Part shown: positions 1 to 64,000 of the stretch, one piece after another
Numbering within the stretch: the first letter of the stretch is position 1
Layout: each line of letters starts with the position of its first letter
Assembly (NCBI GenBank): GCA_037974965.1
Contig: JBBPFI010000002.1
Span: 3,062,554-3,126,553, forward strand
Reading direction: 5' to 3'
DNA length: 64,000 bases
From: Dacryopinax spathularia
Taxonomy: Eukaryota; Basidiomycota; Dacrymycetes; Dacrymycetales; Dacrymycetaceae
Made by a program: the position numbers and the translations under genes
Notes under the pieces: model-generated
What the model was told of the DNA's origin: nothing
The model's database searches: none
The model's input: only the letters and a program-made list of their open reading frames with translations

Positions 1-62
1 ATGGTTCTGTAGGGCGGGCGCCGACGGACGGTGGTGAGGTGGGTTTGGGTTGAATCGGGAGG

Positions 63-1045
63 TCATCCCCGCTGCCAACCGATCAGCAGAAGGAAGAACA
101 CTAGCGCAACGAGACTGAGAATTCTTGCAAACTGATGTCGCAGTAACTGCTCGACGAGTAACGGATGTGGCGGTTGTACGATCGGCGGCGTTTCCTTGCT
201 TCCCATCCCCGTCTGCATAGTTGCTGGACTTGCCACAGTCGTCGAAGACGGTGCATCGATACTCGCATCCGGTAAAGGCACCGGCGGCCTAGGGGGGGAA
301 GGCGTAGCGGGCGGAGAAGGCAACGACGGCACGCTCGACCCCGGCGGTGGAGGAGGCTTCCTCCCCTCCGGCAGGGCCGACTCGGTGGCTGCAGAAGAAC
401 TGGCCGAAGACCGTCGTCTATGTCGCGCGTCCCGGCCTCGGCCGAAGATCTTGACTACGTCGTGTGAGAGGGAGATGAACGCGCTGCAGACTGGACAGCG
501 GGGGTGTATTCGGAGCCACTGGCGCGCGTGGTCAGCTTATGGACATGCGGAGGTGGAAGGGGAAGAGGAGTAGGATGAGGAGGGAGTGGGAGGAGCGGTA
601 CCTGTTCTAGGTCGTCGTAGCAAAATAGATGCCCACAACGAGTCACACATGGGTTGGTGGCTGTTCGTAGACTGCGGCGCTGTCAGCCTTCCCCGGCATT
701 TCACAGACCTACAAGACTGAGGACAGACCAGATATGACAATCAAAATCTCCCTCCCCCAACCCAGTCGCACTCGTCGTATCCGCCCCATCCTCCTCCTCC
801 CACCCCAGCGAAAACCGGGCGAATGCGTCCCTCCCTTCTAAGGCGCTCAACCCCGCCGAAACGGATGCAGGAGTGTTCGATCGCGTTAGGAGAGGAGAGG
901 GTGACTCGTCTTCGTCTACTCCCAGGTTGAGGGGTACGTCTTCAGCCGAGTAAGATGGTCGGAGTGTGGAGAGAGGGAGGGAGAGATGGAATGCCGGTCG
1001 GGGTGGTCGACTGCTGCTGCTGGCTGGTGATGCTGTGGATGCCAT
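63..1045 (-). CDS. Membrane-anchored RING-finger E3 ubiquitin ligase (RNF5/RMA1-like)
   Basis: Three exons read well: 1045-729, 671-602 and 518-63, giving 280 aa. Splicing joins a RING finger: FDCHIC, then NPCVTRCGHLFC, then WLRIHPRCPVC. The spacing C-x2-C ... CGHxxC ... CPxC matches the RNF5/RNF185/RMA family, which ubiquitinates substrates at the ER membrane. The last about 20 residues (ARILSLVALVFFLLLIGW) form one hydrophobic tail anchor, as in that family. Between RING and anchor is a Pro/Ser-rich linker. The N-terminal 100 residues are Ser/Pro/acidic and not conserved in any way I recognise. The first donor (GTCTGT) is weak, but it is the only junction that restores the cysteine pair. 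The start is the first Met of the frame; an upstream exon is possible. Confidence 0.8.
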
Positions 1046-2216
1046 TGTACGCTCTTGCGCAGTACCTCGGTGGGAGGGGTATATACAACGTCGAATCCGC
1101 GTTTCCTCCAGGCCTTAGTAGCAAGGTGATAGATAGCAGCAGGATTGATGATAACTGATGGATGATGATGATGGTTTGAGAGATGATGCGCGGGTAAGAG
1201 TGTCACAGGTTGATAGGCAGGGAGAGGGAGAGCCCAGGCGTTTAGGGGCCCGGGGGGCGTCGCCCGACCCTCGGCGGGCACGGGCTCACAGCGGGGCATG
1301 TGATTTCTCTCGTAACACTCTGCGGCGTTGGCATGTGATTACAGCTTGAGAAGCTTGGCGGGATCAGATGGGCTGAGCCATGGAGGGCAAGGGGAGTCAG
1401 CAAACATCACCCCGCTTTGGGTCACTCTTTTGCATCTCCCTGCGAGTTATGGCTACATGTTGGAGAGAGGTTGCTGATCAAACAGGATGGGAAGGTCCAA
1501 TCCAGCGCACTGACGGCATACTTGTACGACTTCCCTCCACAGCACACACCGCTTGATCCAAGTCAAGGCAGTCAGACCGGCCAAACCACCGCCCAACGCG
1601 CCAGGTCCGGTCGATACTGATGAGCTGTACGCTCGCCGGCCCTCATCCGACACATCTCCCGTGAAGCTTCGCTGACACCCAACGTCACTTGCGGCTTGTG
1701 ATCTTCGTCTTCCCTGGCTTCGCGCTCGGATGACTGCGCTGCGTACTTCGAAAGGGTAGTACGATAATCAGGTGGGTTATGGAGTAGTCGCTACTTTGGC
1801 TGGGATGATTCGTCGATGATTCGGCGCTGCCGTTTGGGCGGGGCCGAGCAGGGCTAGACTCGGTTAGATAACTTCTCTTGATCTCAGCAGCAACATCTGC
1901 GGATACGGGATCTAGCCACCAAATCAACAGCTTACAGTGTCTGCATTGCACTAAGTATATGCACATCATTGCCGACCCATGCACCTATGTGCCATTCATT
2001 AGTTATAATGATTTGGGGGATGAGTTCATCCTTCACCACCGCAACCATGTTACCCTTTCTCTGTCGACGTGTTGCAAAGAAGAGCTGTCCCAAGATCAAG
2101 GTCGCTAACGGAGGGCCAATGCAGGCCGATCCTCTACCTCCCACCATCGCAGGAGGACAATCTGCTTCTCCTCCTGCAATGCTACAATACACAAACGTAC
2201 AACCCCAACTACGCAG
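1046..2216. other. Intergenic, no gene recognised
   Basis: Between two minus-strand genes. It carries the promoter of the RING gene and the 3' side of the AFG1-like gene. Short open frames exist on both strands, but none shows a recognisable domain or convincing exon chain. Confidence 0.5.
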
Positions 2217-4403
2217 TCACGCGCTCCCCTTCCCTTCCACCTCCTCCCTATAAGCCCCCGCCCCCTTCCCCCACCTCCCCGCTCCCTTCCCCCAATCCTC
2301 TCTCGCGCCCCAAACATGCTGCTCTCTAATCCTAGGCGGCTCGACCCTCCCACCAACACCAGCGCCAGCTCCCCGCCGAGTAGGCCGCTCATTCGCAGCT
2401 TCGTACGCAAAGTCCGAGTCGACATCTCGTCTCCCTCTCGGTGGGACAGGCTTAGGACCGCTCGAAACCTTGCTTGAGCCAGGATTCACCGATGTCTCCC
2501 ACCGCCGAGCAGACTTGTCCATCGGCGTCCACATCCCCCTCTCTTGCGCAGCACTAGACAGCTCCAAGATCCTAGACACAGCCCTAGCATACGCGAACCT
2601 CTCCTCCTCCCCCGTAAAAATACTCAGCGGCTTCATCAACACCCCAGGAGAAGGCGGGACCTCCCGGCTCGCTTTTGGTCGGCCGGGGTCGATATCGTAT
2701 GACGCTATGTTTGGGCGGAAGGCTTCGACAGCTTGGAGGAGGCCTTCGGTCAGGGATTCGGCTAGGAGGATGTCGGAGGATGTTTCGTGCTGTGGGGGAG
2801 TGGAGGGGTCGGGTGGGGTGGCGTCGGGGAAGAAGAGGTCGTCTGGCTTGGCGGCTGCTAGTCTGGGTGCGGGGTTAGAACATTAAGGACGGAAAGGGCT
2901 GAGCCTACCCGATGATGCGACACCGGCACTCCCAGCACGCGTCCAGCAAACTGATGAAACGTCTTGCTTCGTTCTTCTTGCTCAGAGGAAACACCGGGAT
3001 ATCCTCGATGGCAAGCGTGTGGAACGTGCTCGCCACGCTTATATAGTCCGCAGGTCCCAGTTCCTGCTCACATAACTGTGAGAAGGGAATTCTAGCGACC
3101 CCTCCGGCAGCCCATGGGATATGCAGATGCCGTCCGAATACGGTAATTACTTCTGCGGTGCCGTCTTGACGTTGTGCTGCTTCCTGTACTGCGTTCGAGA
3201 AGGCAAGTTCGGCTCCGGGTTCGCTTGAGACAAACCAGCTGCTGCCGTTGGACGAGGAGGCGCGTACTCTTCGCCAGTCGCGTTCTTCTCGCATTACCAG
3301 CACTGGACAGCGAGCCTGAAGAGCCTGGACGAACGGCTCGAGGCGCTCTCGCTGAACGCCATTGGAGTACAGGTCGGAAGGGAGCTTGTTGGAAGTGCCG
3401 ATGACCTAAATCAACTTCAGTCGCTCGCGTTGTGAGGGCAGAGGAAAGCACCTACCACCCCGCCCATACGCCAATACCAGCTTAGCACATCGCTCAACAG
3501 CCCAGCACTAGACACGTCCAGCAACTGGACCTCATCAAAGAACAACAGCCAATGGTTCGTCACCAGCCGCCTCGCGATCTCATGGGCGATACTCGGTTCC
3601 ACCTGTCTATACCCCCTCCACCCACCCGCATCCCCTTCCTTCCCAAGAAGGCGGCGCCACTGGTCTCGGAGTGCTTTGTCCCATCGAACTGGTTCGACTG
3701 GATCCCGGAGGTCCGGAGCACCGGAAGACCGACGCTTTGATTCTTCCCATACGCCGCGGTAGATCTCTAGGACTAGCTGGGAATAGTGTTTTCGGGCTTT
3801 GTACGGCGTGGGAAGGCTGTCGTAGAAGAGTTGCATGAGGAAGGATTTGCCCGTCCCGGCCGGGCCTATTAGGAGCAGCCCCTGCAGCTCCATGAGGAGT
3901 GATACAGTAGGGAGTGGGCAGGAACGAACCTTTGGGGTGTCCAGATTGGCGAGCGCTTCGGCATGCGTCTGGATCCTTGCTACAGCTTTACTTTCGGGAT
4001 TTAGAGGCTCGTCGGGTTTGACCGTCCACCACGCCTCATCCTTCGTCGCTTCTTCTGGCGGCCGGATTTGTTCGCGCGGTAGGAGGGACGGAGAGGGCAC
4101 GTAATCGACGAGTTCTTTTCTTAATCGCCTCAACTAGGTCGACCATTTAGTCGGCTTTCGTATAGGTGCTAGGAATGATGGATGTACCTCCATGATAACC
4201 CGTATTTGCTCATCGTCATTCTGGATGGTCCCCTGAGCAACAAGACCTTTGTATATCTCTAGCAGGTCTGTAGACTGGATGCTCGTGTCCAGCTTAGAGA
4301 TAGAAGTAGATAGTGTCCGGCATCGTGCCAGCCCAAGAAGTGACGATCGCCAGGGTTTGACAGCATGTCGCCAGTAGCAGAGCAGAGCCGTCATGCAAGC
4401 CAA
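2217..4403 (-). CDS. AFG1: AFG1/LACE1-type mitochondrial AAA+ ATPase
   Basis: AFG1 is a mitochondrial inner-membrane P-loop ATPase linked to quality control of cytochrome oxidase subunits. Exons run 4403 to about 4190 (ending EQIRVIME), then LRRLRKELVDYVP, then GLLLIGPAGTGKSFLMQLFYDSLP (Walker A), then HWLLFFDEVQLLDVSSAGLLSDVLSWYW (the DEVQ Walker B typical of the family), then VIGTSNKLPSDLYSNGVQRERLEPFVQAL (sensor region), and a last exon from about 2870 that contains FAYARAVSRILEL, the usual AFG1 C-terminal segment. The N-terminus (RTLSTSIS) looks like a mitochondrial targeting peptide. The last exon continues about 90 residues past the conserved end as a Pro/Gly/Arg-rich tail to the stop at 2217. 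This tail may be real or may hide another intron. Five introns of about 40-65 bp are inferred. Confidence 0.85.
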
Positions 4404-4818
4404 GGACCAGTTACTCTGGTAATCGTTTTAAAGTAAAGCAAGCCACGAAGTTATACAATAATTACAAGCAGAGAGACCAGGAGATCCAGAGAAGTCGTAA
4501 TGTACAGCGCGATGCCCAGAAACCCGACCAACGTTCTCCCGCTCCAGGATCGGGTCGATCGACAACCCTCGGCTCCGACCGGTGATTTCCCCCCACTCCC
4601 TCACGTGCCCCTGCCCTGGAACGCGCCTACGCGTTGTGTGATGACGTCCTCCCCTATGGCGGTCTCCGTTTCTGTTTTTGCTGCTTCTGCTGCGGCGAGT
4701 CAGATGTCAAACACCTGATGCTCTATACATTTCTTTGAGAGATAAATACCTGCGGTTTGCTGTCTGGCTTCCGCAGTTCAACTCTTGATTAACCCAACTT
4801 ACCTGCTGAATCTTCGTA
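4404..4818. other. Divergent promoter region
   Basis: It separates the minus-strand AFG1-like gene from the plus-strand gene at 4819, so it probably holds both promoters. The pyrimidine-rich stretch just before 4819 resembles a 5' leader. No gene is evident. Confidence 0.4.
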
Positions 4819-5663
4819 ATGCCTGCTGCTGCTCGTTCTCGCACTAAGGGTGGAATGAATCGGAATAAGGAGAATGCCGCGCCCGTGCGGACCGCTTCTG
4901 GGAAGACGCCCAAAGCGGGCGCTGGCAAGAAGGTGCCGGCAGCACCGAAGACGAATGCTTTGAAGGAGAAGGCTGTCGGGCAGGCCAACGCCGGGGTAAA
5001 GGCTGTTGGGGGGAAGAAGACGAAGGCTCAGCCTAAGAGCGCGGCTGCGCCGGTGCGCCCTCACTCCTCTTCATATTATTGAAGAACGCTGATACGGGTC
5101 ACTGTGAATAGATTGGGGACGACATTCCCGGCTACTATCGGATCGACGCGCCCTACATCCGCGAGCAGTGGGAAGACGCGACGAAGCCCATGTTCCTAAA
5201 GCTCGCCCCTTCGTCCAGCGGCAAGCACCTCTGGGGCGAATTCGACTTGCGCGTCGTGACCGGTACGCTCCGAGGCGGGCCTGTCCCCACCAAGGTTGGT
5301 GATACGTGCGAGTTCGAGTGGAGGGGGAACGAGACTGGCGAAGGGGAAATCATCTGTCCTTGGGAGGACGACGTGCCCCGAGGCACGCTGATCTTCCTCG
5401 GCGACGGGAAGATCAAGGGCACGATGCAAGGCGATTTCCTAGCTTCATTCGAGTTTACGGGCAAGAAACTCAAGACGCCCGTCAGTGCCCGCTTGGTCAA
5501 AGGATGGAAGAAGGAGTTCAGGATGAGGAACGCGTATACGTTCGATATGATGCAGGATTGGAAGGGCGAGTGCGCGGTGAGGATGGCGCTGGTGAGGCCG
5601 CCGGAGCTGGACGAGTTTCAGGAGGAACCGTATGAGTCGGATTCGAGTGCTGGGGAGGAGTAG
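4819..5663 (+). CDS. Conserved-looking hypothetical protein, basic N-terminus and beta-rich C-terminus
   Basis: Two exons, 4819-5052 and 5112-5663, joined at a GT-AG intron of 59 bp, give 261 aa. The first 80 residues are a Lys/Ala-rich disordered tail (SGKTPKAGAGKKVPAAPK), possibly nuclear or nucleic-acid binding. The second exon begins IGDDIPGYYRIDAPYIREQW and continues as a compact, strand-rich domain with many Gly and charged residues (LRVVTGTLRGGPVPTKVG; GTLIFLGDGKIKGTMQGDF), ending in an acidic tail (YESDSSAGEE). I do not recognise the family. The clean exon join and steady codon use make it a real gene. Function unknown. Confidence 0.7.
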
Positions 5664-7541
5664 TGGGTGCGCGGGCTGCGGTTGCAGTGTCTTTGGAGAA
5701 CATCGTTCTTGGTATATACCTTTCCATCATTTACCCAAACTACATCGTCTGTTTTACCGATAACGCCAATCGCAGTTCTACTGCATCATACTGGCAACTA
5801 CATCTTTGCGTTCACCCTCGCACATTATCATATACAAGCGACTGTTTATCCAAGCAAGAACACTGGACTTGCGCTCTTGTCATTTCCAGCAATTGCCTAC
5901 CATGTTGTCGCGCTGGTTCTGGTCGAGGACGCGCCGTCCAACGCGGCCATTTGTTGACGTATGACGTACACCACGCGTACCAGCACAGCCCTCCAAATGC
6001 CGGCGGCACCGGAATGTGTCCTCCCCTCTCGTCTTTTCCCTCGGAACAGGGTCGCTGGCAAGGCGAACGAGCGTTCCATAGCGACGTTCCGCAGCTGCAC
6101 ACTTTCTTTCTGTTTGGTCTTTCCTTTCCCCGATTCTGTGGCGGGGATGACAAGCGGCCCGGGTCCTAAGGGTAGGTGAGGGTAGGTGGGCTGATGCAGA
6201 AGCCATTCCGGTAGATTGTTACCCGGCTTTGTGATCAATTCATTTCCCTCCTAAGTGGCCGAGTAACGGGCGATAATCGAGCTGAGGTGGTTTCCCCTGG
6301 CCTGGCTTCTCGCCGCCATAATAGCTTGTACCCCTGAAATGCGAGCGAGACAAGGGCGTGTGAGCGAGCTGACCATGCCTCTCCATTCCAGCCCAGACTA
6401 TGTTATGCGCCACCATGCCCGTTGTTGCGTCACACCGCGTGGGTTTGCGTCCTCAAAGGAGGAGGGAAGAGAAGCCGGGTCGAGTCCCCTGTTGCATGCG
6501 TTGCGTTCCTCGCTGAGCGTGCCGCGCGCGCACCCATACACCCGACCGAGGACGATCGAGAACCCGCTGTTTCTGACCGTCCGTGTGCTCATTCGCCTGC
6601 GTTTCTATCTGCATCTTCCATCCCCCCTTTCACCTCCCTCACCTCCCCTCGCTCGTTTTTTCACCTCCTCTCGCGCCTCGTTTCGCAGCCTTCGGCAGGT
6701 TCGCTTATCCCCGCCCTCTCCCGTTCTCCGATCGCGCCTTTGTTTGCAGAAATTAGAAACAACAAGCAAGAAAGGAACGGCGGGCCGCTGTCATCCAGGC
6801 GTCATCAGAAGCAGCTTCTCTCTACCTACCCTTTCCGCCGCATCATCCATCATCATCACCAGATACGCTTGCCAGCTTCTTCCCCTCCCTCTTCTGCTTG
6901 TCTGTCAGCAGCACCAGCAAAGTACTTGCAACTCCTCGCTGTGGCGCACAGCCCTGCTCTTTGCACACCAGCAACTGCCGGCTCATCACTCGTTTTCCCA
7001 TCGTCTGCTTCGACCACCTTCAACCACCAGCAACGACCCCGCTATCCGGCAACCGGCAAAAGCAGAGCCAGCGCATAGCCGTCATCATCCCACCCCCTTC
7101 AACCCCTTCTTCCCTCGCTGACCCTCTTCCTCCCCTCACTTCCTTTCCTTCCCCGTCTTTGCCCATCCTTGCAGTGCATTCTTCACCTGCTCGGTGGGAC
7201 TCGTTTTGCCCGCTTGTGCTGCTGTGACCTCCCACCCCCTCTGCTCGCTGGACGCTGCTCGCAGCCCCCGATGCGCACCTCTCCTCGTCGCTGCATACAC
7301 TTCAACACTATAGCAAGCAACTCAAGCACAGCGATCGTCCTCAGCAGCAGCACTTCAGCTCCAACAACCTTCGATCGCCATCCACCACGCGCTCGGTAGC
7401 CACAATCGTATATCCCACGCGAGTCGCTAGCGTTGCCTTTCCCCGCTAGCCGCCCTTCCGAGCCAGCAACTGCGCACTAGCAATATCATTGTTGCTCCGT
7501 TGATCCGTTTTCGTATTTCCCAACTCCTTACATCAAGTTGC
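5664..7541. other. Long intergenic region with pyrimidine-rich leader
   Basis: No gene recognised. From about 6590 to 7540 the plus strand is strongly C/T-rich, as in the long 5' leaders of many basidiomycete genes, and it leads directly into the membrane-protein gene at 7542. Long open frames here (6339-7121, 6422-7078) are low-complexity Ser/Pro/Arg readings of this tract. Confidence 0.5.
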
Positions 7542-9489
7542 ATGCACCTAATTCTCGCACTTGTATTTCCTCTCCATCGGACGTTCTTCCTCTTTTTCAT
7601 TTTCGTTTCTGCCTGTGCGGGACGGACGATGGCCGCTCCTCCGCCTCCGATCGCAACGCCCACACCACCACCTACGGTCTTTACGAACCACAAGCCAGAA
7701 TGGACGAAGCCTGAACCGCCTCCTCCGCCAGATACGGGTGCTGGGAGACAGCTAAGGGATGTGATGAGCGGGTATGATCGGGATGGGCGAGAGGTCGTCG
7801 GGCCGGACTGGGACGTTGCCTTGCTGGAAAAACGGCAGTCGTGGAACATCTCCTGTGCGTCCTCATCTTTTCCCCTCCATGTATGCGCGTATGGTTGCTC
7901 ATACGAGCGTGCAGATCCAACCTGCGACAACGTAGGCAACAACGTCCTCTCGTGCTACCCCACCCAAGGCCAAACCTTCGTCGAGTCCGAATGGACAAAG
8001 TTTATCTGGAACCTCCGTCAACCGCAGTTCATCGGCGCGGGCACGGTCGACGTCTACCTCTTTCATGCCGATTCGGACCTCATGGCGCTCGCCTTTCCTG
8101 GTCAGAGGAACGCGGCGGGCCAGATGGGGATACAGGTGAATGATACGTGGTGGGGGGAGAGGGGGGACGCGTTTGACGGGACGAACATTACGTTTCCGTA
8201 CTATTTTGTGGTTGTGCCGGGTGGGACCCAGTTGACGGGAGGAGAGAGTCGGCTGGCGACGTTCCTTGCTATTCGTACGTCCCCTCTCGTCGCATATATG
8301 TCTGATAAACTGACAGGAGTGCGTAGAAACTGCCACACCAGCAACGCTCATCTCCGCTTCTTCCGTATCTGTGTCCTCCGTATCGGTCCAATCCACCCTC
8401 TCGGCTGTCTCGTTCACCTCTGCTGAATCCATCTCCTCAATATCCATCACCTCAGCCGCAGTCGCATCAGCGTCCTCCGCCTCTCTCTCCTCCCAATCAC
8501 TCGAATCCGTCGCCTCATTCTCCTCTGCCCTTCCTACCCTCTCAGCCCTCTCCGTCTCCTCCCCAGCCATCTTCTCCTCCCTCTCGACCGAATCCGTCGC
8601 CTCAGCCGCCTCGCTCTCCTCCATCGTCTCCGTCTCCCAAACCTCAGCTGCCTCACTGGCAAGCGCAAGCGCAGTCAACGCCACCCGCAGTGCGAACAAT
8701 ACCCTCCCACCCCAAGCGACCCAGTCCGGCGACCTCCAGGGCGCCTCAGACTCCGACGGGAACACACCAGCATGGGCCATCGCCCTCCCCGTCGTCTTGG
8801 GGTCCCTGGCGCTCATCTTCCTCTGCGCACTGCTTTATTTCGCTGCACGATACTTCCGCTGGCGAAGACTCCAGAGGGAGAGGAGAGAAAGTATAGGCAG
8901 CCAAAGTCCCATGATGGCCAATATAGGCGGTCCGGGCAGTCTGCCTCCCAAACCTCCTTCGCCGGGCTTCGGGCCTGCGGTCGGAGCCGGAGGCGCGGGC
9001 ACCGAAGCAGGAGCAGCAGCAGCTGCCGCTGCCGGAGCAGGAGTAGCAGCGTCAACCCTGTCGAGGGATACGAGCGGCGCCACTACCCGTCCCCGCGGCC
9101 CCGCTCCTACAGGCGAACCAGCAGCAGCGGGAGCGAACCCAGACGCGCCGATCGCTTCTGGCGCCTCGGACCTCTCGAGAGCAGGGAGCGCCGCCTCGCC
9201 CTTCTCCGGTGTCGACGCGGCCATAATGGCCCGAGCCTTCCGCGAAGCGCTTAACAAGCCCGATTTTTCCCGTCCTGTTGAGGAGGGCTCTTCTGGCCCC
9301 TCCTCACAAGAAAGTGGAGTGCCGCAAGTCTCAGGCAGTGCGGCAGCGAGTAAGGATGGACATACGTCTGAGGAAGGGGGCGGGATCGTGCATGCCGTCG
9401 GACCGTTAGCGCAGGAAGAAGGCGGGAGAGTGGGGAGAGTGGGGGAGCAGAGCGTGAGGGTTCAGGGGCCGCCTAGTGGGGAGGGGTAA
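7542..9489 (+). CDS. Ser/Thr-rich single-pass surface protein with Kre9/Knh-like ectodomain
   Basis: Exons 7542-7854, 7915-8274 and 8327-9489 give 611 aa. The start at 7542 gives a signal peptide (MHLILALVFPLHRTFFLFFIFVSACAG). A Pro-rich segment follows, then a domain of about 110 residues (NISYPTCDNVGNNVLSCYPTQGQ ... FVESEWTKFIWNL ... VDVYLFHAD ... YYFVVVPGG) that resembles the Ig-like Kre9/Knh or Ser-Thr-rich membrane-anchored family. Next come about 120 residues of nearly pure Ser/Ala/Val (probably O-mannosylated stalk), one membrane helix (WAIALPVVLGSLALIFLCALLYFAA) and a basic stop-transfer (RYFRWRRLQRERR). The cytosolic tail of about 200 residues is Gly/Ala/Ser-rich. The layout is that of a cell-wall or stress sensor of Wsc/Mid2 style. 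The fold call is tentative; the topology is clear. Confidence 0.7.
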
Positions 9490-10101
9490 TTTCTTTCGTT
9501 TTGTAAGGGACTTTGGACTGCTTCTGCTTTGTGTATCTTTTTTCCCTTGAGTCTCTTGTTATGCGCCCTTCGGGGGCGATTGTGAGCCCTCGACTCCGTT
9601 TCCCCTTAGGCCGACTGATCGGCCAGGGAGGAGGAGCTGAGGGCGTGAATTCGCTGTATCATCCCCTATTCCTGTTCGTTCTCGGACTGCATTGTTCATC
9701 CCTCCATCCTCAACACCTTATAATCCCCTCACGAGCGAGTTCTAGTAGTAGTAGTTGTGATGCCGACGGCGGGGGAGGAGAGCCGTGCTAAGGTGATGGT
9801 GATGGTGACGGTGACGGTAGTTGGTAGATTATTCCCCGCTTGATGTTGACATGCCTTTTTTATACCTCCTTTTTTTGAGCAATTTGATTGTGGGTTTTTG
9901 TTGTCTTTTGTTGCTGTGCGAGACTCGATGTGTGCGTGTCGCTGGCTGTAGCGTAGCCGCTGAGGACCCTCAGATTTGGCCGCATGGTTATCGGGATGAC
10001 GCGTGGAAATCAAATGGGCTTTACACCATCCGGTCACCCGCATATAACAGTCTTCCGGAACTTCGCTCATTTTTACTAACAGTCGTTTGCAATTTGTCCT
10101 C
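9490..10101. other. Intergenic region before AMP deaminase
   Basis: 3' region of the surface-protein gene and promoter of the AMP deaminase gene. A TAGTAGTAGT run and a GGTGATGGTGATGGTGACGGTGA run near 9743-9815 are simple repeats. No gene seen. Confidence 0.5.
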
Positions 10102-13100
10102 ATGCCGCCTGAACCGTCTCCGAGCCCACCGGGTACTCCAGACGGCTACATGTCGGACAACAGCGGCGACGACCATGGCAGCCAGCGTCCATCGGGGACA
10201 GCTACTCCCAGCGACGGAGCGCGAACGAACGGCGCCACGCCTCGTCCAGAACGTGGCTTCTTTAGCTTTCAGGAAGAGAGGACTCTGCAATCTGTATGCA
10301 TCTAAGCCTGGATACGTAACTAAGACGTTTATCAGTCCCCCGTTTGAGGTAGATTGAGAGCATGAAGCTCGCGCATGGCGCACACGACCCGATCTCTGGC
10401 GGCACGCCGCACACGACTCCTCGAGCGAGGGCGAATACCGTACGGGGCAGCGCACCGCCAGGGCTGGAATTGACTCCTGCGAGTATCGAGCAGACGGACG
10501 TGAAACAGGAGGACCATCCTATTATGCCGACGTTGAAGATAGGAAGCTATTCTTCGGTCAATGAGACGATGGAGGCTGCTGCGAGTGACCGCGCGGACGC
10601 GTTAGAGATTGCTGAGGAAGCCGGTGCGCTCCATAGTCCATTGATCGTGGATCAAATCTAACATCACCGCCATCCCGTTAGAGAGCTACATTACGCCTGA
10701 ACTGCTATCGCTGTACGAGTCATTCTCGAAATGTCTGGACTTGCGAGACAAGTACATGGGCTACTCTCTCCAACGCCTCGGCGACAACCCGGAACACTAC
10801 GATGGTCACTTCACCCCCTTGCCCTCTGAGCTCTGCGACGTGAACGGTCTGCGAGCAGACGCGAAGCTACCCCTAAACTACCCGCTATACCCTCCAGCAG
10901 AGCCAATGGCAGACCCCACCGTATCTGGCAAGAACGTCCCGAAGCCATGGCGCATCTACCCCAAGCCTCCTCCGCCTCACTGGCACTGGCATCCGAAAGC
11001 AGGTCCGAGTGGGACAAACGGCGCGCAGGAAGAAGAGGAAGAATTCGATTTTGCGAAATGCGAGATTCCGGGGGAGCATGAGTTGGCTTTTGAGATGGAC
11101 GATAAGGGCGTATACCAGGTCTACAAACCAAGCGGTATGTTGAGACATTCCCTGAACCGAGTTCTGCTCTGACAACTTCCTAGATCAACAGAAGCCGCTA
11201 TTCAAGGTGCCAGACATTCGAGAATACTTTATGGACTTAGACGCCCTCTTAACGGTCATGACGGACGGTCCGGCTAAGAGCTTTGCCTTTCGCCGGCTAC
11301 GATACTTGTCAAGCAAGTGGACGATGTACACACTCTTAAATGAGTATCAGGAGATTGCGGATATGAAGGTCAGGATAGCATCAAACCACGATGAGCTCGC
11401 ATGCTGATAGTATCCACAGAGGGTGCCACACAGAGACTTCTATAACGTTCGCAAGGTCGACACTCACGTTCATCACTCGAGCAGTATGAACCAAAAGCAT
11501 CTACTTCGCTTCATCAAATCAAAGATGAAGCGAACACCCAACGTACGTCTTCGACTTACGTCACCACAACACCTGTTGACCTGGTTGTAGGACGTGGTCA
11601 TCTTCCGCGACGGGCGCGAGTTGACGCTTGCTCAAGTATTCGAATCACTTCATCTAACCGCTTACGATTTGTCTATCGACACGCTCGATATGCATGCCCA
11701 TCAGGATACCTTCCATCGATTTGACAAGTTTAACCTGAAGTACAACCCCGTCGGAGAGAGCAGATTGCGAGAGATATTCATGAAGACGGACAACTACATC
11801 CAAGGACGATACCTCGCAGAGTTAACAAAAGGTCCGCCGTTTCCCGTTGGTTCTTACAGAAGCTGACTGAGCGACAGAACTGATGACCGATCTCGAGCAA
11901 TCTAAGTATCAGAATTGCGAGTGGCGGATCAGCATCTATGGTCGTTCACCGGACGAATGGGACAAGCTCGCAAAATGGGTCATCAACAATAAGCTGTATT
12001 CACACAATGTGCGGTGGTTGATCCAGGTACCCCGGCTGTACGATGTCTACAAAGGCAGCGGGTTGCTGGACAATTTTGAGCAGATCTTACAGAGTGCGTC
12101 TTCTTTCCTACTGTTCGCAGCCTAGTGCCGTGACTCATCCCACATTAGACCTATTCAAGCCGCTCTACGAAGTGACCAAGGATCCACGCACGCATCCAGA
12201 ATTGCACGTCTTCCTGCAACGAGTTGTCGGTATTGATAGTGTCGATGACGAGTCCAAGCCCGAGAGGCGGATATACCGCAAGTTCCCGTACCCGAAAGTC
12301 TGGGATACTAAGCAGAATCCGCCATACAGCTACTGGTATACAGACCCTCTCTTCGAGTGATAGATCGTGTTAACATGGTTCAGGCTCTATTACCTTTATG
12401 CTAATATGTGCTCTCTTAATCACTGGCGACAACTTCGGGGCTTCAGTTAGTGACAAACACCCATCATCCGTCTTTCGTTTGACAACCCATCCAGATACCT
12501 TTGTCCTTCGTCCGCATTGCGGTGAGGCAGGCGACCCGGACCATCTTGCGTCTGCCTTCATGCTCGCACACGGCATCTCGCATGGTATCCTCCTGAGGAA
12601 GGTGCCGGTGCTACAATACCTCTTCTACCTCAAGCAAATTGGGCTGGCCATGAGCCCGCTCAGCAACAACGCGCTGTTCTTGACCTACGAGCGGAACCCG
12701 TTCCCAGAATACTTCAAGACCGGGTTGAATGTCAGCCTTAGCACGGATGATCCACTGCAGTTCCACTTCACGAAGGAACCGCTGCTGGAGGAGTACAGCG
12801 TTGCTGCTCACGTAAGCGGTCTCCTTCCTATCTACGGACCTCTTCTCAACGCCCCCTAGATTTACAAGTTCTCCCAAGCATCACTCGCCGAGCTGGCCCG
12901 CAATAGCGTTGTCCAGTCTGGCTTCGAGATGCAGATCAAGCGTCACTGGCTCGGCCACCAATGGTACCTACCCGGTGCTCTTGGAAACGATATCAACAAG
13001 ACGAACGTGCCGAATATCCGCCTGCAGTACAGGCAAGATACGCTCATGGAGGAGCTGCAGATGATTTCCCAGGGCAGGAAGGCCCACGTAGTCGGAAATG

Positions 13101-13198
13101 AGCAGGATGGACCCGTACACCCAGTGACCGCGGACACGGTTGCTGCCAAAGCGATGGCTATGCCGAATGCGTCAACGGGGCCAATCGGCAAGCGATAA
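10102..13198 (+). CDS. AMD1: AMP deaminase
   Basis: AMP deaminase converts AMP to IMP in purine nucleotide balance in the cytosol. About ten exons can be joined. They carry [36 protein letters not shown], then [39 protein letters not shown], then [23 protein letters not shown] (HxH zinc ligands), then [29 protein letters not shown], then [12 protein letters not shown] (catalytic HCGEAGD), then [11 protein letters not shown], then [27 protein letters not shown] (the STDDP motif), and the C-terminal [18 protein letters not shown]. All diagnostic motifs are present and in order. The N-terminus (residues 1 to about 100) is Ser/Pro/Gly-rich and variable, as in fungal homologues. Introns are about 45-65 bp. 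The start at 10102 is the first ATG of the first exon. Confidence 0.93.
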
Positions 13199-13495
13199 GA
13201 GAGGAGTCGGGGATGTTGCATATAGTCGCATCTTACGGATTGGTGCGATGGTCTTGATTGTGAGCAATCAAGGTAGAGCGGTATTAGATTGCAGTCCAAA
13301 ATACAATGAAACCCACCTCCGCACAACAATCTGTCCAGAACGTGTCTATGAATTACTAGTCTTATACGCCACCTCCCGACTTTTCAACAGGAATCCGCTT
13401 CCTCTGTTTTGCCAATTCGGAGCCAGACGCGATCTCCGAAGGAGTTCCTTCGCGGAAGGACAGCTCCTTGAGATTCGCGCATGTCTAGGAAACGA

Positions 13496-15817
13496 TCAGC
13501 GTTGCACTAGCAAAATGGAGGAATATTGGCGTACATCTAAGAAGTCCTCCCACTGCAGGGTCTTGCCTTCCCTCGCCGTCAACTCAGGAGCAAGGCTCTC
13601 CAGAACCGAAGGTTGGATATCCTTGAACCCCATCGCTTCCAGCACACTCTGCAGCTCGCTCTTCTCTAGCGGCCTGACCTTATCTTCGCGAGCATCGTAC
13701 AGCTTCTTGAGCCGGTCGAGCTCCTCCGCAGAGAAGGTCGCCCGGGAGTACTTTCCACCAGGCTTGGCACTGCTCCTCGTAGCGCTCACAAGACGGGAGA
13801 TGCGCTGCAGCCAGCCTGGTCCTCCGATCAGGGTGGGTGGTGTCCGGGAGGCTTCGCTATCGGATAGACCCATGCTGTCCAGGAAGTTCCGCGCAGCGAT
13901 CCATTCCTGTCTACGCCTCTTGGCGCTCCAGCCGAGTTCGTCACCCATGATCCCAATGACCGTCGGAAGGGAGTCGAGTGCAGCCTGTGCGTTCAAAAAC
14001 GAGAGGCGAGAGCGGCGGGCGATGAAGTCGACGGCTGTCAAAGCGTATTCGTTCCGCACGGCATAGACTATCTCAGCGGTGATGTAGGGGTAGAGCTCGG
14101 AGATCCGATGACCGTGGAGTGGCCAGTGCAGACCGGTCGGTTCGGCAAACGAGCAGACTGTCCATGCACGGTCGCCGTATGTGTTCGCCAGATGCTGTGC
14201 AACTTCGGTCTCAAGCCCGTACTGCGAAGAGTGTGAGGAGTGCAGCAGCAAGTGAAGTAGATGCCACGTACGCGCTGAATCAGCTTGATGAACATGGTAT
14301 CCGTCCAACCATGACTCCCAACCAGACGCACAGCCTGTGTCTTGCACGGGCTAACAGGATTCAGTCCAAAAGCCTTTACAGCGGTGTCAACAGTCTCCTC
14401 CGCCATCTCGCGGTACGTCGTCCATTTCCCGCCAGCCACCGTGAGTAGCCCAGAAGGCGCAACGTGGATCATATGGTTCCGAACGAGGGACTGTGTATCT
14501 TTCGCACCTGGATCACGGACGAGAGGGCGGATACCAGCCCAGGCGGAGAGGACGTCACCACGCCTGACTTGGATGTCGGGGGAGAGATAGCGCCGAACTT
14601 CGTCAAGGATCCATTCAATTTCCTCCTCCTTGGGTTTAGGCTCGTGCTCGACCGGGACGGGACTGTCGGTCGTACCGGCGATGGTGTTGCCCTGCCAAGG
14701 CAGGAAGAAGATGACACGCCCATCAGAGGTATGCGGGTCGAGCAAGCCCATAGTCCGTGGTGAGTAGTAGTTTGGCAGTGTGACGTGTACACCGCCAGAA
14801 GGCGCAACAATCGGCTTTACAGTCGGGTCGTCCAGCTGCCTCACGCCGTCGGAGAATGGGCCCGTGGCGTTGATGACGCCCTTCGCCTTGATGTCCCACT
14901 CTTCGCCGGTCATGTTGTCCCGAATCCGAACACCCGTGATCTTAGGCTCGCCCCCATCAGGGGAAGGCGTCTTGTTTAGCTTGACGACCTCGGTATGATT
15001 CGCCACGAGAGCACCGTAATGAACCGCAGTCATGATAAGCGCCATGTTCATCCTGGAGTCATTGTGCTGGCCGTCGTAATATACAATAGCGCCGACCAGG
15101 TTGTCGGGCTTGAGCATCGGGAATGCCTCTAGAGCGCGGTCCTTGAACATCACGTAGGAGCTCGCCATGTTCTCGCCACCAGCTAGGATGTCGTACATCT
15201 TGCAACCGGCATAGTAGTACGGAACTTGCCACCACCTGCATAGCTGTGTAAATGGGATACCGGTATGATTTGGACACGGCGCTTACTTGTAAACTGGCAG
15301 CATGATCGGCAGCATGTTGCTCAGATACGGTGCAGTAGACAAGAACACCCGCCGCTCGCGTAGAGCCTCTTTGACGAGCTTGTACTGCTCATAATCGAGT
15401 TCCATGACAGCCTTCTGCAGGTATCGAACACCACCATGGACGAGCTTCGTCGACTTTGATGACGTTCCTGAACCGGCTCAACAACAGCCCGATCTCCGGT
15501 GCACATCACTCACCTGAACTGAAGTCGTCCCTCTCTACGAGCCCGACCTTGAGTCCTCGACTAGCAGCATCCACAGCAACACCAGCTCCCGTCGCCCCTC
15601 CCCCAATGATGAACAAATCCAGTTCCTCATCCTCCCTGCCAGCCCTCCTCAGTCCGTCCAACATCTGCTTACGAGAGGGCGGCGTCCATAGAGGCGGCGG
15701 TCTATTGTTGTCCATGATAGGTTTAGGCGGCTGGCTCCACCAGTAGTAGGCATAGCCCGCTACTGGGATTGCCGTGCCTGCGATGACCACCTTGCGAGTA
15801 AAGACGCGGCGGAACAT
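13496..15817 (-). CDS. GUT2: Mitochondrial FAD-dependent glycerol-3-phosphate dehydrogenase
   Basis: Oxidises glycerol-3-phosphate to dihydroxyacetone phosphate and passes electrons to ubiquinone at the inner mitochondrial membrane. Exon 1 starts at 15817 with [27 protein letters not shown] (targeting/membrane segment) and contains the FAD-binding [35 protein letters not shown]. Splicing yields the family signature [21 protein letters not shown]. Later come [45 protein letters not shown] and [20 protein letters not shown]. The C-terminal domain follows after an intron near 14270, with [18 protein letters not shown] and an EF-hand-like end ([13 protein letters not shown]). About 700 aa. Glycerol kinase, the preceding step, is in the same window at 35999. 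Confidence 0.93.
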
Positions 15818-16172
15818 TGTCGTCGTCCCTCTGCAGGTGTATGGTGGGTATCAGGCAACGTCGTCTGCTGGCTACCAACCTAGGGGCTTCCAAACGTTTT
15901 TAAGAGTCAATTGGTCTGTGTCGGGCGGTATGCCGCCCTGTCCCGGCGCGGGTTTGTAGCTCGAGGCGGCTGCCGGAGTTGGCCGTTAGAGAAGAGGATT
16001 GTGAGCAGATTGGGAATTGGTGCCATCCGCACCCAATTTGGGCCGACGTCGGTGGATCGCGCCCACTTTCACAGTAAGGGGTCACCCGGCCCGGCGCGGT
16101 CCGCCCATTGGGCCCTTGTACAATGACGGCGGGCCCGCCTTGCCGAGGGCTTCCGTGTATCGTGACAATCGC
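15818..16172. other. GUT2 upstream region, left of the mobile island
   Basis: It contains the presumed promoter of GUT2 and ends at the left 34-bp palindrome of the island. It is GC-rich, with no gene or clear motif. Confidence 0.5.
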
Positions 16173-16206
16173 TATGCACTATGCACTGCATAGTGCATAG
16201 TGCATA
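16173..16206. repeat. Left 34-bp near-palindrome, island boundary
   Basis: Built from TATGCACTATGCAC and its complement. It is identical base for base to 26866-26899 in direct orientation. In inverted orientation the arms also match, including GC just outside and TT just inside, with mismatches only at the centre. It can fold into a long hairpin. It is either the terminal repeat of the island or a recombination/insertion site. Confidence 0.75.
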
Positions 16207-16318
16207 TTGCATAATATAGATTAGTAATAAATTTGATTCCGCTCTCGGCGCCCGGCGGCTTCTCTCGGCACCCCTGACCAGGCAGGGTCCGATGACAGCA
16301 AAGGCCTTCCCCTTTTGT

Positions 16319-16614
16319 CGATGTTGATATTGATCAACAATCAACATCGCACTCTGCAGTGCGATGTCTGCTTAACTTACCACTGGCTCTCTCTCTTTAT
16401 TTTTTCTTTTGCTATATTGGGGCGAGCGATGCGTCCTAAAACAGCCTCTTCCCTGCGGGGAGGCTGTTTCGAACATCATTAATATTTATTTCTAGCGAGC
16501 AGCAAACTCGCGACTGGCGACAACGATGTTGTCCTGCTACTCTAACTGGCGAAGGGCGGGCGATTTGTTGCTTGAGGCTCGGCGATCAAGCCTTTTGATC
16601 GTGACGATCAAAAG
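16319..16614. repeat. Cluster of four hairpins near the left end of the island
   Basis: Four perfect or near-perfect inverted repeats lie within 300 bp: CGATGTTGAT/ATCAACATCG (16319-16349), CATCGCACT/AGTGCGATG (16345-16366), AAACAGCCTC/GAGGCTGTTT with an inner CCC/GGG (16439-16469), and CTTTTGATCGT/ACGATCAAAAG around one base (16592-16614). The first two overlap, so they are mutually exclusive folds. They may be subterminal transposase-binding or cruciform sites; that role is inference. Confidence 0.6.
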
Positions 16615-16839
16615 AGGATCTGGGCTCTCCGCCTTCTCATCGATTCTCAGGGCGCCACTCGACTTTTTTGCGTCTAGAAGTTGGCCGGCCCCGACCTTCC
16701 CTCCTCCCCGCCCTTTCCCTTCCACCGACACCATCTCAAGCCTCAGCAGGACGTTTCATACTTCCTGCTCGAGCTCAGGTGGGATACTGAGCTCGGGCTT
16801 GGGCGCCTCTCTGACCAACTACTCGACTCACCTTAGTCG

Positions 16840-17585
16840 AACACCTCTCTGTCCAACAACTCACCTTTGTTTCAGCCCAACACCTCTCTGTCCAACAAGC
16901 GTCACTCCCTTTTCTACTGCTACTCTTACCCTCACACTCGTTCGCACTCACACTTACACTCGCACTCCTAATCCCACTCACACTCACACTCACACACGTA
17001 CAACAACCCCCATACCTAATTCCGCTCGCACTCGCCTTCTCCCCCTAACTCCCACTCTCACTCGCCTTCTCCCACTCACTCTCACTCACACTCGCACTCT
17101 CACCCACACTCTCATCCGCGCCCGTACCCACACTCGCGCCGGCACTCGCACTCGCACTAGGAACTGGACCGGCAATCTCCTTCCCTGTTGCGGCGGACAT
17201 TCTCCTATTCGTCCCACCTCTCTGTCCAAGTCCTCGGCCTCGCCTTAGACCAGCACCTCTCTGTCCACCTCCGCGGTCTCGCCTCGGTCCAACGCCTCTC
17301 TGTCCAACACCTCACCCTCCCCTCCGCCCAACACCTCCCTGTCCAACACCTCCCTGTCCAACACCTCACCCTCCCCTCCGCCCAACACCTCCCTGTCCAA
17401 CACCTCCCTGTCCAACACCTCACCCTCCCCTCCGCCCAACACCTCCCTGTCCAACACCTCCCTGTCCAACACCTCCCTGTCCAACACCTCCCTGTCCAAC
17501 ACCTCACCCTCCCCTCCGCCCAACACCTCCCTGTCCAACACCTCACCCTCCCCTCCGCCCAACTCCTCCCTGTCCAACACTTGTC
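16840..17585 (+). repeat. CCAACACCTCYCTGT minisatellite in the leader of gene A
   Basis: Two or three isolated units (about 16848-16900) and a (CACTCA)-like simple repeat (about 16920-17160) precede a dense block from about 17215 to 17580. The block is made of the 15-mer CCAACACCTCCCTGT and a longer form with ACCCTCCCCTCCGC inserted. The block ends 6 bp before the start codon at 17586, so it probably forms the 5' leader or proximal promoter of gene A. Confidence 0.8.
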
Positions 17586-19568
17586 ATGGCTGCTCGTTCT
17601 GTTGACGCCGACCTCGCAGTTGCAGAGGTTCTGAGGATCCTGAACGACCAAGTAGAGGATCCAAGGCAGAAAATTGTGCTACCTCCGACTGTCTTTTGCT
17701 CCAAGTGTAAGAGGAGGGCATTCGTGCGCGTCTGCATGGATCGTAAATCCAAAGACCATGTCAATTATGGCCGCATTTACGCTGTTGTGAGTATCTTCGA
17801 CTCACATGTTCGTCTGAGACTAACGTTCTGCAGTGCTTCGACAAGAAGCATTCCAAGTCGGAGCGACTTGACTGGTTGACGGATCCCCTTGACTCTGAAG
17901 TTCGCTGGGCGTTGCGAGAAAGCATGAAGGCGACAGTTCCCGCATGGAGCTCGAGCCCGATTAAGGATGACCGCCCCCACAAGCGGGCTCGCCTAGATCG
18001 AGACGTGTCCGGCAAGCGGTATCTCTATTGCTCGGCCTGCGGTAAAGGTCGCGCGGCCCAGGCGTGCGATAAGGGATGGTGTAAAGGTTGCTGCCACAAT
18101 CGTTCAACTTGCAACGACTGGAGCAAGCCGTTTGGGTGCGGATATCATGGTCGGTCGCCGGGCGGAGGGATTAGCGAGGTTGGAGGTGCGATGGAGGGCA
18201 CGAGGGAGGAGTTGCAAGCTGGAGAAGATAGAGATGGAGGGGCGACCGCACAGGGAGCAGGACGACATCATGGAGCGAACGAACCCCCGCCAACGCAGGC
18301 GTTTCACGGAGCGACAAGGATTGGTCGCCGCCTGACGGAAGACTACGATCAGTATCGGCGGGATGAGAAGCGTGCAGAGGAAGCTCGCAGGTTAGAGGAA
18401 AAGGAGGCCAGGGAGCGTGCCGAGATGCTTGCCCGTGTGTTCACACTTGTGGTGTTCAGCAAGGCAAGTGATTTCAATTCGTTCCTATTCATTTCTAACA
18501 GTTGAACAGAATGCAAAACATCAATTCGCAGTTCACGCTCACAGCTGCCACTTAACAGGCAGCCTGACCACCCGCGCCCACAACTGGCCGAAGCGTGTCC
18601 TTGATCTCTTGTTTGCTGAAGGCGGTGAAGACACCGACGAAGTTTTCATGTACGAACCCGATTCAAGAAGCTGGGCGTCATACGACTGCACAACGTATCG
18701 TAAAGTCGAGCGCGGTGAGCGACTGCTCGTTCGTTTGCCGGGAGTATCCAGTAACGGGGCAGACGTGCTGGATGAGATAAACAGAGTTGCACCTCTGGTG
18801 GTGAGAGATGGCAGGCGCGGCGCAAAACATCCCCAGCCTCGTCTCAGCCCAACACCTCTCTGTCCAACACCTCAGCGTCAACTCAGTTCAACACCTCTCT
18901 GTCCAACACCACACAGGTCAGGACGCGCCCCTTCTTCAATGCAAAAGCCTGTTCACCAGCACAAGGAGAAGGCTCCACTCTTCCCTACGGTCTCCAAGCG
19001 CCGTCGTTCACTACGCAGTCCGTCTCCGCCTCTCACCGACTGGGACTTCACCCGCGACTCCTCCCCGGACGAGATCACGCCTATGGAGCGATCAGAGGCA
19101 GCGGGTCCTCCTCTCACTCCTTCTCGTCGTCCCGTTCAGGCTGCCGACTTTGACATTGTTCCATCAACTGGCGGTTCGCCTGCATCGACATCCCTGCCGC
19201 CTTCCTCCCCCCCTATCCCGCTTGCCGAACTTCTCACGGACGCATGGCCAGGCTCTTGCTCTTTCAAGACCATCTTCGGTGCATTCGCCAATATCGACTA
19301 CAAGCAATACCATGAGAGGAAGGAGCCAGAGGATGCCTTCCGCGAGTTCTATGGTTTCGACAAGCCTTACCCCACTTGGGCTCAGCACCGCGGCTATCTC
19401 CGAAACCCATACCTCAAGCAGCTGGTGGATCAGTTCCACGCGAAACCCAATTCGAAGTGGAAGGAGTTTGCCAAAGAGGCCAGGAAGCAGTTGAAGAATA
19501 AGCGAGCGGAGGGGACAGTGCAGGAGAGGGTGCAAACACAGGAGGTAGAAGAGGGGGAATTTTTCTGA
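17586..19568 (+). CDS. Island gene A: cysteine-cluster protein of unknown function
   Basis: Exons 17586-17786, 17834-18463 and 18510-19568 give 629 aa. The second intron uses a GC donor in perfect GC-AG context (AAG|GCAAGT). The N-terminal part has CSKCKRR, and after the first intron there is YCSACGKGRAAQACDKGWCKGCC ... C, a small cysteine cluster that probably binds zinc. Next come a charged coiled-coil-like helix (EKRAEEARRLEEKEARERAEMLARV) and a middle part with a few minisatellite units read as PTPLCPTP. The C-terminal region (FKTIFGAFANIDYKQYHERKEPEDAFREFYGFDKPYPTWAQHRGYLRNPYLKQLVDQF) looks conserved and folded. I do not recognise the family. It is the leftmost gene of the island and probably a transposon accessory protein. 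Confidence 0.6.
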
Positions 19569-19925
19569 TCACATTTTATTATGCTCTCCTATGGGCGGAC
19601 GTGCCCTGGGTTAATGTCATTTTTTGGTACAGTGCTTTCCTACATTATTGCTTAATCTTGGTCTTTTCAAGACACCATACACTCCTCAGATCATACTGTT
19701 AACGAGTGTATTTAGCTAGTTATCGCCCAAGTTGGGCTTAATACATTCGTGTGCCTATCTGGCTATCCAAAACAAAGGAATGACATGAACCCCATCCAAG
19801 GGTTTGTGCGGAGGAGGAAGGAAGTCAATGGTGGAATGGGTGGGTAAAGGAAGGGGTGAGTTAGGGAAGCATGGTTGGAGTGGTGGTTAGTTTCTGCAGA
19901 AATGATCATATAAGTGCCAGCTTGT
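19569..19925. other. Spacer between convergent island genes A and B
   Basis: A+T-richer than its surroundings; it should hold the 3' ends of both transcripts. No gene or repeat recognised. Confidence 0.5.
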
Positions 19926-21421
19926 CTACCTCGCGCCGGCAATTGCACGACCAGCAGCAAGGGGACCAGTACGGCCCAGGCGCATCGTCTCAAACTCCTC
20001 CTGAACCCGTTTACAAGCACGCTCCCGAGCCGCAGCACGCACAGCTTCTGGATCCATGTTGAAACGTTCGCGGAACGGCGCGCGCTTGGGTGGATGAAGC
20101 GGATTGATAGGCGCAGAAGAGGTGGGAACGCTAGTTCGAGTCGGGGCGGTGACAGTAGCCGGAGTAGGGACGGGCCGCAGGGGACGCGCACCGCCAGGAG
20201 TCGGAGAAGGAGGTGCTCGTCGAGACGGCCTCCGAGAAGCAGTCCGGAACTCTTGAGGAATACGCAGAGTCGCGTAGATGGGAGGGATATCCTCCCATCT
20301 CTTGTACCTCGGAAGCTCCTCGTTTGGACCAATATCATCCTCAAGAATGCCACTGTTATAGGCAGAGAAGGATATGGTGTTGGACAGAGAGGTGTTGGAC
20401 AGGGAGGTGTTGGACAGGGAGGTGTTGGACAGAGAGGTGTTGGACAGAGAGGTGTTGGACAGGGAGGTGTTGGACAGGGAGGTGTTGGGTGGAGGAGAGG
20501 GAGAGGTGTTGGACAGGGAGGTGTTGGGCGGAGGAGAGGGTGAGGTGTTGGACAGGGAGGTGTTGGACAGGGAGGTGTTGGGCGGAGGGGAGGGAGAGGT
20601 GTTGGACAGGGAGGTGTTGGGCGGAGGAGAGGGTGAGGTGTTGGACAGGGAGGTGTTGGACAGGGAGGTGTTGGACAGGGAGGTGTTGGACAGAGAGGTG
20701 TTGGACAGGGAGGTGTTGGACAGGGAGGTGTTGGACAGGGAGGTGTTGGGCGGAGGAGAGGGAGAGGTGTTGGACAGGGAGGTGTTGGACAGGGAGGTGT
20801 TGGACAGAGAGGTGTTGGACGCGTTTGCAATGGCGGAGTAAGAGGGAGGTGGGGTTGAAGGCACAGTAGTCGCAGAAGCGTTGACCAGCTGGCCTTCATA
20901 AGTGACATCGCTGGCATTTGCGGGGGTGACTGCCGAGCTGGTCTCCTCCTCTTGAACACCGCGGTTGGTTGGGGTTGGAGTATTGATAGGGGAAGTTGAG
21001 GCGAGAATGGGTTCGTACTCTGCAGGACCGGCAGAGTGCGATGTAGAGGTGGTCACGATGTCGGTGACCAGGTTCTCCCGCAGGCGGAGAACGATAGCGT
21101 CAGTAGTACCCGCAGAGCTGGCGGGTTCAGTCGACGAGGTGGCAGCAGTGTCGGCTGCCGGGCCCACCCGCAGGCGGTGGGCGATGTGAGTTGTGTAGTT
21201 GTGCAGACAGTTCCCGGTGATCTTCTGCATACCCCGAGCAACCACACCGGCCGCTTGCTCGGGGCATGCTCCTCCATGCCTTCCAGGATCCAGGCCAAGT
21301 CCTACTCCAGGATTAGAAGGAATCAAGTAAACGATAGTGAGCACGTACCAGAGCTCCCCTCAACCCCTTTGTCGCCGCTCGGGCCGATCGACATGGGATG
21401 AGAAGACCTCCACCCAGCCAT
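19926..21421 (-). CDS. Island gene B: low-complexity protein, possibly with an intronic minisatellite
   Basis: A start at 21421 with exon 21421-21349, a 47-bp intron and exon 21301-19926 gives 482 aa. The middle of the second exon (about 20822-20370) is the minisatellite, which reads without a stop as repeated NTSLS and NTSPSPPP. It ends at TTCTCTGCCTATAACAG, a very good 3' splice site, so the tract may be an intron instead of protein. After it come GILEDDIGPNEELPRYKRWEDIPPIYATLRIPQEF and a basic Pro/Arg tail. The N-terminal part is Thr/Ser/Ala-rich. No domain recognised. If translated, every NTS is an N-glycosylation sequon, but there is no signal peptide. Confidence 0.45.
20370..20822 (-). 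repeat. Minisatellite tract within gene B
   Basis: About 30 units of the CCAACACCTCYCTGT family, some with the longer CCCTCTCCTCCGCC insert. On the minus (sense) strand the tract is C/T-rich, the same orientation relative to the gene as in the transposase introns and the gene A leader. Confidence 0.85.
21186..21208 (+). repeat. Hairpin repeat, copy 1
   Basis: Begins GTGAGTTGTGTAGTTGTGC and continues AGAC. It lies inside gene B in antisense, where it reads as CLHNYTTH. The downstream TCTGCA can pair with its TGCAGA. Confidence 0.6.
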
Positions 21422-22088
21422 CTTGGGTACTTTGGTAGACAGTCTGCCAGGAAAACATCAGACTCAGTTCACTGTATGTTGAATAGAGTACTTACAGTTG
21501 CTTGATTGGCTTCAAATCGGTAGTGAGCTTGGATATCAGACTAGTAGAATGTGGTTGTCAGTGAGAGAAGATAGGCAACAGGGTCGAGGCGATGACCAAT
21601 CCCTGTTTAGACGTCGGAGTTGGATCCGTGGGCGCTTCCGCCCCCGATCTGGTTGTATGCCCGATGGGAGATCTGAGATCTCGGAGCTACGGGCGCTTAT
21701 TGTTAATTTCTTATTCTTCTCCTCACCACAATCAACAATACCGCAGCCCGGTTTACTTTGATTTCCACTGCCTCGACTTCCTACACTGCATCTGGATATC
21801 CACTATCGAGTCGACCCCGTTCACCAAGATATGCTTCTCCTGCTTTGTGTGCTGTGCTGGCAGCGGCCTCGTGCCCTGTCTGCACAACTACACAACTCAC
21901 ACGCCGAGTTCCCAACTCTTTCGATGCCTTCTTACTTCCCTTTTCCGGCCTCGAGGCAACCATTGTCCCAGAAGAGGGGCCATCAATGCTCGAATCCCGA
22001 GCAATCTGATTCCGTCCGCGGGCGACAATACCACTGTCCACTCGCAGTACCCCGCTTTCCTCTTTCTCCTAAACCACCATCTCAAGCC
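21422..22088. other. Divergent intergenic region of genes B and C
   Basis: It lies between the starts of B (minus) and C (plus). It contains one copy of the hairpin repeat (21878-21900) and GGATCC-rich sequence near 21620. No gene recognised, although the frame of gene C stays open upstream to about 21831. Confidence 0.45.
21878..21900 (-). repeat. Hairpin repeat, copy 2
   Basis: Exact 23-nt complement of copy 1, in the spacer upstream of gene C. Confidence 0.6.
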
Positions 22089-23289
22089 ATGGCCGACAGC
22101 TCTCCGCCGTCGACCCCTACCTCTTTTAAGTCGACCTTCTCCTCTCTTCCCGCCAGCGACTCTTGTCCTACCGGACATCAAGACGTCAAGCTTACGACCG
22201 CCGTCGTTCACCCGTCGCGCAAGATGAGCGATGACTCGAGCTCGCCCGCTCACTCGGTGAAGCAGAAGGACAAGGGCAAGAACACCCAAGTATATGCGCC
22301 GGAGGAGGACATTGGAGCTGGAAGTGGAGCTGGGGAAGGAGGGGAGGAGGAAGGGCTGCGCGAGGGACTGATGAGTGTGGTGATCGCCACAGTGAGGGAT
22401 GTCGAGCTGCGCTACCGGGGTCAGGCCGTTCTGGCAGGTATGCCCCTTATCGGCATCTTGGAAAGGGAGGCAGGAATGCAGGTGAGTTGTGTAGTTGTGC
22501 AGACGGTTCTCGTCTGCACATCTTTACTACACAGGCTGACCTCCTCTCAGGTCTCGCTCGAGCTCCCTGAGGTCGCCGTCGCCATGCCCGAGGACATCGA
22601 CGACGGCGAGGAACTCGAGCAGGAGGGAGCGGAAGAGCAGGAGCAGGAGGAGGAAAGGGCTTCGCTGCCTTCCCCCGCTCCTCCTGCCCAGGTGCACGAC
22701 CACATCGCGACGAAGGAAGAGCTCCTGGATGAGCGCCAGCCCGAGTACGACCTGGGCGATTTCTTCCCGGAGGAGTTCGACGTGGAGCTGGAACGGGTGA
22801 AGGAGCCCGCCTTCCAGTATGGCATTCTCGAGCGGGAGGAGGAGCTGGCCGAGGCGGAGCAGCGGAGGAAGGAGGAGGTGCGCGCTAAGCTCCGCATTGA
22901 GCGCCAGCGCATCCACGACAAGGTGTGGGAGGAGTACGTCGCCCTCGGCAAGAAGTACGTCGACGATCAGTGCAAGGCGGGGAACTACAGGCCCACTCCC
23001 CGCCCCAACAACGTCCCCCGCCCTCCTGTCGACAACCCCGAGGGAGCTCTCCCCGAAGCGAACGTTCCGGAGGGGAGCAATCCCCAGCCCTCTGCCGCCC
23101 CGGCGGAGGGCAAGGCAAAGCTCTCGCCTGCGGTGACAAAGTACCTCAAGAAATATGGGGGGAAGCTGCTGAAGATGGGCTGTACGTCTCTTTTTCTTTC
23201 ATTAGAAGGCTCGACTAACTTCGTGTCTAGTCAAGTTTGGACTGGACATCGCCGAGGCCGAGGCGGAGACTGCGCTCGGTATTTCCTGA
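22089..23289 (+). CDS. Island gene C: acidic coiled-coil protein of unknown function
   Basis: Exons 22089-22481, 22551-23181 and 23231-23289 give 360 aa. The start was chosen for its good context (AGCCATGG) and because the upstream frame is compositionally different. The N-terminal 80 residues are Ser/Thr/Pro-rich. An acidic stretch follows (EDIDDGEELEQEGAEEQ), then a long charged helix (GILEREEELAEAEQRRKEEVRAKLRIERQRIHDKVWEEYVALGKKYVDDQ) and a Pro-rich region, ending KLSPAVTKYLKKYGGKLLKMGFKFGLDIAEAEAETALGIS. The first intron starts exactly at a hairpin-repeat copy (22482) and is 69 bp, a multiple of three, so read-through is possible. Family not recognised; probably an accessory protein of the island. 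Confidence 0.55.
22482..22504 (+). repeat. Hairpin repeat, copy 3, at an intron donor
   Basis: Same 23-mer as copy 1, starting exactly at the GTGAGT donor of intron 1 of gene C. The following bases give a strong stem, GTGCAGACG/CGTCTGCAC, with an outer TGTGTAGT/ACTACACA. Confidence 0.65.
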
Positions 23290-23412
23290 TGGGTAGTGCA
23301 TGGTCCGAGCGCGATAGGTAGAATGCAAGTTGTAATATTAGAAGAACAGCGATACCCGTTCAATCGCAATACAGTCACCCAACTTGACAATACAGTTGTG
23401 CCGGCTCCGCCC

Positions 23413-23529
23413 GCACAACTACACAACTCACATAGAAGATGTGAGTTCGCAGGCTCTGCCTGCACAACTACACAACTCACATAGAAGATGTGAGTTCGCA
23501 GGCTCTGCCTGCACAACTACACAACTCAC
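23413..23529 (-). repeat. Tandem hairpin repeats between genes C and D
   Basis: Three copies of GCACAACTACACAACTCAC spaced exactly 49 bp (23413, 23462, 23511). Between them lie GTGAGTTCGCAGGC and GCCTGC, so each unit folds with stems GTGAGTT/AACTCAC and GCAGGC/GCCTGC. The array sits between the convergent 3' ends of C and D and fills most of the 23290-23623 spacer. Confidence 0.75.
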
Positions 23530-23623
23530 ATAGTGAGTCTGCGGGTGGTTTGCTGGGTCCTTCGGTCCTTTGTTTTTTTTACATGGCTAACAAGTTCATT
23601 AGATCAAAAGCGTACATCATTCT

Positions 23624-26600
23624 TCACTCTAAACTACGGGCAGGAATATGGTGAGGGAACTGATTACGTCGGCTTAGCTCAAGCAGTATATGCTCATTGC
23701 GCGCCTTGATGACTTCGTCTAGAAAGAATTCGAATCGTACAGCTGACATCTCTCTCGTCTGAGCAGCGAACTTGCGCAGCCAAGCGTTTGCCTGCTCGCA
23801 GGCGGAGGAGTTGAAAAGCCACTTGTTGGGCATATGCTCGTCGTACAAGTCTGGGTAAGCGGCGGGATTACAGAATGTGCTGCAGTATTGGTCGCCCGAC
23901 AGCTTGTGCTTTTTCTCCCAGTGAAAGGCATCGACCACGAGCGTCGTATGCTCAAAATGTTGCTGGATCTCCTCGGTACGATTTTCGAGATGACGCCGTA
24001 GATTGCAGTTGTTGTCGAAATATAGGACATCGGGCATTGACGCCTTGGTTGGAAAAACCGACATCAAGAAGTCCTGTTGTATGTATGAGCTTATCGACTT
24101 AACACAGAAGCAAGAAGCACTCACTACAACCGAGCCAAGCGCTTCGGCACCGTAAAACGTGCCGCGACCGATGATGATACCGCATGGACGAACGACCAGC
24201 TGCTCGTTGTGCGTTCGATTCCTACCGAATCGCGCACGCAGCCTCTTCGTCCCATTCTCTTTGGTGGGGATGGGTTCGAGCTGCACGAGCTGGTCCACAT
24301 CCACCTCAGTCTCCTCACCCTCACCCTCCTTCTCCCTCTCCTTCTCTATCTCCATCTCTATCTCCATCTCCACCAAGCCCTCGTCCAAGTCGATCGACTC
24401 TTCAGACTCCTCAAGCACATCCTCACCTCCCGCTTCACCCTGCACATTCAGCCCAGCACCTCCCTGTCCATCACCTCCCTGTCCAGCCTCACCCTCCTCC
24501 TCGACCCCCTCACCCTCATCTCCCTGTCCATCACCTCTCTGTCCAACACGTTCATCCAAAACCTCCAGCTCCTCATCACCCTCCTGCTCCTCATCACCCT
24601 CCTGCTCCACATCACCATCCTCCTCCTCGCCTCGTTCATAAGGCTTCTGAAATCGATGGCGACGTGACAGGAGACTGAACGACTTGCCGGGCGCCTTGTA
24701 TCTCGTCTCGAGGGCTCGATGATGGATGTCGCTGCAGGTAAGTCTGGCCTCTTCTGCAGGAGCATCGCAGCCCTCTACAGCACAGAGGTACTCGCGGTTC
24801 GTATGCTGCGAGCAGAAACGCGCTCGGTTGTTTATGAGGGGCAGAGGGCAGTTGTGCATGGAACAGCAGGGCCTGCCAATGGCAATCCCGTCTATCACGG
24901 CACACTGAACCATTCCTAACGTACCTATAAGCGCTCCAGCACAATCAGAAGGAAAACGACACTCACTCTTTTCGTCCCCTCGCTGTACGACCTTCAGGCA
25001 CAAGTTGCAGGCATGACCCCACTGCGGCTGCCCATTTCGAGCCATAAACGTATTGCGGGCTTGCATAGCGCAGAATAGTCGTTCGGCCTGATTGCGGGCA
25101 ACCTCGGGAAGGCGTAGAGTCGTTTTCTGCTCGTTGTGATGTAACAACAGCGCGAAAAGGTCGAACAGGTCGGAAACCCACTCTCCTCGCAGAGCGGATG
25201 CTTCGTACCGTCCTACGGAAGGGGCGCTTGCCTGCCGTAGAGCCTGGTCGTACGTTTTCGCATTGGCAGTCGCGGAGGCGCTGTGGGACAGATCAGTCCT
25301 ATGAACAGATCCTTGCAAGGTGGGAAAAGATTCAGGCCGTTGGATTGAACGGAAAGGTATGGACAGAGAGGTGTTGGACGGAGGGGAGGGTGAGGTGTTG
25401 GACAGAGAGGAGGGAGAGGTGTTGGACAGGGAGGTGTTGGGCGGAGGAGAGGGAGAGGTGTTGGACAGGGAGGTGTTGGGCGGAGGAGAGGGAGAGGTGT
25501 TGGACAGGGAGGTGTTGGGCGGAGGAGAGGGAGAGGTGTTGGACAGGGAGGTGTTGGGCGGAGGGGAGGGTGAGGTGTTGGACAGGGAGGTGTTGGACAG
25601 GGAGGTGTTGGGCGGAGGGGAGGGTGAGGTGTTGGACAGGGAGGTATTGGGCGGAGGGGAGGGTGAGGTGTTGGACAGGGAGGTGTTGGGCGGAGAGGTG
25701 TTGTGCGGAAGTGGATAGAGCGGAAATGGAAACAGAGAAGGAGGAGGAAGACTCACTGAGCGTGAACCGTTTGTGCACGGAAGAGCTCGCACAGCTGCCG
25801 CTCAAACAGCATGTGCTTCTCTCCTTGCACCACAGCTGGGACGCCGTCATAGTAGACCCTCTGATCTTTCCCATTGTCGTCCTGCTCGCGATAGTAATTG
25901 AGGTAATAGGTCGCTCGGCAGGACCGACAGCGTAGAGAGACCACTATAACTGGGAAAGCACCCCGGCCGACGGTGTACAGACCGGCGTAAATCCTTCGAG
26001 GATCGTGTAGAGGCTGCCTTTGGTGTTGGTTCAGATAGTGAGGGCAGCGCTGGCGCGTGCACACTCGCATAGGCGGATAGAACTCTTCGATACCTTCATG
26101 AACATCATCAGTTGCCGATAGGACTGTAATGAAGAGAAAGGCGGGAGAACAGATGTTGGACAGGGATGTGTTGGACAGGGATGTGTTGGACAGGGATGTG
26201 TTGGACAGAGACGTGTTGGGCTGAGGCGAGAATGAGGTGTTGGACAGAGAGGTGTTGGACAGAGAGGTGTTGGACAGAGAGGCATTAGATCGAACGTACC
26301 GAGCCCAAAGCTTTGAGCCAGCTGGGCGAAAGGAGCGAAATCGTCGACAAGCGGTACAGAGACCCCGGCTGGATCGAAATGCGTATTCCATACGACTGCA
26401 CCGAGTATGTTCCAAAGCCCAGTCACTTGCGCGGAAGACACGCCAATGGCGTTGGCAAGAAAAAGGTTAATCGTATTGGGAAGCGTGTTCGGCGGCGTAT
26501 CGAGATCACCGACGTGGGTGATCTCCTGCCAGGTGATACGAGACTGAAGTCGACGAGAGAAAGCCAGAAAAGACAAAACTTGCTCGACGGTGACGTTGGC

Positions 26601-26651
26601 AAGTATTTCCCGCAGTCGCCAGAGTGCCACAATGGAGGTAAGCAAGTTCAT
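23624..26651 (-). CDS. Island gene D: CxC5-CxC6-DDE transposase, KDZ-like
   Basis: Five exons, 26651-26300, 26123-25757, 25298-24967, 24924-24125 and 24073-23624, give an uninterrupted 766-aa frame. A CxC5-like cluster (CTRQRCPHY ... LRCRSCRATYYLNYYRE ... RVYYDGVPAVVQGEKHMLFERQL) is followed by a CxC6-like one (CNLCLKVV ... CAVIDGIAIGRPCCSMHNCPLPL ... FCSQHTNREYLCAVEGCDAP ... CSDIHHRALE). A long acidic insert of about 120 residues separates these from the catalytic part: VDFLMSVFPTKASMP, DVLYFDNNCNLRRHL (Asp), TLVVDAFHWEKKHK (Asp), CNPAAYPDLYDEHMPNKWLFNSSACEQANAWLRKF (Glu). This matches the fungal Kyakuja-Dileera-Zisupton class. Introns 1 (176 bp) and 2 (458 bp) are swollen by minisatellite, while introns 3 and 4 are 42 and 51 bp. 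The open frame and intact motifs suggest recent or current activity. Confidence 0.8.
25366..25705 (-). repeat. Minisatellite inside transposase intron 2
   Basis: About 17-20 units of the CCAACACCTCCCTGT family, alternating with the CCCTCCCCTCCGCC form, lie wholly within the 458-bp intron 25299-25756. On the sense strand the tract is pyrimidine-rich. Confidence 0.85.
26155..26290 (-). repeat. Minisatellite inside transposase intron 1
   Basis: Eight to nine 15-bp units, some with CCAACACATCCCTGT, fill the 176-bp intron 26124-26299 apart from its splice sites. Confidence 0.85.
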
Positions 26652-26865
26652 TGTCGACAGTATAGGCTCGTGTCGCTATTGCAACACAGACGGCCCAAAG
26701 AAGTTCCCCGCGAGCAGCTTTAGACAATGAAGGGTTTGCCGAGATATTGGATCGGCGAGTACTTACAACAATAGCCGAATTTAGAATTCTACGGAGAAGT
26801 CCTAGGGTCGTCGGCCGTAGGCCTTAAACATCTGCCGAGAAGAACCAAATTTTCTTATTACCTAA

Positions 26866-26899
26866 TATGCACTATGCACTGCATAGTGCATAGTGCATA
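26866..26899. repeat. Right 34-bp near-palindrome, island boundary
   Basis: Second copy of the boundary palindrome, 10.7 kb from the first. It is flanked inside by AA and outside by GC, mirroring the left copy. Confidence 0.75.
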
Positions 26900-27767
26900 G
26901 CCGCATGGCCGCTGTCACGGAACCGGGAAGTAGTGGCCTTGCCCGGCACATCGCACGTGCGGCAGTCGCCCAGCGTATTTCTGAGCTCGTTTTTTCCTTG
27001 TCGAGCTCGAACTAGGGAGATCAACGATCGTAAGCACACAGCACTCTACAGGCTTGGTAAGTAATCTGAAAATGCCGATAGCTCGAACAGATCGCCAGCC
27101 AAAGGAGCTGACTGGACTGCTTGGTCATTATTAGCCTCATCTCAAACCAAAAGTGCCTAATACAGCAGTTGTCTTTGTAGAGAGCGGAGGGTCTATAGTC
27201 GGACAAAGCTCGCAGCAAACCGTCGCCTTCGGAAGGACTCGAGTCATGCGAAGACAGGCGGAGCTGCCGCCGAGATCGTCCGCGATTTTGTCGCGGAAGA
27301 GAGGCATTACCCACCCTCCTTACCCGCTGTGGCGTTCACCATTTATTTCGTCCATCGATATTCGATTCATAGACCACCCATCATGGGCGCCTATTTGTTG
27401 AGATACTGGCTGGTTGAAAATCCGACCCAATCAGCACAAATGCACGTAAGAAGTGTTGGTGCCTTTAAGTCCGATTTGCGACTCGATGTCGGGCATTTCA
27501 CTGCCGCATATCATGCTATAATAGCTTACTCGAAGCCTCAAGCCAATCAGCAGAGCGCTACGATGGGGTTGGCCCGATTTTGCTGGATTTCGCTCGCAGA
27601 CGTGCCGTATTACTGCAGACTAGTTGTTGGGTGTTACTGAAAGGTGACAAGGAGTAGCGCCGCGTCAGGACGGACTCACAAAGCGCGGGAGCAAAATTTC
27701 AGGTCTTGCGCGCTTGCCTCTTTTGCAGCATCAGACAGCTCCCTGATCTCCTCACATCCCTACAACA
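26900..27767. other. Right flank of the island and eIF3i promoter
   Basis: No gene recognised. It begins at the right palindrome and ends at the eIF3i start. Several short frames are present, but none has an exon structure or motif. Confidence 0.5.
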
Positions 27768-29030
27768 ATGGTCAGTATTACAATGCCATTGTTAATACCC
27801 ATTACTGACACGTATTTGACAGAGGCCCATTCTCTTGCAAGGCCATGAACGGTCATTAACCCAAGTCAAGTATAACGCCGAGGGCGATCTGCTGTTTTCG
27901 TGCTCGAAGGACCATATTGTCAACGCGTGGTACTCGCATAACGGAGAGCGGCTGGGGACATATGAGGGGCACAATGGGACAATCTGGACGCTCGATGTCG
28001 ACTGTGAGTACCTTAGCTGCGAGAGCTATGTGCTGAAGCTGATAAGTGGAGATACAGATCAAACAAAATACCTTGTGACCGGCTCGGCCGACAACACGAT
28101 GAAGCTGTGGGACGTGCAGAGCGGACAATGTCTGTACACTTGGGAGTTCTTGACTGCCGTCAAGAGGGTTGCATTCAGCGAGGATGGAGAGCTGGTCGTC
28201 TGCGTGACGGAGCAGCGTGCAGTTGCGCAGGGTGCGATCCGGGTCTTCCAGATCAACAGACAGGACGGGCGGAACCGTGAGTTGCCTTCTCGTCTGCTTT
28301 TTCGGGTCGCTCATCTTTTTGCTTGCAGAGGAGGCCGAGCCGATATCCATGTTCCACCCCATCGGGTCGAAAGCCACCCTCGCCTCATTCGGCTGGGACA
28401 ACAGACAGATCATCACGGGCCACGAGTCTGGCAAGGTTGCCATTTTCGACGCTAAGACCGGCGACGAGATCCGGATTAACGACAAGGCGCACCATGATTC
28501 GGTCACCGATCTCCAGCTCAGTGCGGATCGGAGCTACTTCATCACCAGCAGCAAGGACAAGAGCGCAAGGGTAAGTGATCTTCGTTCCTCGCGCGCGGCG
28601 TCTGTTGACCTTTGAGGCGCAGCTCCATGACAGCCGAACACTCGCCGTCCTCAAAACCTACACCACTGAGACCCCCTTGAACAGCGCGGCAATCGCGCCC
28701 GTGCGGCCATATGTGCTGCTAGGAGGTGGACAGGACGCCATGAACGTCACGACTACCTCCCTGCGCCAGGGCAAGTTCGAGACCCGATTCTGGCACAAGA
28801 TCTTCGAAGAGGAAGTTGGCCGGGTTCGGGGTCACTTCGGTCCTATCAACACGTGCGTCCCTCTCCCTTTCACGACCCCGGCAGTTGCTGACTTTGTGTC
28901 CAGTATTGCCGTTCATCCCGATGGACGAAGCTACTCCTCTGGCGGTGAAGACGGTTTTATCCGAGTGCACTTCTTCGACGAGAGTTACTTCAAGGCAAGG
29001 CCTTATGGCGACCTTGAGCCAGACGACTAG
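27768..29030 (+). CDS. TIF34: Translation initiation factor eIF3 subunit i (WD40)
   Basis: A one-codon first exon (ATG, 27768-27770) is spliced over a 52-bp intron to AGGCCC, giving the invariant N-terminus [33 protein letters not shown]40 blades follow in order: [98 protein letters not shown], then [36 protein letters not shown] (highly conserved in eIF3i) and [29 protein letters not shown]. Six introns of about 45-60 bp are inferred. eIF3i is a core subunit of the eIF3 complex that binds the 40S subunit. It is the first gene to the right of the mobile island. Confidence 0.93.
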
Positions 29031-29237
29031 ACAGCTATTGTTGCATGTCATGTGTACAGATCGTTGGTTGCGATACCAATTGTATTAATGACCATTCTCA
29101 CTCCCCGAGAACCCAAAGCTGTGACGAAAGATACAGTACAGGAAAGGGGTATATGAAAGGGGAGTATATCATAAGACTGGTATTCCACAGATCCGAAATT
29201 CAAGAAAGACTGGAAAGCACGCATGGTCCTGCTAGGG

Positions 29238-31508
29238 TCAAGATGCCGCCTCTTTCTTGGGCGACGAGGGTTGCGTAGGCGGGGTGAAGAAACCAGATGC
29301 GAGGATGCTGTTTGTCTCCACGCCGGAAGCTGTCGACTTCTGGCTAGTGGTCCTTCCGAAAGTCCCTTGCGGGCTGCGATTTGGGGTACTGGGCGTCTTT
29401 CCCATGGCTGCAGCATTCGCAGCATGTCCGTCCACGGTAGTCTCGCCACTGTCTGAGAGCAGGGAACCAAGACTGACTGCAGAGTCTTTCGTTTCGTTTC
29501 GCCTATGACCGGGGACGAACTTCCTCTGTCCCGCTGTCTTCATGCTTGGTGACGTCTCGACCGTCATGATCAGGTCGGCATCGTCGATATCTTCGTCCGT
29601 GTCCTGCAGAGTTGACTGCGTTGACTGGGTAGAAGGGAGGGTTTGCGATAGCGTCTGCAGGGATCGGGATGCCGTCAGCGTCGAAGCGTCCAGATCGTAC
29701 TCGTCGAAGATCTCGAAGTACCGCTCAATGCAAATCTTCAGGACAGACGCCAGGGTAGAGGGAGAGGTACCCGCTGGAGCTCGAGGAGTAGGCGTACCGG
29801 GTGGCGATTGGGCGTTGGAAGGTGCTGCAATTTGGCACATCTGGACGTCAACGCCAGGGTTCCGACTCCGGACGAGGTTGGGACTGAAACATATAGCCAG
29901 GTTCGTGGCGTCCATCTTGTTGCTGGCCGAATGAAGGGAAACGTCATGCAGAAGATCTAGGCGGAATCAGAGTTGCGACCTTGCTGTGGGTGAGAGATAC
30001 AGACGCAGCGCATAGGCGAGAACATATGATGCATTCTCCGACAAAGCTGGCAAGATCTCCTCCCGGATATAAGTGATGGCGGCAGTATCATTCGGATCTC
30101 CTGATGCTTGAGGGCACCTGCGAATAATGGAATATGTTGACTCCGGAAACAATGGTTCCGGCAGCTCGTGGAAGAACATCTTAAACAGAACTGCCGCAAG
30201 GTGGGGGTCCCCGAAAGATGACAACGTCACTGGGTGTCCACGGTCGTATGCTTCCTGAGCCTGCCGCAATAGGACGGAATTTGGTGATCGACGGAAAAGT
30301 CCCTCTACCTCCAAGCCTATTGCAGAAATCAGCCGGTGGGGCGCAGTCCCTTCGCTTGACGTACCCTCCGATCTGATATACTCCGCACAGTCACGTAGGG
30401 GACGCGGAATACTTGAGCCGCTCGTTTTAGGTCCAATTAGCTCGTCCAGCGGGACTCGGAACACGGCCGCATGTTGCTCCTCATACGGGAGGCTGATTGT
30501 CTTTTCATATTTCAAGTTCTCCTTGTAAACTTCGGGCGCAATGTTGATCTGCGTGATAGGGACGAACTGAGCGAGTTCAGAGAGCGTCTTAACGTATTGG
30601 ATCTTGCGAAAGAACTTTGGGCTGATGATAGCGCCGGCCATAGAAACCAGAACTGCCAGTGGTATCAGCGGTGAATCCTTCCTATCAGTCGCGGCACAAA
30701 CTCTTGGAAAAGAGACTCGAATGTACGATGTACTGCGAGTATGTGAGTCACACGTTTGACGTCCGTTGACAGAGAGCAGCTGACCAGCTTCTTCAGGTTC
30801 TTCCGATACCTAACCCTTGGTCAGATCATTCTCGAGCCAAGCATGGAAGTAGCGCTCACTTCCGACTCAGACTCCGGTACGCCTTCCAAACCCAGTTCCA
30901 GCCCGGATTGTACTTGGCCCCACTCGCGAAGAAGACCACGGTATAGTCCGATTCCACTGTAAGCTCAGTGAGCGAGGATTCACCTCTCACACGGAGAGCG
31001 AGTACCGTATAGGTCGAGAGTCGACAGGATGCAGCTTTCAGGACGTGAACACCGATATTGAGGGGATATCAAGATGTACTTACGCAAGCAAAACATCGTA
31101 GGACACTTCTTTGGGGTCAGGCATAGCGGCCGCAGTCATGACCACCCTGCTTAGGTGTGAGGGGCAGCTTGGGAGCGAGTAGCAAGAACGCTTTACATTG
31201 GCCTCGTCCTATACAGATAGTTGGCAACGCATTCAGACGCCAATAGGACGTTCCACGTACTCATAGTCCACACCAGCTTGGGTAATAAGCCCATCCATCA
31301 CCTCCTCCAACCTTTGAGGATCGTGTTCCGACGCCGCGCGCCCATTCTCGGGACTGAGAGCGCGGCTCCAGGATGCGGATGCCGCCCGTCGTTGTTCTGC
31401 TGTAGCAGCGCTAGCCTGGGCAGCCATAGACGATATCGATGATTGAGCTGCCTCAGCAAGACCAGCGAGCCTTGCCTTGAGGGATTGGCGTCCTCCTTGT
31501 GCTTGCAT
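29238..31508 (-). CDS. CRAL-TRIO (Sec14-like) plus RhoGAP protein, ECM25/ARHGAP1-like
   Basis: The protein starts MQAQGGRQSLKARLAGLAEAAQSSISSMAAQA (amphipathic) and continues through a short exon VMTAAAMPDPKEVSYDVLLA and further small exons of a Sec14-like lipid-binding domain (ending AGAIISPKFFRKIQYVKTLSELAQFVPITQINIAPEV). The RhoGAP domain then runs FRVPLDELIG ... PRPLRDCAEYIR ... GLEVEGLFRRSPNSVLLRQAQEAYDRG (arginine finger, LFRRS) ... DPHLAAVLFKMFFHELPEPLFP ... ATNLAICFSPNLVRS. It would stimulate GTP hydrolysis on a Rho-type GTPase at membranes, controlling polarity or endocytosis. The tail of about 130 residues is Ser/Thr-rich. The order of the small exons between 30650 and 31230 was only partly resolved. 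Confidence 0.82.
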
Positions 31509-31817
31509 GGTGGCCGTCGAAGGGTATGACAATGTACCTTTGATGAGACGCGATTGGACGCGTTCAAAGGGCAGTCGATACCGCTGTGGCGTTCGGTGGT
31601 ACGCTTCTTCGGAGAACGGTCCCTGAAACGACACTGCCACAACTTGGGCCCAAAACTCCCGCTCTTGCAAAGCACGTGAGCATTTGCCCTAAAGCGATGC
31701 TCAGCGTAAAACTGTACAGTACTTCCCCCCTCTCACTTTCTGCATCCGCATTCGGTGAGGTCGCCCTACAACCGCTCGTCGTCGTCTCCGCCGGTCCTCA
31801 CCCCATCCTCAACCAAA
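31509..31817. promoter_or_regulatory. Divergent promoter of RhoGAP gene and eS19
   Basis: A 309-bp region between two divergent starts. The eS19 side is pyrimidine-rich (CCCCCCTCTCACTTTCTG), typical of ribosomal-protein genes. The frame of the RhoGAP gene stays open upstream to 31670, so a longer N-terminus is possible. Confidence 0.45.
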
Positions 31818-32441
31818 ATGCCTAACGTACGGGACATCAGGTGAGTCCTCTCCAGTAAAGCCATAGTGCTGTACGATGAGTGCTGACCACTTCTGCAGCG
31901 CCGACGCGTTCATCGCCGCCTACTCTTCCCACTTGAAGCGCTCCGGCAAGCTCGAGGTGCCGACATGGGCCGACATCGTCAAGACCGGTGCCTTCAAGGA
32001 GCAGGCGCCTTATGACCCTGACTGGTACTACGTCCGCGCTGGTGCGTGTTCCCGAAATGGGAGGGGTTCGCTTGTCTGATCATTCATAATTCAGCCGCTG
32101 TCGCACGGCACATATACCTGCGCAAGCACGTCGGTATCGGCGCCCTGACCAAGCTCCACGGTGGCCGTAACCGCCGGGGTAACCGTCCCTCGCACCACGG
32201 TGACGCCTCCGCATCTATTCAACGGAAGGTCTGCCAGTCCCTCGAGAAGATCGGCGTGCTCGAGAAGGCACCCGATGGTGGTCGCCGCATCTCCCAGGAT
32301 GGGCAAAGAGATTTGGATCGCATATCCACTTCCGTCTTCGAGGCCATGAGGGAGGAAGAGGAGGAAGAGGAGGAGGCCGCTGAGGACGTCGCTGAGGCTG
32401 AGGAGGAGGCCGGCGAGGAGGAGGCAGAGGATGAGGAGTAG
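31818..32441 (+). CDS. RPS19: 40S ribosomal protein eS19 with acidic C-terminal extension
   Basis: Exons 31818-31840, 31899-32041 and 32095-32441 give 170 aa. The sequence [38 protein letters not shown] ... [45 protein letters not shown] ... [12 protein letters not shown]-type C-terminal half ([29 protein letters not shown]) is diagnostic of eS19, a small-subunit protein needed for 18S rRNA maturation. Unlike the usual 140-150 residues, it ends in about 30 residues made almost only of Glu, Ala and Asp. The frame is open and continuous from the core, and the tail has no stop or splice signal, so it is likely translated. Confidence 0.93.
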
Positions 32442-34337
32442 ATGTGCGTCTGTTGACTGCTGTAGGATGTCTCGTCTGGCGACGTGAGCACCTTCGTCAT
32501 CCTTTTTCTGGGAGCTGTGCACTACGATATCATCCAAAACTGCATATATGCACCATGCTTGCATCCGCGTTACCGCCCTGTTCCGTTGTGCGTACATGCC
32601 AGCTCGGTGTCCGCACTGGCGACTACTGCCTAACGGCTGTTCGGCCCCCGCCACTGTTACTCTCTTCTGGCCCCACTGAGACGTTGCATCGTTCTTGTTG
32701 CGGTGGGTTGGCACTACGACGCAGCCTGAGAATCCCACTGTGGGACGTGACGTGTCTATTCCTAAAATCGAGTGATGATGTCGCACCTTGCGGCCTTCGG
32801 GTCGCTATTGGGAGGTCTGACCGTTCTACCTAAATATAAGCAATCTACATCAGGACCGGTCCCACGAAGCCCGCAGACTCGGGAGTAGCAGTGCACAGCG
32901 TATGTACGGACCCAACAACGCTGGGTCTAACGGTACCATTGCGCGGGTGCTATCAGGCCTGAGCCGCTGACCATGATGTCCAGCACTGTTTGTTGAACCT
33001 TATTAGTGGAGTGACGTCGCGCACTCTTCGACAGCAGCTGGCCACGGTGCCACACAATCCCAGCGAACTTACGGAACATTAGCCAGATCTTTCGTTCCTG
33101 AAGCATTCCCCAGGCAGGCCTAAGAGCATCCAGGAACTTGCGGGATCCTTGACACAGGTGGCAACATCTTGATCGCGGTATTCTTGGGCTGCCCCCTTGA
33201 TTGCAGTTTTGCCTGACTGCTAAAGTCGGCAAGGCTATGCGAGCCACTCTTGCCAGCATCTTTATCGCGTTCGATTAGCCAGAAGATGAAGCTGCCACCT
33301 CATCGCCGCCCTCTCTTATGCCAACTAGCGTTCACCGCGGCAGAAGTTACCCCATCAGAAATGCGATGCTCCGCCGCAAGAAGAGCCGGCAAATCTACAG
33401 CAACACCTGGTCAACGGGGGCTATCCCCACTAGTTCATCCACCAACTGCATCCTACTTGGTCAAAGAGATTTGCAGATGAGATTCCAAAATATTTTTCCA
33501 CGCTTACATTGAAAGAAAGCGTTTCTCGGGGTTGCTCCGCCGTCTCCAGGTGCATGCGGAGGTACCTTACGGTGAAAGGGTCTGTCTGTCAGATGAAAGA
33601 GAATTTCCACATTACAGGGCTGCATAGAATACGGATATGGTAGAACAGGGGGGTCTGTGGGCATCCATCAGATGGTAGACTGTGGAAGTAGTAGATCCAA
33701 GACTATCAATGGTAAGTCGGTTGATAGAGGATCAGACGTAATGCTGTGTTCCGATCCAAAAGGCAGAGGCGGGTAGATCGATGGGCGGACAGCGTCTCAG
33801 ACGAGCGCATGCGTAACATCTTGGACCCCGAACGTACGTTGAACCCGTTTGACAAGTGATCATAAGGACGGAATGCTGGATGCAGAATTGCCCTTAGCCT
33901 TGTTGGCAACGTCTGGTATAGACGCTTGGTTTCTAGACTCTTTTCTGACAGCTGTATATTGGGACAAGCGAATGCAATTGAGTTCAGTGAAACGGAAGCA
34001 TGGGTGTACAGGGCGTCCCTGAGGCAATTGCATTCTCGACCTGGGTGGTTGAGAAGGGGGAGAAGGGGTCCGGAATGGTGGGATGAGGTGGCGGGTGTCC
34101 AATCAGCAGCCAGCATCCGACGCGCCAATCCCTCTTCGCCGCCTTCTTCTCATCAGAGGCCACCGTCCCCCACCGCCCCGGAGGCTGTCCTCCCTTTCAC
34201 ATACCGACATATAACCCCCCTTCCCCTCATCTTCCTCCTCGTCCCTCCCTCTCTCCCCCCTACTCGTAGTGCGCGTCACCCCCCTCAACACCTCCGTTCC
34301 TGCCGACATCAACAGCGACCTCGAAGTTGACGCCAAC
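32442..34337. other. 1.9-kb intergenic region
   Basis: No gene recognised on either strand. The last about 230 bp (from about 34110) are pyrimidine-rich and look like the 5' leader of the gene at 34338. The rest is unique-looking sequence with scattered short frames. Confidence 0.5.
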
Positions 34338-35779
34338 ATGTCGTCTCTCCTTCCGCCCTCCCTCGACCTCCCCCCGCACTTGTCCGCCCACAAGTACTTC
34401 TTCGTCTGCACTCTCACAGTCGCAGCATGGGACACACTCGTCCTCTCCCCCAGAACATGGCGTCTCATGAAGACGGGCGAGTGGCCTCCCCTCAAGATCA
34501 TCTTCCAGATCTTGCGCTACTTGATGCCCATCGAGTTCACCATCGTCGCTGTCGCGTTCTTCTCTGAGTGGAGTCTCGATGTACGCTCATGTCTGCATAT
34601 ATGCGCGTTCACCCAACTTAAGCTGTATTCAGATGTGCCAAAAGTTCTATCTGTTTGAGCCGATCACCACTGCCATCCTGCTCGCTCTTTGCTCTCGTAC
34701 GTGCAATTTGGGCCTGAGCGAGCAATGCCAGCTGATATGACCTTCCAGTCTCTCTCCTTATCCGTCTCACCGCCATCTATGACAAGTCGCGCACGGTCAT
34801 GTTTGGCCTTGGTGCTCTCCTTGCCGTTCAAGTCGTCGCCGACGCCGTCTGCTGCGGCTTCTTCAGGGGTGCGTTCTAGTTTGACTACCTCCGCCCATAC
34901 ACGCGTACTGATTCATCGAACCTTAACAGTCATGCCCCTGGAGGAGGGTCAGGGCTGCATCGCTGGTCCCCGCCAGAACTTCGTTGCTCTGTACTGGGCA
35001 GTCCCCACAGCCTTCTACACTGTTTGCGTACGTCTTGATGACACCGGGAACGTTCACCGAAACTGACAGGCGGAATCAATTCCAGTTTGCCTTGGCCATC
35101 CAGCGCTCTCTGCGTTCCCGTCGTGCTAAGTCCATCGGCCTCTGGAAGCTGATCCTCCGTGACGGGCTGAACCTGTACGGGGTGAGTGGAGTCTTCTACG
35201 CACTGGTGTTTCAGGTTGGCTTATGACGCACAGGCGATCTGGATTGTCAATATGATCAATTTCCTTTTCTGGGTCATTGCACAGCCTACCGATAACGCCG
35301 ACACGATCAAGACGATCGTAACCAGGTGGGTATCCTGTTAGCTATCCGATGTCCTTTACTGATTTCCTCTTAGCATGTGCACCGTCTTGACGACAACGAT
35401 GACCCTTCGCGTCATCCTCTCTGTCCGTGGCTCGCTGTCCGAGGGCGGCTCCTATGCTGGCCAGTCGCAAGGCACCAGCTCTGGCAACCGCTCCGGCCCG
35501 TCTGGCGTCACCTTCTCGCGCAACAAGGACACCAACGTTGTCAACATTTCCAACTCCGCCTCCGGACGCAACGGTCAGACGTACACGCTCGAGGAAATGC
35601 GTTCCAAGGCCGAACGCGACTGGCAAGATGATGGCAAGGCGTCCATTGCGGACAGCCGCTCTGTCCTGGAGAGCAAGACCGCCGAAGACACCCTTTCGCC
35701 GTACAGTGCCGCGTATCCCGGCGTGACCGTGACCATCGACCGGGAGATTGAGAACCCCAACGCTGCTCGTCACGTTTGA
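34338..35779 (+). CDS. Basidiomycete seven-helix membrane protein (DUF6533-like)
   Basis: About seven exons carry successive hydrophobic segments: YFFVCTLTVAAWDTLVLSPRTWRLM, FQILRYLMPIEFTIVAVAFFSE, FYLFEPITTAILLALCS, TVMFGLGALLAVQVVADAVCCGFF, NFVALYWAVPTAFYTVCFALAIQ, GLNLYGAIWIVNMINFLFWVIAQP, and IVTSMCTVLTTTMTLRVILSVRG. The first segment, with WD...L..R.W.L...W, and the following RY fit the DUF6533-type receptors widespread in basidiomycetes. A cytosolic Ser/Gly-rich tail of about 120 residues (QGTSSGNRSGPSG ... TYTLEEMRSKAERDW) follows. Ligand and role are unknown. Introns are about 50-65 bp. The start at 34338 (CCAACATG) precedes the first helix by about 18 residues. Confidence 0.75.
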
Positions 35780-35998
35780 TCTGCATCAAGTTTCTGGCTA
35801 TGCCGAATGTTGTGCTCTTATCTTCTATATTTGCTGTGGGGCAAACCCGTTTACTCTTCTTGATTCGTCTTTCCATATATCCCTCTTTAGGTTGTGAGAA
35901 TACGTGCATCCCAATGAAAATAGTGCGGCGTCAGTGACGCAATTACATTAGTGCGTGCATGGTGGTATATTGCTACAACAACGACAATCCGTGCCGCT

Positions 35999-38099
<2,101 letters not shown>

Positions 38100-38688
38100 G
38101 CTCAAACAACGACGAGGAGAGCGAGAAAAGGGAGCAGGAGACGGAATAATGTGCTGTCGGACGAGTAGGAGGCCAGGGTAGCATCCCCTATTGCCTAAAA
38201 CAGCACGGCCCGACCGGGCCGCGTGGACGAGCAGCATCAACAGTGCGCTCTCACAACTCTCCTCACCGCCACCGGTACCTCATTCCAGCGGGGGTCAATA
38301 AAGCCGTCGTCGACTTCGGCGTTAACCGGCTTCTGAAGAGAGCGACCGTCTTGGCTTGTGGCATCCGACCGTAAAGGGAACCTGCAGGCTGCATGACAAC
38401 GCCAGGGTCGACGGTATATACTTCAGAGTAGGCCGACTTCGATGGGTGGCTTTCCATAGAGCCGGCAGGCTGCCTTAATTCGGGGACGAGGACTCACCGC
38501 GTCGCTATCGACGAGAAGACGCACAAAGTCCGTTTCAAACCCGCGACGCGCGTTCCAACACAGAGATCCCTATCGCCAGCCATGCATCGACAGACACATA
38601 GAACACCCAACGCAACACCCCTGTTACTCCTTATATCATCCCCACCATTGTGGTTTATTCCCCATCTTGTGACTGTGAACTAGCTACC
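38100..38688. promoter_or_regulatory. Divergent promoter region of GUT1 and aspartyl aminopeptidase
   Basis: Lies between divergent starts. A possible N-terminal extension of GUT1 reaches 38240. No other gene or clear motif. Confidence 0.4.
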
Positions 38689-40442
38689 ATGGGAGGCGGA
38701 CAGACCACTAAAGAGTTCCGGGAAGACGACGTCTTGTCTCTCGACGAGGATGCCGTGCCACCGTACGCGGAGGAGTTCTGCTCGTTCATCGACGAGTGTG
38801 TGACCACCTACCACGCCTGCGAGTTCTTTAAGAGGGAGTTGGTCTCTGCCGGGTATGAAGAGATCAAGGAGCGAGAGGTTCGTCTTCCGGTGGATCACTT
38901 TCTCGACCGTGCTGACCGTCGCACGTATGCAGAGCTGGGTGCCCAAACTAAAGGCTGGCGGGAAGTACTTTGTCACCAGAAACACCTCTAGCATAATCGC
39001 ATTCGCCGTTGGCGAACAGTACTCCCCAGGCAACGGCTTCGCCATCATAGCCTCTCACATTGATGCGCTCTGCATGAAGGTCAAACCGGTGTCGAGGGCG
39101 GCGAAAGACGGCTTTGATCGTATCGCTGTGGCGCCGTATGCTGGCGGTGGAGCGAGTCAGTCTTTCGACGGCAGCTTCTCGACGTGAGTCTCAATACCTC
39201 CGATCTCAACTGCCTTGCTGAGCATTGGCACAGCTGGTGGGACCGCGACCTAGGGCTTGGTGGCCGAGTCCTTATCAAGGGTTCGGATGGGAAGATTGCC
39301 CAGAAGCTGGTCTGTCTATCCAAGCCAGGTAGGCACATTCTCACAGTTGCCTCGCGCATGTATGCTTAATGCATTTCTCAGTCGCGCGTATTCCGAGCTT
39401 GGCGGCACACTTCGGTGAACCTGCCAAGGGACCATTCAACTACGAGATCAACATGGTCCCTATCGCTGGCATGACTGCCCCGGGCAGTGAGGAGGTGGTG
39501 CCGACCGTCATGGGCAAGCAGCACTCTACCCGCTTGCTGAAAGCTGTCGCAAAGGAGCTGGGCGTGTCTGCTTCCGACATCGTGGACTTCGACCTAGAGC
39601 TGTTCGACAAGACGCCCTCCTGCCTTCTCGGGTTCGACTCCGAGTTCATTTCGGCTCCTCGCATCGACGACAAGCTCTGTTCGTTCGCTGCGATGACCGC
39701 GCTGATCAATGCTACGACCGACTCCTCCTTCATGGGTCAAAGTGGTGTTGTCAGTATTGTCGGATGCTTTGATATGGAAGAGGTTGGCAGCGCATTGAGG
39801 CATGGCGCAAGGAGCAACTTTATGCAGACTGTCATGGAGCGTATCGTGGAAGCGCAGGTGGGTGCAAAGGGGGATGACGTTACGCCATACCACGCCGTAA
39901 GCTATCCCCTTCTTATACCTGGCGACATACTGAGTATGGTACTTCCGCAGAACCTCTTTGGAACCACTGCTGCCAACTCCTTCATGATCTCCGCCGATGT
40001 GACGCACGCCTTCAATCCGGACTTTGATGGCATCTACTTACACGGTGCCGCCCCATTACTGAACACTGGGGTCGTCATTTCTGCCGATCCGAATGGACAC
40101 ATGACTACTGTTGCTCCATCCATTGCGTTTGCCCGGACCGTCGCAGATATGAGTGGTGTGGAGACACAGCGTAGGTGGTCCCGCGATCAGCTTCACAACG
40201 TGAGACTCACGAGTCTTGCAGTCTTCCAGATCAGGAACGACTCTCGGTCCGGCGGCACTGTGGGCCCTATGCTCTCCGAGCGTCTAGGGGTCCCTGCGAT
40301 TGATCTGAGCATCTGTCAAATGTCGATGCATAGTATTCGGGCCCTCACTGGATCGAAGGATCCCGGACTTGGCGTCAAATATCTGGAAGGATTCTTCAGG
40401 CACTTCCAGAGTGTGCAGGGCTTGGTGCAGCAGGACTACTAG
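38689..40442 (+). CDS. Aspartyl aminopeptidase, M18 family
   Basis: A dinuclear-zinc exopeptidase that removes N-terminal Asp or Glu. After MGGGQTTKEFREDDV (possible extension) come YAEEFCSFIDECVTTYHACEFFKREL, then WVPKLKAGGKYFVTRNTSSIIAFAVGE, FAIIASHIDALCMKVKP (His-x-Asp zinc ligands), HSWWDRDLGLGGRVLIKGSDGKI, ARIPSLAAHF, DFDLELFDKTPSCLLGFDSEFISAPRIDDKLCSFAAMTAL, SIVGCFDMEEVGSALRHGARS (catalytic Glu-Glu) and SFMISADVTHAFNPDFDG (His ligand). The C-terminus has RSGGTVGPMLSERLGVPAIDLSICQMSMHSIRALTGSKD, the typical end. An in-frame stretch at about 39897-39953 (starting GTAAGC, ending CGCAG) is best read as an intron, because removing it restores the family spacing. Confidence 0.92.
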
Positions 40443-41040
40443 AGTATAGACACTGTACTACCGAGGAGTTTTTGGCATCTCAGTAGACATGCGTTGGGCT
40501 GCATCTATCTTCGATCCGGTGACTGCCGCTGGGGTATCGGCTGCATCTCAGTGGTAGGAATGATGATGTTGAGTCCCAGCCATAGGAATGATGGTCGATA
40601 CAGAGTGCGTGCGCTTAAGGTGAGTTATCACCGACGACGCTGAGCCTGTCCACGCTGGCCATGGCCACGGTCCCTGCTGTCACCCTGCTCCCAACCGGCA
40701 TCATCCACGCCTCGCCCTGCTTTTGCCCTGTGTTATCCACGACGATGCCGACGATATTGTCTCCGGCATTGGCCCGCTCCGCCCTTCCTATCTCGCGTCG
40801 GCGTTACCCTGCAACGTCGTTGATTTCCTACAGTCATACTCGACCTTCGCCCAAAATGTCTATTTATGCCACCAATTCGGGGAACCGTGCAAGACGGCAC
40901 CTCGCATGTTCGCAAGGCTCCAACCGCACCTGCAGCATAACCTCCCTTTCGCCCGACCTTCATCGCGAAACCTGCGCCTATCGTTGAATCGCTCCTTTAA
41001 CCTCCATCAAACGCTCGCATACCAACACAGGTCAGTTAGT
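40443..41040. other. Intergenic, promoter of aldo-keto reductase
   Basis: The region before 41041 is C/T-rich. Frames run into the reductase start from upstream (from about 40723), but the sequence is not like a protein, so I treat it as leader. Confidence 0.45.
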
Positions 41041-42452
41041 ATGTCGACCGACAAGAATGAGAAGCCTGCCGTCAAGTATGTTCGCTTGGGCAAGGCCGGC
41101 TTGCGAGTTAGCGTGCCCATAGTGGGGTGCATGAGGTGCGTGTGGTTCCTTCCGAAACCGTCTTGCTTGCTGACAATACGCATGTAAAGCTTTGGCTCCC
41201 ACGAATGGCAGGCATGTTCGATGCTTGCTATCTCGCGGCGCTTGACTGACCCCTTTGAAGGACTGGGTCATTGATGAGGATCGGGCTATTGAGCTGCTGA
41301 AGGCTGCATGGGATCGTGGTGTCACCACTCTGGATACGGCAAATGTGTGCGTTCCACCCTTCTCTTCATTCACGGAGCGGGACATGCTGATAATCATCCA
41401 GTTATTCCAATGGCGAGTCTGAGAGGATCATTGCCAAATTCATCAAGAAGGTGCGTGCACGGTCTTGCGTCAGGCATCACAACGCTGAAATGACGGCAGT
41501 ACAACATCCCTCGCGAGAAGCTGGTCATCATGTCAAAGTGCTTCTTTTTGGTCGGCGAGAAGCCAAGTGTTCAAACCATCACCAATCCGCAGCTCAAGGA
41601 CCAACGCGACTACGTGAACCAATCTGGCTTGTCTCGTGCTGCCATCTTCAATGCAGTGGAGGCATCTCTGAAAAGACTCGAGACATCCTACATCGACCTG
41701 CTTCAGATCCATCGCTACGATGCCAATACGACGCCTGAGGTCTGGATCAGATCACTATAGCGTGTGACTCCGCTCACGGTGTGCTACAGGAGACCATGTG
41801 TGCTCTGAATGACCTCGTCCGCAGTGGCAAGGTTCGGTATATTGGGGCCTCCTCCATGTACGCTTGGCAGTTGAGCGAGTACTGCCACGTCGCAGGTGAG
41901 CCGATGTCCACAACGTTCTCACATAGGCACTTATTTTTCTCAGAGAAGAACGGATGGGCACAGTTTGTGTCAATGCAAAACCACTTCAACCTCTGCTACC
42001 GAGAGGAAGAGCGGGAGATGATCCCCTTCTGCAAGTACAAGGGGATTGGCCTCATTCCATACGCGCCCCTGATGGCGGGCAACCTTGCTCGACCCCTTGA
42101 CCCCTCAAAGCACGATAAGGAGAAGACGTCCCGCGAGCAGACATCCATCGTCAAGCGCATTCCCAACGAGACCGACCGTTTGATCATCTCACGAGTAGAA
42201 GAGCTGGCTGAGAAGAGGGGCGTTTCCATGACTCAGATCACTATCGCCTGGACTCTGACGAAGGTGGACAGTCCTATTATCGGCATGAGCTCGGTATGTG
42301 TCCTTTTGCGGACTTCGCATGGTTTCGAACTCAATACGCTCCAGCCGTCTCGCCTTGAGGAGGCCATCCCTGTTGGAGTAAAGCTCACCGAGGAAGAGAT
42401 TAAGTACTTGGAGGAGCCATACCAGCCAAAGCCGATGTCGGGGCCGTTGTAG
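41041..42452 (+). CDS. Aldo-keto reductase, aryl-alcohol-dehydrogenase type
   Basis: NADPH-dependent (alpha/beta)8 barrel reductase. Exons can be joined as MSTDKNEKPAVKYVRLGKAGLRVSVPIVGCM, SFGSHEWQ, DWVIDEDRAIELLKAAWDRGVTTLDTAN, VYSNGESERIIAKFIKK, YNIPREKLVIMSKCFF, RLETSYIDLLQIHRYD, ETMCALNDLVRSGKVRYIGASSMYAWQL, FVSMQNHFNLCYREEEREMIPFCKYKGIGLIPYAPLMAG and a last exon ending EEEIKYLEEPYQPKPMSGPL. The tetrad is visible: Asp and Tyr (TLDTANVY), Lys (IMSK) and His (QIHRYD). The sequence resembles AKR9-type fungal enzymes (versiconal hemiacetal acetate reductase, aryl-alcohol dehydrogenase); the substrate cannot be told. About eight introns, very small exons. It is the last housekeeping-type gene before the subtelomere. 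Confidence 0.88.
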
Positions 42453-45013
42453 TCTTGTACCCGCTTTCGTATGCCTCCAATAGTGATTGTCCAATGCTAA
42501 ACCGCCTACGTGTCTCCCTCTTTTGTTTTGGTCGCATAATGGTGCTTTGCGGCGTCTTCAGAAAGCACTCGCTATGACAAGCACACGGACCACTCAAGTG
42601 TCAGCACTCACCGCTGAAGATACTTCGTTGCCGCTCAAGGCCCGACACCAGCAAGTAAGTAGGGTCGCACATATGACCGGGCACGGTGACAGCTGAGGAT
42701 CCGTACTGAGTGTACCGCACTAGCTCCTTGCCACCTGAACGCAGAGTCGGAAACAGAATCTGGAATCCTGGCTGACTGCGACCGAGACACAGTCCGATAG
42801 GCGACGACACTAGGGATGGAAGTGGTCCTGAACCGGACGGAAGGCCATTGTCCGAAGGGCAAGCTGGTGAACCAAGTCGGGTTCTGATGCTACATTATGG
42901 ATGTGTTGTTGAAGGTCACTGCAGCACTGGATCTTATATGTGTGGGCACACTACAATAACAAGGCTACTGCGGGTGACAGAGAGACAGGATAGTGATTGG
43001 AGTAGAGTAGAGGGTGTACAGGATAAGAGTAGAGTGGATAGTGAGATCGAGTGCCTAGGAGTTACAGTGGTGGAAATCTATACCCCTTTGAGGCTGGGTT
43101 CAGGCCAGGGTTAGGGCTAGGTCTGGACCCTGACGACATTTGCCACAGCCGCTCAGCCCCCTATGGGGCAGTGGCTGCGCCTACCTACACTAACGCGAGA
43201 TATCGTCTCGGATGACCGCCTGGGACCAAATTTTGTCCAGGATGACCGCATCGTCTAGAATGACCGCTTCTCGCACTATATGTCTCTACTTATTGCGGGC
43301 GTGCAGCATATATTTTACTAGCAGGTTGTTAGCGAATCCTGTCTTGTGCAAAAGACAGTTCACCTGATTTGTTTTGTTCATCATGCGTTACTAACTTCTT
43401 TTTAATTTCTAATTAATCCACTTAAGTAAATCTGAGTAAGTCAAAAAAAGGGTTATTATCCCTTATTGCCCAAGTTCTCAGTTTGCCCAAATCACAAGCT
43501 GCTTAATGTTAGATGAGTCCTTTCATTGATTCGAATTGCAGTCGTAATTGCTAGACTGTCACAAACCTAGCCGGCTAGTAAACTATATGTTGCACTCCCG
43601 CAATCTATAGGTATATTACAGTGAGTTCGGGTTGGGTTTGCATAAATGTATGGGTTTATGCAGTGGCTTCCAGCATCTTAGTGGTGTCATTCTGGTGCAA
43701 ACGGCCCCACCAAGGGATGGTGGTGTCGTTCTGGCGCGAACGGCCCCACCAAGGGGTGGTGGTGTCGTTCTGGCGCGAACGGCCCCACCAAGCATGGTGG
43801 TGTCATTCTGGCACGAACCACCCCACCAGATAAACCAAGGCAATTGCCCTGGCAATCGTGCTATCAGCCAACACATCAACTGGTGACTCTCGCTTCAGAA
43901 CTGCCCCACTTGGTACACTTGAAACTCATGGTAACCTTTTTATCTCCATGTACCTATGTTACGTTGACCCAAATCCCCTACGTCGCTTCTCAGCTGCAAT
44001 CCTAACCGCCGCACCAGGGACCAATGAGCATTAGTCCCTGATTGCCTCCGTTTGTTCCGTCCTCGGTCAATTTCCCTGCTACAGGAAAGGGAAAAGGAGC
44101 AAAGGAAAGCTTACCGTCTTGACTACCTTTCCTATTATGCCGCAGCAACAATCATTAATTCCATTGTTGAGAATGGAACAATGCGCGTCGACAGGTTGGA
44201 CAGGCACGGCCGCCGCGCCTAGGACAGCCGGACCCTAGCCGTGCCTGCCGTGCCTGCCGTGCCCTCAAGCCGTCCCAGCAAAGATGAGCCTCAATCCAAC
44301 CCTTTTTAGCCCTCTGACATCCCTTTAATTTCCCTTAGCCCAAGCCTTCTGTACCGCCCCACCAGCTCCAGCTTTCCCTGCAAGAATCGATAAGCAGGTT
44401 GTTGAGAAAAGAGTGTTGCATCGTCGGACGTGCAGACACAGGACCCTAAGATGTAGTTAGCCCGGAGAAAGAGAAAGGTGTGTGTAATCCACGCACCTTA
44501 ACCCCTTCCAACCCCCTCTCAACCTCACCAAACCATCACTTCTCCCTTTCCCTCCCTTCTCCCCTTAGCCCAGTCCAATTTGAAGGTCGGATGCTTGAGA
44601 ACAGGCGGAGTTGCTGTTGTACGAGGCAGTGGTTGCTGGCTGAGACTAGGACTGGACGCGCGACCAGGGTCTTCAAGGGGAAGGGTCCTCCGTCTCTGAG
44701 TCCCTTTCCCTGCATGACGGAGCTGCCCCCTGGGAGACGAAGGAACACGGACTTAGGGTCCCTTAGGGGAAGTGCGGTCCTTCTCACTGTGACGGAGCTG
44801 TTTTCCCGGGGGATGGGCCGTTCTCCCCTGTGACGGAGCTGACCCTCCTCGTGGTGGCCTCGCCTTGCAGGCACGGCTCCCACGTTGTATACGGGAGCAA
44901 ATGGTTCAATTGATCCCTGCCGGCGCAGCCAGCATTATCAATCCTCTTATCATCCAACGTCCACCTCGACCAATCCCGCCAACAACCCCCACCCACCAAG
45001 CCTTGACTGCACC
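42453..45013. other. Start of gene-poor subtelomeric zone
   Basis: No gene recognised. It contains the short GATGACCGC repeats near 43212-43268, an A+T-rich stretch (43300-43620), the 39-bp tandem repeat and, from about 44380, the first diverged unit of the 200-bp repeat. TGACGGAGCTG occurs three times at about 44715, 44790 and 44831. Confidence 0.5.
43678..43832 (+). repeat. Four tandem copies of a 39-bp repeat
   Basis: Unit: TGGTGTCGTTCTGGCGCGAA followed by CGGCCCCACCAAGGGATGG. Copies 2 and 3 are nearly identical, and copies 1 and 4 are diverged. Confidence 0.85.
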
Positions 45014-46640
45014 ATGTCTCATCGCAGGGTTTACGCGGACGTCCAATTCACCGAGCCCAGTCTGAGGACGAAGGTTCACTTGGATTTCCCCAACCCTCCC
45101 GATTCTAATGGCCACAAGGAGCTCGATGTCTTGATCCTGCATGCTTGCAAAGAAATGCAAGCCATACTCGACAATGTCATCACCGACCCGTCCCTCCGGC
45201 CCAAACTTGACAATAATGTGCAGGCCGGCTTAGGTTGGTCTCCTCGTTGTCTTCGCTTTTCAGCCCACTGACCATGTGTGGGATCAGGCGGCACCACCGA
45301 CCTCAACAAACCCCTGCCTCATGGTGCGCAATTCACCCTTACCTTTGGCCTCGGCAACGAGCAGAAGCCTGCCTTGTCACCTCTCCGCGATGCAATGCAT
45401 GCAATGCACAGAAAGCTCGCTGAGGAAACTGCGGCTCGTCACGGGGCTGAGCTGCTCCTCCTAACCCTGGCACCCCGCACCAATGGGCATTGGTGAGCAA
45501 AATGCCCTTTTCCGACCGGTCCGGGCTCCTCACTCATCCGATTTCGACAGGACAAAGAGGAGAATGTACCTTGTCATCTCCTCTATCGCCCTGCTAACGT
45601 TTAAAATACATTAATTAATAACAATGTCTTGAACGGTCGTTCCCGCGACAACAACTCCAGACCACCAGGACCCTTGTGAACGGTCGACCATTCACATTGA
45701 AGCCTCTCCAAACGGTCAACCGTTTGAGGCATCAACCCCATCCTATCCCTCCATTTCTTTTCCCATCTTCTACCCATCCATCTCTTCCATGCTCTACCCC
45801 TTTCCCCTTCCAAATCGATAAGTGTGTTGTCGAGGATGCGATGTCGACAGTTGGATGTAGTTGGGGGGCAGACCCTGGGCGCGAGGTCGACCGTTCCTCA
45901 ACAAGCTCAGCAGAACGGCAGACCGTTCCACCCCTTCCAGCAATGCAAAGCCCCATCTCCTTTTGCGTCATCTCCTTTGCCTTCCCATCCACCCTCTCGC
46001 CTTTTCCCCTTGCAAATCGATAAGGCAGTTATTGTAAGGTCGATGAAGATGTGTTGCACGTCACCCAAGGCCGGACCCTAGGACGACAACTCAGCATTCA
46101 GGCCAAAGTTATGTCAAGCAACGCACCGTTCACCACCTTGCACGCAAGATATACCCTCACATTTCTCTTAATACTCCCTCTTGACTCCCATCCACCCCCT
46201 CGCCTTCCCCCTTGCAAGATCCATAAGCGAGTTGTCGAGAACTTGATGAAGATGTGCCGGATGTCATCTGACCCAGGGCCCTCGCACAAGAGCGGACCAC
46301 TCGATGACCTCGAACGACCGTTCACACTCCTACAGCAACAATCCGCCCTCACTTCTTTTCTGAACCTATTCCCCTGATCTCCACCTGCGCACTGTCCTTG
46401 CCGCCATGCAAATCAATAACAAGATCGTTGAGATGTTGAGGTGACAATATTCGATGGTCAGAGAGAGTGACCCTAGGGATGATGCACTCAGTTTGAGCAC
46501 ACAAGAGGAGCACAATCCACGCACCTAGTCCTTCATTAACACACACAGCTCCATGTCCTCCTGTCCCCTTCCTCTCCCCTTCCTATTCCCCCTTTCCCAG
46601 CTCATTTCCAGTAGCAGATCGTCGAAGATGGTCGCAAGTA
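44380..46640 (+). repeat. Diverged tandem repeat with about 200-bp period
   Basis: A landmark like CAAATCGATAAG ... GTTGTCGAGAA ... GATGAAGATGTG recurs at about 44389, 45815, 46013, 46217, 46408 and 46605. From the second copy on the spacing is 190-205 bp. Each unit has a C-rich half (CCATCCACC, CTTTCCCC) and usually CGACCGTTCAC. The small gene 45014-45496 lies in the gap between the first and second landmarks. Confidence 0.55.
45014..45496 (+). CDS. Small subtelomeric protein of unknown function
   Basis: Two exons, 45014-45233 and 45288-45496, with a 54-bp GT-AG intron (donor GTTGGT) give 142 aa. The sequence reads MSHRRVYADVQFTEPSLRTKVHLDFPNPPDSNGHKELDVLILHACKEMQAIL and, after the intron, GGTTDLNKPLPHGAQFTLTFGLGNEQKPALSPLRDAMHAMHRKLAEETAARHG. 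It has ordinary protein-like composition with predicted strands and a C-terminal helix, but no family I recognise. It is isolated among repeats. It could be a fragment of a larger subtelomeric family. Confidence 0.45.
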
Positions 46641-47216
46641 ACGCAGAGCAACAGCCAGAAGGATGGTAGAGGACAGAGAGGTGCGCGTTCAGGGATCATC
46701 ACCGGCGCACCCCTGATAATCTATCCAGCAGCCTCTCCTTTCACAGACCCATCCACCTCTCCTTCTTCCTCTCATACCGTATTCCCCTTTGTGCCTTTCC
46801 TACTTACCTTACAACACTCAGCCCCACCCCTCCGAGCCGACCAAATTTTGCTAAGCCCATTTCCTTTCCATGCATGCACCTGCAAGGCAAGAGCCCTGAG
46901 GAAAGGAAAACCCTTGCGCGCGAAAGGAAAACTCTGTAGGGGGAAAGGGGACCCTTGCGCGCGAAAGGAAAACTCTGTAGGGGGAAAGGGGACCCTTGCG
47001 CGCGAAAGGACAACTCCTGGGGGAAAGTACCCCTTGCCCGGAAAGGAACGCCTGTGGGAGGCACTGCCTCATGCCTGTGGGAGCTTTTATCTGCATCCGT
47101 AGGATGTATACTGTGCTCAGCTCAAGGTCACCTCTTGCTTTCCATCAACGACAGCAATCTACTTGTGTGCACTTATTGTCTAACCACCTCGCCATCCATC
47201 AGCACTATACCCACCA
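45497..47216. other. Repeat-rich spacer
   Basis: Occupied by the 200-bp diverged repeats and the 41-bp tandem repeat; no gene recognised. Confidence 0.5.
46907..47020 (+). repeat. Tandem 41-bp repeat
   Basis: Nearly three copies of ACCCTTGCGCGCGAAAGGAA followed by AACTCTGTAGGGGGAAAGGGG. The last copy is truncated and diverged. Confidence 0.85.
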
Positions 47217-47393
47217 TGTCTCAGCAATCTACTGCTCCTGCCGGCCGCCAAGGTGAACAACAGCGCCAAACAAGGAGAGTCACTGCCTTTGCGCATTACC
47301 AGGAAATCGGCCTGGAGAACATCTCCTCCATCGACTTCCACCGTCCAAGGCCCGCAAAGGAGGAGATTGATTTTGTTTTTGACAAAACATGAG
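47217..47393 (+). CDS. Possible 58-aa open frame
   Basis: MSQQSTAPAGRQGEQQRQTRRVTAFAHYQEIGLENISSIDFHRPRPAKEEIDFVFDKT. The second half looks protein-like and the ATG context (CACCATGT) is good, but there is no homology I recognise. It may be the first exon of a decayed gene. Confidence 0.25.
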
Positions 47394-47599
47394 CAAGCCT
47401 CCAGAAGAAGGTTCCAGCATTCATAACCGACCAACCGAAATCCGACTACTACATGAAGCACCCGGTCCCACGGCACGGTCGTGCACTCGTCGATACGCCC
47501 CTCCCTTCCTGTTCCTTGCCCTGTCCTCATGTTTGCCTTCAGAGGTTGGTCAGCCTAGTGTTATATTTCCTGGGAGGAGACCTCTCCTCCACATGTGGC

Positions 47600-48110
47600 T
47601 GTGCTAGGGTCCGGTTCCACAAACACCCATACCTAGGAGACCCTAGCCCTGGGAGCCGCTTGTGGAACCGGTCCCTTGACGCGGACAAGTCCGCGTCAAG
47701 CAATTGGACCCTGACCACTGGACCCTACCCCCGGCGGGGGTAGGGGAACGGACTGTGGAACCGGTCACATGACCACACCCACCCGCGTCAAGCGCATGGA
47801 CCCTATGCAGTGGCTGTGTCCCTCCCAGGCGGGGGTAGGGAAACGCGCTGTGGAACCGGTTCCACAGAATCCTTTCCCCAACTCAAGCTGAATGCCTGGC
47901 GGGGGTAGGGGAACGCGCTGTGGAACCGGTTCCGTAAATCTCCTCTTCCCAACTCAAGCTGAATACCTGGCGGGGGTAGGGGAACGCGCTGTGGAACCGG
48001 TCCCACAGAATCCTCTTCCCCAACTCGACCTGAATACCTGCCGGGGTAGGGGAACGCGCTGTGGAACCGGTTACACAGATTCCTTTCCCCAACTCATGCT
48101 GAATGCCTGG
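47600..48110 (+). repeat. Subtelomeric palindrome array 1
   Basis: Six to seven units, mostly of exactly 70 bp (GTGGAACC at 47851, 47921, 47991, 48061). Each reads GGCGGGGGTAGGGGAACGCG, CTGTGGAACCGGTTCCACAG, then a CTTTCCCCAACTCAAGCTGAATGCCT spacer. One unit (from about 47756) carries the special insert CCGCGTCAAGCGCATGGACC that also occurs once in each of the other two arrays. Its right edge leads into the promoter of the gene at 48293. Confidence 0.9.
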
Positions 48111-48210
48111 CACCTCTTGATTTTCCGTCTTCTTTCTTCGGACGCATAGTTTGGAGTTAATCGGCTGATCGCTTCTTGTCGAACCGCGAGATACGTAACC
48201 ATTTCGATCA

Positions 48211-48246
48211 GACGTCGTCATAGTTCCTATACCGCGCATGTATATA
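48211..48246 (+). promoter_or_regulatory. Promoter elements of the 48293 gene
   Basis: GACGTCGTCATAG (48211-48223) and a TATA box (TATATAG, 48241) about 50 bp before the ATG. Both are conserved at the paralogue (62737 and 62765). GACGTC suggests a bZIP/CRE-type site. Confidence 0.55.
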
Positions 48247-48292
48247 GCCATCGTCCTCGTCCACTCCCCAAACCCTCTTCACTCCCTCCTAC

Positions 48293-48862
48293 ATGGACCC
48301 ACACAACTCATACTTGTAAGTCACTGGAACTGTGCTTGCGTCACCCCAGTCATTCACCAGTCCAACCAGCGTGCTCAGCGGCCATCGCTGGTGTATGCCT
48401 CATCCGGTCGGCATCGTCCTCTATAACGAGGAATGGGTACCCTGGGTGATGAAAGCGCTCGACCGATCTGACCCTCCCACCAACCTTCTGGAGCGCTGCC
48501 AACTGCTTCACGCGGCGGTCAAGATGTGGGCGCAAGCGGATAAGACCAGCCCTCCGATGTACTCCTTCGCGCCGGTCCCACTCTGGTTTGAACCTCCCCG
48601 GGCCAAGAACGGCACCGTCCTTTCCGATTTCGACGGCATTTTCTTCGTTCGAGAGTATGTGTTGGAGACCACTGCTGCGGCCTTTGCCGGAGCGCCACCC
48701 CCGAAGGAGCTGGTCATGGCGTGGTCGTATTATACCGGCATGTTGGAGGAACTGGGCATCCCTGTGATCCGCTGGGCTCTGGGATATGCTGCCTCCCTGC
48801 CCCTCCCGTACTGGCACGGTGAAGGCTGTCGCCTTGAAGAGCGTAGAGTTGCCATTTGTTGA
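48293..48862 (+). CDS. Subtelomeric paralogue 1, unknown family
   Basis: An 8-residue first exon (48293-48315, MDPHNSY) and a 54-bp intron (48316-48369) lead to the main exon ending at 48862; 171 aa. The core reads GIVLYNEEWVPWVMKALDRSDPPTNLLERCQLLHAAVKMWAQADK, then PLWFEPPRAKNGTVLSDFDGIFFVREYV and IPVIRWALGYAASLPLPYWHGEGCRLEER. It is homologous along its whole length, including intron position and promoter, to the gene at 62818. Between the two copies the protein changes are mostly conservative, which suggests purifying selection. No family recognised. The C-terminus here has a few extra residues (RRVAIC). Confidence 0.7.
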
Positions 48863-49139
48863 TTTGTTCCGGAAGATAATGTCATTAAGGTAGTCCCCAC
48901 AAGGCCGCTATGCTCTCAACGTCCTTAACTTCGTGATCCATGTGGAATGGCTGCGAAGGCTGGTTCGAACCGTGCGCGAACCGTGCGATATCATTCCTGC
49001 ACGTATCGACGGCGTCCATTCTGGCGCATCTCGCTGTACATTGAACTTCATGCGGCTTAAGGTCCGGGCTCCTGCACCCACGTTGTTCTGGCCTCCGTCC
49101 TTACCTATCTTCCCTGCCATGTTTTTGCCTGGGGGGGAT

Positions 49140-49580
49140 AGGGGAACGCGCTGTGGAACCGGTTCCACAGATTCCTTTCCCCAACTCAAGCTGAATGCCT
49201 GGCGGGGGTAGGGGAACGCGCTGTGGAACCGGTTCCGTAAATCCCCTCTTCCCAACGCAAGCTGAATGCCTGGCGGGGATCGGGGAACGCGTTGTGGAAC
49301 CGGTTCCACAGAATCCTTTCCCGAACCCCAGCTGAATGCCTGGCGGGGGTAGGGGAACGCGTTGTGGAACCGGTCACATGACCGCAGCCCCCGCGTCAAG
49401 CGCATGGACCCTATGCAGTGGCTGTTCCCCCCCCCAGGCGGGGGTAGGGAAACGCGCTGTGGAACCGGTTCCACAGATTCCTTTCCCCAACTCGAGCTGA
49501 ATGCCTGGCGGGGGTAGGGGAACGCGCTGTGGAACCGGTTCCACACCCCTCCTTCCCGAACTCAAGCTGACGTTTGGTTG
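49140..49580 (+). repeat. Subtelomeric palindrome array 2
   Basis: Six units with GTGGAACC at about 49153, 49223, 49293, 49364, 49459 and 49529: a 70-bp period, with one 95-bp unit carrying the same CCGCGTCAAGCGCATGGACC insert as arrays 1 and 3. Confidence 0.9.
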
Positions 49581-50330
49581 GGTCCGTAGTTCCCGTATAT
49601 CCCATATTATAAACCAAACATCAATCGATCCAGCTGTTCCTCTTCCACCTCGACGCCATCTCCTCTTACCGCTAGATTGTGCAAGTTCTTCGCCTCAGTG
49701 TTTCCTCCCATTATGTTCTCCTACCCCACATGGTTATCGTTAGAAAGTAATGCTCACGTAGTATTCCGCATCTTTTTTGTCACAGTTGTTGATAAAGTTG
49801 TGGCTGTGTTCATTTCCCTTGTCCCTTAACGCTTCCCTTTAAACTTTGCTCCCGATGATCGTCAGGTCTCCGCACTCGTGCGCACACCCATCACATTCCC
49901 TTTGTTCACGTTCACCCCCCAAACTGCCGTGCCGTCGAAGTCATCCACCCCCGACGGCTGGATTGCGATCGCGTCGACGTGAACAATCATGCCTTCCGCC
50001 GCCTCTGGCCCACCATCTCCCTTCATCTTCGTCCACATTCCACTCTCCTTCGGTTCCTGCTAAGCTATCATGCGCTTGACGACGTCATTTTCCAGTCATC
50101 AACATTTCCACCAACCTTTCGCCACCCAATCATAGCCTTCTGTCAATCCTTCGTATCGCCTCCTGTAACTTTTAGGATCCTTTGCGCATCTCCGTCCATG
50201 TGGCCATTCAATTCTTTTCGCTTTTACCACCCTTTCACACCCCCGTCTTCCTGCAAATTCCTGTAAGGAACGTTGCTATGGAATCCCAGTTGGACCGTAT
50301 TTTCTCGCCACGATTCCGCACTTCTGGTGT

Positions 50331-50337
50331 TATAAAA
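50331..50337 (+). promoter_or_regulatory. TATA box of the SNF2-type gene
   Basis: TATAAAA 65 bp upstream of the ATG at 50402, followed by a pyrimidine-rich leader. Confidence 0.55.
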
Positions 50338-50401
50338 ACTCTCTGTTCGTCTGCTTTCCCCCCCACCCAGCCTGTTCGACGTACCATCTGGCACGGCAAA
50401 C

Positions 50402-53400
50402 ATGCCCCGTGGTAACTTCATCAACGTCTTTCTCGACTTTGTCTTCACCAACCTGGACGACGGAAATCATGTCGTTCTTCCCCCCTTGTCTCCTGCCGGT
50501 GAGCAGGCTAACATCCGGACTCCTGTGCCCCGCAATCCGCCCGACCCACCCGACATTCTCGAGATCTTGCAGCACCCGCCTCCGCCCACCTCCGATACTG
50601 CCAACTCTGCGAATACTGCGAACACAGCGCCTCATGTACCGGGACGCCTGCCCCCACTGCCGGTGCTGCCCTGGCCTTCCGTCTTTGACCTCCCAACCTT
50701 CCAAACCACTTTCGGTGTCACCTGTCATCCCCTGTTCGGTTATCCTGGCTTTTTCAGCCTCACGCACTTTCGCGAAGTCCAAATTTTTTTGCGTGAATTC
50801 GGCCGCCTTTCCCTTCGCCGTGACGAGAAGGAGTATTTGACCAAAGGCTACGGGCGAACCCCCGCTGCGCTGCGTGGCCAATCGGCGTTCCTGGAATGGG
50901 TGGATGAAAAAGCCGACTTCGTTCTTAAGCCATTGATGGACGGCATCATACTGAGCGGCTCGTTTGATCCAATCAAATACGTTTACAGTCTTCCTGAAGA
51001 TGCCAAGGTACAACCGTGTGCATCCTATGCCGAATTTCGCACACTCACCTTTACTTTCAGGTCTCTGAAGCTCCTCCCCGCGGCTATGAGGCGTGGTACT
51101 ATCCTCTGGCGATGGCGTTGTTCGGACCCGGGGACGGCGTCGCGTATACGGCTGTTCCGAAAGTAGCCGAAGGTGACACAGGCACGATCATCCATGAGGT
51201 CACCTTCAACGGGCGCATCAAGGACCCCGTGGACAACATCTGTAAGCTCAGCTGGCGACGACTTGTCCTTGCCGCGAAGAACAAGAGGATTAGGGTGAAG
51301 AAGGCGTCCGATGAAGCCGACCAGTTTTGGAACGGTATGTTATGCTGGACCTGCCACACGAGAGACACACTCCTGACCTTTCAATCCAGATTTGAAACTG
51401 TGCCAAAGCAGCTCGCCGCAGACCGTTAGGGAGTTCCTTGGACGCGCGTTGAAAGCACATCAAAACGTGTCGAAGCTTGTCAAGTCTATCCCTACTGTCA
51501 CCCGATATGCACTCGAAGTTCGTGATCGACAAGAACAAATTGAAGAAATATTCGATGTTCTTCACATGAATGCGGTTGAGCGGGCTCAATTCAAGGGACA
51601 AAGTGGGTCGGATGCGAATCGCTTTGTTCGATGTACTGACACACTGTACAGAACTGCATGATTCAATTGTTCGCAGTCTGAGCAAGCTTACGTCGGAGGC
51701 TGATCTGGAGAGGACCTTGAACTACCTTGAGCACGCTATTTCCACCCCGGGCCCCATTAACCCCTCTTGGGCCGTGGATCCGGCACTCCCTGAAGGTTTA
51801 TCCCGCGAAGAGCTTTTACAGGAGATGTATGGTGATTGGACCGGGGAATTGGAACGCTCCTACCTGGGGTCCGCTGTGTTGTTGCATCAGATGGGCGTAC
51901 CGGGTGCTGACGGAGTGGACGAGCCGCCTTTCCCCCTTTTCCGTTCTCTTGTCCATCCCAACGGCCTCATCAAAGAGAACGACGAACCGGAATGGAACCG
52001 AGCCGCGGCCAAACAACTTCTCCAGCCTCTCCGCCTTCGTCGTCACCAGCTCGCAGCGGTCGACCATTTGGTCGAGCGTCTCATCCTTGGTGAGCCGATG
52101 GGCCTGTTTGACGAAGTTGGACTGGGGAAGACCATGGTCATGTTTGCGGTCATCTGCTATTCGATCTTCGCAAGGGCGTACTTTGACAAGTACGGAGTAT
52201 TCCCTGGTCGCTTTGGTGAGTCTCTCATCCCTATGGGTTCTCTTCACCGGTTAATCTGTGGAAAAGCCAACCTGCGCTGCACCCGCACAGAGTCTGGCAA
52301 CCTACCGGATCTGCCTTGGATTGTTGTCATGCCACCTATTCTGGTCGCACAGTTTCGAAGCGAGTTTCACCGCATGGTCCTTCCTCATGCCATCGATCTT
52401 ATCGAGTACGCCGGACAAGCAGCTACCCACGCGCGTGTTATGGGCCCGGATGGACTGTGGGATGCTTGCAAGACCAAGCTGGGCAATCGAATCCTTCTGG
52501 TCACACTTCCAGTAAGTCGCGATCCCTCGCAGATGCTTTATGATCCTTGCTCAGCCATCTCCTTCCAGTCGCTTGCCTTTGATTCCAGTGAGCTGTGGGT
52601 GAAGGAGCCCAGCGGCACCTCCCTCAATGCCTCGCCAACGCCTACCCTCAAGTTCGAGTCCCTGGTAGGGCGCACCATGTTCAAGCTCAAGCCGATTGGA
52701 TGCTTCATTGATGAAGCGCATATGACACGGAAGCCAGGACGGGCAATGTCGGCTCTGTATGCCCTTCGAGACACCGGTGCATGGATGTGTGCAGTAACGG
52801 CCACTCCTTTGGTATCGTCACCCCGAGTGAGCCACACACTCTCTGAAGTCTGCGCATGTATTGACGTCTCGCTTCCCAGGATATTGCCTTTCTTGGACGC
52901 ATGATGGGTCTGCCTGCTTTCGACAACCCAGAGACCGAGATCCAGATTAAGCAGCTGGAGAAGGAGGTGTCATCTGCCAAGCGGCTGAACCGCATTCGCC
53001 TGAAGGTCGGCTTGAAGGCATTACCCGAGCTCGTTCGGGACCCTTTGCAGCGCGAGATTAAGTTCCACCGCGAGATCTTCGCCGGTTACGTAATCCGACG
53101 ACATAGTCGGATGGACGATGGTAACGGCAGCCCATTGATACCTCTTCCCCCACTCCACACAATTGACGTTTGGCTCAACATGAGCCCTCGCGAGCTTCGG
53201 GCCGTTGAGCAGGTGAAACGGAAGGCATTGGAGGCCGGCAAGTACCAATACGATGATATCCATCCTGGCGCCAAGGTAAGCAATCCTTCTATTGGTTCGT
53301 CCCGTGCTGACGACATTCCATAGCCCTTTTATATCCAAATGCGCGTCCTCGCTGCGCACCCAGAGTCGGCTGTTCGCGAAGATTTTCCAGACAATTGGCC

Positions 53401-55378
53401 GACCAGTCGCACCCACTACAGCTTTGCACCGTCGTCAAAGTTCACCGCCATGATTGATCTTATCCTGTACCATCGCTATATGGGCCCGTCTGCGCCACCC
53501 CCTTACTTCTATCCGGAAAATCACCTCGATCTTCGCTCCAATCAACCGTCGGCATGGCTCTATTTTGATCACCCTCTTTACGACAGAGAATTCACTTCCC
53601 ATTCAACTCCAATGAGCCGGCAACCAGACTGCATACGTGATTACGCCGCGTTCTGGGTGCCAGACCTGGATACCCTAATTGAAGACACGCCGTGTGGGCC
53701 GCCACTTGCTGAAGTCGTTTACTTCCTTCGCACTGGGAAGAACTCGTTTTCCCCTTTGACGTTGCCGCCCTCCCCACTTGAAATCGAACTGGGTGCCCTG
53801 GAGGACCCGTCTGAATCTCGTCCGGTGCTGAAACAGGAGGGCTTGTGGCGACGCTCTGATGAGGAAAAACGTCGCGAGCTCGAGTCGCGCGACATCTGGA
53901 CGCCCGTCGAGATCGCCCAGATCCATCGTCGTTACCGGTTCTTCTACGAGCACCTGCAGAAGGAGCTTGAGGCTGCCGCTGAGAGAAAGCCTCGGATGTA
54001 CCTGCGACGGTCAGAGCAACAAGATCCCCTCTACGCGGAGGACTGCCATGCCGCTGGTGTGGGGCAACCGCCACGTATTGTCGTCTATGGCGAATTCCCG
54101 GCGCAATTTCCTCGTGTCAAACGTGTGAGTGAAACTGTGATTTCATAGGCGAAGCAATCCTTATCGCCCACGTAGGTTCTGCAGGCATTTGGCATCCGCT
54201 CAATTGAAGTCACCGGTGAGACTAAGCAAGGCAAGCGTCACGAGATCATCAAGGCATGGAAGGAATCCCGTGATTATGTGCTCCTCTTGTCTGCCGTCGG
54301 CTTGGCCGGTCTTAACCTGCCGGAAGGGGACATTGGTATATCTTTGGTGAGCCCTTATTCAGCCGTCTGTCGTTCCGCCGCTGATTTAAATGTTCCATTA
54401 TAGAGTCTGACTTGGTCTGCTCAGGACGAGCGCCAGCTGATCGGTCGCCTCCATCGTCCTCCTCGGACGCTCCCCGTCGTGTGGTATCGCCTCATCCTAC
54501 GGGGCACGATTGAGGAGAAGGTCTACGATGGTTCGTGTGGTGCCGGCCTCCTACTGGAGGCCTATCTTGAGGACAAGACGCTGGTGGAGCATGGGGCACT
54601 GCAGCAAGCCAAGGCCGAGCATGAGGCAGACAAGCAGATCATCAAGGAGCGGTTGAGAATTGCTCGAATGGAACATTTGGAGCTCGGTGGGCCCGGTGAA
54701 TCCACAGCACCCAGGGCAGCACAATCCCAGGATCGATGGACCCCCATTCCCGACGACCCGGAGGTTCACATCCTTTCTCACTTGGTGGACCGCCAATTCT
54801 CCCTGGAGGCTAGCCCGCTCACGGACCAGACGAGCACAGGTGCGGAGCCGGAGTACGACCCAGGCGAGGACCATGACAGCGCAAGCTCGCTTGGCCTTGC
54901 CAGTGAAAACGACGAGAACGAGGACGGGGCCACGCCTGATCCCCCGCTCGATCACGCCTTGCAAGAGACCGCCGACATGGACACCAGTGATCAGGAGCTT
55001 GATGCAAGGGAAGCGTTGGGTGAGGAGGATGGCAACCCTGATGCAGGCGATGGTATTCCCGCGACCAGCACTCCGAGCACGCTGCGCCCACAGGCAGCGA
55101 CGCACCGCGCCAGCCCCTCCCCAAGCGAACAGTCCACCCACGTTTCGGAGACTCCGCAGAGGAGCAAGCGCAAGCGCAGTAGCCTCGCCCCCTCCTCGGA
55201 CGCCAACACAACCTCTCGTGCGTTGTCTGACGACATGCAGGGCATGCAGTTGGGGGATCAAACCCAGCGTAGTCCCCCTCGCAAGCGGGCTAAGACCATT
55301 AGAGCCTCTGAGGTGAATGCCCTGCTGGAGAACACCCTCATGCCTTTGACGCCCCGGAGGACGCGCAATCGATCGTAG
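50402..55378 (+). CDS. Subtelomeric SNF2-family helicase/ATPase
   Basis: Ten exons join without a frame break: 50402-51007, 51061-51334, 51390-51602, 51652-52215, 52267-52511, 52569-52826, 52880-53275, 53324-54124, 54176-54346, 54404-55378; 1500 aa, introns 48-57 bp. Motifs in order: LRRHQLAAVDHLVERLI (Q-like), LFDEVGLGKTMVM (Walker A, Lys524), LPWIVVMPPILVAQFRSEFHRMV (Ia), CFIDEAHMTRKPGRAMSALYAL (Walker B, Asp682), VTATPL (III), LLLSAVGLAGLNL (V) and DERQLIGRLHRPPR (VI, about residue 1184), the SNF2 equivalent of GRxHRxGQ. The N-terminal 200 residues are Pro-rich and novel, and the last about 300 are acidic/Ser-rich with a basic patch (PPRKRAKTIRASE). Probably a chromatin or DNA translocase. 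It lies between palindrome arrays 2 and 3, next to the recombinase-helicase gene on the same strand. Introns 4 and 5 are multiples of three, so retention would keep the frame. Confidence 0.82.
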
Positions 55379-55846
55379 ATACCTAGGATATCACCCCGGC
55401 TGTATATGCTAGCTAGCCCCCCGTAATCCATGCTCCAATGTGGTTCATCGAGGTATCCACCGGTTGTCCTGTTCTGCTGAAGGGGATGCCCAACGCACCA
55501 TCGTCTTCCGTTCTACTGTTCCGATGGTGGAGATCCACTCGCCAACGATGTTCCCTTGACTTGGGTACAACCCATATTGCTGCACCGAGTCGACACTATC
55601 CCTGGTGACGGAGCATTATGTACGCATGATGTGTGTGTGTGTCAACCGATCATTATTCGCACTGGGATCCCTTTCCAATGGATATGCGTTGCTCATGTGC
55701 ACATTTGTACTAATCGCAAGCAGCCCCAGCATAAATTGAGCAACTGGTGCTACATTGAGTAGACGAGCACTCGTTGCTTTCACAGTACCCTCCCTGCCAA
55801 TCGCCATTCCAAAGAATCCCACACAGCCTTTCGCCCACTCCTTGTT
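55379..55846. other. Spacer between the two helicase genes
   Basis: 468 bp between genes on the same strand; 3' end of the SNF2-type gene and promoter of the next. No palindromic repeat units here. Confidence 0.5.
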
Positions 55847-58800
55847 ATGTCTACTCTTAGTGTGTCTAGTGGCCGCGTTGCAACGCTGCCGTACACTCCA
55901 GGTGTGTTGACCTGCTCAGCCATGTTTGCTCCTTCAGCCTGTAACTGGCTCTCGCAGGCATGAATTGTCCCGAGGACGGTTGCGACTTCCGCCCCAACAA
56001 TGCAACCTATTGGCTCATGCACTGGAACACGAGCCACACGACCAGCGTGACCGTGACCATCGGTGTGACCAACTACTTGATCACCCGGAAGGACAATCTC
56101 TTTCACTGTCCATTCGAAGGCTGCGAGTTTACACACGTCTCATCGAAGGCGCTTTCAACGCATGCCTCGGACCATGGCCCTGCTAAGCGCACGCGACCTT
56201 CGCGTGTTCGTCCCCAGAGTACTGGACTGCCACTCAAGATGGTCGCCAAGACGATTGAACCCATTTCCGCCCCTGTAATCCCCGCGCTCGCTGCTGCTCC
56301 ATGCGAAGCGTCGGTAAATGAAGATTCACCGGCCGAACAGTCCATGCTCACGCTGGTCGACACGGCATCTGGTAACGCGAAATCGCCCGGCATCGATTGC
56401 AAAGGGTTAACTGAGACCCCCCTGTTTGCGGACCATTTTCTCACCCACATCGGATTTGTCCTTCACCGGGACCTAAGGGTGCTTATTTGCACCCATCCTG
56501 CGCATGGATATGCGGTATTACCGGCTGCCCTTGCTCGGCATGTACGGGAACATGCATATGGTTTCCACGTGAAGGAAGAAGACCTTGACCGGGAACTTCA
56601 AAAATACGATCTTTGCTCGTCTGCCGATGATGTTCATCAGCCCACGACTGACTGTCCTGCCCTGGAAGGGTTTCCCATCCAGGAAGGGTTTGCATGCACA
56701 GCGTGCGACAAAGTCGTTCAATCCCTAGGGTCGTTCCGAAAACATGCGACCGATGTGGCCCACCATCCAGCGCAGTTCAACTTTGTGCGCTGCCACGTGC
56801 AGAAGATATTCCATGGCATTCACCGTCGCTATTTCAAGGTCGTGCCGTCTGTGACGACAGGCCGGACCGATCCAATCGAGGAAGCCCTCAATGCGCTGGG
56901 ATCTCACCTCCGGGATGTCGAGGAGCAGGACATGCCAGTCCGCCTTCCTCATACTGATCGCGACCTCTCCCCCTTTCTTGAAAAGCTCCGTTGGCCGCAT
57001 CATGTGTCGGGCCATTCTGCGCGGGCGCTCGTTGCCTTAGCCGCGCTCCCTGTGGCACCAAACGAGGACGGATTGAACCTTCTGGTGCTGAAAGATGCGG
57101 TCGAAGGCCTGTACGAGAGGATGATGGCATCTGTGCGCACGGGTGATCTTTTGAGCCTCAAATGGCTTCATAGTTCAAGCCCGTGAGTGCCTTCCGGCTC
57201 TTGCGATCTGTGGAATAACACTAACGGTGTATGCCAGGACGGAACCTGACTTGATGCCATTCCAGGCATACTTGTCAGAGGATACCATTCACCGTTCCGC
57301 CCGTGCTTTCACACGTTTGCTTTGTTTCTGCCTCCGTCGCGCCCCTCCTGGTTACGACCGGCAGTTGACAGAGGCGCAAGTCTCTGCGATTGAAACCTTG
57401 CGAACAGCCCTTGGCCGGCGTCCGGCCATTCTGAACCGCGCTCCGCAAGAAGACGGGTCGATGTCCCTTGACGATGCCGTTGTACAGGCAGGGCATGCTC
57501 TGTTAAAACATCGCATCGTCGGAAGGATCACTGGACTTTTGACCCACGCACTGGAGCGATTCATTGTTTGCTGGAGCCTCCATGATGATGGCGGATTTGA
57601 TGGACCCCATGATGTTGGCCCCAAGATGGCCATTTTAAAGCACATTTTCCGATCCTTGGTTTATTTTCAGGCGGAATGTGTTTCCCAGGCCACAGGAGAG
57701 GGCGTGTACGAGTACGTTGCCACCAGCCCGACCTTCCTTAGGGTTACCATATACTGACTGTCCCTGTTCAGCCTGGTTATGAGGGATCGTGAATGGCTTG
57801 TTGCGACTGCTCCCACGCCTTGGACCGCCCTGACTCATATAGGGGCATTGGCTGCTACCATGGCCTCGCAGGAACGGATGGCAGAACGCGTGACCTGGTT
57901 GAACGGCAGCTATCGAAGCATGAGTTTGAATGGGAAGCCCCTTGAGCTTGATGGCATCACCACGGCGTGGCGCGCTCGGTTGAAGGAAGCGGAAGACACA
58001 TTTCAAGCAATGCTGGGTGGGGCTGACACCATTGAGGACCTGGATCCCCCCTATGAGTATCTTATCGACGAGCCGAGGAACGATACGGCCTACTACTCCT
58101 TTGCCACCGATACAGCGAATCCATTCGGCGGAGGGGATCTTCGGCTTCTACGCGCGTGGCTTCGCCATCCAGACACGCCCTATCACTCCGGCGTGCGAGA
58201 GGGCAAGGTGGTATGGCGGGTCGACAAGGTGTACGAACTACTGAATACGGCGGCAGCATTGGAGCTCAAGCTATGGACGCTCTACACGATCGGCTCTGGC
58301 TTGCCATCCCGTGGGGAAGAAGACGCCACATTGTCCTTCTGCAATACACTTGGACAGCAACGCAACGTGAGATGGATACCGACGTGGGAGGTGGACGATC
58401 CGAATGTTAAGGGCCTTCTCTGTGTTGTCGGCGGGTACCACAAGAACGCACACCAGTACGGCACGCGCAAGGCGGTGATCAACGCCCTTCCACCCCAGCT
58501 TGGACGACTCTTTGTGCGGTACATTGCGTTCATGAAGCCTGTCCTTTACTATTTTGCACGCGCATTTCTGCTGGACCAAGGTATTATCGATGCCTATCGC
58601 ACACAGCTCTTTGTTGCCATGAAAGGGCATCTGCATGGGGAGGATCTTTCCACATCGCTCCTCCACTGGTCGAGATCGTCGTGGGGCGTGGACATGCGAA
58701 TTCGAGAGTGGAGGCACGTGGCCACCGCATTTGCGCGTCATCATATCAAGTCGCAGGAGATTATAGAGGCAGTGGAAGGCTTGGTCGACCAGCAATGTGG

Positions 58801-61363
58801 TCACTCTGCGGGCACGGCAGATCGTGTCTACGGCCTGGCTGAAGGACCCATCCCGCAAGTCTCCGACACGTATCTCCGCTCGGCCTTGCGGATCAGTAGC
58901 TACTGGTGGGCGCTCTTCAGTATTGGTCCACCGCCTCGACGGAGTTCGGCTCATCGCCTCTTGGTTTCGGATGATGGAGGCGAAGCAAAGCGTGCCGACG
59001 TGAACATGGACCTTTACGATGTCGCCGAGGCGGTTGGCCAACGACTGGACGCCAGAATGCGTCCCTTGATATCGGAAGCCGTGGTGCAGGGACTTGTCCC
59101 ATTCATTGCGCGCATTGAGGCCATGGCCCCCGCAGGACAAGTGGTAATGGGCCGACCGGCTGCATGCGGAGAGGTTGCTCATCTGGGATTGTTGCGGCGC
59201 GCGCTTGGTAGCCCCTGTGCCTCTTTCCGCCCTGGGCAGGGCCCTTTCCTGGCCGAGCTTTTCGCGCGCGAGCGGTCTGTGCTGGCTGCACTTCCTACAA
59301 GCTCCGGGAAATCTTTCACGCTTTTCCTCCCTTCGATGTCGTCAGAAGCGCGTCTCACAACGGTGATTATCATGCCCCTGTTGGCTTCGATCCAAGACGC
59401 TATCGACCGTGGGAGCCGCCTGTCCATTGCCACTGAAGCATTCACCCCGGACCTGTCCATGGAACTGCGACCTCGGATCCTCCTCATGACACCGGAGAGT
59501 TTTGCCACGTCTCTTGCACAGACGTTCATCCGTACCCTTGCGCTGCATGGCGGTCTCGCACGGATCGTGCTTGATGAAGCACACCACCTGCTTACATCAG
59601 AGGGATGGAGGGATGTTGCGCGACGTATGGTTCACCTGCAAGACGTCATTTGCCAGAAGGTTGCAGTCTCGGCCACCCTACCCTACCTGGCCCGCTCCCA
59701 TGTGCAACTGATGCTCAGATTGAACAACCCCGTTTGGATCTCCGAATGTACCGTGCGGAAGAACCTCGTGCGACGTCTGGTTCGGGTCTCGCGTGACGAG
59801 GTTGTCAGTGCCGTCATGGCTGCTGTAGTCCATGTTGTGCCGCACCTTCACAAGGAGGAACGTGCCATTGTCTACTGCACTTCAAAGGCAACTGTCGGGC
59901 AGATCCACGATGGATTAGTCAATATGTATGGAGTGGCGGCGCAACGGTATCATGCGGACATGTCCACCGATGATCGGACTGCCAGCTTCCGCGCTTGGCG
60001 GAACGCCCCGGCTGCTTGTGTGATGGTCTGCACGACCGCGTTCGGGGAAGCCATCGATGTTGGGCAAGTACGCTTTGTGTGCCAAGCCCAGTCGCCGGCT
60101 TGCCTGATCGACAAGGTGCAGGAGGATGGGCGGGCCGGACGCGATGGCGCGCCAGCTTTGGTCTACACCATCTACAGCCATCCACCCCGGGATCGGTCCG
60201 ATCAGACGGAGGACTTTATCGGCAGCAAGGCCATGCGCTCATATTTGCAGGCCCACACGGGCCGGACCTGTCTTGTGGCAGTGGAATCCCTCTTTCTAGA
60301 CGGAGTTGTCCGCACCTGCGTCGACTTGAACTGCCTGCCATGTCAAAGTTGCTGCGGTCCGATCCTCCAAGAGTCTCCATTGAGTGAATGGTTGCCTGTT
60401 GCTTCGGACAGCGGGGAATTGTTACGTGTAGTGGCCGAGCGACATTCGGACATCCGCCATCCCAGTTCGAACGCTCTCCTTCGGCCGTCGGACACACCCA
60501 TGCCGAGCCCAACAGCGCTTCCCAGTCTTGCGGGCACAACCCTGCATCGAATTTCCCCTGACCCCGCTTCCTCATCCCCAGCCGACGAGGTGATGGACGA
60601 TGAGTCCGCCAACGTGGATGTCACGTCCTCCGCGTCCAATGCTCCATCCTCCGAGAAGACATTTGCCACTCTTGCGACCGGCAGCCTCGTCAGCGTCCAT
60701 CGGGGGACGTCCGATGCGTCGATTGGCCTCGTCAACCCGACCTCATATGTCAATGCATCGGTACCGGCTTTTGTGGACCACGTCATCGTTCAACAGCGCA
60801 ACCGGACATTGTTGGCCCGCGCCCGGGAGTGGTTGGATGGGATTCGAGAGACGGCCACTTCATGCCCTGCCTGCTGGTTCCATGGCGTTCCAGGCACGCA
60901 TGGAAAGGACCCGATCAAATGCGCATATCTCGGCGGGGCCGGACCCTTCATCAGCTTCAAGCGCATAACACGGCAGTTCTATCCAGGGATGTCATCTGTT
61001 TGCAATGGATGCTACCTGCCGCAGTGGATGGAAGGGTTTCACGGACCGAGCCGGCGCTGCTACTTCAGCGACACGGTTGCTGTCATCGTGTTTCTCCTCT
61101 TCAAGTATATGCAAGAAAGCCGACCCGAAGATCGTGGCGTGGCAGCGGTGATGACTAGGATGATGTCCAAGGAAGAAAAGCGTCTCCATCCGGAATGCTG
61201 GTCGTCTTCCGACACCTTTGCTGCTTGGCTGGGTTATTGTCCGGACCCATCCGTCAAGAGTATGCTTGTACCGCGTGCTTTATGGATGCTGGAGTGGTAT
61301 CTGCGTGACCGTTCTGCGCGCCCGAAGATTGCGGCTGGGAGTGATCAGGAGACTTCTGCGTAG
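55847..61363 (+). CDS. Telomere-linked OrsD zinc-finger / tyrosine-recombinase-like / RecQ helicase fusion
   Basis: Four exons, 55847-55901, 55958-57182, 57238-57711 and 57772-61363, join in frame to 1781 aa. N-terminal C2H2-like fingers (CPEDGCDFRPNNATYWLMHW; CPFEGCEFTHVSSKALSTH) are followed by an OrsD/DUF3505-like region (about 175-300, with LICTHPAHGYAVLPAALARHVREH and ACTACDKVVQSLGSFRKHA). Residues about 740-945 carry the tyrosine-recombinase pattern: GLPSRGEE (Arg765), YHKN (Lys809), RIREWRHVA (Arg896, Arg899, His900), CGHSAGTADRVYG (His929, Tyr938). The His-to-Tyr spacing of 9 equals that of Cre and lambda integrase. A RecQ-type helicase follows: FRPGQGPFLAEL, LPTSSGKS (Lys1098), VLDEAHHLL, VSATLP, AIVYCTSKA and QEDGRAGRDG. 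The C-terminus has more Cys clusters (CLPCQSCC; CPACWFHG). RecQ-like telomere-linked helicases are known near fungal telomeres; the recombinase assignment is mine. This is the second gene from the telomere. Confidence 0.85.
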
Positions 61364-61799
61364 TGGTGACGCCGCTCGAACATCCCTTCTCGCCCTACGC
61401 GGTGCATCGCCTGGTAATGAGTGGTCTGCCGCTTCTCCCCTCCTTCGATCCTGGCACTCAATGTTCCTAGTTGTAGCTTATCCGGAAAGGACGTTCACCC
61501 ACTCACATCCACGCCGTTTGTAGCGATGCAATACATTTTTTATGTCCCTGCGCATCACCGCTGCAGCCGTCGTGAGTATAGGTACAGGGATGGATTGATC
61601 CGGTCCCTTTTTGGTCACTACCAGCCAAGCGCGCGGGGTTTGGAAATGGCCTGTTAAACCGCTTATCCGAACTGCATGCCCCCCTCCTCCTGCGCCTGGC
61701 CTCTATGATGCAGCCGTGCGCACCCGGTAGGCGGTAGAAAGAACCTCTGTGCCAAGGAAGACCTTACCTTAGTCAACCTCTTGCTGCGGGAGTGGGAAA

Positions 61800-62440
61800 C
61801 ACGTTGGGGCACCGGTTCCGCGACCTCACTTTCGGGGGTAGGGAAACGCGGTGTGGAACCGGTTCCACAGATTCCTTTCCCCAACTCAAGCTGAATGCCT
61901 GGCGGGGGTAGGGGAACGTTCTGTGGAACCGGTCACATGACCGCAGCCCCCGCGTCAAGCGCATGGACCCTATGCAGTGGCTGTTCCCCCCAGGCGGGGG
62001 TAGGGAAACGCGGTGTGGAACCGGTACCACAGATTCCTTTCCCCAACTCGAGTTGAATGCCTGGCGGGGATCGGGGAACGCGCTGTGGAACCGGTTCCAC
62101 AGAATCCTTTCCCCGAACCCGAGCTGAATGCCTGGCGGGGGTAGGGGAACGCGCTGTGGAACCGGTTCCACAGAATGCTTTCCCAACTCGAGCTGAATGC
62201 TTGCCGGGGGTAGGGGAACGCGTTGTGGAACCGGTTCCACACTCTCCTTTGCCCAACTCGAGCTGACCACTGGCTGGAGCGGGGGAACGCGCTGTGGAAC
62301 CGGTTCCACACTCTCCTTTGCCCAACTCGAGCTGACCACTGGCTGGAGCGGGGGAACGCGCTGTGGAACCGGTTCCGCCAATCTCCTTTCCCCGCACTCG
62401 AGCTCACGACCGGCGGGGGTAGGGGAATGCCACGTGGAAG
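61800..62440 (+). repeat. Subtelomeric palindrome array 3
   Basis: Eight to nine units of the same family (GTGGAACC at about 61854, 61924, 62014, 62086, 62156, 62226, 62293, 62360), mainly 70 bp, two of 67 bp, and one long unit with the CCGCGTCAAGCGCATGGACC insert. The perfect 20-bp palindrome CTGTGGAACCGGTTCCACAG occurs at about 62083 and 62153. Confidence 0.9.
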
Positions 62441-62736
62441 CGAATGTACCGTGCCTGTTTTCGATTGATCCGGCGATTGACCTCAGTAGCCGGCCATCTT
62501 GTTTACGCTTTGTTTTCAAAGTTGATGGAACCCTTGGCATTACCCCCCTTGCCGTGGTTCATCCCGCCTGAACGTGCGCTCGAGATGTGGGTCACGCTCG
62601 GAAAAATTTCGCGCGCTCCATCACCTCTTCCGGCACCACCCTTGATTTTCTGTCTTCTTTTGTTCGGGCGCACGTTTTTGGGTTGATCCGCTGATGGCTT
62701 CTTGTTGAACAGCAAGATACGTGACCTTCTCGATCC

Positions 62737-62772
62737 GACGTCGTCATAGTACCTACACCGCTGGTATATATA
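62737..62772 (+). promoter_or_regulatory. Promoter elements of paralogue 2
   Basis: GACGTCGTCATAG at 62737 and TATATATA at 62765, matching the promoter of the 48293 gene in order and spacing. Confidence 0.55.
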
Positions 62773-62817
62773 CCCACCGCCCTCGTCCACTCCCAAACTC
62801 TCTTCACTGCCTGCTAC

Positions 62818-63375
62818 ATGGATCCCCACAACTCGTACTTGTAAGTTACTGGCACTGTGCGCGCGTGACCGCATTCATTCACCCGTCCATCCAGCGTGGT
62901 CGACGGCCATCCCGGTATGCCTTACCCGATTGGCATCGTCCTCTACAACGAAGAATGGGTACCCTGGGTCATGAAAGCACTCGACCGAACCGACCCTCCC
63001 ACCAACCTTCTGGAGCGCTGCCAACTGCTTGATGCGGCCATCAAGATGTGGGCGGAAGCGGATAAGGGTTACCCTCCGATTTTCTCCTTCGCACCGATTC
63101 CACTCTGGTTTGAACCTCCTCGCACCCGGAAGCGCGCCGTCGTTTCCGATTTCAATGGCATTTTCTTTGTTCGGGAGTTTGTGACGGAGAAAACGTCCGG
63201 GGCGTTTGCTGGGGGGCCACCGCCAAAGGAGCTGCAGAGGTGGTGGTCGTATTATACCGGAGTGTTGGAAGACCTGGGCATACCTGTCATCCGCTGGGCT
63301 CTGGGGTTTTCTGCGTTCCTGCCCCTCCCGTACTGGCACGGGGAAGGCTGTCGCCTTGAAGAGCGTTCAGAGTAG
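62818..63375 (+). CDS. Subtelomeric paralogue 2, unknown family
   Basis: First exon 62818-62840 (MDPHNSY), 54-bp intron 62841-62894, second exon to 63375; 167 aa. It reads VVDGHPGMPYPIGIVLYNEEWVPWVMKALDRTDPPTNLLERCQLLDAAIKMWAEADK, then FSFAPIPLWFEPPRTRKRAVVSDFNGIFFVREFVTEKT and IPVIRWALGFSAFLPLPYWHGEGCRLEERSE. Intron position, promoter and upstream palindrome array are shared with the copy at 48293, so both arose by segmental duplication. It is the last gene, about 500 bp from the telomere repeats. Function unknown. The conserved WVPWVMKAL and ELxRWWSYYTGVLEDLGIPVIRWAL segments are probable amphipathic helices. Confidence 0.7.
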
Positions 63376-63880
63376 CCACTTGCTGTTTAGTTCCGCAAGA
63401 CACTGTCATCAACGCGCTTTGCAACCGGTTCCAACATTCCTATAGGGTTATGAACCCGTCGTGTGGTGGGGTCAGCGTTTACATGGTATCGATCTCGTTC
63501 CAGGAACGCTCATACCCAGGAATCTCCGCCACCGCTCCCTCCCCCCCCCCGGGTTCGCTTTCTGTTCCGAGAAGGTCCGCGTCGAAGAGCACAGCCGCTA
63601 ACAAGGGTCCAGAGTCCGCTGTATTCACACTGTTAAATTACTCTCAATTTCCTTATTAGCTACTACCGTAATGCTCAATATTCTTGCTTTAGTGTAATTA
63701 GCTTCAAATGCAATTTACTGTGGTTTAAAATGTTGAGAAACGAGTGAAAACAGCGACGTTTGCGAGTGGCTGTGTAAGCAGGACCCTGTGCTGTTATGAG
63801 TGATGTGTCAGCACAAGTGCGCCCGGTCAATCTGTGGTTAAGTCTCACGCAAGAAATGACCCAGTAAACACACCTACCTA
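63376..63880. other. Telomere-adjacent unique sequence
   Basis: Contains a run of ten C at 63541-63550 and an A+T-rich segment (63620-63730). No gene or repeat unit. Confidence 0.5.
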
Positions 63881-64000
63881 GGTTAGGGTTAGGGTTAGGG
63901 TTAGGGTTAGGGTTAGGGTTGGGTCGAAGTGGGTTAGGGTTAGGGTTAGGGTTAGGGTTAGGGTTAGGGTTAGGGTTAGGGTTAGGGTTAGGGTTAGGGT
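63881..64000 (+). repeat. Telomere repeat (TTAGGG)n
   Basis: Near-perfect TTAGGG repeats from 63883 to the end, G-rich strand pointing right, as expected at a right chromosome end. One 15-bp variant block, TTGGGTCGAAGTGGG, interrupts them at 63919-63933 after about six repeats; about eleven repeats follow. Confidence 0.97.

What the first reader, a model, noticed from the sequence alone, without database searches (positions are those of the whole stretch)
55847..61363. Tyrosine-recombinase-like domain fused to a RecQ helicase next to a telomere
Seen: the reconstructed protein has, between its zinc-finger half and its RecQ half, an ordered set Arg765 (GLPSRGEE), Lys809, Arg896-x-x-Arg899-His900, His929 and Tyr938. 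Known: tyrosine recombinases use R-K-HxxR-H/W-Y, with the last His/Trp nine residues before Tyr in Cre and lambda integrase; here the spacing is also nine. The RecQ part keeps GKS, DEAH and QEDGRAGRDG. Inference: this subtelomeric helicase could cut and join DNA at telomere-proximal sites, or derive from a recombinase-based (Crypton-like) mobile element that acquired a helicase. I do not know whether this domain has been described in telomere-linked helicases.
Basis: partly seen in the sequence, partly recalled or inferred. Interest (0 to 1): 0.9.

Follow-up and report, generated by a model that had tools for sequence, protein, structure and literature searches.

The report
Telomere-linked helicase with recombinase-like domain
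A fungal gene beside a chromosome end encodes a zinc-finger and RecQ-helicase protein whose middle part carries nearly all the signature residues of DNA cut-and-rejoin enzymes (tyrosine recombinases), which could mean that these poorly understood chromosome-end helicases also cut and join DNA, though the fold and activity are not yet proven.

Summary
It is a telomere-linked helicase: OrsD domain, RecQ-type core, stop codon 2.5 kb from terminal TTAGGG repeats.

Evidence for a tyrosine-recombinase (YR) domain at residues 728-970 is moderate. Unsupervised alignment with 19 Xer-like recombinases puts ArgI, ArgII-His, Gly-His and Tyr in register; 0 of 150 shuffles and 0 of 26 other segments of the protein match all six. 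An ordered motif hit only this ORF among 358 background ORFs. Against: no family match, null single-sequence profile scores, His of HxxR is Arg, Lys809 is not uniquely assigned, single-sequence AlphaFold failed, and the Xer-guided model is partly circular and poor around the Tyr. No fungal homologue could be fetched.

New context: arrays of a 70-bp repeat centred on GTGGAACCGGTTCCAC bound a SNF2-helicase plus TLH block; a small gene is duplicated outside it. Ten literature searches (capped listings, passages of nine papers) showed no YR described in these helicases.

The parts
55847..61363 (+). Telomere-linked helicase gene; exons 55847-55901, 55958-57182, 57238-57711, 57772-61363; 1781 aa
   Evidence: single ORF after removing three GT-AG introns
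56455..56754 (+). OrsD (PF12013) zinc-finger domain, residues 185-284
   Evidence: E 2.2e-11, 44.7 bits against cut-off 26.6
58199..58927 (+). Tyrosine-recombinase-like catalytic region, residues 728-970
   Evidence: register and controls; model built with Xer sequences as alignment
58310..58321 (+). Putative Arg-I (R765) with the acidic residue E768 (R-x-x-E)
   Evidence: the Glu column is nearly invariant in A3
58409..58411 (+). Alternative catalytic Lys K798, the one MAFFT aligns with the Lys of GKG in Xer
58442..58444 (+).
58703..58717 (+). Box II: R896-x-x-R899-H900 (Arg at the usual His-II position)
58799..58831 (+). G928-H929 and putative nucleophile Y938 (His to Tyr nine residues)
59255..59683 (+). 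DEAD/DEAH helicase domain, residues 1080-1222
   Evidence: E 2.3e-12
59822..60148 (+). Helicase_C domain, residues 1269-1377
   Evidence: E 7.2e-14; RecQ family TIGR00614 E 3.5e-35
51570..55378 (+). Neighbouring SNF2-type helicase gene (ORFs 51570-52904, 53324-54148, 54404-55378; that they are one gene is inferred, splicing not worked out)
   Evidence: ORFs; SNF2-rel_dom E 3.9e-7 in the first ORF, no hit in the other two
47662..48111 (.). Array A of 70-bp repeat with palindrome GTGGAACCGGTTCCAC
49126..49570 (.). Array B of the same repeat, on the side of the SNF2+TLH block away from the telomere
61806..62427 (.). Array C of the same repeat, downstream of the TLH stop codon
48293..48862 (+). 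Small gene, left copy (171 aa, one intron)
62818..63375 (+). Small gene, right copy (167 aa, one intron)
   Evidence: no Pfam hit for its exon-2 ORF
63883..63999 (+). Terminal TTAGGG telomere repeats (6 and 11 units, with a degenerate stretch between)

Best explanation
The gene is a fungal telomere-linked helicase (OrsD zinc fingers at the front, RecQ-type helicase behind) with a diverged tyrosine-recombinase-fold domain between them. That domain keeps Arg-I with its Glu, a Lys, Arg-II-His, a Gly-His and a Tyr, so the most likely mode of action is covalent: Tyr938 nicks DNA at a subtelomeric site through a 3'-phosphotyrosyl bond and strands are exchanged, while the zinc fingers give DNA binding and the helicase opens or branch-migrates the joint. 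The outcome would be exchange, excision or spreading of subtelomeric blocks between chromosome ends. Shown: the ORF, the residues in register, OrsD and RecQ domains, position at the telomere, flanking palindromic repeat arrays. Inferred: the fold (about 0.8), catalytic activity (about 0.45), use of the 70-bp dyad repeats as sites (about 0.15). The stated confidence is for a YR-fold domain that still makes and breaks phosphotyrosyl bonds.
For: All named residues confirmed. MAFFT without guidance aligned R765, R899-H900, G928-H929 and Y938 with the catalytic columns of 19 Xer-like recombinases; 0 of 150 shuffles and 0 of 26 other segments of the same protein matched all six positions; the best shuffles matched 5 of 6 (3 of 150), and R, R, H/W and Y together came up in 2 of 150. 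Ordered motif: 3 of 20000 shuffles strict, 81 of 20000 loose, and 1 of 358 background ORFs, this one. R765-x-x-E768: the Glu column is nearly invariant in A3 and a conserved Asp/Glu is described for YRs (PMC4381057, passages). hhalign with two recalled family rows added covers XerD 115-298 with R, RH, GHS and Y in register, E 1.8e-4 but probability only 23%. AlphaFold with the Xer alignment reaches pLDDT 61 (residues 728-970; 35 for residues 690-977 without alignment) and finds XerA, archaeal Xer and Cre first in the PDB, circular in part. OrsD and RecQ domains intact.
Against: No Pfam, PHROG, NCBIfam or PDB-sequence hit for the domain at E up to 10 apart from chance-level ones. hmmsearch --max with the Xer HMM gave -0.8 bits for the whole protein and -2.0 for residues 700-970, below the best of 1000 shuffles at 1.4; a four-block score was at shuffle level (284 of 1000 domain shuffles and 114 of 200 full-protein shuffles were as good); single-sequence hhalign gave nothing. 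Single-sequence AlphaFold pLDDT 35. The Xer-guided model is poor exactly where His929 and Tyr938 lie (block means 44 and 35) and around the hairpin (41-49); no Foldseek match at E<=0.001, query TM-score at most 0.45. His-II replaced by Arg; Lys ambiguous. ArgI-ArgII and ArgII-His distances (134 and 30) are longer than in XerD (99 and 23). No real homologue, so conservation is untested.
Confidence: 0.45

Rival explanations
1. The domain is descended from a tyrosine recombinase but is now a DNA-binding and assembly module without strand cleavage, as in DUF3504 proteins; the working enzyme is the helicase.
For: Weak profile similarity and an Arg at His-II. Domesticated Crypton YRs that lost catalytic residues are known (PMC3212892, passages). 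Phage regulators SroF, MrpR and YopR (that they have a YR fold is recalled) make up 5 of the 42 matches of the Xer-guided model.
Against: Both Arg, the Glu, the His and the Tyr are kept, whereas the DUF3504 genes all lost the Tyr and the second Arg. Several Cre variants with His-289 replaced retain activity.
Confidence: 0.35
2. Chance resemblance: the middle region has another fold and the residues line up by accident.
For: Null results; the pattern and the segment were chosen after reading the protein.
Against: Controls rarely reproduce the ordered set and none reproduced all six aligned positions.
Confidence: 0.2
3. For the arrays: the 70-bp palindromic repeats are a subtelomeric satellite or regulatory element and the duplication arose by ordinary homologous recombination, with no role for the TLH.
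For: Arrays A and C lie 0.2 and 0.4 kb upstream of the two copies of the small gene and array B upstream of the next ORFs, as regulatory repeats would; telomere-associated helicase elements are proposed as potential sites of homologous recombination at segmental duplications in Colletotrichum (PMC5576322, passages).
Against: Four units (47662, 47755, 49364, 61923) leave the repeat consensus inside the palindrome core, as strand exchange at a site might; but three of the four share one variant and so may go back to a single event, and slippage could do the same.
Confidence: 0.75

Closest known systems
Fungal telomere-linked helicases (TLH; Ustilago UTASa/UTASb, Fusarium, Colletotrichum DHX_G198, Agaricus bisporus var. 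burnettii)
   Same: RecQ-type core and position next to telomere repeats; OrsD/DUF3505 in the Colletotrichum elements and in Ustilago UTASb.
   Different: A paper on A. bisporus states that no domain other than the helicase core was found in subtelomeric RecQ helicases of that or other fungi; a YR-like region is not described in the passages seen.
XerA/XerD, Cre, lambda Int (tyrosine recombinases)
   Same: Order R-(E)-K-RH-GH-Y as in Xer; His/Trp to Tyr nine residues.
   Different: Arg instead of His-II, longer spacers, no profile-level similarity, fused to a helicase.
Crypton elements (fungal CryptonF)
   Same: Eukaryotic mobile elements that use a YR (PMC3212892, passages).
   Different: CryptonF proteins carry GCR1_C, not found here by Pfam; the word helicase has 0 occurrences in that paper's main text.
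Helitron RepHel transposases
   Same: A DNA strand-transfer domain fused to a helicase in one large protein (PMC6431247, passage).
   Different: A Rep domain with a helicase there; here a YR-like domain with a RecQ helicase. No Helitron family in the Pfam results.

Membership tests
Fungal telomere-linked helicase (TLH) | RecQ-type helicase core | tested here: met
   DEAD and Helicase_C over cut-off; TIGR00614 E 3.5e-35 though under its curated cut-off
Fungal telomere-linked helicase (TLH) | Lies in the subtelomere next to telomere repeats | tested here: met
   stop codon 61363, TTAGGG from 63883
Fungal telomere-linked helicase (TLH) | OrsD/DUF3505 domain as in Colletotrichum and Ustilago elements | tested here: met
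   PF12013 E 2.2e-11
Fungal telomere-linked helicase (TLH) | Multicopy at many chromosome ends | not testable with these tools
   no genome held
Tyrosine recombinase | Two Arg and the nucleophilic Tyr in order | tested here: met
   R765, R899, Y938 in register; spacers longer than in XerD
Tyrosine recombinase | His/Trp-III nine residues before Tyr | tested here: met
   H929, Y938
Tyrosine recombinase | His at the HxxR position | tested here: not met
   Arg896; a paper calls this position less well conserved than the Arg pair
Tyrosine recombinase | Lys in the beta hairpin | tested here: inconclusive
Tyrosine recombinase | Match to YR profiles | tested here: not met
   (single sequence)
Tyrosine recombinase | YR catalytic fold | tested here: inconclusive
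   single-sequence model useless; Xer-guided model resembles XerA/Cre but is circular and poor around the Tyr
Tyrosine recombinase | Strand cleavage and joining activity | not testable with these tools
   needs biochemistry
CryptonF transposon | GCR1_C domain beside the YR | tested here: not met
   no GCR1_C among Pfam results for the exon pieces; that Pfam holds a GCR1_C model is recalled
CryptonF transposon | Short terminal direct repeats | not tested
   element ends are not defined
Starship captain (DUF3435) | DUF3435 match | tested here: not met
   no such Pfam hit; family name and its presence in Pfam recalled

The most novel reading that the evidence does not exclude
Fungal telomere-linked helicases are recombinase-helicase transposases: a tyrosine recombinase fused to a RecQ helicase that moves or homogenises the telomere-capping blocks of fungi by exchange at palindromic subtelomeric arrays, a YR counterpart of the Helitron RepHel design and a new class of telomere-associated mobile element.
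Probability: 0.17. Interest if true: 0.9.

Novelty: new variant of a known kind. Interest (0 to 1): 0.62.

Why it matters
Telomere-linked helicases sit at chromosome ends of a number of fungi, one of them (UMAG_12032) rises in both Ustilago telomerase-negative survivor strains studied, and their function is unsettled: one study notes that A. bisporus strains lacking them show no apparent telomere abnormality and suggests another role. A catalytic recombinase domain would give them a mechanism: they would be, or derive from, mobile elements that spread between chromosome ends. It would also be a recombinase-helicase fusion of a kind that my searches did not find described. The claim turns on one Tyr and is directly testable.

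Tried and rejected
Homologue hunts that found nothing: viral contigs with the window helicase, with A1, with A2, with the YR region alone; genome contigs with A1 and A2; phages and plasmids by tblastn with the YR region (one chance-level match each, E 4 and 0.5); plasmids with the exon-4 protein gave 701 records, of which 5 were shown, all matching in the helicase part, 4 annotated RecQ and 1 without annotation; PDB sequences (chance-level). A copy of the TLH elsewhere in the window: none.

Profile tests that gave no signal: single-sequence hhalign. Single-sequence AlphaFold was discarded as meaningless.

Considered and rejected: Crypton or Starship membership (no GCR1_C or DUF3435 in the Pfam results); Helitron (no Rep domain in the Pfam results); a mere ORF artefact (1201 codons open in the last exon, and intact helicase motifs).

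Selection: of 80 loci, 60 were put into the Xer set and 3 of these dropped (L025, L069, L079); 19 loci went into A3. The loci (mostly near-identical copies of Cre and lambda Int) were not used as profile members, though their ORFs entered the pool, from which YR-like ones were removed. The two MAFFT modes used the same 150 shuffles and gave the same counts; the 26 other segments were run in one mode only.

Literature: search listings are mostly capped at 10-40 rows (one search held 1621 papers and showed 15). Passages were seen of nine papers; none was read whole. Of the four papers, two were opened; the T. cruzi and Ectocarpus papers were seen as listings only. PMC1462230 (Magnaporthe helicases) is not held.
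Full report
WHAT WAS CHECKED. The window ends in TTAGGG repeats on the plus strand (63883-63918 and 63934-63999), so its right end is a chromosome end. Removing three short GT-AG introns (55902-55957, 57183-57237, 57712-57771) from 55847-61363 leaves one reading frame of 1781 aa. A second donor for the third intron (57706) is open too and removes two residues.

WHAT THE GENE IS. The front holds an OrsD domain (PF12013, E 2.2e-11, residues 185-284) and the back a helicase core (DEAD 2.3e-12, Helicase_C 7.2e-14) closest to RecQ among NCBIfam models (TIGR00614 E 3.5e-35, under its curated cut-off). OrsD (DUF3505) with a RecQ-like helicase in the last kilobases before a telomere is known from fungi: Colletotrichum telomere-associated elements carry helicase and DUF3505 domains and occupy all 24 subtelomeres in one orientation (PMC5576322, passages); [quoted passage not shown] Fusarium ends carry many TLHs (PMC12857005, passages). 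So the gene as a whole belongs to a known kind. That DUF3505 is the older name of OrsD is recalled. The organism is not identified; that it is a filamentous fungus is inferred from these domains, the intron size and the telomere repeat.

THE MIDDLE REGION. Residues 586-981 match nothing in Pfam, PHROGs, NCBIfam or PDB sequences at E up to 10 apart from chance-level hits. Direct tests for YR similarity gave mixed results. Negative: the Xer HMM built here (XerD plus 57 of 80 fetched relatives) scores the protein at -0.8 bits and residues 700-970 at -2.0, while lambda Int and Cre score 52.7 and 32.7 and the best of 1000 shuffles scores 1.4; a strict four-block score is at shuffle level; single-sequence hhalign finds nothing. 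Positive: MAFFT, given residues 728-970 and 19 Xer-like recombinases with no guidance, puts R765 on Arg-I, R899-H900 on the Arg-His of box II, G928-H929 on Gly-His, and Y938 on the nucleophile. In a control run of the same kind the real segment matched 6 of 6 positions, 150 shuffles at most 5 (3 of 150; R, R, H/W and Y together in 2 of 150), and 26 other segments of the same protein at most 3. An ordered motif is found in 3 (strict) or 81 (loose) of 20000 whole-protein shuffles, and among 358 background six-frame ORFs only in this one, against 22 (strict) or 33 (loose) of 60 known YRs. Segment and motif were chosen after reading the protein, so these figures are not free of selection.

DETAILS OF THE ACTIVE SITE. 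R765-x-x-E768 reproduces the Arg and Glu columns of the Xer alignment, and a conserved Asp/Glu is described for YRs (PMC4381057, passages). The distance His929-Tyr938 is nine, as in XerD. The spacers R765-R899 (134) and R899-H929 (30) exceed those of XerD (99 and 23; positions printed).

STRUCTURE. AlphaFold on residues 690-977 alone gave pLDDT 35 and says nothing. With the 19 Xer sequences as alignment, residues 728-970 reached mean pLDDT 61: 82-87 in the stretch that holds box II, but only 44 and 35 in the blocks that hold His929 and Tyr938 and 41-49 around the hairpin. Foldseek then listed XerA, an archaeal Xer and Cre first (lambda Int at rank 21), best E 9.8e-3, query TM-score at most 0.45, none at E<=0.001; 30 of the 42 listed chains are tyrosine recombinases or integrases (29 by title, 3c28), 5 are SroF, MrpR or YopR, 7 are unrelated. 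Because the alignment was made of recombinases, this shows only that the sequence tolerates the fold in part. No control job was available.

CONSERVATION. I could not fetch a single fungal homologue: no genome is held for the window, and scans of viral contigs, genome contigs, phages and plasmids found none. From memory, ascomycete OrsD-RecQ proteins have GxPARGTE, RYHK, YRHIAI and GHSSHVAGxIYAR in the same order; of two such recalled segments the first shows 35% identity with the window by the tool's count, and with both added as rows hhalign covers the XerD catalytic domain with the motifs in register (E 1.8e-4, probability 23%). This is a lead only, since the letters are recalled and were typed after reading the window.

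SURROUNDINGS. A 70-bp repeat centred on the palindrome GTGGAACCGGTTCCAC (22 matches in the window at up to 3 mismatches, 10 of them perfect, 0.33 expected) forms three arrays at 47.66-48.11, 49.13-49.57 and 61.81-62.43 kb. Arrays B and C, in the same orientation, bound a block that holds an ORF without Pfam hit (50336-51166), a SNF2-type helicase gene (51.57-55.38 kb) and the TLH. A small gene is duplicated outside this block (48293-48862 and 62818-63375): 167 compared codons differ at 25, 18 and 41 first, second and third positions; 26 changed codons keep the amino acid and 38 change it; both copies are open. Four array units keep the left half of the palindrome and leave the consensus inside its core (47662, 47755, 49364, 61923); the last three share one variant. 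Direct repeats that bound a recombinase-like gene fit site-specific exchange, but also plain homologous recombination or promoter repeats; I give the site model about 0.15.

LIKELY MECHANISM. Most likely the protein binds subtelomeric DNA through its zinc fingers and YR-like domain, cuts it covalently through Tyr938, and uses the RecQ motor to open or migrate the joint, so that subtelomeric blocks are exchanged between ends. Only the anatomy is shown; binding, cleavage and exchange are inferred. The strongest rival is a YR-derived binding module without cleavage. Chance resemblance keeps about 0.2.

NOVELTY. Ten searches that combined telomere-linked helicase, RecQ, OrsD/DUF3505, UTASa, tyrosine recombinase, Crypton, integrase and subtelomere showed no paper, in the capped listings and the passages seen, that describes a recombinase domain in these helicases; (subtelomeric, RecQ, tyrosine recombinase, fungal) returned 0 papers, and (telomere-linked helicase, integrase) 1 paper, whose only passage on TLH is a figure legend (PMC8381367). 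One paper states that no domain besides the helicase core was found in subtelomeric RecQ helicases of A. bisporus or other fungi (PMC7473861, passages). The library lacks most subscription journals, so a description elsewhere is possible. If the domain is real, this is a new variant of a known kind, a YR-helicase fusion, comparable in design with the Rep-helicase fusion of Helitrons (PMC6431247, passage).

Noticed in passing
47662-48111, 49126-49570, 61806-62427: Three arrays of a 70-bp repeat centred on a 16-bp palindrome; arrays B and C bound the SNF2+TLH block; four units leave the consensus inside the palindrome core, three of them with the same variant.
   Followed up: partly
48293-48862 and 62818-63375: A small one-intron gene of unknown family duplicated on both sides of the SNF2+TLH block, both copies with open frames; third codon positions differ most (41 of 84 differences), but 38 of 64 changed codons change the amino acid.
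   Followed up: partly
51570-55378: SNF2-type helicase gene directly upstream of the TLH in the same orientation; exon structure not worked out.
   Followed up: partly
16806-17580, 20376-20820, 24326-24628, 25360-25709, 26154-26282: Many minisatellites, largely of CCAACACCTCCCTGT type, on one or the other strand; function not examined.
   Followed up: no
46901-47048: A 41-bp tandem repeat of another sequence at the inner edge of the repeat-rich subtelomere.
   Followed up: no
63919-63933: A degenerate stretch (TTGGGTCGAAGTGGG) interrupts the terminal TTAGGG array.
   Followed up: no
60840-61100: Cys/His-rich stretch near the C-terminus of the TLH (CPACWFHG...C...VCNGCYLP...C), possibly a further zinc-binding module; no Pfam hit in the region.
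   Followed up: no
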